From a bacterium (GTDB lineage: Bacteria; Myxococcota_A; UBA9160; UBA6930), in NCBI GenBank assembly GCA_024228115.1, contig JAAETT010000333.1:1-44605 (forward strand): 44,605 bases of DNA. Reading direction: 5' to 3'. Positions 1 to 44,605 of the stretch are shown one piece after another. Under the pieces are notes generated by a model. It ran no database searches, was not told the origin of the DNA, and was given only the letters and a program-made list of their open reading frames with translations. How positions within the stretch are numbered: the stretch's first letter is position 1; the number at the start of each line of letters is the position of its first letter. The position numbers and the translations under genes are program-made.

Positions 1-1
1 G

Positions 2-88
2 CCTCAGGGGCGCGCCGAGCTGCGGATCGCTGCCGAGGCCTCCACCCGCCAACGATTCAATCGGGCCATCGAACAACTCGCCGCCTGA
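2..88 (+). CDS. C-terminal end of an unidentified protein (5' end outside window)
   Basis: An open frame entering from the left edge (frame starting at base 2) runs for 28 codons and stops at TGA 86-88. The tail reads ...LRIAAEASTRQRFNRAIEQLAA. A short beta-strand (ELRIAAEA) followed by an amphipathic helix is a common C-terminus, seen for example in alpha-oxoamine synthases (BioF/KBL type) and phosphohexomutases, but there is too little to name the family. It converges with pilQ, whose stop lies 47 bases away. The reading frame is supported only by the edge position, the codon usage (G/C at most third positions) and the lack of a competing frame. Confidence 0.45.
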   Translation, partial: PQGRAELRIAAEASTRQRFNRAIEQLAA

Positions 89-117
89 CCCGGACCGATA
101 CCCTCAGGGGCCCGGAT

Positions 118-132
118 CCAATGACGGATTGG
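118..132. terminator. Short hairpin between convergent genes
   Basis: CCAAT (118-122) and ATTGG (128-132) form a 5-bp stem with a 5-base loop, lying between the stop of the plus-strand partial gene and the pilQ stop. There is no U-tract. The position fits a weak shared terminator, but the stem is short and AT-containing, so this is tentative. Confidence 0.15.
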
Positions 133-134
133 GG

Positions 135-3026
135 CTAGCTGCCGAGCTCCGGGTTGACCACGATGCGCGGGGTCACGAAGACCAGGAGCTCCTTGCGGAT
201 ATCCCGGACCTCGTTGTTCTTGAACGCGTTCCCCAGCAACGGGATCTTGTGGAAGTACGGCACGCGGCTCTCGGTCTCGCTCTTGTCGACGACGTAGATG
301 CCGCCGATCACGAGTGTCTGACCGTCCTTCACCAGGGTCTCGGTCTCCGCCTCGTTCTTGGCGATGGCCGGGGAGCCCGTGGGCGTCTCCACGCTGGTGT
401 CGGGCGCGTTCCGCTGCACCGCAATCTGCATGATGATGCTCTGATCTGCGGTGATGTGCGGCGTCACGTCCAGGCGCAGGACCGCGTCGATGAACTCCAG
501 CTTGGCATCGCCGTTCTCGAACGTCTGGAAGGGAATCGAGACACCTTGCTCGATGCTCGCCTTCCGGTTGTCGAGGGTGACGATGCGCGGGCTCGAGATG
601 ACCTTGCCCTCGCCGTAGCTCTCCGCCGCCTCGATCCGGGCTTCCACGTTCAGGCGCTCATCCAGGATGAAGGCGCCCAGGTCGAGGAGACCGTTCGGGA
701 CCGAGGTGATCGGGTTGGAGACCTGCACGTGATTGAACGTGTCGGTGAAGCTCGTGAGCAACGAGTTGTCGTGGAACACGATGTCGTTGCCCAGACCCAA
801 CCGCTCGTTCGTCTTGGCCGGACTGGTGTCATCGAATCCGTCGGTGAGCGGCTGGACACCGAAGGCCCAGGTTGCACCCAGTTCCTTCGTGAAGTCCAGA
901 TTCGCTTCGACGATCTTCGCCTCGATCATCACCTGCGGCGTCTGCGTGTCGATCGCCTTGATGAGGGCCGTGGCCTCGTCGATCACCGATGCGATGTCCT
1001 TCAGGATGACGGTGTTGGTGCGCTCATCCACGTCCACGCTGCCGCGGGCGGTGAGGAGCCTCTTCACCATCTTCTCGATTTCATCCACATCGGCGTAGTT
1101 CACCGGCTGGAGCTTGACCACCAGGTCTTCCAGCTTCTCCCGTGCACGACGCTCCTGGAGGCGAGATTCCTCTTCGGTCTTCAGGAGATCCGCGGCCGCG
1201 ATGCGAAGCACGTTGCCAACCCGAACGAAGCCAAGGCCTCGCGTCAGGAGCACGACGTCCAGGGCCTGATCCCAGGGCACATCCACCAGGCGGATCGTGA
1301 CCTTTCCGTTGACCTCGTCACCCGCGATGATGTTGAGGTCCGAGACCTCAGCAATCAGGCGGAGGACATCGTCGATCTCCACGTCCTTGAAGTCGAGCGA
1401 GATACGGCGACCCGTGTAGGCCTTGCCGTCGACCAGCCCACCTTCGGCGAGGATCTCGACCGCGTCGCTATTCGGATCCATCGAGGCCGGCATCGAATCA
1501 GCCGGCACCTCTGCAGAGGCGACATCGGAGAGCATCGGGATCTCGGAGGCCTGCTGGGTTCCGTTCTCGAAATCCACGAAGAGCAACGCGCCCTCCTGGC
1601 TCACGACCGGCTTGGCCCCTTCCTGCGCTCGAATGACGACCCGAACCTCGGGCTCGGCGGCCTCCGGCTGCTGGAACGCGGTTACCAGCGAGACGGAAGC
1701 GGGTGCCGTCGGCGCGATGCGAACGGCGGCGTCCGGATCGATCGTGGCTCCCTTCAGGCTGATGACCGTCGTGTCGGGCGACGGATGCGTCTTCACGAAC
1801 TCGGCCGGCCCCTCGGTCACGATGACGACCCGCTCGCGAGCCTCGTCGTTCTCGATCTGCACGCCAAACATGGTGAGCGTCGCCGGCGCAGCTTCTTCCG
1901 CTGCGTCGAAGCTCTGCTCGTCGGCCCAGACCTCAGCCGTCTCGGTCGGCTCTTCGGCTACGAGAGCCTCCGTCGCCTCTTCAGCGACCGGAGTCTCTGC
2001 AGTCTCGAGTCCGACCTCTTCGGATTCGGCCATCTCGGGCTCGGCAGCCACCTCTTCCATGGCCTCTGTTTCGGTTTCCACCGGTGCAGATGCCATCTGG
2101 TCAGCCGGTGCAATTGCGTCGCCGAGGCCAAGCCAGAGGCCCGCCGCGACGGTCACGATCTGCACGTCATCGAAGCCCTGGGCTGCGTCGGCACCATCGA
2201 GCACCACGCGGACCTTGTCTTCGTGCTGCCCCAGGCGGATTCGCGCGACCCGGTCACCGCTGATCTCGAGTCGAGAATCTTCCACCTCGCTGACGAGGCC
2301 CGGGAGATCCACTACGAGCCGCTCCGGATCCTCGAGGCCGAACCACGTGGCGCCCTCGATGCTTCCATCCGCCTCGAATTGGACCGTCACTCCGCTGCCA
2401 TCCGCATTCGCGACGACACCGGTCAGCGTCGTAGCGGGCGTCATCGGCGCGGCTGCAGGCGTGTCCAGCTCCGCGGCTGCATCGTCCGACGCGACCTCGG
2501 CGCTTTCCGTCGTGGCCCACGGGTCCGCTTCGGGAGTGTCTTCCGTCGCCGCCATGGCGTCCGCCGAAGCAGCCGCCATTTCGGGGGCCGCTGCGTTCAC
2601 GCGAATCTCGAGACGATCCTCGAGGTCCACCACCGTGTAGTCACCGGCGGCCGCGAGCGAAACCTCGACCCGCGTGGACGAAGCGCCCTCGTGGGAGAAG
2701 CTCTCGACCGTGACCTCGTCGATCGTTCCATCATAGATGGCGATCGCCTCGGCGACGTCACCGGGGGAGACCCCAGCGAGATCGATGACGATCCGCGACG
2801 GCTCGTCCTGCTTGAACGCGTTGTAGACCGGCTCTGTCAGCCCATTCAGGCTCACGACCGTTGCATCGCTGTCCGCCTCGACCGTCACCGACGAGAGCGC
2901 CGCAGGTGCTTCCGCAACAGGCGCCGGCACCGGCGTCGATGCGCAGGCGAGCAGGGAGGCCATGCAGATGGCGCTCACCGCGAGCCCCACCCTTCCAAAG
3001 TTTCCGTACATGGTGCTAGCGAACAT
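135..3026 (-). CDS. pilQ: PilQ, type IV pilus outer-membrane secretin
   Basis: PilQ is the outer-membrane ring through which the pilus passes. The 963-aa protein begins with a signal sequence ending in LLAC (Cys at about 28), so it may be a lipoprotein. Three AMIN-type peptidoglycan-binding segments follow (about 45-130, 200-290 and 390-490), separated by long Ala/Glu-rich linkers. An STN/N0 domain lies near 540-610 (RRISLDFKDVEIDDVLRLIA), then an N1 domain, and the secretin core includes VISSPRIVTLDNRKASIEQG and ends ELLVFVTPRIV. ATG 3026 is preferred because GGAGG lies about 9 bases before it; GTG 3035 is too close to that site, and ATG 3011 is also possible. It is last in pilMNOPQ, and the pilP stop is 5 bases upstream. 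Confidence 0.96.
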   Translation of the reverse strand: MFASTMYGNFGRVGLAVSAICMASLLACASTPVPAPVAEAPAALSSVTVEADSDATVVSLNGLTEPVYNAFKQDEPSRIVIDLAGVSPGDVAEAIAIYDGTIDEVTVESFSHEGASSTRVEVSLAAAGDYTVVDLEDRLEIRVNAAAPEMAAASADAMAATEDTPEADPWATTESAEVASDDAAAELDTPAAAPMTPATTLTGVVANADGSGVTVQFEADGSIEGATWFGLEDPERLVVDLPGLVSEVEDSRLEISGDRVARIRLGQHEDKVRVVLDGADAAQGFDDVQIVTVAAGLWLGLGDAIAPADQMASAPVETETEAMEEVAAEPEMAESEEVGLETAETPVAEEATEALVAEEPTETAEVWADEQSFDAAEEAAPATLTMFGVQIENDEARERVVIVTEGPAEFVKTHPSPDTTVISLKGATIDPDAAVRIAPTAPASVSLVTAFQQPEAAEPEVRVVIRAQEGAKPVVSQEGALLFVDFENGTQQASEIPMLSDVASAEVPADSMPASMDPNSDAVEILAEGGLVDGKAYTGRRISLDFKDVEIDDVLRLIAEVSDLNIIAGDEVNGKVTIRLVDVPWDQALDVVLLTRGLGFVRVGNVLRIAAADLLKTEEESRLQERRAREKLEDLVVKLQPVNYADVDEIEKMVKRLLTARGSVDVDERTNTVILKDIASVIDEATALIKAIDTQTPQVMIEAKIVEANLDFTKELGATWAFGVQPLTDGFDDTSPAKTNERLGLGNDIVFHDNSLLTSFTDTFNHVQVSNPITSVPNGLLDLGAFILDERLNVEARIEAAESYGEGKVISSPRIVTLDNRKASIEQGVSIPFQTFENGDAKLEFIDAVLRLDVTPHITADQSIIMQIAVQRNAPDTSVETPTGSPAIAKNEAETETLVKDGQTLVIGGIYVVDKSETESRVPYFHKIPLLGNAFKNNEVRDIRKELLVFVTPRIVVNPELGS

Positions 3027-3031
3027 CAAGC

Positions 3032-3562
3032 TCACCCTCCCTCAGACAACCGAATGCGCATCACGATCTCTTTTTCCGTCTGCTCTCCGTGGAAGTCTTC
3101 GTACTTCTCACGGACCATCATCTCGCTATCCCCGATCGTGATGATGAGACCCTCGTTCTTGCCGACGCGATCGCCTTCTTGAACGATGTAGGCTCTTCCG
3201 GAAGGGTCGATGACGAGAGCGCGTTTGCTGCCACCCTCCCAGACCACTCCCGTGACGGACAGCTGGCTCAGATCGAACTGCTCCAGCGGGCCCTTTGCAG
3301 CCTTGTCGACTTCCTTGATCCGATCGAGCACGAAGGATCGAAAGGGATCCCGTTTGCCGATCGGGTCGTAGACGTAGGCGCGTGCATCCGCGACGCTCAC
3401 GCCCTGCTCGCCGTCAGGCGTCGCCTCCGCGGCAGGTGCAGCAGCCTTCGCCTTGCGTGCGGAAGCCGGCGCTGCGGCGTTGCCCGTGGCCGTCTCTTGA
3501 CAGCCCAGAGCGAGCAGCAGAAGCGCTGCGCACCACACGATGGCGGACCTTCGATGGTTCAT
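3032..3562 (-). CDS. pilP: PilP, pilus assembly lipoprotein
   Basis: PilP is the inner-membrane lipoprotein that links the PilN/PilO complex to the PilQ secretin across the periplasm. The 176-aa product has a signal peptide with lipobox LALGC. A low-complexity Ala/Lys stretch follows, then the PilP signature YDPIGKRDPFRSF and a beta-rich C-terminal domain (LSVTGVVWEGGSKRALVIDP, AYIVQEGDRVGKNEG). ATG 3562 overlaps the pilO stop as TGATG; the immediately preceding GTG (3565) is an alternative start. The coupling to pilO and pilQ is that of a single operon. Confidence 0.95.
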   Translation of the reverse strand: MNHRRSAIVWCAALLLLALGCQETATGNAAAPASARKAKAAAPAAEATPDGEQGVSVADARAYVYDPIGKRDPFRSFVLDRIKEVDKAAKGPLEQFDLSQLSVTGVVWEGGSKRALVIDPSGRAYIVQEGDRVGKNEGLIITIGDSEMMVREKYEDFHGEQTEKEIVMRIRLSEGG

Positions 3563-4233
3563 CACTTGCCCCCTCGCTTCCGAGCACGCTTGCCCTTGGC
3601 TTTGCCTTTGCCTTTGGCTTCCTCGGCCGCCGCGCCTTCCGGCGGGGCCTCGACGAAGCGGTAGGTGGTCGCCTCGCCACTCACCTTGAGAACCGTCCGA
3701 ATGGTGTCCTCGCGGTTGATGGCGATCTTGAGTTCACCCATGTTCACGATCCGCGGAAGCCGCGAGACCTCGTCGAAGAACATGGCCGCGTCATGGAACT
3801 GACCGGTGAACTCGATGTTGATCGGGACCTCGGCATAGAAGCCCTTGTTCACCTCGCCCTGGGGCCGGAAGCCCTTGAAATCGAGGCCGGCGTTCTTGCC
3901 CAGGCTGGTGATATCGGTCAGCAGCACCGGCAATTCCTTGCTATCCGGCAACTGCCTCAATGCCACGGCGAGTTTGCGCTCGAGCGCCGCGATCTCCGCT
4001 TTCACGGCTTCCTCGTTGCTGGCGACCGCCCGCACCTCCGCCAGCTTGCGCTGGAGCTGCAGGTGCTGATCGCTCACGGATGTCAGCTGCTGTTTCGCTG
4101 GCAAGTAGAGGAAGTAGACGTACAGCGCCGAGATCAGGATGAGGATCGTCGGTACGATCGCCATTCGATAGGCACGCGGCAGCTTGTTCAGCTTGTCGAG
4201 CTGCCCCTGAAACTGGTCGAGATTCAATTCCAA
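3562..4233 (-). CDS. pilO: PilO, pilus alignment-complex protein
   Basis: PilO is a bitopic inner-membrane protein that dimerises with PilN and connects PilM to PilP/PilQ. In the 223 residues there is a short cytoplasmic N-terminus, one membrane span (about 25-46, IVPTILILISALYVYFLYLP), a coiled-coil region (about 50-95) and a ferredoxin-like periplasmic domain. A Lys/Arg/Gly-rich tail (KGKGKAKGKRARKRGGK) ends the protein and is unusual for a periplasmic terminus. The start is TTG 4233 behind AGGAGA, 9 bases after the pilN stop. Confidence 0.93.
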   Translation of the reverse strand: MELNLDQFQGQLDKLNKLPRAYRMAIVPTILILISALYVYFLYLPAKQQLTSVSDQHLQLQRKLAEVRAVASNEEAVKAEIAALERKLAVALRQLPDSKELPVLLTDITSLGKNAGLDFKGFRPQGEVNKGFYAEVPINIEFTGQFHDAAMFFDEVSRLPRIVNMGELKIAINREDTIRTVLKVSGEATTYRFVEAPPEGAAAEEAKGKGKAKGKRARKRGGK

Positions 4234-4242
4234 CGAACTCTC

Positions 4243-4833
4243 CTACTGCCCGAGATCCACGGCCGCGGTCTTCAACACGGCCTTGCGGGCCTTCGGTGCT
4301 GTAGCCCTGGCGCTGATTTCGAAGGCGTTCAGCTTGAGCCCTTCCTTTTCCTTCGCCTCGGTGCTCAGCAACTCGACGTTGGAGAAGAACGGCGACTGGT
4401 TCAGTGCCGTCAGGAAGACCGCGACGAGCTCGTTGTCGAGACTCATCCCCTTGATGCTGATCTGCTCACGCGAGGTCTCCACGTGGGTGATCCAGAGGCG
4501 ATCCGGCGCGTGGGTAGCGAGCTCATCCAACATGTGGACCGGGCCCGCACGGCTCGCGAACAGGCGCTCGATGACCTCGAGCTTCTGCTCGATCTCTGCC
4601 TTGGTCCGGCGGTATTCCTCGACCTGCGCGAGCTGAGGCCCGAACTTGTCGATCTGCCGCTGCGTATCCGCGGCTGCCGCCTTCACATCAGCCAGCTCGT
4701 TCAGCAGGCTCCAGTGGAAGAAACCGGCAATCGCCAGGGCCCCGACGAGTGTCGCAGCCAGGCCGACTGCGAGCTTCTGGGCTCCCGCCTTGCGGCGCTC
4801 TTCGCGTACCGGAAGGAGGTTGATCGTAATCAT
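4243..4833 (-). CDS. pilN: PilN, pilus alignment-complex protein
   Basis: PilN partners PilO in the inner membrane, and its N-terminal tail docks on cytoplasmic PilM. The 196-aa product begins MITINLLPVREERRK, carrying the conserved INLLP motif that inserts in the PilM groove. One membrane span follows (about 24-45, AVGLAATLVGALAIAGFF), then a coiled coil (about 50-90) and a periplasmic alpha/beta domain. Its ATG overlaps the pilM stop as TAATG, indicating translational coupling. Confidence 0.95.
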   Translation of the reverse strand: MITINLLPVREERRKAGAQKLAVGLAATLVGALAIAGFFHWSLLNELADVKAAAADTQRQIDKFGPQLAQVEEYRRTKAEIEQKLEVIERLFASRAGPVHMLDELATHAPDRLWITHVETSREQISIKGMSLDNELVAVFLTALNQSPFFSNVELLSTEAKEKEGLKLNAFEISARATAPKARKAVLKTAAVDLGQ

Positions 4834-5900
4834 TAGTCGTCCATCCTTCGCAGGCCCAGGCCAACGCTCACTCCAAGCAGGGGCGCTACCTGGTCCAGGT
4901 ACTGCTGATCGAATTTGCTGGAGGGAATCACCCGGGCCAGCGGGTTCAACATCTCGACCGGCAGGTTCGTCTTGCCTTGGAAGGCGGTATCCAGACCGGA
5001 AACCCGGGAACCACCCCCGGAGAGCACGACCTTGCCGATTCGAGCCTCAGCTGCCGTCGCGGAGAAGAAGTCGAGCGAGCGACTGATCTCCCCGAGGACG
5101 GTCTCGGTGACCGAGCGCATTGCCTTCTCGACTTCCTGGGGAACCACTTCCTGGCTCTCCTCTTCCGGACCTCCGCCGATCTTCAGGCGTTCGGCCTCCT
5201 CCCAACCCACGGAGAGCGCCTTCTGGATCTCCTCCGTGTACACGTTGCCGCCCGTCGAGACGTCCCGGGTGAAGGCCGGAACCCCGTGATCGACGATGTT
5301 GATGCTGACCACCTGGGCTCCGATGTTGACCAGCGCAACGACTTCTTCCGGGTTCGGGTCGTAGTTCACCTCGAAGGCGTTCTCGACGGCGAAGGCCGCG
5401 ACATCGATCACGGAAGCCGTGAGACCGGCCTCACTGATCACCTGGACGTAGTCGTCGATGAGATCCTTCTTGGCGGCGACCAGCAGAACGTCCATCTGGC
5501 CTTCGGCTTCGCCGGACTCGAGGATCTGGAAATCGAGATTGACCTCGTTGATATCGAACGGGATGTACTGCTCGGCCTCCCAGCGGATGGACTCTTCGAG
5601 CTCGTCGCGCGTCATCATCGGGAGGCTGATCTTCTTGACGATCACCGAGTGGCCGGAGACCGCAGTCGCGACGTTCTTGGATTTGATACCGGCTTCGTCA
5701 ACCGCCTGGGAAATCGCATCGACGATCGCCCCGGAGTTCAGGAATGCGCCCTGAACGATGGCCTCGGGCGGCAGCGGCGCAATGCCGACATGCTGCAACT
5801 CGATGCCCTTGCTGCGTTTGACGAGCTCGACGACCTTCACTGAGGAAGAGCCGATGTCGAGACCGACGATCGATTTGGACTTGCCGAACGAGAAAGCCAA
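4833..5900 (-). CDS. pilM: PilM, actin-like cytoplasmic pilus assembly ATPase-fold protein
   Basis: PilM is an FtsA/actin-like cytoplasmic protein that binds the PilN tail and communicates with the motor ATPases. The 355-aa product shows the ASKHA nucleotide-binding motifs: phosphate 1 loop near the N-terminus (IVGLDIGSSSVKVVEL), a second motif ALVNIGAQVVSINIV, and VVLSGGGSRVSGLD as the adenosine motif. The length matches the family. The start is TTG 5900, clearly selected by AGGAGGAGAGACG just before it. It lies 21 bases after the xre gene, so the two are probably co-transcribed and pilM heads the pilMNOPQ block. Confidence 0.96.
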   Translation of the reverse strand: MAFSFGKSKSIVGLDIGSSSVKVVELVKRSKGIELQHVGIAPLPPEAIVQGAFLNSGAIVDAISQAVDEAGIKSKNVATAVSGHSVIVKKISLPMMTRDELEESIRWEAEQYIPFDINEVNLDFQILESGEAEGQMDVLLVAAKKDLIDDYVQVISEAGLTASVIDVAAFAVENAFEVNYDPNPEEVVALVNIGAQVVSINIVDHGVPAFTRDVSTGGNVYTEEIQKALSVGWEEAERLKIGGGPEEESQEVVPQEVEKAMRSVTETVLGEISRSLDFFSATAAEARIGKVVLSGGGSRVSGLDTAFQGKTNLPVEMLNPLARVIPSSKFDQQYLDQVAPLLGVSVGLGLRRMDD

Positions 5901-5921
5901 CGTCTCTCCTCCTAATCGCCG

Positions 5922-6170
5922 CTAGTACCGCTCCGGCACTTCGTGCACCGGAGAAGCGGGGAAGTTGCTGGGTGCCGGGCCGAAGACCTTGTCTTTGTCG
6001 ACGACCTTCAATCCGAGCGCGACCAGGATCTTTCGCTTCGTGTCCAGGCGGCAAGGCCGACCCGCTTCGATGCGATCGATGGTGAGCGTGGACAGACCCG
6101 CCTTTCGGGCGAGCTCTGCCTTGCTCATCATCTGAGCCTCGCGAATGCGCTGTACGTTGTTGCTGGGCAC
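5922..6170 (-). CDS. Small Xre-type helix-turn-helix regulator at the head of pilMNOPQ
   Basis: The 82-aa product has a Cro/C1-type HTH at about 8-60 (SKAELARKAGLSTLTIDRIE, then KILVALGL) and a short Pro-rich tail without a recognisable partner domain. It starts at GTG 6168-6170. It sits directly before pilM on the same strand, so it is likely the first gene of the pilM operon. It is divergent from the NtrC-family regulator at 6398, with a dyad in the shared intergenic region that could be its operator. Regulation of pilMNOPQ is inferred from position only. Confidence 0.85.
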   Translation of the reverse strand: MPSNNVQRIREAQMMSKAELARKAGLSTLTIDRIEAGRPCRLDTKRKILVALGLKVVDKDKVFGPAPSNFPASPVHEVPERY

Positions 6171-6220
6171 GGTCTTCCCCCCAAGGTCGACTGGATGCCT
6201 GTTTGGGCGCCCCCGCCCGA

Positions 6221-6236
6221 ACGATTCCCCTATCGT
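6221..6236. promoter_or_regulatory. Dyad ACGAT-N6-ATCGT, candidate Xre operator
   Basis: A perfect 5-bp inverted repeat (ACGAT 6221-6225, ATCGT 6232-6236) with a 6-base spacer lies about 50 bases upstream of the xre start and between the divergent xre/pilM and NtrC-family genes. Size and spacing fit a dimeric HTH regulator. No clear -35/-10 pair was identified around it, so its role is inferred. Confidence 0.3.
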
Positions 6237-6397
6237 CCCGTGCTTTCAGGGACTTGAGCCGCTGAGTGGGGGCTTCGTGGTGTCGCACGTCACTTTTTCC
6301 AGGTGGCATCTCCGGGCTCCGTAGAGGCTGGAACCGAGAGGGCCTCACGCCCTTCCACCCAACCGCCGATAGGGCGTGCTGGGAGGCCGTAGAACGG

Positions 6398-7771
6398 ATG
6401 TCCGAGCGCATTCTGATCGTGGACGACGATGACGCCCTGAGGGATAGCCTCGGCATGTTCCTGGCTGCCGAAGGGTTCGATGTCGTCCTGGCGGACGGTG
6501 CGATCCGGGCTCTGGAGCTGCTGGAAGCCGCCCCGGTCGATCTCGTGCTCTGCGATCTCCGGATGCCCGGAACCGACGGCCTGGAGCTTCTTCCCCAGAT
6601 CCACGGGCGTTTGCCCGGGGTCACGGTCCTCATGATGTCCGCCTACGGCTCTGCGGATCTTGCCATCGAAGCCATGCAGCGAGGCGCCTACGACTACCTG
6701 GCGAAGCCCTTCCAGCCATCCGAGGTGCTCCTGGCCATCCGCAAGGCCCGCGAGCGGGAACGGCTGCGCCGCGCCAATGCCCTGTTGCAACGCGATGTCG
6801 ATCGGGTCATCGGTACCCGCCCGATCGTCGCTGCGTCCGAGGCCATGATCCGAGTCCTCGAGCTCGTCGAACGCGCCGCGGAATACAAGGCAACCATCTT
6901 GTTGACCGGCGAGAGCGGCACGGGCAAGGAAGTCCTGGCGCGGGCGCTTCACTCCCAATCCGGCCGCCGCGACGACTCCTTCGTGGCACTCAATTGTGGG
7001 GCCATTCCAGAGGCACTGCTCGAGAGCGAGCTCTTTGGTCATGCCAAGGGAGCTTTCACCGGTGCGGACCGTGCGAGACGAGGCTTGTTCGTCGAGGCGA
7101 ATGGCGGAACGCTCTTCCTCGACGAGATCGGCGAAATGCCCCTTGCACTCCAGGTCAAGCTGCTCCGTGTTCTCCAAGAGGAAGAGGTCCGCCCCGTCGG
7201 CGAATCGAAACCGCGCAAGGTCGATGTTCGCGTCCTGGCGGCCACGGCCCGCAACCTCCAGCAGGAAGTCGCGGAGGGCAGATTTCGCGAGGACCTCTTC
7301 TACCGTCTGAATGTCCTCCACATCGAGGTTCCGGCCCTCCGAGACCGTCGGGAGGACATCCCCCTGCTCGTGGATCATTTCGTGGACTCGTCGAGCCGCA
7401 GCCTCGGAAAGCCGATCCGAGGTGTCGCGGACGACGCGTTGGCGCGGCTCACGAACTACGCGTGGCCTGGGAATGTCCGGGAGCTCGAGAACGTGATCGA
7501 ACGGGCCGTCATCCTCGCCGACAGTGAGCGGATCACCCTGCGGGAGCTGCCTCGAACGGTCGCCGACGACGCGGCCTCCCCTGCTGATTCGCTGGAATCC
7601 GGAAATCTGTGCTTGAAACGCGCCCGAAGGAAGTTCGAGGCGGACCACATCCTCCGTGCACTCGAGGCGACCGGCGGAAACCGCACACATGCGGCGCGTC
7701 TCCTCGAGATCAGCCACCGTGCCCTGCTCTACAAGATCAAGGAGTACGGCCTCCGGAAGCGCGAGGGGTAG
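6398..7771 (+). CDS. NtrC-family sigma-54-dependent response regulator (orphan)
   Basis: The 457-aa product has a receiver domain (about 3-115; phosphoacceptor Asp53 in [10 protein letters not shown]), an AAA+ domain with Walker A GESGTGKE (171-178), the sigma-54 contact loop GAFTGA (218-223) and Walker B LFLDEIGE, and a Fis-type HTH at the C-terminus ([20 protein letters not shown]). With GAFTGA intact it should activate sigma-54 promoters. ATG 6398 is preferred over in-frame starts further upstream because the receiver domain begins there ([10 protein letters not shown]) behind GGGAGG. It is the only plus-strand gene in the pilus cluster and has no adjacent kinase; the extra kinase at 16224-17747 is a possible partner. 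Confidence 0.93.
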
Positions 7772-7863
7772 GAGCCTGCCCTTCCGCTCAGGGGATGCGA
7801 GTGACCGCCCTGTCCTCCGGATTCCAGCTTTGGACCCGGAGATCGAACGTGCGCCAGAAGCAC

Positions 7864-7901
7864 CGATGGCCGAACCCCAAAGGCAAAGGGCCCGGCCATC
7901 G
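7864..7901. terminator. 9-bp stem-loop between convergent genes
   Basis: CGATGGCCG (7864-7872) and CGGCCATCG (7893-7901) are perfectly complementary, with a 20-base loop that can itself pair CCC with GGG. The structure lies between the NtrC-family regulator (stop at 7771) and the convergent small secreted protein gene (stop at 7924). It fits a bidirectional transcription end, although no U-tract follows on either strand. Confidence 0.4.
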
Positions 7902-7923
7902 CATGTTGCCTGACGGGAGGGTT

Positions 7924-8253
7924 CTACTGGGCGACGATCGGCCGCACGGTGATCGCGGTTGCATTCACCGTGTTTCCTGAACGTACGCCCACGACCTTCA
8001 CGACGACGTGTCCAGGGGCCACGTCGACCGGGTTCGGGATCTCGGAAAAGTCGATGCGTGCACCTTCGGTATCGCGAATCTCGGTCTGGTCGCCTGCCTT
8101 GACCGTGATGTTCTCCTCGAGCAGCAATGTTCGGCTTCCGGTCGTGACACTCTTGACCATGGTCTCGTTCGTCCAGGCCCACGCTCCACCCGCTGCCAAC
8201 AAACTCGTTGCCAGGATGAGAGCCACAAGGCTGTTTCGAAGCGTCTTCATCAT
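7924..8253 (-). CDS. Small secreted protein, DUF5666-like, following pilY1
   Basis: The 109-aa product has a clear Sec signal peptide (MMKTLRNSLVALILATSLLAAGGAWA) and a compact beta-rich mature domain. The mature sequence includes ITVKAGDQTEIRDTEGARI and VVVKVVGVRSGNTVNATAIT, which resembles the repeating strand pattern of DUF5666 OB-like domains (resemblance judged by eye). The start is ATG 8253 or ATG 8250, behind GGAG. It follows pilY1 by 55 bases on the same strand, so it is probably the last gene of the pilY1 operon and may act in the periplasm or on the pilus tip. Function unknown. Confidence 0.8.
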   Translation of the reverse strand: MMKTLRNSLVALILATSLLAAGGAWAWTNETMVKSVTTGSRTLLLEENITVKAGDQTEIRDTEGARIDFSEIPNPVDVAPGHVVVKVVGVRSGNTVNATAITVRPIVAQ

Positions 8254-8308
8254 CGTTCGATCTCCGATTTTCGTTTGATCTTAGGGATCTTCGACCTTTG
8301 AGGGGGCG

Positions 8309-11300
8309 TTAGTTTTCTCGCCAGAAGTGCTGGCCGTAGCCGTCGCCCCCGCTGTTGAAATCGCCCGGCGGCTGCCAGAGCGCACCATCCTGCATCCGGA
8401 CGATCACGGTGGTGTCACCGGACTTGTTGTCCATCGTCACCTGCGGGTTCGACGGCATGCCGTCTCCCATATCCGACTTGACAATCGTCGTGGTCACTCC
8501 GGTTGCCGAATTCGTCACGTCCATTCCTTCACCGCACGTAATCGAGTAGGTGTAGAGGGTCGCGTCTCCCACGGCTCCGCAGGCCACCACAGGAGCTGGC
8601 GTGAAGGAAGCAGAGATGATGAATTTCGAGAACACCACCGTTTGCGTGACGAACTTCTCACCATCTCCGACACCGCGAACATAGAAGCCCTGGCCGGTCG
8701 GTGACACACAGGTTCCCAGGGTCGTGGTGTAGTCCGCCGCGCCGGGCACCCCACCGTCCAGGTCCGACTCCGTGAGCGTCGCCGGCGTGGGGTTCGCGTT
8801 CATCAGCAGGTCCACATCCTTGATGGAGTAAAGGCGCGAATCTTCCAGCGTGGTCGGCTGGAGGCCAGACCATTGCAGGTTCGCGCGCTGACCCGTTCCA
8901 AAGGCCATCCAGTACTTGCCGCTGATCCGGGTGAGGCCGGCTCGGAAGAAGATGCTCTTCCAGTACCGGATTCCGCTGCCCGCATCCAGATGGCTGGGCG
9001 CCTGGAAGTAGCGAGCGAACGGCCAGTTCGGCTGCGTCGTGGTCAGGGCCGTGTTCAGGATGGGATCTTCTCCCACATCTTCGACCACCCACTTCCACAT
9101 GTTGCCGCCCAGGTCGCCAATCAAGATCACATCCACGAAGCCGTCGAAATCGACGTCGAAGACGCCGGGTGTGGAGGCCACCGAGAAGAACATGCTCTTC
9201 TCCGGATTCGCCGGGTCGTAGGTAACGGCCGACGGATCTGTCGTTGCGACGACGCCCGTGGGATCGAACTTCTTCATGGCCAGCAACTTGCCCGTGGCCA
9301 GGTCGATCATCATGATCGCTCGGCCTGCCTTGGCGGTCGGGTCGTAGCTCGTATGGGCGTTCGGATCGCTCGTCGGATCGTAACCAGAGCCAACGATCGC
9401 CACGTAGCGGCCGTAACCGCCGGCCACGGTGCCGTCATCGACCCTGACCTTCGCGATGACCGGCTCGGACCAGGTCTGGCCCATGTACGCCACGTGGGTG
9501 CCAGTATCGACCTCGTTCGGGAACTCCCACATGTAGCAGGGGTATTTCGGCGACGTCGTTTCCTTGCACGCCTGTGCACCGCTCGGGTCCGTGAGGTCGA
9601 GAGCGTAGTAGTGCCGTCCGCCCTGACGAAGGCCTGCCACCGCGGTGGTGTGCCAATCCGTCCAGGTCGTCGCATCGTTCAAGTCCGCGGTCCGCGGATC
9701 ACTCGGAAGGTAGGCGTCCGCCACGGCGACAGCGCCATCGACAAAGTAGAAGTCCCGCCCGTTGTCATCACGCGGCAGTTCCTTCGCATTCTTGCGCGCC
9801 TGATAGGGCATGAACCCGGCGATCTCGTCGCCTGTTCCGTCGTCATATCCGCCCTTGCCGGAATTCAACGCCGGGTCCCAGGTGCCCGCATCGAAGATAT
9901 GGAAGAAACCGCCGTTGCTTCCGGCAACGATCACCTTCTTGCGCGTCGCGTAGTTGCTGGCGAAGGCTTTGTACGAGAGCTTCGTGTTGAAGTCGGACGG
10001 GAACTTCACCACGGTCGGGTTCGAGTGGAAAATGTCGCCCAGCAGCCACGTCCGCTCGACACAGCCCACCCACATCGTGCCCAGCTCGCAACCTCGGACA
10101 GCCTCGACGATCATGTTCGCCAGGTTCACGGAGGTCGTCGGTACCAGGTTGGCCCCGAAATCGTACGTGCCGATGTCCGCAACCGTCACGCCCAGATCAA
10201 CGTCCGTGACGAAACCGAGATCGAAGGGTGCAATGATCGGAGCCGTGCCTGCCCCGTTGAGATGGGACATGTAAAGATTTCGGCCGGCCTCACCATTGCT
10301 GACGGCCACCTGCGCGATATCCCAGAGGGGAACCGCCGAGCTCAGGAAGTCGCCCGAACGGCACTCCGGATCGTTGAGTGCGCAGTTGTTGTTCTTGTCG
10401 AGGATCTGGGCGGCCGCATTGATCTTCCAGGCGCGAAGATGGCCCTGCCAGAACCCGTCGGCCGCGCTCGGGATGAAGTCACTGGTGTAGAGCCGCTCGT
10501 CGGCGCTTGCCCGGCCCGCCGGGACAGTTGCGGACGTGAAAGCCTGAGACTTCAGGAGAATGTCCGTAATGGCCAGAACGATGTCGTTGGCCAGGGACTG
10601 CGGATCATTGCTCCGGTAGAACTGGCCGCCACCCGCGTTGGCGGCCCGCTGCAGGATGTCATCCGCGAAGGGCGACGTCGTGAAGCCGACGGTATAGATG
10701 TCCATCGTCTGTTCCTGGCCAGCATGGGCAGGCAGGTCCGGACGAGAATCCTTGTCGTGCATGAACTTGGCAATATCGTCCAGGAGCATGCTGCCATTGC
10801 AGCACCAGCCAGGCGTTTCGGTCTCGTCACCGAGAATGTAGTCACCGATCAGGTTGTTGTAATTCGCGAACCCCTGATCGGTATTGCCGCCCTGGGGCGT
10901 GAAATCGTCGCGGGTGGGCTCACCGTCCGTGATGATCACGACGAAGTTCTTCTGGCACTCGAACTGGATAGGACTATCCGGGACGGTCGGCGCGCCCGAG
11001 GTGTTGTACGGTCCGTTGTTCGGGTGGTCGGGCTCGTACTCGTACTCGGGGAAGGTCCCCGAAGCGGCACCGGGGACGCGTTCTGAGAGCACGCGGCTCT
11101 GGAAGTAGGTGTAGACCTGGAACAGGGTTTCCGCGAGCGGGGTCCACGATTCACCGGTGAGATTCGCGATGGCATCGTCCAGGTGGGAGCCGTGCGCCTG
11201 GTTGACACCATTCAGGTTGTAGACGTTGGGTGTGCCGCCGGTGGTGTTGTAGTCCTCGGCTGGGACAACCACATAACCGCCGTTCGGGTCCCCGCCGCGT

Positions 11301-11911
11301 CGGAACTGGGCCATTCCGAAACGCACGGCTCCTGCCGCGTTGACCTGACAGATGACCTCCTTGAGAATCTGCTTCGAGGCGTTGATCCGGGCCCGGCGGT
11401 AGATGTGATACGTACCACCGCCGACACAGCTCGAGAGCACTCCGTTGTCCAAGGCTACAATCTCTGCAATATCGCTCGCGGATGCAGTACTGTAGAGCCA
11501 GTTGAGGTACCGGCCCGACCAGCGAGTCCGGCTGCCCGTAGCATCAACGGCCGGATCCAGAAAGATCTCGCGAGCCGAGGTCGTGCAGCCGGCTCCAACG
11601 ATGGCGTGGGTGCCCGCACGAAAATAGTGTTCGCCCGGGTCGGGGAAGGTGTTCGCATCGGTCGAATTGACGAAGTAGGAATCGCCGTCGGTGAAATAGC
11701 CGCAAGGCGGTGAGACAGACGGATCGTAGTTCGGATGCCAGACGACGTGATGCATCGAGCCGGAGTTGTCCACCATCAGCACGACGTTGGGCGGAACCGC
11801 CGTCGTAAAGAGCGCCTGATCGTCGCCCTGAGCGGTAGCGCTTCCGGCGCCCAGAATGACGGCGGCGAGAAGCGTGAGGGTCAGAGTTCTATGGAACGTG
11901 GGAGCCTGCAT
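8309..11911 (-). CDS. pilY1: PilY1, type IV pilus tip adhesin / biogenesis factor
   Basis: PilY1 is the large tip-associated protein that primes pilus assembly with the minor pilins and mediates adhesion and surface sensing. The 1200-aa product has a signal peptide (ending near ATAQ), then a von Willebrand A domain with MIDAS VVLMVDNSGSM and a later IITDGEPTRDD. The C-terminal half is the beta-propeller, containing the calcium-type loop DVDFDGFVDVILIGDLGG. ATG 11911 is chosen because GGAG precedes it and the signal peptide begins there; an in-frame start 16 codons upstream would add a charged extension. A sigma-54 promoter candidate lies about 45 bases upstream. Confidence 0.95.
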   Translation of the reverse strand: MQAPTFHRTLTLTLLAAVILGAGSATAQGDDQALFTTAVPPNVVLMVDNSGSMHHVVWHPNYDPSVSPPCGYFTDGDSYFVNSTDANTFPDPGEHYFRAGTHAIVGAGCTTSAREIFLDPAVDATGSRTRWSGRYLNWLYSTASASDIAEIVALDNGVLSSCVGGGTYHIYRRARINASKQILKEVICQVNAAGAVRFGMAQFRRGGDPNGGYVVVPAEDYNTTGGTPNVYNLNGVNQAHGSHLDDAIANLTGESWTPLAETLFQVYTYFQSRVLSERVPGAASGTFPEYEYEPDHPNNGPYNTSGAPTVPDSPIQFECQKNFVVIITDGEPTRDDFTPQGGNTDQGFANYNNLIGDYILGDETETPGWCCNGSMLLDDIAKFMHDKDSRPDLPAHAGQEQTMDIYTVGFTTSPFADDILQRAANAGGGQFYRSNDPQSLANDIVLAITDILLKSQAFTSATVPAGRASADERLYTSDFIPSAADGFWQGHLRAWKINAAAQILDKNNNCALNDPECRSGDFLSSAVPLWDIAQVAVSNGEAGRNLYMSHLNGAGTAPIIAPFDLGFVTDVDLGVTVADIGTYDFGANLVPTTSVNLANMIVEAVRGCELGTMWVGCVERTWLLGDIFHSNPTVVKFPSDFNTKLSYKAFASNYATRKKVIVAGSNGGFFHIFDAGTWDPALNSGKGGYDDGTGDEIAGFMPYQARKNAKELPRDDNGRDFYFVDGAVAVADAYLPSDPRTADLNDATTWTDWHTTAVAGLRQGGRHYYALDLTDPSGAQACKETTSPKYPCYMWEFPNEVDTGTHVAYMGQTWSEPVIAKVRVDDGTVAGGYGRYVAIVGSGYDPTSDPNAHTSYDPTAKAGRAIMMIDLATGKLLAMKKFDPTGVVATTDPSAVTYDPANPEKSMFFSVASTPGVFDVDFDGFVDVILIGDLGGNMWKWVVEDVGEDPILNTALTTTQPNWPFARYFQAPSHLDAGSGIRYWKSIFFRAGLTRISGKYWMAFGTGQRANLQWSGLQPTTLEDSRLYSIKDVDLLMNANPTPATLTESDLDGGVPGAADYTTTLGTCVSPTGQGFYVRGVGDGEKFVTQTVVFSKFIISASFTPAPVVACGAVGDATLYTYSITCGEGMDVTNSATGVTTTIVKSDMGDGMPSNPQVTMDNKSGDTTVIVRMQDGALWQPPGDFNSGGDGYGQHFWREN

Positions 11912-11954
11912 GGCGATCTCCTGGCTTGCGCGGTCAGCGCGCGACGTCCTGTAG

Positions 11955-11970
11955 AGCAAGCGGCGTGCCG
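11955..11970 (-). promoter_or_regulatory. Sigma-54 (-24/-12) promoter of pilY1
   Basis: On the minus strand the sequence CGGCACGCCGCTTGCT matches the RpoN consensus TGGCACG-N4-TTGCW at every position but the first T. The GG and GC dinucleotides are 10 bases apart as required. Transcription would start near 11944, giving a leader of about 33 bases with the GGAG ribosome site before ATG 11911. A consensus IHF site lies just upstream. PilR or the orphan NtrC-family regulator are the obvious activators in the window. Confidence 0.75.
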
Positions 11971-11985
11971 GCCCGGCTTCGCCTC

Positions 11986-11998
11986 CAACTCCTTGATT
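11986..11998 (-). promoter_or_regulatory. IHF-type site upstream of the pilY1 promoter
   Basis: The minus strand reads AATCAAGGAGTTG, an exact match to the IHF consensus WATCAANNNNTTR, ending 16 bases upstream of the -24 element. IHF bending between an enhancer-bound NtrC-type activator and RNA polymerase is a standard arrangement at sigma-54 promoters. The match overlaps one arm of a small inverted repeat (AACTCC 11987-11992 / GGAGTT 12004-12009). Confidence 0.5.
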
Positions 11999-12099
11999 TC
12001 TTGGGAGTTTTTACCCTCGGACCGAAACCGGCCGCAGCCTTTGCTGTGCAGTTCCGTGCGAGGTACGCAGAGATCTGCGACGTGCCTGACCTCCGACCA

Positions 12100-13107
12100 T
12101 CAGGGCGCCGGAGAAGCCGGGGGAGCGTCTTCACTACCCAACGCGACATCGACGGAAAAGCCGAACGTGGTGGCATCTCCACTTGCGTCCCGAACACCGA
12201 CGATCACCTCGTGCTTTCCGCCTTGGCTGGCACCAGGCTTCCATTGCAACATGCCCGTGATGCCGTCCATGCTCATGCCCGAAGGACCCTTGTCGAGGTA
12301 GAAGCGCAGGTTCCTGTCACCGTCCGCGTCCTTCGCCGCGAACTGATGCTGGTAGGCCCCGTCGGCTCCGCTCTTCTCTCCTTCGGAAGCGATGGAGGGG
12401 GGCGTGTTCCCGAGCTCGGTCTGGATCGTGTAGGGCTGGCTCAGCCGGTCCCCGTCATCCGCCAACACCTCCAGCGCGATCTTGTCGCCGCGACGCAGGC
12501 CCTTGGTCTCGAATACGCGCTCTTCGCCGCGCACGGAGCCATTCACGGACCATTCGTAGCGGTAGGTCAGGCGATCGTTGTCCGGGTCCTCCGCTTCGGG
12601 AGTCGCCGTGACCGACATGCCAGCTCGCAGGTCCTGATGCGGCTCGAGGCTGAGAGCGGTGAGTACGGGCGCCCGATTGCCAACGCCGAGCCGAAGCACC
12701 ATGGGCGTGCTCTCGTTCCGACCATCCGTTGCGGTCGCCGTCAGCGTGATCGAGTCACCCTTCTGGATGTCCCGAAGCACCATCACGGGCTGTTCGGTCC
12801 GCAGGATCTCCTGGCCGTTGCGTTGCCAGAGGAAACTGAAGCGGACCGCTTCGCCGTCCGGATCCGCTGCCTCTGCGATCACGTGAAGTTCGCGGTCGGC
12901 GAGGATCTCTCGAGGCGAGACGTCGAGTCGAGTGATCGTAGGTGCCGAACCGGCGGCCGCGTACTCGCCCACGGCGTCGGATTCGGCTTGCTGCTCGACC
13001 ATCGGTCGACTCCCCACGCCAGTGGGTGCTTCCTCAGCACTACAAGCCAAAAGCGCCAGGGCCGCCCCGCCAAGAACGAGCCAGCGACCATGTTTCGCTA
13101 CGTCCAT
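12100..13107 (-). CDS. Lipoprotein with tandem Ig-like domains inside the minor pilin cluster
   Basis: The 335-aa product has a signal peptide with lipobox ALLAC and a short linker. It continues with about three Ig/PKD-like repeats of roughly 85 residues, each with a DPDGE/DPDND-type acidic turn (AEAADPDGEAVRFSFLWQRN; EAEDPDNDRLTYRYEWSVNG). A final He_PIG-like Ig module follows (HQFAAKDADGDRNLRFYLDK ... GMLQWKPGASQGGKHEVIVG). The acidic turns look calcium-binding. It lies between pilX and pilY1 on the same strand (ATG 13107 after GGGGGAGGGG). That position is not part of the classical fimU-pilVWXY1 set, so an accessory role in pilus tip assembly or surface adhesion is inferred. Confidence 0.85.
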   Translation of the reverse strand: MDVAKHGRWLVLGGAALALLACSAEEAPTGVGSRPMVEQQAESDAVGEYAAAGSAPTITRLDVSPREILADRELHVIAEAADPDGEAVRFSFLWQRNGQEILRTEQPVMVLRDIQKGDSITLTATATDGRNESTPMVLRLGVGNRAPVLTALSLEPHQDLRAGMSVTATPEAEDPDNDRLTYRYEWSVNGSVRGEERVFETKGLRRGDKIALEVLADDGDRLSQPYTIQTELGNTPPSIASEGEKSGADGAYQHQFAAKDADGDRNLRFYLDKGPSGMSMDGITGMLQWKPGASQGGKHEVIVGVRDASGDATTFGFSVDVALGSEDAPPASPAP

Positions 13108-13119
13108 ATCCCCTCCCCC

Positions 13120-13139
13120 AGCGCGCGCGTCGGCGCGCT
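13120..13139 (-). promoter_or_regulatory. Intra-operon hairpin between pilX and the Ig lipoprotein gene
   Basis: AGCGCGC (13120-13126) and GCGCGCT (13133-13139) form a perfect 7-bp stem with a 6-base loop. On the minus strand the stem begins at the pilX TAG and ends just before the GGGGGAGGGG ribosome site of the next gene. It could be an mRNA stability or partial-termination element setting the ratio of minor pilins to downstream products; no U-tract is present. Confidence 0.35.
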
Positions 13140-13749
13140 ACCTCATCATCGGCTTGACCGTCACCACATCGAGACGGGAGGTCGATCCACCCGCGCCGAA
13201 GCCCGCGCCAAGAGCGGCGGGGCTCTGCCCGACCACCGTGATCCGCCAGAGCGTTCCCTGTCGATGGGTTCCGCCCACCTGGAGGTCGTCGCCGTCCATG
13301 ATCTCGCCCGGGCCGAAGTAGTGGATCGGCTGCGGATTCGTCGGGTCGGGCGGATTCGGGTCCGCGTAGTAGCGGGGCAGCTCGTTGCCGGCGATTCCGC
13401 TCTGCCACGCCGCGTAGTTCGCAACCTGGCTGATCCGCGTGGGCGCCGCCTGGGTCGGGAAGGCCGGAACCGGGCCAACGCCCGGAAGATCCGTCGTATC
13501 GCCGATTTCGTGCTCGACGACGGCCCGCGCGTACGCAACGCCAGCCTCGGCTGCGAAGAACGCGTTCTGGTTGCGATTCTGGAAGCCTGCGACCTGGTTG
13601 TCGCGGGTCACCGTGTTCATCGCCGCCATGCCCATCCAGCCCATCAGAACCAGCATCAGCACGGCAACGAACATCGCTGCGCCGCTCTCACGTCGCCGCT
13701 TCGGTTCGTTCGCCGGGTCGGCTTGTCGTCGCGGCTTCAGATCGTTCAT
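13138..13749 (-). CDS. pilX: PilX-type minor prepilin
   Basis: PilX is one of the minor pilins that form the pilus tip priming complex with PilV, PilW, FimU and PilY1. In the 203-aa product a basic leader (KRRRESG) precedes the hydrophobic helix AAMFVAVLMLVLMGWMGMAA, then VTRDNQVAGFQNRNQNAFFA and AEAGVAYARA, the hallmark PilX_N segment. Like other PilX proteins it lacks Glu5. ATG 13749 is preferred, with AGGAG about 7 bases before it. The end of pilW overlaps the region upstream of this start. Confidence 0.88.
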   Translation of the reverse strand: MNDLKPRRQADPANEPKRRRESGAAMFVAVLMLVLMGWMGMAAMNTVTRDNQVAGFQNRNQNAFFAAEAGVAYARAVVEHEIGDTTDLPGVGPVPAFPTQAAPTRISQVANYAAWQSGIAGNELPRYYADPNPPDPTNPQPIHYFGPGEIMDGDDLQVGGTHRQGTLWRITVVGQSPAALGAGFGAGGSTSRLDVVTVKPMMR

Positions 13750-13766
13750 GGGTCGAGCTCCTGTCA

Positions 13767-14894
13767 TCACAGGCTGTTGATGCGATGGCCCACGTTGCGC
13801 GGGCGAATGGCAAGGGTGTGAACGCGTCGGACGAAGGCATCGGCGGCCGGCTGGGCGGTGTTGCGATTTTCCAGGTTCGGGTACTGGCCCTGAGGCGTGG
13901 CGCCGGTTGCCAGCACGTTCGCGTCCTGGGCTCGCGTGCGTAGGAGCAGGTTCACGCGGATCTCACGAAGGAGTTGGTTGTTCCGTTGGTTCTGCACGTA
14001 CTGCGCACCAGCCAACGGGTCGGCTGGAGCCGCTGTTCGGGCCCCGAAGTACTCGCCGGGGTCCTGGACATCGTCGATGTCCAGGTCGAACCAGGCTGCG
14101 ATCTGCAGGTCTTCCACATCCTGGGCGATCACGAGCCCGTTCCGAAGCAGCTGGGACGCCACGGGAGGCACGGCGACCGCGCCGCCCTGGTCGATCTGGT
14201 ACACGGTGGCAGGAACCATCACGAGATCGCCCCCGGGAGGGACCAGATTCGCCGCGCCGGGAGCATACGTGCCGCCGGGGAGGCCGAACGTCCAGTCCAC
14301 CTGAAGCCTCACTGGCGTCACGGAGCCGGGAACGACCCGGCCGCAAGCAACGCCTGCTCCGGCGTTCGTCTGGTCGTAGACGATCACACCTCCCGACTGG
14401 CTGAAGGGCATGGGCAGCCCGGCCGTCGGTTGCACATCGAAGAAATCGCTATCCAGGGTCGCGTCGCCGTCCACATCGTAGAACGGCGCTCCCTCCAGCA
14501 CGGTGTTCACGATGAACGTATCCGTCCCGGTCCCCGTGTACTCGACGTCGGTGATGTCCACCACCATGTTCGAGGCAGGCTGGTCCGTGGGGTCAAAAGG
14601 CCCGTCATCGCTCACGACCAGGATGTCCGGTGCACCCAGGAGATCGACCGCGCAGAAGACGCCTCCCTCGCCGGTCATGAAGCCGGTCGTCCGCATCTCT
14701 CGTTCGATGATGTCCGAGACGATGCGCATGTTCTGCTGCACTTCCGTCACCTGGTCGACGACCGTGTAGGTGCGGCTCTGGCGAACGAGCATGTCCGTCA
14801 GGTAGACAGTGATCAAGGCGAGGATTGCCATCGAGACCATCATCTCGATCAACGAGAAGGCCTGATGTCTGCGGGTCGTGGGTTCGATGGTCAC
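13767..14894 (-). CDS. pilW: PilW-type minor prepilin
   Basis: The 375-aa product begins with a short leader and a type III prepilin helix, FSLIEMMVSMAILALITVYL, followed by the PilW pattern (LVRQSRTYTVVDQVTEVQQNM ending, IIEREMRTTGFM) and a large beta-rich C-terminal domain. Glu5 of the mature protein is present. The residue before the expected PilD cut is Ala (QA/FSLIE) where Gly is standard. The start is GTG 14894, 9 bases after the pilV stop. Confidence 0.88.
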   Translation of the reverse strand: MTIEPTTRRHQAFSLIEMMVSMAILALITVYLTDMLVRQSRTYTVVDQVTEVQQNMRIVSDIIEREMRTTGFMTGEGGVFCAVDLLGAPDILVVSDDGPFDPTDQPASNMVVDITDVEYTGTGTDTFIVNTVLEGAPFYDVDGDATLDSDFFDVQPTAGLPMPFSQSGGVIVYDQTNAGAGVACGRVVPGSVTPVRLQVDWTFGLPGGTYAPGAANLVPPGGDLVMVPATVYQIDQGGAVAVPPVASQLLRNGLVIAQDVEDLQIAAWFDLDIDDVQDPGEYFGARTAAPADPLAGAQYVQNQRNNQLLREIRVNLLLRTRAQDANVLATGATPQGQYPNLENRNTAQPAADAFVRRVHTLAIRPRNVGHRINSL

Positions 14895-14903
14895 ACCATT
14901 CCC

Positions 14904-15362
14904 TCAGTCGTTGTATCGGACACTGGAGATCACGTAGGAACGAAGCGGAGCGCCCGCTGGGGCATTCGGATCCGCCCATTGGACACGCACGTCGAACTGG
15001 AAGGTGTCGGCTTGGAGCGCGGGATTCGGATCGACGAACGGCGCAATCGTCCAATCGAGCTGATACTGCTGGGCCTGAGCCGCGCCTCCACCACCTGTCG
15101 TCACGCCCGTCAGCGGAACCGCAACCGTCCAGCCACCCGTCGGTGCCAATCCGGCGAAGGGCTGGTGGTGCAGAACCTCCATCTGATTCTGGGCGAAGCG
15201 GGCCGCTTCGGTCGCGTTCCGACCGTGGCGGCCGCCCTTCATGGCCTGGATCTGCATCGTCAACATCACGAGCAACCCGCCGGCCAGGATCGTCAGGGCC
15301 ATCATCACCTCGACCATCGACAAGCCGGCCAGCGTGCGGCGCTCGTGCTTCAGTTCGTCCAT
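14904..15362 (-). CDS. pilV: PilV-type minor prepilin
   Basis: The 152-aa product has a leader ending in Gly (TLAG) followed by LSMVEVMMALTILAGGLLVM, a class III signal with Glu5, then QIQAMKGGRHGRNATEAARF and a small C-terminal domain. The length and N-terminal style match PilV of the fimT/pilV/pilW group. ATG 15362 (GGGGAG upstream) lies inside the last codons of the preceding fimU gene, a 13-base overlap that implies coupled translation. Confidence 0.87.
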   Translation of the reverse strand: MDELKHERRTLAGLSMVEVMMALTILAGGLLVMLTMQIQAMKGGRHGRNATEAARFAQNQMEVLHHQPFAGLAPTGGWTVAVPLTGVTTGGGGAAQAQQYQLDWTIAPFVDPNPALQADTFQFDVRVQWADPNAPAGAPLRSYVISSVRYND

Positions 15363-16033
15363 GTGGCACTCCCCCGCTCGAAGCTGTGGATTCGCGTGGC
15401 ACCGAGCGGTGAGATCACGACAGAGAAATCACGCGCCTGAGCTGCGGTGGTGGTATTCGTCGTCAGGTAGAAGCCGCCGGTTCCGGTTCCGACGTTCCCC
15501 TGGTTGCAGACGTTGTCGGGAAGCACAGGCACACCGTCGGGCCGCATCAGCACGAGCGGTGCGGTGCCGGCCCCGATGAAGGGGTACGTCGTTCCGGCCG
15601 CCATATTGGCAGGCGTCGAGCCCTGATCGGTCGGTACGGGAGCGGCGGCCCAGGTTGCACCCCATGCCAGGCTGGTTGCGACCGCCGTGTCTTCCGGGAA
15701 ATTGACCTGGGTCTCGCCAGCGTCGATGCAGCAGTTCTGGGTGACGTTGTCGAGAAAGACGATGATCGGCTGGTTCGCCGGAAGCACCGTCCCGCAGAGA
15801 TCGCGGTTCCGCGGCGCGCCAATGTTCACGTACACGCCGTACACGGATTCTTCCTGGATGGCATGGGTACGCGCCAATTCGAAGGCCCCAGCGATCTGTC
15901 GCGCCATGAACTTCGTCTTGTTGTTCTGCTGGGTCTGGCGCCAACTCGTCACGCCCATCGAAATGACGACGGCCGCGATGCCCATGACGAGGAGCAGCTC
16001 GAGCATGGTGAAACCGGCCTCGCGCCGATTCAT
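15350..16033 (-). CDS. fimU: FimU/FimT (GspH-like) minor prepilin
   Basis: The 227-aa product starts MNRREAG/FTMLELLLVMGI, a prepilin leader cut after Gly with Glu5 present, followed by AAVVISMGVTSWRQTQQNNK and a GspH/FimT-type beta domain with several Cys residues (LCGTV, NCCIDAGE, VCNQG). ATG 16033 is preferred because GAGGTGATC precedes it and the leader has normal length; an upstream in-frame start would add 24 residues. It is the first gene of the minor pilin operon, with a sigma-54 promoter candidate about 70 bases upstream. Confidence 0.87.
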   Translation of the reverse strand: MNRREAGFTMLELLLVMGIAAVVISMGVTSWRQTQQNNKTKFMARQIAGAFELARTHAIQEESVYGVYVNIGAPRNRDLCGTVLPANQPIIVFLDNVTQNCCIDAGETQVNFPEDTAVATSLAWGATWAAAPVPTDQGSTPANMAAGTTYPFIGAGTAPLVLMRPDGVPVLPDNVCNQGNVGTGTGGFYLTTNTTTAAQARDFSVVISPLGATRIHSFERGSATWTN

Positions 16034-16100
16034 ACGAAGATCACCTCGTCGTCGAATCACCTGTTGACTCCTCTCGCCTGGGGGCACACGCCAAGCGTCA

Positions 16101-16116
16101 CGCAAGCGTCATGCCG
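16101..16116 (-). promoter_or_regulatory. Sigma-54 (-24/-12) promoter of the fimU-pilVWX operon
   Basis: On the minus strand CGGCATGACGCTTGCG carries GGCA and TTGC with the obligatory 10-base spacing between GG and GC. Compared with the consensus TGGCACG-N4-TTGCW it differs at the first T, at C (to T) in GGCAC, and at the last base. Transcription would begin near 16091, about 58 bases before the fimU ATG. The second half of a direct repeat of AAGCGTCA lies inside it. Confidence 0.6.
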
Positions 16117-16202
16117 AAGGAGGAAATCGGCCAAGCCGCGGTTCTTCTTGAGCTTTCGGTAGGTGGAAGGCCGGGGAAGAAGCGTCCAGGCTGCGCAGCA
16201 CC

Positions 16203-16217
16203 TTGCGGGGTCCGCAA
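16203..16217 (-). terminator. Hairpin after the second histidine kinase gene
   Basis: TTGCGG (16203-16208) and CCGCAA (16212-16217) form a 6-bp stem with a 3-base loop, 6 bases beyond the kinase stop on the minus strand. The palindrome GCTGCGCAGC (16190-16199) follows. The pair could end the pilSR-kinase transcript before the fimU promoter. No U-tract is visible. Confidence 0.3.
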
Positions 16218-16223
16218 TCGTCT

Positions 16224-17747
16224 TCACACCCGCGGCGGCTCCCGAACTTCTCGCCCCTCTTCCCGTTCAACCACCGGCAACCGAAGCGCCATCGCGGTGG
16301 CGAAACCCTCCGGCGGCGTCACACACTCCACGACGCCTCCGAGTTCCTCGGCCAGCCGGGCGCTGTTGGCCAATCCCAGCCCGGTGCCTTCGCCCGGGGG
16401 CTTGGTCGTGTAGAACGGGTCGAAGATGCGCTCCCGGTCCTTCTCGGGAATTCCACAGCCGTCGTCGCAAACCAGGCACTCGACCGCATCCAGACGCGCT
16501 CGACCGAAGGCCCCCTCGATGCCCTCCTCCCCGCGAGCCACGAGGGGCGCCGGCCGCAGGAGCAGTTCGACACGTGCACCCTCGCGATCTCCAACTGCGT
16601 GCGCAGCGTTCAGGAGCAGGTTGAGAAGAATCTGGGTCACCGTCGAAGCGTCCGCCGAAACGAGCGGCAGCTCGCCCTCCTGGCTTTGCGAAAATGCGAT
16701 GTGGTGGTGGCGTCTCCCGGCGGAGACCAGCACGAGGGTCTCTCGCGCGATCTCGGCGAATTCCATAGGCCGTGGTGTCGAACGCTGAGGCCTCGAAAAA
16801 TCGAGGAGCTGACGGAGGATGATTCGAACCCGTTCCCCCTCGCTCCCAGCCCGGCGGAGGTGCTCCCGACTCCCCTCACCGAGGGCGGCATCTCGTGCCG
16901 CGAGATCGATGAATGCAAGCATGGCGCCGATCGGATTGCCAACCTCGTGCGCCACACCTGCCGCCAGACGCCCGACCGATGCCAGCCGCTCGGCCCGATC
17001 CAGGCCCTCCCGCGTTCGCCGAAGCTCGCGATTGGCACCGCGAAGATCGGTGATTGCCTTCTCCAACTCGCCGCTGCGCTCTTGTAAGGCCTCGGTCATC
17101 TCGTTCAGTGAGCGACCGACGGCGGCGACCTCCTGGGGGCCTTCTTCAGGCGCCCTCACCTCCTCCTCGCCCTGCCCGATTGCGACCGCGGCCCGGGCCA
17201 CGTCCTCGAGGGGACGAATCAGTCGACGCCGGAGCAGCCAGCTTCCGAAAGCCGTGAAGATCGCGACGTTGACGAACCCCAACGTCGCAACCACCGTGAG
17301 CGGTGCGGAGCGCAGCTGAAACGAGGCATGTTCCGGGAGCCGGGCCATCGCAACCCCACCGTTGTCGAGCGGCGCGGCGAATCGGATCCGGCCACCAAGC
17401 CTTCCGAGTTGAAGAAGCGGTACACCTTCCGAACGAACCTGCTCCGCCAATGCCAGGGTCGTCTCGTCGATCTCTCCGGCGACCGGGCCACGGGTTCGCG
17501 CACGTCCGTCTGCTCCGAGCGACCACCATTCGGTCCCGGCAACCACAGCGTCGAAGGGCGCGGCCGGCCGTGCAGCCTCCGCAAGCAACGAGCGTCCGAG
17601 CACGCGCTCCAGACTGCCTTCGTGGTGGGTCACGAACACCGCCACCAGCACGATCGTCGCCAGGAGCATCACCAGCCCCAGGCTCAGCAGGACCTCGCTG
17701 CGCAAGCCCAGCGAAGAAGCCGTCGTCGGCCGGGCCGTCGCCATCAC
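16224..17747 (-). CDS. Membrane sensor histidine kinase directly downstream of pilR
   Basis: The 507-aa product has two membrane spans (about 18-40 and 150-171) around a ~105-residue periplasmic sensor with no recognised fold, then a HAMP segment (about 172-225), a coiled coil, and HisKA with the phosphoacceptor in GVAHEVGNPIGAM (His about 267). HATPase boxes follow: N box LLNLLLNAAHA, G1 DDGCGIP and G2 GEGTGLGLA. The GTG 17747 directly follows the pilR TAG, with ATG 17744 as an alternative start. It is a second kinase in the pilSR operon, distinct from PilS, and a candidate input to PilR or to the orphan NtrC-family regulator. Confidence 0.92.
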   Translation of the reverse strand: MMATARPTTASSLGLRSEVLLSLGLVMLLATIVLVAVFVTHHEGSLERVLGRSLLAEAARPAAPFDAVVAGTEWWSLGADGRARTRGPVAGEIDETTLALAEQVRSEGVPLLQLGRLGGRIRFAAPLDNGGVAMARLPEHASFQLRSAPLTVVATLGFVNVAIFTAFGSWLLRRRLIRPLEDVARAAVAIGQGEEEVRAPEEGPQEVAAVGRSLNEMTEALQERSGELEKAITDLRGANRELRRTREGLDRAERLASVGRLAAGVAHEVGNPIGAMLAFIDLAARDAALGEGSREHLRRAGSEGERVRIILRQLLDFSRPQRSTPRPMEFAEIARETLVLVSAGRRHHHIAFSQSQEGELPLVSADASTVTQILLNLLLNAAHAVGDREGARVELLLRPAPLVARGEEGIEGAFGRARLDAVECLVCDDGCGIPEKDRERIFDPFYTTKPPGEGTGLGLANSARLAEELGGVVECVTPPEGFATAMALRLPVVEREEGREVREPPRV

Positions 17748-19133
17748 CTACGGTGAATCGTCGAGGCCCAGCTTCTCCAGGCGGTATCGGAAGGAACGGA
17801 AGGAGACGCCGAGCAACATCGCCGCCTTCTTCTTGACACCACCCGTCCGGCCCAACGCTTCACGAAGAAGTTCCCGTTCGACCTGGGCCAGCATGCCGTC
17901 CAGATCCCCACCCTCTTCCGGAAGCCGACTGCTGGCCTCCGGGGCGGAGCGGGGAGTGAGGATCGCAGGCGGAAGGACATCCGAATGGACCGTGCCCCCC
18001 TGGCTCAAGGCCACGGCCCTCTCGATCGTGTTCTCGAGTTCCCGCACGTTCCCGGGGAATGCGTAGTTCTGGATGAGCGCCATGGCATCGTCGCCGATGC
18101 GATCCACGGGCCGATCGAGTTCGAGGGCGAATTTCGCCACGAAGTGTTGAACCAGCAGCGGCACATCTTCCATGCGTTCCCGAAGAGGCGGCAAATGGAC
18201 TTGAATGACGTTCAATCGATAGAAGAGGTCCTCACGGAAACGACCGGCGACCACCTCCTCTTGCAGATCCCGATTGGTGGCGGCCACGATCCGGACATCG
18301 ACCGGCTCGTCCGTGCTATCGCCGACGCGTCGGACCTTCCTGTCCTGAATCACACGCAATAGCTTCACTTGAAGGGGCAGCGGGATTTCCCCGATTTCAT
18401 CGAGGAAGATGGTTCCCTTCTCCGCGCTTTCGAAGAGACCCGCGCGGTTCTCGACGGCACCCGTGAACGCACCTTTGACATGGCCGAAAAGCTCGGATTC
18501 CAACAGGTTTTCGGGAATCGCACCGCAATTCACCGCGACGAACGGGTGTTCGCCCCGGTCACTCTGGTCGTGGATCGCCCGGGCGACGAGTTCCTTGCCC
18601 GTGCCACTCTCGCCGCTGATCAGGACATTCGTCTTGGTGGGCGCTACCTGGGCGACGAGCTGATAGACCTGCTGGATGGCATAGCTCGTCCCGACCATCG
18701 TGCGCGGGCGTGTGCGGCTTTCGAGCTCCGAGCGGAGCCGCCGGTTCTCGCTCGAAAGAAGCTTCTTCTCGAGAGCCTTTTCCACGACCAGGCGCAGTTC
18801 ATCGACCTTGAAGGGCTTGGTCACGTAGTCGTAGGCGCCTCCCTTCATGGCTTCGATGGCGGTTTCGGTGGTGGCAAATGCAGTGATCATGATGACGACG
18901 GTGTCGGGCGCGGAATCCTTGATCTCTCGAAGGAGATCGAGGCCGCCCTTGCCCGGCATCTGCACGTCACTGATCACGACGTCGAAGTCGTCCGCGTCGA
19001 GGGCCAGGAGAGCCGTATCGACGTCTCCGGCCGTTACCGCGTCGTATCCCTCGCGTGCAAAGAAGATCTCGAGGAACTCGCGCATGCTGCGCTCGTCATC
19101 GACGACGAGGATTCGGGCGGGGTGATCGCTCAT
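17748..19133 (-). CDS. pilR: PilR, sigma-54-dependent response regulator of type IV pili
   Basis: PilR is the NtrC-family regulator that receives phosphate from PilS and activates sigma-54 promoters of pilus genes. The 461 residues comprise a receiver (Asp56 in VVISDVQMPG), AAA+ with GESGTGKE (174-181) and GAFTGA (221-226), and a Fis-type C-terminal HTH (VKKKAAMLLGVSFRSFRYRL). ATG 19133 overlaps the pilS stop as ATGA and gives a normal receiver N-terminus; the long in-frame extension upstream overlaps pilS and is not coding. Confidence 0.93.
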   Translation of the reverse strand: MSDHPARILVVDDERSMREFLEIFFAREGYDAVTAGDVDTALLALDADDFDVVISDVQMPGKGGLDLLREIKDSAPDTVVIMITAFATTETAIEAMKGGAYDYVTKPFKVDELRLVVEKALEKKLLSSENRRLRSELESRTRPRTMVGTSYAIQQVYQLVAQVAPTKTNVLISGESGTGKELVARAIHDQSDRGEHPFVAVNCGAIPENLLESELFGHVKGAFTGAVENRAGLFESAEKGTIFLDEIGEIPLPLQVKLLRVIQDRKVRRVGDSTDEPVDVRIVAATNRDLQEEVVAGRFREDLFYRLNVIQVHLPPLRERMEDVPLLVQHFVAKFALELDRPVDRIGDDAMALIQNYAFPGNVRELENTIERAVALSQGGTVHSDVLPPAILTPRSAPEASSRLPEEGGDLDGMLAQVERELLREALGRTGGVKKKAAMLLGVSFRSFRYRLEKLGLDDSP

Positions 19134-20821
19134 GAGTCCAGGGCCTGCAGCGGGAGACGCACTTGAAACTGCGTGCCCGCTCCTTTGCGGCTCTCGATCT
19201 GTACGGTGCCCGCGTGGTTCTGGACGATCCGGTGAACCACCGCGAGGCCAAGGCCCGTGCCTTCGCTTCGCGTCGTGAAGAACGGATCGAAGACCCGCTC
19301 CAGAACGTCGTGGGGGATCCCCACACCCGTATCCGAGACCACCAATTCCACGACGCCAGACGCCTCCTCCGAGGTGTTTCGGCGCCCGGCGACGCCCTCT
19401 TGAGGCTCGCCCCCAGCATCCGCTTCGATCTTTCCCACACACAGCCGAATTCGGCCCGGACCCTCTACCGCATGCTGGGCGTTTCCGAGCAGATTCCAGA
19501 GCAATTGCTTCAGCTGCAACGCATCCCCGTCCACCATCGCCGGGGAAGCCACCTCCACCTCGAGCAGGACATCTCGGTCCAGCGCCGTCTCGAAGGCTTC
19601 CGCGACTTCTCCTGCGAGCCGTCCGAGATCAAGAGGCTCCATCTTTGCAGGAGCCGGCCGCGCGTACTGGAGAAAGTCCGTGATCAACTGGTTCAAACGC
19701 TCGATCTCGCGTAGGACGATTCCCATGAGTCGGCTCTGGTCGGCGCCATCCTCTTCCGGCGGAAGTGTCGACCGCAACATCTCCACCGAGCCGGAGATGG
19801 CCGCCAGAGGGTTGCGGATCTCATGGGCGATCGACGCCGAGAGCTGGCCGATTCCCGCCAACCTGGCATTCCGTTCGAGCTCGCCCTCCAGCCGGACCAC
19901 TTCGGTCACGTCCTGGAAGATCACCACGCAGCCCGAATCCGGAGCATCCTCGTTCTTCAGGCTGGAGATGGCCACCCCCAGGAAACGCTCCTCGCCGTCC
20001 GACCTCTCGAATCGGAACCGCGCGCGGCGGCGGCCTGACGAGTCGGACTCGCGCAACACCTCTGCGATTCCCGGCAACACGTCTTCGAGCCGGGCACCCA
20101 ACGCCTGCTCCGCCGATGTCGCCGTGATCCGTCCTGATTCCGGATTGAATGACGTCACCCGACCCTCGGCATCGGTCGTCAAGACACCACTCGTCAAGCT
20201 CTCCACGATCCGCTCATGCAGCGAGCGAAGCTCCGCGAGATCACAGGCACTTGCCTCAAGGCGTTCGTCGGCGATCCGCAGTTCCTGGGCGAGGCCACTG
20301 CCGAAAAGCGCAACCAACAACATGGCCCCGGTGTGCGCGCCCCATAGCGTGAACGCGAAATCCGCCGGCGTGGCGGCCAACCCACCCATGGGGAAGCCGA
20401 TGCCTACCAGGGTGGCCGCACCGAAACCGATGGAGGCGCCACCTGCGGTGCCGTAACCACCCCGCCGGTCGAAGAGCAGTGCTCCGAATACCACCACCGG
20501 CAGAAAGAGGAAGCTGAAGATCGATTCGGCACCGCCCGTGAAGATCACAAGGGCCGTCACCAGGCCGAGATCCGCCACCAACTGGACGGCCGCGAAGCGC
20601 CGGAGGTTCCGCACGAACGGTAGAAGCGCCGCGTACAACGCCGTCGCGAAGAACGCGACGCCAAGGGTCCCATACAGGCCGAGTTCGGCGACCTCTGTCG
20701 TCAGACGGCCTGCCCCGACAAGCGTGAGGGCAAGTGCCAAGGCCCCCACACAGACACCGAGCCGTGCGGCCATCACGCGCAGGACGCGCGCGTGGAGGGC
20801 GTCCGCCCCCCGTCGTTCCAT
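19130..20821 (-). CDS. pilS: PilS, sensor histidine kinase of type IV pili
   Basis: PilS senses pilin in the membrane and controls PilR. The 563-aa product has about six membrane spans in residues 15-178, typical of PilS, a PAS domain (about 200-310, ESLTSGVLTTDAEGRVTSFN), HisKA with the site IAHEIRNPLAAISGSVEML (His333), and a HATPase domain with DTGVGIP and EGTGLGLAVVHRIV. ATG 20821 follows pilC by 45 bases on the same strand. It overlaps pilR by 4 bases. Confidence 0.93.
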   Translation of the reverse strand: MERRGADALHARVLRVMAARLGVCVGALALALTLVGAGRLTTEVAELGLYGTLGVAFFATALYAALLPFVRNLRRFAAVQLVADLGLVTALVIFTGGAESIFSFLFLPVVVFGALLFDRRGGYGTAGGASIGFGAATLVGIGFPMGGLAATPADFAFTLWGAHTGAMLLVALFGSGLAQELRIADERLEASACDLAELRSLHERIVESLTSGVLTTDAEGRVTSFNPESGRITATSAEQALGARLEDVLPGIAEVLRESDSSGRRRARFRFERSDGEERFLGVAISSLKNEDAPDSGCVVIFQDVTEVVRLEGELERNARLAGIGQLSASIAHEIRNPLAAISGSVEMLRSTLPPEEDGADQSRLMGIVLREIERLNQLITDFLQYARPAPAKMEPLDLGRLAGEVAEAFETALDRDVLLEVEVASPAMVDGDALQLKQLLWNLLGNAQHAVEGPGRIRLCVGKIEADAGGEPQEGVAGRRNTSEEASGVVELVVSDTGVGIPHDVLERVFDPFFTTRSEGTGLGLAVVHRIVQNHAGTVQIESRKGAGTQFQVRLPLQALDS

Positions 20822-20866
20822 GTTCGCGCCTACCTGGCGCCGGCGGCGTGCCAGGAGTTCGCCATG

Positions 20867-22078
20867 TTAGCCAATGTTCTCGGCGATCTTGAAGATCGGG
20901 AGGTACATCGCGATCAACATGCCGCCAATCGTTCCACCGAGGAACACCATCATCAGCGGTTCCAGGAGGGCGGTCAATGCATCGACGGCGTTGTCGACCT
21001 CTTCGTCGTAGAAGTCGGCGATCTTTGCAAGCATCGTATCCATCGCACCGGTCGATTCACCGACGGCAATCATCTGGACGACCATGCCGGGGAAGACGCC
21101 CGCTTCTTCGAGAGGCTCAGCCATCGTCCGGCCTTCCGAGATCGCCGAGCGCGTCTTCATGATCGCGGTTTCGATCACCAGGTTTCCGGCGGTCTTGGCG
21201 CAGATCTCGAGAGCATCGAGGATGGGAACACCACTGGAGACCATGGTGCCGAGCGTTCTCGTGAAACGGGCCACTGCCACCTTTCGAAGGAGAGGCCCGA
21301 ACACCGGCGTCCGAAGGAAGATGGCGTCCGTCCGGAAGCGGAACTTCGGAAAGCGCTTTCGCGCCTGCATGAAGAGCCATAGGACACCCACGGTTGCGGC
21401 CACCATGATCACCAGCCATTCCTGCAGGAACTCACTGATCGTAATGACCATCTGGGTGGGTCCGGGAAGCGCGCCGCCGAAATCCTCGAACATCTTCTGG
21501 AAGACCGGGATGACCTTGACCAGCAGCAGCGCAATGACCGCAATCGATACCACCAGCACGGTGGTCGGGTAGACCATCGCGCCCTTCACCTTGCGGCGTA
21601 GCGAGTCGGCCTTCTCCAGGTAGACGGCCAGGCGGTTGAGGATCGTGTCGAGGATACCGCCGATCTCGCCTGCGCGAACCAGGTTCACGTAGAGCTTGTC
21701 GAAGGTCTTCGGCTGCTTCTCGAGAGCGTCGGCGAACGTCGAGCCCTGCTCCACGTCGACCTTGATCTCGCGCAGGATCGCCTTCATCGTCTTGTTCGGA
21801 TTCTGGGCGGACAAGATGTCGAGGCATTGGACGAGCGGAAGACCGGCATCGATCATCGTCGCGAACTGTCGCGTGAAGATCACCTGGTCCCGAATCGTCA
21901 CCTTCGGCTTCAAGAGGTTGATGTTCTCGAGAATGTCCTTGGGCTTTGCCTTTACGGACACGGGCATGATCATCTGCGAGCGCAGCTGTGTCATCACCGC
22001 CGCTTCGTTAGCGGCCTCGATCGAGCCCTTCTTGGTACCCCCCTGACGGGTTTGACCTTCCCATACGTAAACAGGCAT
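20867..22078 (-). CDS. pilC: PilC, type IV pilus inner-membrane platform protein
   Basis: PilC is the GspF-family membrane platform on which the PilB and PilT ATPases act. The 403-aa product shows two tandem T2SSF domains (about 65-190 and 270-390; FTRQFATMIDAGLPLVQCLD and FTRTLGTMVSSGVPILDALE) with three membrane helices, and ends with VFLGGTIGGMLIAMYLPIFK. Length and motifs are standard. It lies between pilT and pilS, all on one strand with short gaps. Confidence 0.96.
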   Translation of the reverse strand: MPVYVWEGQTRQGGTKKGSIEAANEAAVMTQLRSQMIMPVSVKAKPKDILENINLLKPKVTIRDQVIFTRQFATMIDAGLPLVQCLDILSAQNPNKTMKAILREIKVDVEQGSTFADALEKQPKTFDKLYVNLVRAGEIGGILDTILNRLAVYLEKADSLRRKVKGAMVYPTTVLVVSIAVIALLLVKVIPVFQKMFEDFGGALPGPTQMVITISEFLQEWLVIMVAATVGVLWLFMQARKRFPKFRFRTDAIFLRTPVFGPLLRKVAVARFTRTLGTMVSSGVPILDALEICAKTAGNLVIETAIMKTRSAISEGRTMAEPLEEAGVFPGMVVQMIAVGESTGAMDTMLAKIADFYDEEVDNAVDALTALLEPLMMVFLGGTIGGMLIAMYLPIFKIAENIG

Positions 22079-22093
22079 TGGAGACCCCCTTGC

Positions 22094-23191
22094 CTAAGCA
22101 GCGCCGGCGCGTCGTGCGACCGACCCACCACCGTTGGACATGATCTGACGCAGCTCGTCGGTATCGCCGCTGCGCCCCATTGCATCATCGAGACTGATCA
22201 TTCGCTTCTGATGCAGCGAAGCGAGCGATTGATTCATCGTCTGCATGCCGAACTTGTCCTGCCCGATCTGCATCTGCGAGTAGATCTGGTGGAGCTTGTC
22301 CTCGCGCATCAGATTTCGGATGGCTGAGTTCGGAACCATGATCTCCATGGCCAGCGCCCGGCCCGGCCCGTTCGCGCGCGGAATCAGGGTCTGGCTGACG
22401 ACGCCCTCGAGCACGAACGAAAGCTGGGCCCGAACCTGGGATTGCTGGTAGGGCGGAAATACGTCGACGATCCGGTTGATCGACTGGACGCACGAGTTCG
22501 TATGCAGCGTTGCGAAGGCCAGGTGGCCCGTCTCCGCGACGGTCAAAGCGGCCTCGATGGTTTCGAGGTCTCGCATCTCACCGATCAGCACCACGTCCGG
22601 GTCCTGGCGCAAGATGTACTTCAAGGCCTTGGTGAATGAATCGGTATCGGCACCGACTTCTCGCTGATTGACGAGGCAGCCCTTATGGGGATGCAGGTAC
22701 TCGATCGGATCCTCGACCGTCACGATATGCTCGTTCCGCTCGGTATTGATCTTGTCGAGGATCGTCGCCAGCGTCGTGGACTTTCCCGATCCGGTCGGCC
22801 CGGTCACCAGGATCAATCCACGGGGCTTTTGCGCCAGCTCGGAGATGACCTTCGGGAGCCCCAGCTCCTCGAACGACTTGATCTTGTAGGGGATGGCGCG
22901 AAACGCACCAGCCACCGCACCGCGCTGCATGAAGACGTTGGCGCGGAACCGCGAGAGCCCCCGAACGCCGAACGAGAGGTCGAGCTCGTTGTTCTCCTCG
23001 AAGCGATGCTTCTGGGAGTCCGTCAGAATCGAGTAGCAGAGCTGTTTCGTCTCCGGAGGTGAGAGGGGCGGCATCTTCAACGGATGCAGCTTCCCATCGA
23101 TTCGAAGCTGAGGCGGCGAGCTGGTCGTGACATGGAGGTCGCTCCCCCCCTTCTCGATCATCGCCTTCAGCAATTGATGCAGGTTCGCCAT
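22094..23191 (-). CDS. pilT: PilT, pilus retraction ATPase
   Basis: PilT powers pilus retraction. The 365-aa product is a secretion ATPase with Walker A LVTGPTGSGKSTTLAT (about 130-145), an Asp box in RTEPNE-like ITVEDPIEY, Walker B GEMRDLETIEAAL, a His box (AETGHLAFATLHTN) and the PilT-specific C-terminal motif AIRNLMREDK. ATG 23191 follows GGAG and lies 9 bases after the pilB stop. Twitching motility or retraction-dependent uptake is therefore likely in this organism. Confidence 0.96.
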   Translation of the reverse strand: MANLHQLLKAMIEKGGSDLHVTTSSPPQLRIDGKLHPLKMPPLSPPETKQLCYSILTDSQKHRFEENNELDLSFGVRGLSRFRANVFMQRGAVAGAFRAIPYKIKSFEELGLPKVISELAQKPRGLILVTGPTGSGKSTTLATILDKINTERNEHIVTVEDPIEYLHPHKGCLVNQREVGADTDSFTKALKYILRQDPDVVLIGEMRDLETIEAALTVAETGHLAFATLHTNSCVQSINRIVDVFPPYQQSQVRAQLSFVLEGVVSQTLIPRANGPGRALAMEIMVPNSAIRNLMREDKLHQIYSQMQIGQDKFGMQTMNQSLASLHQKRMISLDDAMGRSGDTDELRQIMSNGGGSVARRAGAA

Positions 23192-23200
23192 GGTTCGCTC

Positions 23201-24901
23201 CTAGAAATCCGCAGCCGAGACCCGATAGACCTCGGGGAGGGTCGTCGTGCCCTCTTTGACCATGTTCAAGGCACTCCGTCGCAAGGTCAGCATCTCGAGG
23301 CGAATCGCCTCTCGTTTGAGTTCGGTCGTCGAGGCACCGTTCAAGATGAATTCCTTCAGCTCTTCGCCGATGCGCATGACTTCATAGAGGGCGATCCGCC
23401 CCTTGAAACCCGTATCCGAGCAGACGTGACACCCTCGGCCTTTGTTGGCGGTGGTGGAATTCGCCTCGTCCTCCTCCATCCCGGCTTCCATCAGGGCCTC
23501 GGCATTCACGTCGGGATCGGGCTCGCTGCACTCGACGCAGATCCGCCGGGCAAGACGCTGGGCGACGATCGCGTTCACGGAAGAAGCGACCAGGAACGGC
23601 TCGATGCCCATGTTGAGCAGGCGATTCACGGTCGAAGGCGCGTCGTTGGTATGCAGGGTCGAGAGCACCATGTGACCGGTGAGTGCCGCCTTGACCGCGA
23701 TCTCTGCGGTCTCGAAATCCCGGATCTCACCGACCATGATGATGTCCGGGTCCTGGCGAAGGAACGAACGCAGCGAGGCCGCGAAGTTGAGACCGATGTC
23801 CTCATGCATCTGGACCTGGTTGATGCCGGAGAGGTTGAACTCGACCGGATCCTCTGCAGTGGAGATGTTCTCCGAGCTCTGGTTCAGTTCCGAGAGCGCG
23901 GAATACAGGGTGGTCGTCTTACCCGAACCGGTCGGGCCGGTGACCAGTACCATTCCGAATGGCTGGTGAATCGCTTCCTTGAAGACATCGAGTTGTTCTG
24001 TTTCGAAGCCCAGCTTGGTCATGTCGAGCTGCAGGTTCGATTTGTCCAGAAGCCGAAGCACGGTCTTCTCACCGAAGAGGGTCGGAAGGACGGAGACGCG
24101 ATAGTCCATCTCCTTGCCCCGCCCGAGCTTCAGCTTGATGCGTCCATCCTGGGGAAGACGCCGCTCGGCGATATCGAGCTCGGCCATGATCTTCAGGCGT
24201 GAGGTGATCGCGTTCCGCAGCTTCATGGGCGGCGTCATGCTTTCGTAGAGCACACCGTCGATGCGGTAGCGAACCCGGAAAGCCTTCTCATAGGGCTCGA
24301 TGTGGATATCCGACGCACCCTTCTTGATGGCGTCGGTGAGGATCAGGTTCACGAGCTTGACGACGGGCGCGTCCTCGGATTCCTTGGCGAGCTCGAGGAC
24401 ATCGACATCGTCGTCCTCGGAGAGCACCTCGACATCCGAGTCGTCGAAGTCGCCCATGATGTCGTCGATGCTGGCAGTCTTGTCGTAGTGCCGATCGATG
24501 GCCCGTTTGATCTGCTCTTCGGACGCGACGACGACTTCGACGTTGTACCCGGTAAGGAACTTGATGTCGTCGATCGCGAAGATGTTCGACGGATCGGCCG
24601 TGGCCAGGATCAGCGTCGAGCCGGCGCGGTTCACCGGCAGCACGTTGTGCTTGAGGGCGACTTCTTCTGGGATCAACTGGATCACGGCCGGGTCGACATC
24701 GAACTCCTCGAGGTCGATGTCCGGCACACCATATTGCGACGCCACGAAGCCGGAGAGTTCGTTCTCCTGCAGGAAGCCGAGCTTGGTGATCTGGGCTCCG
24801 AGGCGGCCACCATGGTCCCGCGCCTCTGCGCGCGCCTTTTTCAGCTGCTCGGTGGTAAGCAGGCTCTCCTTGACCAGGAGCTCGCCGATCCGCTCGTTCA
24901 A
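23201..24901 (-). CDS. pilB: PilB, pilus extension ATPase
   Basis: PilB powers pilus extension. The 566-aa product has an N-terminal MshEN-type domain (NERIGELLVKESLLTTEQLK and a second unit), a hexameric ATPase core with LVTGPTGSGKTTTLYSAL, an Asp box VGEIRDFETAEIA and a His box (LTGHMVLSTLHTND), and the tetracysteine zinc motif (RICVEC ... GCHVC). TTG 24901 is chosen because GGGGAG lies about 8 bases upstream and homologous proteins begin here. GTG 24967 would add a Pro/Arg-rich 22-residue extension and is less likely. MshEN domains can bind cyclic di-GMP in related ATPases. Confidence 0.93.
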   Translation of the reverse strand: MNERIGELLVKESLLTTEQLKKARAEARDHGGRLGAQITKLGFLQENELSGFVASQYGVPDIDLEEFDVDPAVIQLIPEEVALKHNVLPVNRAGSTLILATADPSNIFAIDDIKFLTGYNVEVVVASEEQIKRAIDRHYDKTASIDDIMGDFDDSDVEVLSEDDDVDVLELAKESEDAPVVKLVNLILTDAIKKGASDIHIEPYEKAFRVRYRIDGVLYESMTPPMKLRNAITSRLKIMAELDIAERRLPQDGRIKLKLGRGKEMDYRVSVLPTLFGEKTVLRLLDKSNLQLDMTKLGFETEQLDVFKEAIHQPFGMVLVTGPTGSGKTTTLYSALSELNQSSENISTAEDPVEFNLSGINQVQMHEDIGLNFAASLRSFLRQDPDIIMVGEIRDFETAEIAVKAALTGHMVLSTLHTNDAPSTVNRLLNMGIEPFLVASSVNAIVAQRLARRICVECSEPDPDVNAEALMEAGMEEDEANSTTANKGRGCHVCSDTGFKGRIALYEVMRIGEELKEFILNGASTTELKREAIRLEMLTLRRSALNMVKEGTTTLPEVYRVSAADF

Positions 24902-24985
24902 CCCAGATTCTCCCCTCGGGTCCGCGAGCTTCCAACGCCGGCGAGGACTTGGCCCCCTCCCCTGCACGTGCGAAACCCCTGCGAA

Positions 24986-25005
24986 CCCGCCCGGTTATCG
25001 GCGGG
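24986..25005. terminator. Hairpin between the UPF0104 gene and pilB
   Basis: CCCGCC (24986-24991) and GGCGGG (25000-25005) form a 6-bp GC stem around an 8-base loop, just after the stop (minus strand, 25020) of the UPF0104-type gene and upstream of pilB. It may reduce read-through into the pilus cluster. No U-tract follows. Confidence 0.3.
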
Positions 25006-25019
25006 ACTCCGAGGGATCT

Positions 25020-26105
25020 TTACTCCGGGGCGCCACCCGCGGGGGCCGTGTCATCGCCACCTTCGGCGCCAGCCATCGCCTCGTCTAGCCGCGTACCGCG
25101 GAAGCGGAGTACAGCGAGGCCCAGAGCCGTCAGGCTCACCCAGAAGAGCGCGTGGGCCAGGGTGCCAAGAGCCAGCGCGAGCTCCTCGGAGACCCCGAGG
25201 GGAACGAGGGCCGCCCGGCAAGCCGCGTGATACGTGCCGGCGAAGCCCGGGGCCGAAGGCAGGGCCACGGCTGCGCCCACCCAGACCATCAGTGTCCAGC
25301 TGGCCTGGAGATCCGGCCACAGCCCCCCGAGATCGATGCCAAAGGCCCGGAGCGCGGCGTAGTAAGGAATGATGTTGATCAGGACCCAGAAAGTCACCGA
25401 GTGGAACAAGACCCAGAAGAGGTCCTTGCCGTTGCGCATTCCCCGGAGCCCGTGCGCAATCTGGTCGAGTAGCCCACAGATCCGATCGGTGAGCCCCTGC
25501 GGAGCCCAGCCAAGCCCCCAGCGGACCAGACCGATGAAGAAATCCGGGGCCTGACGCAGGGCAATGACGCCCAACAGGGGCACGGAGGCCACGATGGAGA
25601 GAGCGACCAGCGCCTGGCGGCCGTCCAGACCGGACGCCTCGGCACCCTGGCTGCCCAACACGATCGCCGCGAGCCCCAACAAACCGATGGCGTCGATCAC
25701 GCGCTCGACGATCACGCTGCCGAAGATCGCCGCGCCGGACATGCCCGTCTCTCGGGCGAGAAACCACGAACGAGCCAACTCGCCCAGCCGAAATGGGAAC
25801 AGGTTGTTCGCCATGTAGCCGACGGCGGTGGCACGAAAGAGCGTGCCGGTCTCGATCTCGCCGAAGGCGCGAAGCAGATGGCGCCAGCGCAACGCCCGGC
25901 TCCAGGTGCAGAGCACATAGCCGACGGCCGAGGGCAGCAGCAGCCAGGCGAGATCCACCCGGGCCATTTCCGCCACAAGTACCGGGAAATCGACGCCCCG
26001 AAAAGCGAAGACCAGAGCCGCAGCGGTGATCGCGAAACCGACCCACAAGCGGGGATCGGCCCAGCGCCGTCGGGCGGCACCGGTGGACGGGTTGGAATCG
26101 CTCAT
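25020..26105 (-). CDS. UPF0104 / AglD-MprF-type polytopic membrane protein
   Basis: The 361-aa product is strongly hydrophobic with about eight or nine membrane spans and carries the lysylphosphatidylglycerol-synthase transmembrane (UPF0104) pattern: LGELARSWFLARETGM near the third span, ALRWRHLLRAFG in an early loop, and PSAPGFAGTYHAACRAALVP near the C-terminus. The family includes flippase-like domains of MprF and proteins of glycan or hopanoid pathways. Its substrate here is unknown. Its ATG overlaps the ribF stop (ATGA), so the two are co-translated. Confidence 0.85.
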   Translation of the reverse strand: MSDSNPSTGAARRRWADPRLWVGFAITAAALVFAFRGVDFPVLVAEMARVDLAWLLLPSAVGYVLCTWSRALRWRHLLRAFGEIETGTLFRATAVGYMANNLFPFRLGELARSWFLARETGMSGAAIFGSVIVERVIDAIGLLGLAAIVLGSQGAEASGLDGRQALVALSIVASVPLLGVIALRQAPDFFIGLVRWGLGWAPQGLTDRICGLLDQIAHGLRGMRNGKDLFWVLFHSVTFWVLINIIPYYAALRAFGIDLGGLWPDLQASWTLMVWVGAAVALPSAPGFAGTYHAACRAALVPLGVSEELALALGTLAHALFWVSLTALGLAVLRFRGTRLDEAMAGAEGGDDTAPAGGAPE

Positions 26106-27052
26106 TCCCTGCCCAGGCGCTCCCGCGCCGCCTCCGCGTCGCGGCCGATCTGTGCCCTCAGAGCGTCCACATCCGGGAACTTCTCTTCACCGCGTAGAAA
26201 GTGCTCGAAGCTCAGGTCGATGCGACGACCGTAGACGTCGGTGTCGAAATCGAGCACGTGGGCTTCTGCCAGCACCGGATCGTCGTCCTTGAACGTCGGG
26301 CGACGCCCGACGTTCACGACCGCGGGATAGACCTTCCCGGCTGCTGGCTCTCCCCCATCCAGAAAGGACACGTGGCCCGCATACACGCCGGATGCGGGCA
26401 GGATCTCGCTCTCAGGATCCAGGTTCAGGGTTGGAAACCCGATGCTCCGGCCACGCCGGTCGCCCTCCACCACGCGGCCGCGCGCAGCGTAGGGCCGATC
26501 GAGCAGGAGAGCCGCGTCCTCCACCTTTCCCTCCTCCAACAACCCACGAATCCGGGTTGAATTGACATCCAGGTCTCTCACCGTGACCTCGGGAATGATC
26601 GTCACCGCGAAGCCCAGGCGCGGGCCCAATTCGGTGAGGGTCCGCATCGACCCTTCGCGGTCGCGACCGTAGTGGAAGTCATAGCCGACGTAGACCTCCC
26701 GGGGCCCGATGCGCTCATGGAGGATTCCCCGCACGAAACGCTCTGCGGGGAGCCGGGCGAACTCCAGGGTGAAGGGCTCGACGATCACCACATCGACGCC
26801 CTGGGCCTCGAGCAGCTCGAGCTTCTGCTCCAACGTCGTGAGCAGCCTCGGCGCCTGATCCGGGCGGAGGACCTTTCGCGGATGGGGTTCGAAGGTGTAG
26901 ACGACGGCCGGGCCGCCAAGACTCCCGGCCCGGTCGATCACCGTATCCATGATCGCCCGGTGCCCCAGGTGGAGACCATCGAAATTGCCGACCGTCAGCG
27001 CTGAGCCAACGAGCGGATCTCCAACGTTCTCACTGCCTCGAACCACCCGCAA
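26102..27052 (-). CDS. ribF: RibF, bifunctional riboflavin kinase / FAD synthetase
   Basis: RibF phosphorylates riboflavin to FMN and adenylates FMN to FAD in the cytoplasm. The 316-aa product has the N-terminal nucleotidyltransferase motif VGNFDGLHLGHRAIM (about 22-36) and the STRIRGLL switch (VNSTRIRGLLEEGKVEDA). The C-terminal flavokinase domain follows, with RGRSIGFPTLNL and SGVYAGHVSF, and ends in KFPDVDALRAQIGRDAEAAR. The start is taken as TTG 27052; nearby GTG codons are alternatives. Only 20 bases separate it from the divergent lptG-like gene. Confidence 0.94.
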   Translation of the reverse strand: MRVVRGSENVGDPLVGSALTVGNFDGLHLGHRAIMDTVIDRAGSLGGPAVVYTFEPHPRKVLRPDQAPRLLTTLEQKLELLEAQGVDVVIVEPFTLEFARLPAERFVRGILHERIGPREVYVGYDFHYGRDREGSMRTLTELGPRLGFAVTIIPEVTVRDLDVNSTRIRGLLEEGKVEDAALLLDRPYAARGRVVEGDRRGRSIGFPTLNLDPESEILPASGVYAGHVSFLDGGEPAAGKVYPAVVNVGRRPTFKDDDPVLAEAHVLDFDTDVYGRRIDLSFEHFLRGEEKFPDVDALRAQIGRDAEAARERLGRE

Positions 27053-27072
27053 TCGCTAGACTCCCGCGCCGG

Positions 27073-28152
27073 ATGCCTACCCTCTGGCGCTATACCGCTG
27101 TCCGCTTCCTCACGGCCTTTGCCGGATCACTCGTGATTCTGGCGCTCGTTCTGCTGGTCGTCGACATGTTGCTGAATCTCGGCGATGTGATCGAGGCCGA
27201 GAGCGGCTTTCTGGGCGCGATCGGATTGCTCCTCCAGCGCACCACAGCCACCTACCTCCCCTACCTGATCCCGGTCTCGACGTTCACCGCGGTCCTGTTC
27301 TCCGTAGGTCAGGCAGCTCGCCACCGCGAGATCGTCGCCGCGAAGGCGGGAGGCGTCTCTCCCCTTCGGGCCCTCCTGCCCATCTTCGCGATCTCGGCAG
27401 GCATCGCCCTGTTTTCTTTCATCCTGAACGAGACCGTCACCCTTCGAGCCGCCAGCGCCATGAATGCGAGTACCGGATCCTCGGTCGGCGAGGTCACCTT
27501 GAGATCCGGCTCGATCTGGTATCACACGGGCAAGATGATCTACAACATCCGAGACCCGCGCCCTGAAGGCCAGACGGTCCTCGACGTGCGGGTCTTCGAA
27601 CGAGACGAGGCCGGCCGCCTCGTCCGGCTCATCCACGCCCGCGAAGCGGAGCGCCTGGCGCCCCATGAATGGCGTTTCGTCGGAGCCACGATTCGGAGCT
27701 TCGACCCGGTCGATGCCAAGAATCCGCCGATCGTCGAACGGGCCGAGGAGATCGTCCTCGAACTGGGAGAAGACCGGACACCCCACCTCCAACAGGCCGA
27801 GCTCGTGGTCTTGCCCCTCGCCACGCTCGCGGAGTACGTGAGCGACGTTCTCAGCGAGGGCGGCAACGCGGGACGCGCACGATCGCTCCTTCACAGCCGG
27901 CTTACGATTCCATTCCTGGTGCTCCTGTTCGCCCTCCTCGCCGTGCCGCTTGCTCTCTCCGTGGAGCAGACCCGGAGCCTTGCCATGCCTGCCCTCCAGG
28001 GCGTGGGCCTGCTCTTCATCTTCCTGCTGCTGCGAGAATACAGCGCAAGCTTCGGAGCCCGCGGAGAGCTCTCCGCCGCCCTCGCGCCCTGGATCACCCT
28101 GCTCGTCTTCTTCGCCCTCGGAGGCTGGCGCCTCTCCCGCGTCCACCAATAG
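27073..28152 (+). CDS. LptF/LptG-family lipopolysaccharide export permease
   Basis: The 359-aa product is a YjgP/YjgQ permease: three N-terminal membrane helices (about 10-110), a large periplasmic jellyroll segment (about 120-260; RSGSIWYHTGKMIYNIRDPR), and three C-terminal helices (FLVLLFALLAVPLALSVEQ, GVGLLFIFLLLREYSASFG). Such proteins form the membrane part of the LptB2FG extractor that moves LPS to the periplasmic Lpt bridge. Only one permease gene is present here, so whether it is LptF or LptG cannot be decided; the partner and LptB must lie elsewhere. ATG 27073 has no obvious ribosome site. Confidence 0.87.
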   Translation: MPTLWRYTAVRFLTAFAGSLVILALVLLVVDMLLNLGDVIEAESGFLGAIGLLLQRTTATYLPYLIPVSTFTAVLFSVGQAARHREIVAAKAGGVSPLRALLPIFAISAGIALFSFILNETVTLRAASAMNASTGSSVGEVTLRSGSIWYHTGKMIYNIRDPRPEGQTVLDVRVFERDEAGRLVRLIHAREAERLAPHEWRFVGATIRSFDPVDAKNPPIVERAEEIVLELGEDRTPHLQQAELVVLPLATLAEYVSDVLSEGGNAGRARSLLHSRLTIPFLVLLFALLAVPLALSVEQTRSLAMPALQGVGLLFIFLLLREYSASFGARGELSAALAPWITLLVFFALGGWRLSRVHQ

Positions 28153-28160
28153 GGGGGGCC

Positions 28161-28379
28161 GCTTCGCTTCTCCTTGCGGATCGCGGGGCGGGGCACAGGT
28201 CGGGTGGAAATAAAGCGCAGGCAGAGGCGACTTCCAGCGTGTGCTCGTTCGCTAGCGGCGAAAGCCGCGTAAGCGAACCTGCAACGAGCCCCTACGCGGC
28301 CACCCGATCCCCGGCCGAGCCATTCCACCCGACCTGTGCCCAGCCCCGGCGACTCCCGTCCTCGCGTGAGAAGCGAAGC
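28161..28379. repeat. 219-base nested inverted-repeat (foldback) element
   Basis: Three nested complementarities occupy the gap between convergent genes. The outer arms are GCTTCGCTTCTC (28161-28172) and GAGAAGCGAAGC (28368-28379), 12 bp perfect. The middle arms are 28191-28209 and 28323-28341, 19 bp perfect. The inner hairpin is GTTCGCT/AGCGAAC (28247-28253, 28272-28278) enclosing GCGGC-GAAA-GCCGC (28255-28268) with a GNRA tetraloop; GCTCGTT/AACGAGC (28243-28249, 28283-28289) is an alternative pairing. TCGCGGGGC and its near complement also partly pair between the outer and middle arms. No convincing reading frame lies inside. It could be a MITE-like element, a bidirectional terminator or a structured RNA. 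Confidence 0.8.
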
Positions 28380-28398
28380 AGCGTCGAGTGGCTCGCGT

Positions 28399-29361
28399 CT
28401 AGGGCGATGTGGCTCCGGCTTCGTCCAGGTATTTGAGGAACGGGTGATCCGGCGGAAGGACCATGGTCGTTCCCTCGCCTAGCGTCTTTCGATAGGCCTC
28501 GAGGCTTCGGACGAAATCGTAGAACTCGGGATCCTCGGAGAAGGCGTCTGCATAGACACCTGCTGCGCCCGCATCACCCTCACCACGAATGCGCGTGGCA
28601 TCACCCCGGGCACGTTCGATGGTGATCTCTGCATCCCGATCGGCTGCCGCGCGGATCTTCCGCGCCCCCTCTTCACCTTCGGCGCGGTATTTCTTGGCCA
28701 GCTCTTCCCGCTCGGAGCGCATGCGACCGTAGACCTTCGACTCCGGCTCACCGGATGGGATCTCCGTGCGGTTGATGCGAACCTCGGCGAGCTCGATTCC
28801 GTTGGCTCGAATGTTCTGGCACGACCGCGCCGTGATCACGTCGGTCAAGGTCAGCGGTAGCTCGTTCCCGTCGAGGTCCTTGCGTACCGGCACACAACCC
28901 GATGCCCGTGCGGGGGCCAGATCGACGCCATCCGGGATCTCGCGGGCCAATACCTGCTCGAGCTTGAGGCGCCCGATCACCTCACGCACCCGGCCTTTCA
29001 CCAACTGATTCAGTTGACGCTCGGCTTCCTCGATGCCCGCCGGAAAGCTCTTGTAGAACTGGAGCGGATCGCTGATCCGCCAGATCGCGAAGTTGTCGAC
29101 GACCAGCGGCTCCTTGTCGAGGGTCTGGATGGGCTTCGGTTCCGGCCCCGAGCTCAGATGCAGCCAACGGCTATCGAAGGTGCGGATCTCCGTCACCGGA
29201 AACGCCAACGAGATGCCGGGCTCGGTGATCACCGAGCGCACGTCGCCCAGGAAGAGCGCGATACGCTGCTCTCCTTCGCGATTGAGCACCAACGGGCCGT
29301 AGCCCAGGTAGCTCGTCACAAGCGGTACACCGATCAACAACAACAGAAGAAGACGGGCCAT
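28399..29361 (-). CDS. hflC: HflC-type SPFH protease modulator
   Basis: The 320-aa product has one N-terminal membrane anchor (about 2-20) followed by an SPFH/band-7 domain (GEQRIALFLGDVRSVITEPG, FDSRWLHLSSGPEPKPIQTL, then KEPLVVDNFAIWRISDP) and a long alanine/glutamate-rich coiled coil (EREELAKKYRAEGEEGARKI). In the known system HflC forms a cage with HflK around the FtsH protease. The overlap with hflK (TGATG) and the size support HflC. It is the last gene in a run of three SPFH proteins. Confidence 0.9.
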   Translation of the reverse strand: MARLLLLLLIGVPLVTSYLGYGPLVLNREGEQRIALFLGDVRSVITEPGISLAFPVTEIRTFDSRWLHLSSGPEPKPIQTLDKEPLVVDNFAIWRISDPLQFYKSFPAGIEEAERQLNQLVKGRVREVIGRLKLEQVLAREIPDGVDLAPARASGCVPVRKDLDGNELPLTLTDVITARSCQNIRANGIELAEVRINRTEIPSGEPESKVYGRMRSEREELAKKYRAEGEEGARKIRAAADRDAEITIERARGDATRIRGEGDAGAAGVYADAFSEDPEFYDFVRSLEAYRKTLGEGTTMVLPPDHPFLKYLDEAGATSP

Positions 29362-30308
29362 CAGCGACTCCTCCCAACTTGATCGAGGGGCAGGTAGGGC
29401 ACCACCGATCCGGGCTCGACGATGACCTTCTGGGATTTCGAGAGCACCTCTTCCATCGTCTCCAGATAGAGCCGCTTGCGGGTGATCTCTGGTGCCTTCT
29501 TGTACTCGATCAGCAGGGAACGAAAACGGGCGTTCTCTCCCTCCGCCTTCGCGATTCGGCTCTGCTTGTAGGCCTCCGCCGATTCGAGGAGCTCGGCCGC
29601 GGTGGCCTGGGCGCGAGGCAGCACCTGATTCTGGTGGGCCCGCGCCTCGTTTTCCTGGCGATTGCGATCCTGGTTGGCCGCGACCACATCATCGAAAGCA
29701 CCTCGCACCTCCGTCGGCGGTTGCACTTCCTGCAGCTCGACCTGGAAAACTTCGATCCCGGTTTGGTAGAGGTCGAGCAATGCGGTCAGAAGGGTCGCGG
29801 CCTCGCTCTCGACGGAGAACCGCGCATCGGCGAGCACGCCATCGATGTGGTTGAGGGCAACGACCTCGCGCATGGCCGCCTGCGCGGCGTCCCGCACGAT
29901 CGCATCGATATCCCGAACGGAATAGAGCGCCCGCCGCGGATCGACGACCCGGTAGCGGACCACGAACTCCAGATGGACGATGGCGTTGTCACCGGTCTGC
30001 ATGACCGTCTCGGCCTTGGTCTCGAGCGGCCGATCCACATCGCCGAACTCCTCCCGACGAACCTTCTGGGTCTGGACGATGGCGTGGGTCTCGATCGGTG
30101 CGGGCAGATGGAAGCCGAGGCCGGACGATGTCACCGTGCGGTTGTAGGCCCCGAGCCGCAAGATCACGGCTTGCTCGCCGATATCGAGCTGGAACGTCCC
30201 CGTGTACCCGACCCATACGGCGAGCCCGACGATGAGTAGTACCCCTGTGGACAACCTCCGGATCAGACGTCCGGCTTTGCGTTCCTCGGGCGCGCCCCCC
30301 TTCGCCAT
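29361..30308 (-). CDS. hflK: HflK-type SPFH protease modulator
   Basis: The 315-aa product has a short charged N-terminus, one membrane span (about 20-38, TGVLLIVGLAVWVGYTG), and a band-7 domain (GEQAVILRLGAYNRTVTSSG, FHLPAPIETHAIVQTQKV). The HflK-style coiled coil contains NRQENEARAHQNQVLPRA. Together with HflC it should form the membrane cage that restrains FtsH. Its N-terminus is shorter than that of E. coli HflK. It begins directly after the slipin stop, with no intergenic space. Confidence 0.9.
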   Translation of the reverse strand: MAKGGAPEERKAGRLIRRLSTGVLLIVGLAVWVGYTGTFQLDIGEQAVILRLGAYNRTVTSSGLGFHLPAPIETHAIVQTQKVRREEFGDVDRPLETKAETVMQTGDNAIVHLEFVVRYRVVDPRRALYSVRDIDAIVRDAAQAAMREVVALNHIDGVLADARFSVESEAATLLTALLDLYQTGIEVFQVELQEVQPPTEVRGAFDDVVAANQDRNRQENEARAHQNQVLPRAQATAAELLESAEAYKQSRIAKAEGENARFRSLLIEYKKAPEITRKRLYLETMEEVLSKSQKVIVEPGSVVPYLPLDQVGRSR

Positions 30309-31091
30309 CTAGCCGCTCCCCTCTCCGGAACCCACGTCCGCATTCCGCTGCAAATCGTAGAAAGGCTTCAGGATGTCGATCGGGATCGGAAAGACGGTCG
30401 TCGAGTTGTTCTCCGTTGCGATATCCGCCAGCGTCTGGAGGTAGCGGAGCTGAAGCGCCGCGGGCTCACCGGAGAGAACCTGCGCCGCCTCCCGGAGCCG
30501 CACGGCAGCCTGGGCTTCACCCTCCGCGTGGATGATCTTCGAGCGCTTCTCCCGCTCGGCCTCGGCCTGCTTGGCCATGGCGCGCTGCATGTCGCTGGGT
30601 AGATCGATCTGCTTCAGCTCCACTGCGCGCACCTTCACACCCCAGGGCTCGGTCTGGAGATCGATGATCTCCTGCAACTGCCGATTGATGTTCTCGCGCT
30701 CCGCCAGGAGTTCATCGAGCTCGGCCTGACCGCAGACGCTTCGCAACGTGGTCTGGGAAAGCTGGGACGTCCCGTAGAGGTAGTTCTCGACCTGGATGAC
30801 GGCCTTCTCCGGGTGCAGGACCCGGAAGTAGATCACCGCGTTCACCTTCACCGAGACGTTGTCACGGGTGATCACTTCCTGCGGCGGCACGTCCATCACG
30901 ATCTCGCGCAGGCTGACCCGCACCATGCGATCGACCATCGGAATGATCCAGCGGATGCCCGCTTCCTTGACACCGGCGTAGCGGCCGAAGCGAAAGAGCA
31001 CGCCCCGTTCGTACTCCTGCAAGATGCGGATGCCGGCGGCGCCAATCAATCCGAGAATGCCGACCAGGATGATCAGCGGTGACAGACCCAT
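30309..31091 (-). CDS. Slipin / stomatin-like SPFH membrane protein
   Basis: The 260-aa product has an N-terminal hairpin-like membrane segment ([18 protein letters not shown]) and a stomatin-type SPFH domain: [59 protein letters not shown] helical Ala/Glu-rich segment follows. It pairs with the NfeD protease encoded just upstream, the conserved nfeD-slipin arrangement in which the protease cleaves the stomatin C-terminus. ATG 31091 is chosen because GGAGGAGGGG precedes it. Confidence 0.93.
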
Positions 31092-31139
31092 GCTCCCCTC
31101 CTCCAAGGGCGCCGAAGGACGCGCCCTGCTCTTCTCTTC

Positions 31140-32513
31140 TCAGCTCGGCCCTGCTTGCCCGTCGGCCGAACGCACGTGAAGCGTCAGCCCATCGATACTT
31201 TCGGCCACGACCCGCGCTTCCGCTGGAATCGGCTCGGTAGATCGGGCCGTCCAGAATTCACCGCGGATGAAGACCGTACCGGATGGATCGATGGCTGTAC
31301 GGGCCACACCTTCCATTCCGACCAGCTCGTAGACACCGGATTCCTGACGACGTCCCATCGAGCGCCCCACCGCGAAGACCACCAGGGCTCCGAAGGCCCC
31401 CATTCCACCCACGGCGGGTACCAGCACCGGCCAGAACGACACGTTCAGGTCCGAGAGTTCCGGACGATCGAAGAGCATCGAGCCACCGAGCAACATGCAG
31501 GCCGCACCGGAAGCAAACAGCAGGCCAAACGATGTCACGAAGGCTTCGGCGACCATCAGACCGAGCCCGACCAGCATCAACAGGACGCCCACCCAGGAGA
31601 AAGGCAGGATCTGGAATGCGATCAAGGCCAGCAACAGGCAGATGGCGCCGGCCACACCGGGAAAGATCATCCCCGGTTGGTTCATCTCCACATACAGGCC
31701 GAGCACGCCCGCCATGAACAACAGCACGGCAACATCAGGACTGGCCAGCACATCGAAGATGCGCGTGAGGAGGTCCATCTCGATTTCCTGGGTGGGGGCG
31801 CCCGCGAAGGCCAGCCGCTGGGTCTTCCCGCCGACCTTGATTTCCCGCCCCTCGAGCTGCTTCAGGAGGTCGGCCCGATCGTCTGCGACCAGATCGATCA
31901 CGTTCAGCTCCACTGCCCGATCCGCTGTGATCGCGACCGAGTTGCGGACGGCGTCCTGAGCCCAATCCACATTGCGGTCCCGCTCCTCGGCGATCGCTTT
32001 CATGTAGGCCGCCAGCATGTTCTCTGCCTTCGCCGCGGCGTGATCCTGGCTCTTGCCCTCTTCGCCCTCGGGCGTACCGCCGCCGCCGATGCCCACGGGA
32101 TGGGCGGCGCCGATCGTCGAGCCAGGTGCCATGGCGGCCACGTGGCCCGCGATCGTGATGAACGTTCCTGCCGAGCCGGCCCAGGCACCCTGGGGCGAGA
32201 CATAGACGATGATCGGAACCTTCGAGCGCAGCATCGCCTGGATGATGTCCTGGGTCGATGTAACCAGGCCGCCGGGGGTATCGAGTTCCATCAGCAACGC
32301 CCGGGCTCCTGCCTCCTCACTCTCACGAATGGCCTGCTGGATGTAGTCGCTGCTGGCGGGATTGATCGAGCCATCGATGCGGATGACCGTCAGCGGACCG
32401 CTGTCACGGGTCGGTGTTTCGCCCGCCTCGTCCTGGGCCGCCAGGCCCATCGCCAGCCAAGGCAGGAAGAACGCCACCGAAATGGCAAGGCGTGCACGGC
32501 GGAGAGTCTTCAT
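31140..32513 (-). CDS. NfeD-type membrane serine protease (ClpP-class domain plus NfeD domain)
   Basis: The 457-aa product has a signal peptide and a ClpP/SppA-like protease domain (about 40-220) with the nucleophile in GAWAGSAGTFI and the likely general base Lys in AAAKAENMLAAYM. A membrane block of about four helices (235-390) and a C-terminal NfeD OB domain (about 395-455, GMEGVARTAIDPSGTVFIRG) follow. This is the long 1510-N type of NfeD, whose known substrate is the stomatin partner encoded next. Its ATG overlaps the coaBC stop (ATGA). Confidence 0.92.
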   Translation of the reverse strand: MKTLRRARLAISVAFFLPWLAMGLAAQDEAGETPTRDSGPLTVIRIDGSINPASSDYIQQAIRESEEAGARALLMELDTPGGLVTSTQDIIQAMLRSKVPIIVYVSPQGAWAGSAGTFITIAGHVAAMAPGSTIGAAHPVGIGGGGTPEGEEGKSQDHAAAKAENMLAAYMKAIAEERDRNVDWAQDAVRNSVAITADRAVELNVIDLVADDRADLLKQLEGREIKVGGKTQRLAFAGAPTQEIEMDLLTRIFDVLASPDVAVLLFMAGVLGLYVEMNQPGMIFPGVAGAICLLLALIAFQILPFSWVGVLLMLVGLGLMVAEAFVTSFGLLFASGAACMLLGGSMLFDRPELSDLNVSFWPVLVPAVGGMGAFGALVVFAVGRSMGRRQESGVYELVGMEGVARTAIDPSGTVFIRGEFWTARSTEPIPAEARVVAESIDGLTLHVRSADGQAGPS

Positions 32514-33736
32514 CGGGTGCCCTCACGCAGCTTTTCCACGCGGTCGAGAATGCGCCCGGCCACCTCGGCCTTGGACAACAACGGCAACTCGTCCACCTCA
32601 CCTCCGGGAGACACGAACATCACGGCGTTGGTGTCCGTATCGAAGCCCGTATCACTCCGAGAAATATCGTTTGCCACCAGCAGATCGCAGCCCTTGCGGG
32701 CGAGCTTGCGACGGGCGGCTTCCACCACATCGTGGCTCTCCGCTGCGAAGCCCACCACGACGCGGTCACCTCTGCGCCCACTGATCCCCTCGAGGATGTC
32801 CGGGGTCGCAACCAGTTCGATCCGAAGGCCAGCGCCGGGCTCGAGATCTTCCTTCTTGATCTTGCGCGCGGAGGCATCCGCCGGTCGGAAGTCGGCGACC
32901 GCGGCCGCCATGACGACGACCTGGCTGGCCTCGAACTCCGCCTCGACGGCCGAAGCCATCTCGAGGGCCGTCTCGATATCGATCCTCCGAACGCCAGGCG
33001 GCGTCGCAAGCGGACAAGGCCCGGCGACCAGCACGACCTCGGCGCCGCGTCGGGCCGCCTCCTCCGCAACGGCGAAACCCATCTTGCCGCTCGAGCGATT
33101 CGTGATCGAGCGGACGGCGTCGATCGGCTCCCGGGTGCCGCCCGCGCTCGCGAGCACACGGACGCCTTTCCAGGTCCCACCTCCGAGAAGCAGGGCCACG
33201 CGTCCGGCGATCGTTGCGGGCTCGGCCATGCGGCCCTCGCCCTCCCAACCACAGGCCAGCTCACCGGCTTCCGGCCCCTCGAAATGGACGCCCCGCTCAC
33301 GCAGCAGCTCGGCATTGGCGCGCGTTGCTGGATGGGACCACATGTTCACGTTCATCGCCGGGGCGAGCAGCACCGGCGCCTGCGTCGCCAGAAGCACGGT
33401 CGAAACCAGATCGTCGGCCAGCCCCTGGGCGAGCTTCGCCATGCGGTCGGCGGTGGCCGGAGCCACCACCACCAGATCGGCCCAATCGGCCAGCTCGATA
33501 TGCGAGATCTCTCCCTCTTCTCCCGGGTCGAAGAGCGAGCTGCGCACGGGCGCTCCCGAGAGCGTCTGAAGCACGAGGGGCGAGACGAACTCTCCCGCGG
33601 CCTTCGTGAGCACGCAGCGCACAGAGTGCCCCGCCCGCCGGAGCAGACGGACCAGTTCCGGGATCTTGTACGCCGCGATCCCTCCCGCCACGGCGAGAAG
33701 CACGTTGCCGGGCCGAGCCGAGGGCTGAGTGTTCAC
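32510..33736 (-). CDS. coaBC: CoaBC, phosphopantothenoylcysteine synthetase/decarboxylase
   Basis: The bifunctional enzyme joins 4'-phosphopantothenate to cysteine (CoaB) and decarboxylates the product to 4'-phosphopantetheine (CoaC). In the 408-aa product the N-terminal flavin-dependent CoaC domain carries VAGGIAAYKIPELVRLLRRA, the catalytic His in ISHIELADWAD, PAMNVNMW, and the active-site Cys loop ACGWEGEGRM. The CoaB domain carries SAGGTREPIDAVRSITNRSS and AAAVADFRPADASARKIKKE. The start is GTG 33736 behind GGGAGG; in-frame codons upstream look non-coding. The 106-base leader contains competing hairpins. Confidence 0.95.
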   Translation of the reverse strand: MNTQPSARPGNVLLAVAGGIAAYKIPELVRLLRRAGHSVRCVLTKAAGEFVSPLVLQTLSGAPVRSSLFDPGEEGEISHIELADWADLVVVAPATADRMAKLAQGLADDLVSTVLLATQAPVLLAPAMNVNMWSHPATRANAELLRERGVHFEGPEAGELACGWEGEGRMAEPATIAGRVALLLGGGTWKGVRVLASAGGTREPIDAVRSITNRSSGKMGFAVAEEAARRGAEVVLVAGPCPLATPPGVRRIDIETALEMASAVEAEFEASQVVVMAAAVADFRPADASARKIKKEDLEPGAGLRIELVATPDILEGISGRRGDRVVVGFAAESHDVVEAARRKLARKGCDLLVANDISRSDTGFDTDTNAVMFVSPGGEVDELPLLSKAEVAGRILDRVEKLREGTR

Positions 33737-33742
33737 GAAGCG

Positions 33743-33820
33743 CCTCCCGCCGGGGAGTCCGGAATCGGAGAAAGCCAAGGGAAAACAACCATGTAAGGCG
33801 GGAGGGTACCGAACCTCCCA
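33743..33820 (-). promoter_or_regulatory. coaBC leader with mutually exclusive pairings over the ribosome-binding site
   Basis: In transcript order (minus strand) the leader contains GGGAGG (33819-33814), CCTCCCGCC (33805-33797) and GGCGGGAGG (33751-33743). The last includes the GGGAGG ribosome-binding site of coaBC, six bases before GTG 33736. The middle element can pair with the first (6 bp, 8-base loop) or with the third (9 bp perfect), so the two folds exclude each other and only the second hides the ribosome site. An RNA-level control is possible but not shown. Confidence 0.4.
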
Positions 33821-33842
33821 GCCCGGGCGAGGGGACGTGTTC

Positions 33843-35279
33843 TTAGCCCAGGAGCGCCCGACCGCGCGCCAGGCGCTGAGCCAACGCCTTGGCGGTAGGA
33901 GCTTCGGCATACACCCGGAGAACGGATTCGGTTCCAGAGCTTCGGAGCATCAGGAAACCACCATCGGCCAACTGACAGCGAAGGCCATCGTGGCGGAGAA
34001 CCCCGGTTACCCGCTGCCGATCGATGCTCTTCGGCGGAGTGCGAGAGAGCTTCCGGAGGCGATGATTCCGGGCCGGGGTTGCCGGCATGGCGATTCGGCC
34101 GCAGGCCGAACCGCGGTGGCGACGCCGCAGTTCCTGGAGTTGGACCGCGAGGGAGCGCCGGTCGAGAGAGAGCCTCTCTACCAACAGGGCGGCGGCCAGG
34201 ATGCCGTCTTTGTCCCGAGCCATCGGAGCCCATGCAAAACCGCCACTCTCTTCTCCTGCCACATCCGCGCGTCCGGCGACCAACTCTTCACTGAGCGGCT
34301 TGAAGCCGATCGGAAGCCGAGAGACCTCGCACCCGTAGGCTCGGGCCACGCGTTCGGGAAAGCTGCCGGTCGCGACCGAGAGCGCGATACCCCGCAGGAT
34401 CCTTCCGTGTCGGCCGAGATGGTCGATCAGCAGGGCCAGCGCATCGCTCTCCGAGAGCCGCCGGCCACTCGCGGTGACCACAGAGAACCGATCCGCATCA
34501 CCGTCGCTGGCAAGGCCCAGGGCGGCGCCCTGCGCGCGCACCGCCCGACTCAGGGCGACGAGCCGAGCGGGTTCCGGATCCGGTGCGAACCCACCGAAGC
34601 GCGGATCCGCGTCGGCGTGAAGGGTGCTCACCCGAGCGCCCGCAGCGCGCAGCCACGTATCGAGCACTCCCGCTCCGGTTCCGTGAAGCGCGTCGTAGAC
34701 GATGGGGAGTCGGGCGCGTCGGAGCGCGCCACAGTCGATCCGTTTCGAGAGACGGCTCAGGTAGGCCGGTACGAGATCGGTCGGCGGCGGGGCCTTCCTG
34801 CGGGCGGGCTCGCGGGCGCTCTCCAGGATCTCCGCCGCCCGGCCGGCGACGGCCTCGGCCCACGGCCGAGGTGCGGGGGCTCCGTCGCTGCCGACGAGCT
34901 TGACTCCCTGGTACTCCGGCGGATTGTGACTGGCCGTGAACAAGATCCCGGCCGCCGCGTGCTTCCAACGAACGCTGCTGGTGGCAACAGGTGTGGGTGT
35001 TGGGCCTGCGGTGCGAACCGGCCGGACGCCGGCACCCGAGAGGACCTCGGCCGCCTCATCGGCGAGACGCTTGCCCATGAAACGAGTGTCATGGGCGACG
35101 ATCACGCGAACCGCGGAGCCCCTTCCCCCCTGGGAGCGCACCTTCTCGGCCACCGCGCGAACCAGGGCACGGGCTTTCGGGAGTGTGAACTCTTCCCCCA
35201 GAATGCCGCGCCAGCCGCTGGTGCCGAACGAAATGGGCGGCCGCGAACTTCCCGAGGGGGCGGAACGTTGCTGGCTCAC
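33843..35279 (-). CDS. Phosphohexomutase (phosphoglucomutase/phosphomannomutase family)
   Basis: The 478-aa product belongs to the alpha-D-phosphohexomutase superfamily: N-terminal ISFGTSGWRGILGEEF, active-site phosphoserine loop LFTASHNPPEYQGVK, metal-binding loop ASDGDADRFSV, sugar-binding GEESGGFAW, and phosphate-binding RSSGTESVLRVYAEA. All four functional loops are intact. Substrate preference (glucose, mannose or both) cannot be read from the motifs. GTG 35279 overlaps the coaD TGA as GTGA, which places it in the rsmD-coaD operon; in-frame codons upstream would overlap coaD by 55 bases. Confidence 0.9.
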   Translation of the reverse strand: MSQQRSAPSGSSRPPISFGTSGWRGILGEEFTLPKARALVRAVAEKVRSQGGRGSAVRVIVAHDTRFMGKRLADEAAEVLSGAGVRPVRTAGPTPTPVATSSVRWKHAAAGILFTASHNPPEYQGVKLVGSDGAPAPRPWAEAVAGRAAEILESAREPARRKAPPPTDLVPAYLSRLSKRIDCGALRRARLPIVYDALHGTGAGVLDTWLRAAGARVSTLHADADPRFGGFAPDPEPARLVALSRAVRAQGAALGLASDGDADRFSVVTASGRRLSESDALALLIDHLGRHGRILRGIALSVATGSFPERVARAYGCEVSRLPIGFKPLSEELVAGRADVAGEESGGFAWAPMARDKDGILAAALLVERLSLDRRSLAVQLQELRRRHRGSACGRIAMPATPARNHRLRKLSRTPPKSIDRQRVTGVLRHDGLRCQLADGGFLMLRSSGTESVLRVYAEAPTAKALAQRLARGRALLG

Positions 35280-35773
35280 TTTTTCTGGAACTTCTCCCGG
35301 AGATATTTCTCGACCAGCGGCGGCACCCATTCGCTGATGTCGACCCCGAAGGAGACCAGTTCTTTCAGGCGTGAAGAGCTGACGTAGAAGTGCTCCTGGC
35401 CCGTCATCAGGAAGAGCGTCTCGACGTCCGGGTTCATGTGCCGATTCATGAGTGCCATCTCGAACTCGTACTGGAAATCCGCGGTCGCCCGCAGGCCCCG
35501 GATCACGGTCTTCGCTCCCACCTCGGCGGCGTAATCCACGGCCAACACGGCGAACGACGTGATCTCGACGCCGGGCAGATCACCGATGGAGGCGCGAAGC
35601 ATCTCCAGGCGCTGCTCCACGGTAAACGTCCCACTCTTGTCCACGTTGTGGGCAACGGCCACCACCAGCCGGGGAAACACGCGCCGTGCGCGATGAACCA
35701 GATCGAGATGTCCATTCGTGACCGGGTCGAAGCTGGCGGGAAACAGGGCCAACTGGTTCGCGTCGTCGCTCAT
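35276..35773 (-). CDS. coaD: CoaD, phosphopantetheine adenylyltransferase
   Basis: CoaD adenylates 4'-phosphopantetheine to dephospho-CoA, the step after CoaBC. The 165-aa product has the nucleotidyltransferase motif FPASFDPVTNGHLDLVHRA (TNGH), the RGLRATADFQYEFEMALMNR substrate-binding segment and the C-terminal SSSRLKELVSFG motif. Length is standard. ATG 35773 overlaps the rsmD stop (ATGA). Its proximity to coaBC groups two CoA-pathway genes in one transcription unit. Confidence 0.96.
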   Translation of the reverse strand: MSDDANQLALFPASFDPVTNGHLDLVHRARRVFPRLVVAVAHNVDKSGTFTVEQRLEMLRASIGDLPGVEITSFAVLAVDYAAEVGAKTVIRGLRATADFQYEFEMALMNRHMNPDVETLFLMTGQEHFYVSSSRLKELVSFGVDISEWVPPLVEKYLREKFQKK

Positions 35774-36366
35774 GCGGCTCCTTCGTTGCCTGGGTCTTCC
35801 GCCCCGGGATGCGTCGACTCCAGGTCCGACGTGAACCAGAGGAGTAGGGTGTCACCGTAGCGCCGCTCGTCCACTCGCCGCAGCCCTTCCACGGAACCGG
35901 GATCATGCCGGCGATCTGTTTCGAGAACCAGGGTTCCCGCGGGATCCAGGAGCCCAAGCCTGGCGATCGCCTGTAGCGCCTCCAGCGCTTCCCCGGAGGC
36001 GTAGGGCGGATCGACGAGGATCAGCTGGAAGCAATCGCTGCTGCGAGCGAAACGGCGCAGCGCAGCTCGCGCCGGACTCCGCACAACCCGGGCCCTCTCC
36101 TCGAGGCCAAGCGCCTCCAGATTGGCGCGAACGGTCGCCCCGCAGACGGCGGCATGATCCACGAACACCGCGGATTCGGCTCCGCGCGAGAGCGCTTCGA
36201 TGCCCAGCGCGCCGGAGCCGGCGAAGAGGTCGAGTACACGTCTCCCCTGCTGGGATCCGAGGCGCATGAACAGGGATTCGCGGACGCGATCGGAAGTGGG
36301 ACGCACTTCCCCGCGACGCGGCATTTCGACACGTCGGCCGACGAGCTCTCCTCCTGTCACGCGCAC
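35770..36366 (-). CDS. rsmD: RsmD-type 16S rRNA guanine-N2 methyltransferase
   Basis: RsmD methylates G966 of 16S rRNA (E. coli numbering). The product has the family N-terminus VRVTGGELVGRRVEMPRRGE, RPTSDRVRESLFMRL, SAM-binding motif I VLDLFAGSGALGIEALSRGA and catalytic motif DPPYASGEALEAL. The rsmD-coaD pairing is widespread. The start is uncertain: GTG 36366 places the protein at the usual family length (198 aa), while TTG 36423 would add 19 residues without a family counterpart. Confidence 0.9.
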   Translation of the reverse strand: MRVTGGELVGRRVEMPRRGEVRPTSDRVRESLFMRLGSQQGRRVLDLFAGSGALGIEALSRGAESAVFVDHAAVCGATVRANLEALGLEERARVVRSPARAALRRFARSSDCFQLILVDPPYASGEALEALQAIARLGLLDPAGTLVLETDRRHDPGSVEGLRRVDERRYGDTLLLWFTSDLESTHPGAEDPGNEGAA

Positions 36367-36409
36367 TCGGAAAACTTCGCGCGAGCGGCTTGGATGCACA
36401 ACTTCTGAA

Positions 36410-36439
36410 TTGCAGCAAGCCAACAGCCTTGCCTAGAAT
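36410..36439 (+). promoter_or_regulatory. Possible sigma-70 promoter of the small Xre gene
   Basis: TTGCAG (36410-36415) and TAGAAT (36434-36439), spaced by 18 bases, resemble -35 and -10 elements and would start transcription near 36446, about 70 bases before the Xre ATG at 36518. The -35 match is modest. A perfect TTGACA at 36455-36460 lacks a matching -10 and is not used here. Confidence 0.3.
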
Positions 36440-36517
36440 TCGCGGCCTTCGGAGTTGACACTATTCGGTGACGCAATCGCGGAACCCTTGCGGCGTTGGC
36501 ACGGCCAGGAGAACAGG

Positions 36518-36757
36518 ATGTCGAAGACGACGGTGGATCGCGCAAAGAAGAACCTGCCGGAGCGCCTCTCCCAGGTGCGAGGCATTCGCTCCCAGAGACA
36601 ATTCGCGCGCGACCTCGGCGTCTTCCAACAGAACGTGAACCGCTACGAGAGTGGCACCACCCCCCATACCGATTTCCTGATCCAGCTCGCATTGAAGGAG
36701 AATGTCTCCATCGATTGGCTGCTCCTCGGCAAGGGGCGAATGCGTCGCGGACGCTGA
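36518..36757 (+). CDS. Small Xre/phage-repressor-type HTH protein
   Basis: The 79-aa product is a bare Cro/C1-type HTH: LPERLSQVRGIRSQRQFARD, LGVFQQNVNRYESGTTPHTD, then the C-terminal IDWLLLGKGRM helix typical of phage CI-like repressors. No effector domain is attached. ATG 36518 is selected by AGGAGAACAGG upstream. It is divergent from rsmD and precedes a small membrane protein gene by 32 bases, in an accessory patch that also holds the transposase. Targets are unknown. Confidence 0.85.
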   Translation: MSKTTVDRAKKNLPERLSQVRGIRSQRQFARDLGVFQQNVNRYESGTTPHTDFLIQLALKENVSIDWLLLGKGRMRRGR

Positions 36758-36789
36758 GCCGATCGCCAGGAGCGATCCCAACGGCGCTC

Positions 36790-37263
36790 ATGGGTAATCC
36801 ATGTTCCTTTCGTGCGGGCCTCGCAAGCGACTGCATAGCTTCACGAACGAGCAGCTCCCAGGCACAAGCAAGTGTCGTGTCAGGGAACTTCGAATACGGG
36901 CCACTTCGGGGCACGAAACTTGAACTCCCGGCGCTCATGGTCGTCGTTCTCGCTCTCCTCGTGTTGCTGGCCTCCGCGGCCGACCACTGGACCACCTTCG
37001 TCTGCCTCCAGAACCCATTGGAAGGCGTCACGGAAGCCAACCCCATCTCCCGCTGGCTCTTCGCGGGAATCGGCCTGGCACCCGGACTCTGGCTCGACAG
37101 CCTGGTCACCCTCCTCGGCATGACCTTCCTGGTCAAGACCCCCCTCGTCCCCGAAGAGTTGAAGGTGTTGTTCCTCAGCGTGGTGTTGTTCGGCACCGGC
37201 TACGCAGTGCACAACAATCTGGGCGCGATCCAACAGCTGGGTTTGTCGGTGCTCGGCGGGTAG
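36790..37263 (+). CDS. Small predicted membrane protein (DUF5658-like)
   Basis: The C-terminal 110 residues carry three hydrophobic helices. The first is MVVVLALLVLLASAADHWTT, followed by TEANPISRWLFAGIGLAPGL and ELKVLFLSVVLFGTGYAVHN. The D-x-x-T ... E-A-N-P pattern resembles the DUF5658 small membrane family (judged by eye). The start is uncertain: ATG 36790 gives 157 aa with a polar N-terminus, while ATG 36937 would begin directly at the first helix. It follows the small Xre gene on the same strand. Function is unknown. Confidence 0.6.
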   Translation: MGNPCSFRAGLASDCIASRTSSSQAQASVVSGNFEYGPLRGTKLELPALMVVVLALLVLLASAADHWTTFVCLQNPLEGVTEANPISRWLFAGIGLAPGLWLDSLVTLLGMTFLVKTPLVPEELKVLFLSVVLFGTGYAVHNNLGAIQQLGLSVLGG

Positions 37264-37285
37264 AGGAGTTTCTGCCGCCTGCCAG

Positions 37286-37420
37286 CTGCGGTGGTTGGCC
37301 AGCTTGGGTATCGCGGGCTGTTGAGGGGGATCGGTCGGGGGGTGCGGGGGTTCCTTCGATCCTGCGGGGCTCTTCCGGGCGGCCGACGGGCGGGCGCGGC
37401 GCCTTGGCCCACATAGATGA
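37286..37420 (+). repeat. Left copy of the ~140-base inverted repeat flanking the RAYT gene
   Basis: This stretch is similar, in inverted orientation, to 38193-38337 on the other side of the transposase gene. Shared blocks in order are CTGCGGT (37286-37292), TTGGCC, TCGCGGG, TGAGGGGG, ATCCTGCGG (37359-37367), GGCCGACG (37381-37388), GGCGCGGCGC (37393-37402) and a terminal ATGA (37417-37420). A few small gaps and many substitutions separate the copies, so they are diverged relatives. It begins 22 bases after the stop of the membrane protein gene. Confidence 0.7.
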
Positions 37421-37450
37421 AGCGGATGCCGGCTCTGGCCCGTGGGTCCG

Positions 37451-38149
37451 CTAGACGGCTGCCGGGATCTCGGCCGGATCGAGGCGGGGGCCAGCCTTAC
37501 GCCAGCCCTCGGCCAGGAGCGACGTATGTGGCGTGGCGACCGCCACCACATTTCCCCCAGGCCGCTCCCGTGCTTGAGCGACGAGTCCCATGGCAGCGCG
37601 CGGCCAACCCTCGAACCAACGCCCTGAAGAAGCGGGGTCGATCCTCGTTGTCCTGGGCTGCTTTTTCATGTGTCGACGAGCGTTCAGAAGCACGTAGCGC
37701 ATCGCATTCCGTACCTGGGTAGGCGTCCGCAGCACCACATGGTGAAAGCGGTCCAACAGGACACGCCCCTTTCGCCCGAACACCCGATTCACCGCCCGCG
37801 CCAGACGCGCCCCCAACGCATTCATCCCCCTGCCGAGCGCCCCCGCATCCTTGGCCTCGACGATCAGATGCAGATGATTCGACTGGATCGAGTAGTGCAC
37901 GAGCCGGAAGTCCGTGCGCTCGAGCACACAGGCAAACGACCGCTCCACCTCCCGCACCAGCCGCCCATCGCGAAGTGACGGGACATCGGGTCGAACCTTC
38001 ATGGTCACGTGGCACGGATGCCGCGAAGCCAAAGGCGCTCGCTGGAGATGGGCCACTCGCGGGTTCGGGCCGCGCTTGCGACCCGCGCCCTCGCGCCTTC
38101 CACCCCAGCCATGAAGAGGAAGATCAAGCTGAGAAGTCCGACGCACCAT
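37451..38149 (-). CDS. REP-associated tyrosine transposase (Y1/IS200-like, RAYT)
   Basis: The 232-aa product is a Y1-type single-strand DNA transposase. A basic N-terminus (WGGRREGAGRKRGPNPRVAH) precedes the Y1 core: HVTMKVRPDVPSLRDGRLV, the metal-binding HxH in VHYSIQSNHLHLIVEA, and the catalytic Tyr with following Asn in AMRYVLLNARRH. The basic domain is usual in RAYTs of this lineage. ATG 38149 is preferred over TTG 38185, because that TTG belongs to a TTGACA -35 element. The domestic role of RAYTs in cells is unclear; they act on REP hairpins. Confidence 0.9.
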   Translation of the reverse strand: MVRRTSQLDLPLHGWGGRREGAGRKRGPNPRVAHLQRAPLASRHPCHVTMKVRPDVPSLRDGRLVREVERSFACVLERTDFRLVHYSIQSNHLHLIVEAKDAGALGRGMNALGARLARAVNRVFGRKGRVLLDRFHHVVLRTPTQVRNAMRYVLLNARRHMKKQPRTTRIDPASSGRWFEGWPRAAMGLVAQARERPGGNVVAVATPHTSLLAEGWRKAGPRLDPAEIPAAV

Positions 38150-38156
38150 GGTGTTG

Positions 38157-38185
38157 ATATTGGCATTGTTTGTTCTTGATGTCAA
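38157..38185 (-). promoter_or_regulatory. Candidate promoter of the RAYT gene
   Basis: In a noticeably AT-rich patch the minus strand has TTGACA (38185-38180), a 17-base spacer and CAATAT (38162-38157), a weak -10. The RAYT ATG (38149) is 7 bases after it, so the mRNA would be nearly leaderless, consistent with no Shine-Dalgarno sequence before that ATG. The -35 is perfect and the -10 poor. Confidence 0.35.
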
Positions 38186-38192
38186 GGAAAAC

Positions 38193-38337
38193 TCATGGAC
38201 CAGGCGGGCTAGAGCGCCGCGCCTACGCGTCGGCCGGACGAGTACCCACCGCAGGATGAAAGGATGCCGTCACCCCCAACCCGTCCCCCCTCACCAGCCC
38301 CGCGAGAACCAGGCCGGCCAATCACCGCGCACCGCAG
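38193..38337 (-). repeat. Right copy of the ~140-base inverted repeat flanking the RAYT gene
   Basis: Read on the minus strand this stretch aligns with 37286-37420. Conserved blocks are ACCGCAG (38331-38337, complement of CTGCGGT), CCGCAGGAT (38249-38257), CGTCGGCC (38228-38235) and GCGCCGCGCC (38214-38223), with a closing TCAT at 38193-38196. It lies between the RAYT promoter and the dacB stop (38376). Confidence 0.7.
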
Positions 38338-38375
38338 GTGGCGATCGAACCGCTCACGCGACCGGCCGCCAGCCC

Positions 38376-39791
38376 CTACCAGCTCTCGCCAACCACCGCC
38401 TCAGCGAACGCATCCACCGCGTTCATGGCCGCACGGTCGCCACGGGTGTAGCCGTTGGCAAGAATCGAGAAGACCACATCGCGCCCGCCTGCAGTCTGGG
38501 CGATCCCGGTCAGGGCGGTGACGCCGGTCAGCAACCCCGTCTTTCCACGCATCCGATCTCGCGTGGTCGATGCGCGTTTCTTCAAGGTGCCATCCCGTCC
38601 CGCAATGGGCAGGGCCGCGAGCAGATCCGGAGCCATTTCGAAGCGTTGATCTGCGGCCCGCATGACCTCGACAAGAACGCGGGCCGAGACCCGGTTGTCA
38701 CGAGAGAGCCCGGAACCGTCGGCCAGACGCATCCCCTCCAGGTCGATTCCCATGCTCGTGAGCTGTGCACGCATGGCGGCTAGCCCGCGCGGCCAGGTTC
38801 CGGGCTCGCTTGCAGACCCGCGGCCAAGCAACTTCACGAGGGCTTCGGCAATCATGTTGTTGCTGTTCTTCACGAAGAGCGTGACGATGCGACCCAGCGC
38901 AAACCCTTCGAAAGCCATCAGGGGTTGCGCATCTTCTGGCACCGGTGCTCGCCGTGTCGCCCCCTCCAATGCGATCCCATTGGCGGCGAGCTGCTGGCGT
39001 AGCACGGCCGCGGCATAGCGTGTGGGGTGCGCAACCGAGCGGTAGACGTCCTTCGCGTCCCCGCCGAAGGGAAGCGAGCCGGAGACGCGCACTTCCTCGG
39101 CGGTTCCGAGCGCAACCCGATCCACCGTCAGCGCCGCAGGGCTACCGGATGGACCGGTACGCGCCTGGCTGCGGAGCTCCAGATACGGAACAGGGGGATC
39201 CAGGGTGACTCGGGCCGCCTCCCCCAGCTTGGCACCCGGCGCGACCCGCACGCGGAACGCTCCGTAGTTCGCAGACAAGGCGCCAACGGGTGCGTGGTAC
39301 GCGCGCGCGGAAATCGGCTGCCAACTCGGATGCCAGCGCTCGTCATCCAAGGCCCGATCATCCAGGACGAGCGGCCCACGAATCCGGACGACGCCGAGCG
39401 CACGAAGATCGGCCGCCAACCTCCACCACTGTTCGGAGGTCATCGAGGGATCGCCGGCACCCCGCACATAGAGTGCGGCAAGCTCGCCGTGGGCCCCTAC
39501 CGGCCCCGGCGCGAGCACTTCCGTTTCGAAGCGGTGGGTGGGGCCCCAGGTCGCGAGGGCGGCGACGGCGGTCAGCAGCTTCTGGTTCGAAGCCGGCACC
39601 AGCGGCCGATTCGGGTGCCGGGAATAGAGCGGCTCACCGCTCTCGCGATCGACCACCAGCACCGAGAGACGCGCACTCTTCAGGCCCGGAGCCGCCAGGG
39701 CCCGATCGATCGTTTCCGAGGCATCGACGCTCGAAGCGATGAGCCCGAGGAGCAAGAGCACCCAACCCTGTCCGAACGATCGTCGCCGCAT
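38376..39791 (-). CDS. dacB: DacB/PBP4-type D-alanyl-D-alanine carboxypeptidase/endopeptidase (S13)
   Basis: The enzyme trims D-Ala from, or cleaves cross-links in, peptidoglycan in the periplasm. The 471-aa product has a signal peptide and the three penicillin-binding motifs: SxxK in VPASNQKLLTAV, SxN in KNSNNMIAEALVKLL and KTG in GKTGLLTGVTALTG. The S13 insert domain lies between the first two. ATG 39791 is chosen with AAGGGAGGT about 7 bases upstream. It is divergent from the SpmAB-like gene, and the following genes also concern the cell wall. Confidence 0.95.
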   Translation of the reverse strand: MRRRSFGQGWVLLLLGLIASSVDASETIDRALAAPGLKSARLSVLVVDRESGEPLYSRHPNRPLVPASNQKLLTAVAALATWGPTHRFETEVLAPGPVGAHGELAALYVRGAGDPSMTSEQWWRLAADLRALGVVRIRGPLVLDDRALDDERWHPSWQPISARAYHAPVGALSANYGAFRVRVAPGAKLGEAARVTLDPPVPYLELRSQARTGPSGSPAALTVDRVALGTAEEVRVSGSLPFGGDAKDVYRSVAHPTRYAAAVLRQQLAANGIALEGATRRAPVPEDAQPLMAFEGFALGRIVTLFVKNSNNMIAEALVKLLGRGSASEPGTWPRGLAAMRAQLTSMGIDLEGMRLADGSGLSRDNRVSARVLVEVMRAADQRFEMAPDLLAALPIAGRDGTLKKRASTTRDRMRGKTGLLTGVTALTGIAQTAGGRDVVFSILANGYTRGDRAAMNAVDAFAEAVVGESW

Positions 39792-39952
39792 GCCCAACCT
39801 CCCTTGCGTTGCCGAACCTATCCACGGGCCCGACCGCCTGCAATCGGGCCTCGCGATGCAGGGCCGTCCGGGAGCCCCTCGGTCGTCTCGCCTTGCACCT
39901 TTGCCCGTTGCCCGCTTGTCTCTTGGGGGTCCGCACCGATGGGGGGTTTGCG

Positions 39953-41275
39953 GTGCTCAACGTCATCTGGATCGGCCTCGTGCTCGTCTCCGTGGTCGCG
40001 GCTGCTTTTACCGGCCGCATGGAGGCGGTCTCGAACGGTGCCCTGCAAGCCGCCAAGAGCGCGATCGAGCTCGTCATCACGCTGACGGGCGGCATGGTGC
40101 TCTTTCTCGGCCTGGTTCGCGTCGCGGCGGATGGCGGCATGTTGCGCTGGGTGGTGCGAGGGTTGCGGCCGATCCTGCGCCGGCTCTTCCCGGACGTTCC
40201 GCCCGACCATCCCGCCATGGCGGCGATGATCATGAACTTCGCCGCGAACATCATGGGGCTCGGAAACGCAGCGACGCCCTTTGGCATCAAGGCGATGGTG
40301 GAGCTGAACAAGCTCAATCCGATTCAAGGCTCGGCCACCAACACGATGGCGCTCTTCCTGGCGATCAACACCTCCTCGATCGTCCTCTTCCCGCCCACCG
40401 GCACCGTCTTCGCTCGCGTCGAGGCCGGCTCCAGCATGCCGTTCGCCATCTGGGTTCCGACGCTATTCGCCACCTTCTGCTCGACCACCGTCGCCATCAC
40501 GGTGTGCTTGATGCTCCAACGGCTCCCCATGTTCCGTCCCAACCCACCGGAACGGCGCGACGCTGTCGAAGAGGAGCCGCCGGAGGAGGAGAATCTTCCC
40601 GACATCGAACTGCCGGATGTCGACGCACCGGCGGAGCCGATGGGCCGACAGCGCGCGGTCGTGTTGACCACCTTCGGAATCGCCTTGTTCGCGGGCCTGG
40701 TGTGGCGCCTGAACGAACGCATCCCGGAAATCGGTGCGTGGGGCTTCGTGCGCGATGAACTCATCGTGCATTGGATGCTCCCGCTGCTGATCGCCGGAAT
40801 GGTGCTGGTTGGCGTCGCGGGACGCGTACGCGTCTACGACGTACTCGTCGACGCTGGGCGCGAGGGCCTCGATGTGGCCGTCCGCATCGCTCCCTACCTG
40901 GTCGCCATTCTGGTCGCGATCGGCATGTTCCGCGGCTCGGGTGCTCTGGATCTCTTCATTGGTTGGCTCGAACCCCTGACCTCTACCGTGGGCGTTCCAG
41001 CGGAAAGCCTGCCGATGGCGCTGCTGCGCCCCCTCTCCGGCTCCGGCTCGTTTGGGGTCATGGCAGAGATCCTCCAGACGCACGGCGCGGATTCCTTCAC
41101 CGGCCTGGTGACGAGCACACTGATGGGCTCGACCGAAACCACGTTCTATGTGCTCGCCGTCTACCTGGGTGCGGCGAGAGTCGGTGATGCACGTCACATC
41201 CTGCCGGCGTGCCTGGCGGGAGACTTTGCAGGATTCGTCGGTGCCGTGGTGGCTTGCCATCTCTTCTTCGGCTGA
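39953..41275 (+). CDS. Fused SpmA/SpmB-type membrane protein (nucleoside-recognition domains)
   Basis: The 440-aa product joins the two spore maturation proteins in one chain. The N-terminal half has the SpmA signature (MNFAANIMGLGNAATPFGIK). A charged linker (about 200-235) is followed by the SpmB half with LRPLSGSGSFGVMAEILQTH and MGSTETTFYVLAVYLGAARV. About ten membrane spans are predicted. Such proteins occur in non-sporulating bacteria, where their substrate is unknown. GTG 39953 fits the family N-terminus (LNVIWIGLVLV) and has GGGGGG just before it; upstream in-frame residues look non-coding. Confidence 0.88.
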   Translation: MLNVIWIGLVLVSVVAAAFTGRMEAVSNGALQAAKSAIELVITLTGGMVLFLGLVRVAADGGMLRWVVRGLRPILRRLFPDVPPDHPAMAAMIMNFAANIMGLGNAATPFGIKAMVELNKLNPIQGSATNTMALFLAINTSSIVLFPPTGTVFARVEAGSSMPFAIWVPTLFATFCSTTVAITVCLMLQRLPMFRPNPPERRDAVEEEPPEEENLPDIELPDVDAPAEPMGRQRAVVLTTFGIALFAGLVWRLNERIPEIGAWGFVRDELIVHWMLPLLIAGMVLVGVAGRVRVYDVLVDAGREGLDVAVRIAPYLVAILVAIGMFRGSGALDLFIGWLEPLTSTVGVPAESLPMALLRPLSGSGSFGVMAEILQTHGADSFTGLVTSTLMGSTETTFYVLAVYLGAARVGDARHILPACLAGDFAGFVGAVVACHLFFG

Positions 41276-41356
41276 CAGCCGGCCGAAATGGGAGAAGCTC
41301 AGCGCGGAGCCCGTGTTGTACCCGCAAGCGGCGGAGGGGTCGGAAGTTCGGCTGCC

Positions 41357-42460
41357 ATGCATATCGTTTCGCCCCAGTCGCAGAACGTGCCGATGACGGA
41401 GCCGCCTTCCTCCGGTCATACGATGACTCCTGAACGCGTTGCAGCGTTCGCGGCCGAGTGTCTCGGAAGCGATGTGGATTCGATCCAGGAAATCCCGGCC
41501 GGCCTCGGCTTGCGTCGCTTCTACCGGGTTCAGGTTCGTGGAACTCCGGCCTCGGTCATCGCCCGGGTCGAAGCTGCCGAAGACCCGGCCGGGCGCCCCG
41601 CCAATGCAGTGCCCGAGCCCCCGCTCGAGCCGCTGCGCTCCCACCTCGAACAGCATGGCCTCCCGGTACCGGGCAGGCTTGGTGGCGACGCGAACCTGGG
41701 CATCGAACTCCTCGAAGATTGCGGCGACCTCAGCCTCGAACGCGCCGCTACGCTCGCTCCCGAGCATCGCGCCGTCTGGACGCGCCGTGTCGTCGACACG
41801 ATTCCCCGCCTCCAGTCCGTGCCCGCCGATCCCGCCATTCCGGCCTTCGGTCGGCGCCTGGACGAAGCCCTTTTCCGCTACAAGGCCGAGCTCTTCCAGA
41901 AGTGGAGCTTGCCCACGGGCCTCGGCCGTACCGCCACCCAGAGCGAAGCCGCGGTCGTACGTGAAGCGTTCCAGTGGATTGCCGGGCAGGTCGCCGACGC
42001 TCCCATGCGGCTCGCGCATCGCGATCTCCAGAGCCGCAATCTCCTGCTCTCCGCCCCCACGGCGGACGCACGCATCACATGGATCGACCTGCAGGGCGCG
42101 TTTCTCGCTCCGCCCGAGTACGACCTGGTCTGCTTGCTTCGCGATTCCTATCTGCCAGTGCCCGAACCCGAGGTCGACACGCTGCTCCGGGAGGTCGCGT
42201 CGACGCTCCCGGAGGCCGTCCTGCCGGGCACGCTCCGGCAACGCTTCGATCTCCTGACGCTCACCCGCAAGGGGAAGGATCACGCGCGCTTCCTGTATGC
42301 GGCGGCGAATCGCGGTCGAGATGCGGAGCTCGAGCACGTCCCCGCCACGGTTCGCATGCTGCACCGTGCAGCAGACGCCTGCGCGGGCTTCGCACCGGAA
42401 CTCTCCCGACTGGCCGAGTTGGTTCGGACCCTGCCGGAAGACGCAGGTGCCCCGCGATGA
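41357..42460 (+). CDS. amgK: AmgK-like sugar kinase (APH-fold phosphotransferase)
   Basis: The product is an aminoglycoside-phosphotransferase-fold kinase with the Brenner loop LAHRDLQSRNLLL (HxDxxxxN) and metal-binding Asp in ITWIDLQGAFLAPPEYDLVC. Both fit AmgK, the anomeric N-acetylmuramate/N-acetylglucosamine kinase, whose gene is normally next to murU as here. It would feed recycled cell-wall sugars to the neighbour. The stop overlaps the next start (ATGA). The start is uncertain: ATG 41357 has GGAAG upstream, while ATG 41393 or 41423 gives the usual family N-terminus (MTPERVAAFAAECLG). Other APH-fold kinases cannot be excluded. Confidence 0.75.
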   Translation: MHIVSPQSQNVPMTEPPSSGHTMTPERVAAFAAECLGSDVDSIQEIPAGLGLRRFYRVQVRGTPASVIARVEAAEDPAGRPANAVPEPPLEPLRSHLEQHGLPVPGRLGGDANLGIELLEDCGDLSLERAATLAPEHRAVWTRRVVDTIPRLQSVPADPAIPAFGRRLDEALFRYKAELFQKWSLPTGLGRTATQSEAAVVREAFQWIAGQVADAPMRLAHRDLQSRNLLLSAPTADARITWIDLQGAFLAPPEYDLVCLLRDSYLPVPEPEVDTLLREVASTLPEAVLPGTLRQRFDLLTLTRKGKDHARFLYAAANRGRDAELEHVPATVRMLHRAADACAGFAPELSRLAELVRTLPEDAGAPR

Positions 42461-43380
42461 GGGCGATGATCGTCGGTGCTGGACTTGGAACCCGGCTACA
42501 GCCGTTGACCCACCTGCTCCCCAAGCCGGCCGTGCCGGTGCGCGGTCTGCCCCTGGTCGCCTACCCGCTGGCACTGCTCGCATCGGTGGGTGTGCGGGAA
42601 GTCGTCGTGAACACCCATCACCTGCCCGAGGCACTTCGCGAGGCGTGTATCGCCAACTGTCCGGGGGGCATGGAGCTGCACTTCTCCCACGAGGAGAGCC
42701 TCCTCCATACCGGGGGAGCGATCCGCCGCGTGAGGGAGTTCCTCCGAGAGAGCGATCCCTGCCTGGTTCTCGGGGGCGACATGATTCTCGATCTCGACCT
42801 GGCGGCGCTCATCGAGCGTCACAGGGCGAGCGGCTGGGCAGCAACGTTGTCGTTGCGCGACGACCCCCGTGCGGCTCGCTTCGGGACGATCGGAGTCGAC
42901 GGCCAGGGACGCCTGCGGCGCATCGCCGGGCGCTTCGACCTGGGCGGCGAGAAGGCGGCAGGGGTCTACACCTGGCTCAATATCCTTTCGCCCAAAGCCT
43001 TCGACAGCCTGCCCGATCGCGAGGTGTTCAACCATCTCGACGACTGGCTCGCCCCGCGAGCTGGCGCGTTAGGCGATGTCGGTGCCGAAATCGGGGGCGA
43101 GGCGGACACGCATTGGATTCCGGTAGGGACGGCCGAGGAGTACCTGGTGGCCAATTTCGCCGAGCCGAAGCTGCGATACCTCGACGTCCCTGCTCTCGCC
43201 CGGGCCCGGGGAGTCGTGCTCGCCAAGGATCGTGTCATTGGAGCCGGCGCAGGGGTCCCTGCCAACGCCGAGCTCGATCGGGTCGTGGTCTGGGATAACG
43301 AACAGCTGCCCGACGGCTTCCACGGCCACGACGGTGTCTTTGCGGGCGGCACCTTCCATCCTTGCGGGGCAGCGGCATGA
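42457..43380 (+). CDS. murU: MurU-like sugar-1-phosphate nucleotidyltransferase
   Basis: The 307-aa product has the nucleotidyltransferase signature MIVGAGLGTRLQPLTHLLPK, the metal-binding Asp in LVLGGDMILDLDLAALI, and NTHHLPE and GGAIRRV motifs. It is longer than MurU (about 220 aa): the C-terminal ~60 residues (VVLAKDRVIGAGAGVPANAE) form hexapeptide-like turns as in GDP-mannose pyrophosphorylases. Adjacency to the AmgK-like kinase favours N-acetylmuramate-1-phosphate uridylyltransferase. ATG 42457 overlaps the preceding stop by 4 bases. Confidence 0.72.
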   Translation: MRAMIVGAGLGTRLQPLTHLLPKPAVPVRGLPLVAYPLALLASVGVREVVVNTHHLPEALREACIANCPGGMELHFSHEESLLHTGGAIRRVREFLRESDPCLVLGGDMILDLDLAALIERHRASGWAATLSLRDDPRAARFGTIGVDGQGRLRRIAGRFDLGGEKAAGVYTWLNILSPKAFDSLPDREVFNHLDDWLAPRAGALGDVGAEIGGEADTHWIPVGTAEEYLVANFAEPKLRYLDVPALARARGVVLAKDRVIGAGAGVPANAELDRVVVWDNEQLPDGFHGHDGVFAGGTFHPCGAAA

Positions 43381-44114
43381 GCGAAGTCGTACTCATCGGC
43401 ACGAGCGACGCTTTCGGCTCTGGCGGCCGGCGCCAATCCGCCTACCTGGTGCGCGCTCCCTCCGGTGGCGCGTTGATCGATTGTGGCCAGACCACGGGCT
43501 CCGGCCTCGCCGCTCTCGGTATCTCTCGCGACGAGATCGACGTGATCGTCATCTCCCATTTCCATGCCGACCACTTCGGCGGCATCCCGCTCTTCCTGCT
43601 CGCCGCCGAATATCAAGATGCCCGTCGCAAGCCGATCCGTATCGTTGGCCCCCCGACCGTCGAGACGCGGGTACGACGGGTCGCCATGGCCCTGGGCCAC
43701 GGGATCGAAGACCACGAGTGGAGCTTCCCGATCCAGTTCCAGGAATTGGTGGCCGGCTCCGAGACGGAGCTCGGACCGATCCGCGCACGCGCGTTCGAAA
43801 CCCGACATTCGCCGGATTCCTGCCCCCACGGGCTGATCATCAATACGGGCGCTCACCGGATTGCGTACTCCGGCGATACGGGCTGGTTCGACGAGCTTCC
43901 CGGAGAAGTCGCCGGCACGGATCTCTTCCTCTGCGAATGCACCCAGGTCAGCCAGAGCTTCGAGTACCACCTCTCTCTCGACGAACTCGCCGAGCAGCGC
44001 CGGAATTTCGACGTCAAGGATCTGATCCTGACCCACATGGGCGACGAGATGCGAAACCTCACCGACCACATGGGCTTCGACATCGCCGACGACGGCCGGG
44101 TCATCAAGCTGTAG
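43377..44114 (+). CDS. Metallo-beta-lactamase-fold hydrolase
   Basis: The 245-aa product carries the MBL zinc motif VISHFHADHFGG (residues about 58-69) and further ligands in FETRHSP, YSGDTGWFDEL and ILTHMGDEM, all intact. The layout resembles RNase Z-like and MBL phosphodiesterases, but the substrate is not evident. ATG 43377 overlaps the murU-like stop as ATGA, making it the third translationally coupled gene of the trio. A role in the same recycling route, for instance hydrolysis of a nucleotide or lactone intermediate, is only inferred. A terminator candidate follows. Confidence 0.88.
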   Translation: MSEVVLIGTSDAFGSGGRRQSAYLVRAPSGGALIDCGQTTGSGLAALGISRDEIDVIVISHFHADHFGGIPLFLLAAEYQDARRKPIRIVGPPTVETRVRRVAMALGHGIEDHEWSFPIQFQELVAGSETELGPIRARAFETRHSPDSCPHGLIINTGAHRIAYSGDTGWFDELPGEVAGTDLFLCECTQVSQSFEYHLSLDELAEQRRNFDVKDLILTHMGDEMRNLTDHMGFDIADDGRVIKL

Positions 44115-44134
44115 GGGACGTTGCTCGTGAGTTC

Positions 44135-44163
44135 CGAGCAGCCAGCGCTCGCTCAGTTTTTTT
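44135..44163 (+). terminator. Rho-independent terminator of the amgK-murU-MBL operon
   Basis: CGAGC (44135-44139) and GCTCG (44147-44151) form a 5-bp GC-rich stem with a 7-base loop, followed 5 bases later by seven T residues (44157-44163). An alternative hairpin TGCTCG/CGAGCA (44122-44127, 44135-44140) lies just upstream. It is 20 bases past the hydrolase stop and overlaps the stop of the convergent minus-strand gene. Confidence 0.55.
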
Positions 44164-44446
44164 CAAAGCACCGGCCGTAGTGGCCGTAGCGCAGCAGGAC
44201 ATGCCACAGCAGCTTGAGGGCTTGCAACGCATCTGCAGGGGGCCCAAATGCCGCCCAAGGATCGGGAGCGTGCACCAGCTCGGCCGCTGCAACACCGATC
44301 TCAGCAGCTGTGACCACACCCGCTGGCGCGACCCGCCGGGCCAACGCCGGCATCCTCGGACCACGAAAATCGGTGGGCACATCCTGGACCCGCAGTGCGA
44401 AGCCGCCATGCCACAGCAGTTGCACGTCGTAGCGCTCACAGAGCAC
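44153..44446 (-). CDS. Small hypothetical protein
   Basis: The 97-aa product is rich in hydrophobic residues without a clear membrane helix (LLWHGGFALRVQDVPTDFRG, AEIGVAAAELVHAPDPWAAF, ending KLLWHVLLRYGHYGRCFEKN). No family is recognised. GTG 44446 is supported by AGGAGG about 8 bases upstream. The frame stays open for eight further codons upstream (SPTTEEAL) before an in-frame TGA, and a short ATG frame (starting MIRFLRFLVIANN) ends at the GTG, so a frameshifted longer gene is possible. It follows another minus-strand gene by about 90 bases. Confidence 0.55.
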   Translation of the reverse strand: MLCERYDVQLLWHGGFALRVQDVPTDFRGPRMPALARRVAPAGVVTAAEIGVAAAELVHAPDPWAAFGPPADALQALKLLWHVLLRYGHYGRCFEKN

Positions 44447-44535
44447 AGCAAGCGCCTCCTCGGTTGTTGGCGATCACGAGAAACCGTAGAAATCTGATCA
44501 TCTAGCCGTGGTCGCGCGCGAGTGCTGGTTTCTCG

Positions 44536-44605
44536 TCAGAACGGCGAATCGGTGTCGGTCGGATCGGTGTCGGTCGGATCGGTGTCGAGTTCGCGATCGA
44601 GAGCC
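44536..44605 (-). CDS. C-terminal end of an unidentified protein with an Asp/Thr/Pro repeat tail (5' end outside window)
   Basis: A minus-strand frame enters at the right edge and ends at TGA 44536. The visible residues are ALDRE, then LDTDPTDTDPTDTDSPF. The tail is built from a 15-base tandem DNA repeat encoding DPTDT units. Acidic low-complexity C-termini like this are found on many unrelated proteins, so the identity is unknown. Confidence 0.5.
   Translation of the reverse strand, partial: ALDRELDTDPTDTDPTDTDSPF
44551..44587. repeat. 15-base tandem repeat, about 2.5 copies
   Basis: The unit GGTGTCGGTCGGATC occurs at 44551-44565 and 44566-44580 and partially (GGTGTCG) at 44581-44587. It lies inside the partial minus-strand coding frame and keeps the frame (5 residues per unit), so copy-number change would lengthen the acidic tail without breaking the gene. 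Confidence 0.85.

Follow-up and report, generated by a model that had tools for sequence, protein, structure and literature searches.

The closest described systems are the REPs, palindromes of 20–40 bp with GTAG or CGTC tags whose placement and dimer types have been reported (PMC3733652). GTAG-type REPs are linked to RAYT (Y1) transposases, and another palindrome class is without a known transposase (PMC3733652); REP doublets are the likely mobile unit (PMC3116915). We describe here a family of extragenic inverted repeats that is best read as previously undescribed, a large REP/REPIN-like palindrome of a new kind. One copy lies in a 44,605-nucleotide stretch of DNA (the window) from a bacterium of the Myxococcota_A lineage UBA6930, where it occupies the gap between a convergent LptF/LptG gene (PF03739; end at 28152) and an HflC-type Band_7 gene (end at 28399).

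The window copy as a whole (28157–28383) is a one-hairpin form of the repeat, with its unit in the sense orientation on the + strand. Sequence analysis located nested inverted repeats at 28161–28379, exactly where a sequence-only reading had placed a triple-nested foldback, and the foldback is real: its arms are found and each strand is more stable than 200 of 200 shuffles (z of -5.6 and -6.4). The same reading held that no reading frame explains the structure, and we likewise found no coding frame in the element. The outer arms (28158–28172 and 28368–28382) match at 93% over 15 nt with a 12-bp perfect core inside, at the coordinates first proposed, and they start 4 bp from the end of the LptF/LptG gene and finish 15 bp from that of the HflC-type gene. 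Taken to its full extent, the left arm, GGCCGCTTCGCTTCTC (28157–28172, + strand), is common to the composites of the genus, and the right arm (28368–28383, - strand) is its inverted counterpart with two mismatches to the consensus arm. The middle arms, 26 nt long with a 96% match that contains the 19-bp perfect stretch, are the 5’ strand (28184–28209, +) and 3’ strand (28323–28348, +) of a long covarying stem in which 25 of 26 positions pair. A conserved core follows, with its 5’ half, GGAAATAAAGCGCAGGC, at 28206–28222 (+) and its 3’ half, GGCCGAGCCATTCC, at 28313–28326 (+); the former is near-invariant in 75 genus units and order-wide, and the latter in genus units and order-wide. The apical hairpin, GTTCGC..GCGGC-GAAA-GCCGC..GCGAAC (28247–28278, +), does carry at its tip (28255–28268) the GAAA tetraloop that had been pointed out, but the hairpin is kept only within the genus and its loop in relatives is GAA, GAAA, GATA, GCAA or others, so that a GNRA tetraloop was rejected as a conserved feature.

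The genome-wide repeat search that the sequence-only reading had proposed reveals what the window alone could not, namely dozens of further copies in the same genome, about 73–85% identical. A covariance model at E<=1e-3 gives 46 matches in this genome (about 45 copies) and 83 in the sister species G003, both figures including a few reverse-strand duplicates of one copy, and copy counts are lower bounds wherever candidates were scored only in part. The repeat unit is a long hairpin of 75–225 nt, with a stem of 24–40 bp and a near-invariant internal loop, and is often found in head-to-head pairs. The full form in the genus is a composite of two hairpins, A and B, whose stem sequences differ from each other and whose 5’ ends face; it is mostly 416–433 bp long and is bounded by outer arms GGCCGCTTCGCTTCTC...GAGAAGCGAAGCGGCC. 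Other genus forms measure 401–403 bp, about 220 bp (a single hairpin) and 572–576 bp. The smallest form of the repeat, L314, is an 81-nt near-perfect hairpin with a fold z of -12.5. In the relative G002 (ARS66), the outer arms lie about 40–400 nt from very many contig ends, so the assembly seems to break at element copies and copy number is probably underestimated. In three copies (L083, L090 and L022) the flanks make up another long palindrome that encloses the element, which looks embedded in an older hairpin; insertion into pre-existing palindromes was rejected as a general rule because it is clear in these three only. We also note a PYLIS_3 match from Rfam at L295 166–265 (+; 49.3 bits against a gathering score of 38), which is unrelated to the element.

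Comparison of the lptG-hflC gap in five species shows how variable its occupancy is. In G003 the orthologous gap is filled by a two-hairpin copy of 401 bp. G002 and G004 are without an insert, their stop codons being only about 11 and 27 bp apart, and G001 (L222) has a different, unrelated palindrome with arms GGGGACGTTCGTTTCATTGTTGCATT, so that this gap took up unrelated inverted repeats in different species. In the window copy, a GGGGCNGGG microhomology marks the point where the outer arm of a first hairpin (GGATCGCGGGGCGGGG) runs into the A hairpin, and because of this junction we best read it, from the sequences compared, as a deletion form of the composite in which one of the two hairpins would have been lost at GGGGCNGGG.

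The family extends well beyond the genus. The model R1 matches 10 of 14 genomes of the family and 30 of 91 of the class. Of 379 phylum genomes, the order-wide covariance model R2 picks out 41, every one of them from a single order. A pattern search puts names to some of the hosts: contigs of Deltaproteobacteria bacterium Meg19_02_Bin_150 correspond to G003, those of ARS66 to G002 and one of Myxococcales bacterium 13_May_SF_Bin102 to G062, and a host that was not expected is Oligoflexia bacterium PL23a_bin.77. Most of the remaining pattern matches were unconfirmed by the covariance model. In PL23a_bin.77 (2.9 Mb; about 50% GC over the 8 kb read), 30 matches share the family core; this MAG is labelled Oligoflexia, a group that NCBI assigns to Bdellovibrionota. 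Its copies (L151, L368–L397) have AT-richer stems of two types and are mostly head-to-head where paired. A search of viral contigs for the element gave nothing convincing, and the matches listed in a literature search with the core sequences concern unrelated subjects.

What hardly changes across the order is the core, whose 5’ half reads GAARUMAAGCGCAG and whose 3’ half reads CGAGCCAU; the loop that separates the two can be anything from a few to about 130 nt long. Stem sequences differ among copies while their complementarity persists. In 30 diverse genus units, 95.7% of cells are paired and 18 pairs of the named structure have compensatory changes; the covariation score is 0.287 as compared to 0.093 +/- 0.008 when shuffled and at most 0.047 when slid. 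Across 62 units of the order the score is 0.705, against 0.146 shuffled and at most 0.118 slid, although the order alignment was fitted to the model and thus leans towards it; the stems are also recovered by a model-free scan for motif and complementarity. Pairing is therefore kept when the arms change, which is the check that the sequence-only reading had put forward, and its option of a structured molecule is supported by strong covariation and by a preference for one strand. That the arms change freely yet remain complementary around a near-fixed core indicates that the conserved thing is a folded single strand, either DNA or RNA.

Departures from Watson-Crick pairing bear on the same point. 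With stems picked by a strand-neutral score, G-U departures outnumber A-C departures in one orientation by 58:6 in the genus, 41:8 in the order and 19:4 in the Oligoflexia set, and by 24:3 within subfamilies; p-values for such counts overstate the evidence because the copies are related. The bias is spread across stem positions (17 vs 3, 15 vs 6 and 10 vs 4), and the short apical hairpin has no excess of G-U over A-C. Equal frequencies of G-T and A-C would be expected if the duplex mattered, and the excess of G-U thus implies that the main stem is selected as a folded single strand. Judged from these sequence counts, the strand selected in folded form is the one oriented GGAAATAAAGCGCAGGC...GGCCGAGCCATTCC, and both RNA and single-stranded DNA fit this.

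Of the close pairs, all 19 from the genus and 17 of the 18 from the order are head-to-head (36 of 37 together), and copies lie mostly tens of bases behind stop codons. Convergent, tandem and divergent contexts number 19, 19 and 1 in the genus and 30, 17 and 2 in the order, as compared to a background in the same loci of about 27–37% convergent and 12–17% divergent gene pairs; genes were called by a simple GC-frame method, and individual contexts may be wrong. Single copies between tandem genes are sense in 13 cases and antisense in 12, as expected for inserted DNA rather than for a cis-acting mRNA element. About ten sites are common to the window genome (G000) and G003 or G004, which shows that transposition is not fast. 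However, same-site copies in sister species are mostly no closer than copies elsewhere in their own genome (L027 and L080, for example, are 0.61 alike at the same site, compared with 0.92 to a copy elsewhere in its own genome), a pattern that points to turnover or conversion, and at shared sites copies are replaced by other subfamilies.

The main rival is a structured RNA, in which the hairpin acts in transcripts, as a 3’-UTR processing or stability element or a protein-binding non-coding RNA, with the core serving as an internal-loop RNA motif that a conserved protein binds. Compensatory changes, invariant loop nucleotides and one-strand tolerance of G-U are the usual signs of functional RNA, and the position of copies behind genes means that read-through transcripts would carry the hairpin, with a head-to-head pair between convergent genes offering each transcript one sense unit. 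We nonetheless consider this possible rather than likely, since single copies between tandem genes show no preference for the sense over the antisense orientation relative to the upstream gene, no conserved promoter-like sequence is seen between the 5’ ends of paired units, close relatives are without the element at the same site, other subfamilies replace copies at one site, and in the order set just about 2% of stem cells are G-U pairs. The family resembles the structured RNAs of Rfam 15 in its compensatory covariation and invariant loop nucleotides, but differs in matching none of the 4227 families at the gathering score, either in the window or among the order and Oligoflexia copies; weak matches to miRNA precursors at a low threshold were dismissed as chance matches of long hairpins.

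Among the options raised by the sequence-only reading, a MITE-like element comes close: the copies are small, non-coding and dispersed, those of the genus have defined inverted outer arms and fixed lengths, and two relatives lack the element at the orthologous site. A classical MITE would be a non-autonomous DNA transposon with inverted ends that a DDE transposase moves in double-stranded form. Target-site duplications (TSDs), however, were not found, matched flanks being no more alike than mismatched ones, and no exact junction could be defined from flank comparison. Nor did the fetched loci show a linked transposase or a parent transposon between or beside the units; a larger element with a gene between units was considered at two loci and rejected, both holding the same orthologous secreted host protein. 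Ends vary between genera, the most distant copies mostly having the inner core and not the genus outer arm sequence, so it is the internal structure that is conserved, and ends alone leave the one-strand covariation unexplained. We regard a classical MITE as improbable. The weakest alternative, likewise raised by the sequence-only reading, is that the convergent genes share a DNA cruciform or an intrinsic terminator that works in both directions. We would give it very little weight: the highly stable, GC-rich fold of the window copy a few bases behind both stop codons has the look of one, but none of the 140 genus and order units has a TTTT run in the 12 nt next to the 3’ foot (each set has one instance on the other side), the stem is far longer than that of a terminator and has a conserved internal loop, half of the copies in the genus sit in tandem contexts, two relatives are without the element at the same site, the excess of G-U over A-C disfavours a symmetric double-stranded cruciform, and neither version explains the core and the strand bias.

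The comparison with REPs, BIMEs and REPINs is the most informative. The family is like these in being a set of dispersed palindromes outside genes that lie shortly after stop codons, where the neighbouring genes are convergent or in tandem and seldom divergent, in occurring as singles and inverted dimers, some of different stem types, and in having a strand-specific fold. It differs in size (units of 75–225 nt as opposed to 20–40), in having its motif in an internal loop near the tip where REPs have a tag at the foot, and in the tag itself: GTAG at the stem foot occurs in 1% of genus and 7% of order copies against 14% and 12% expected, and CGTC is at the expected level in both, so that neither tag marks these copies. 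GTAG at the stem foot in the Oligoflexia genome stands at 41% against 19% expected. A link to RAYT was also rejected. The window genome has 12 matches to Y1/RAYT genes, one of them within the window, where a 244-aa gene (37451–38185, - strand) has a Y1_Tnp domain (IS200-like, RAYT-type) just over the Pfam cut-off; no element copies lie near Y1 genes at the 20 loci examined, and a PF01797 search of eight incomplete MAGs (G017, G058, G060, G062, G067, G069, G087 and G090), each with several elements, detected none. With size, tag and RAYT association all departing from the known pattern, we do not file the family as REP.

On balance, we think it somewhat probable that the window element belongs to a new family of large extragenic palindromes of a REP/REPIN-like kind that are mobilised as a folded single strand by a putative enzyme. 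This is supported by the dozens of dispersed copies and presence or absence at the lptG-hflC gap in five species, by controlled covariation together with a one-orientation G-U excess in three separate sets and within subfamilies, by head-to-head pairing and placement behind stops and rarely between divergent genes, by paralogues that are usually as close as the same-site copy or closer, and by the lack of promoter-like sequence between 5’ ends, with location and dimer types as in REPs (PMC3733652, PMC3116915). It is weakened in that a mobilising enzyme was not found, TSDs and an exact junction were not defined, and about ten sites are common to sister species, and in that a functional RNA, too, would show compensatory changes in the stem around an invariant internal loop. 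The functional form in the mobile-palindrome reading would be a folded single strand of DNA exposed in replication, transcription or excision, and the putative enzyme would recognise the core in the hairpin and copy or convert elements across the genome. A head-to-head pair would supply one correctly oriented hairpin on each DNA strand, intergenic placement at the 3’ ends of genes may reflect sites that tolerate insertion, and the window copy would have passed from a two-hairpin composite to one hairpin by deletion at the GGGGCNGGG microhomology. A broader proposal, which we advance tentatively and with not quite even confidence, is that these long hairpins, arranged head to head and sharing an invariant core in their internal loop, present order-wide and in an Oligoflexia-labelled MAG and independent of Y1/RAYT, are a hitherto unknown kind of structured nucleic acid, mobile or functional, that has its own putative recognition enzyme.

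The family thus behaves genomically like REPs, but has a different and well-defined core and is without detected Y1 in many of its hosts. The explicit motif and the covariance model can be used to seek its enzyme by co-occurrence, and whether such palindromes work as RNA or as single-stranded DNA becomes directly testable.
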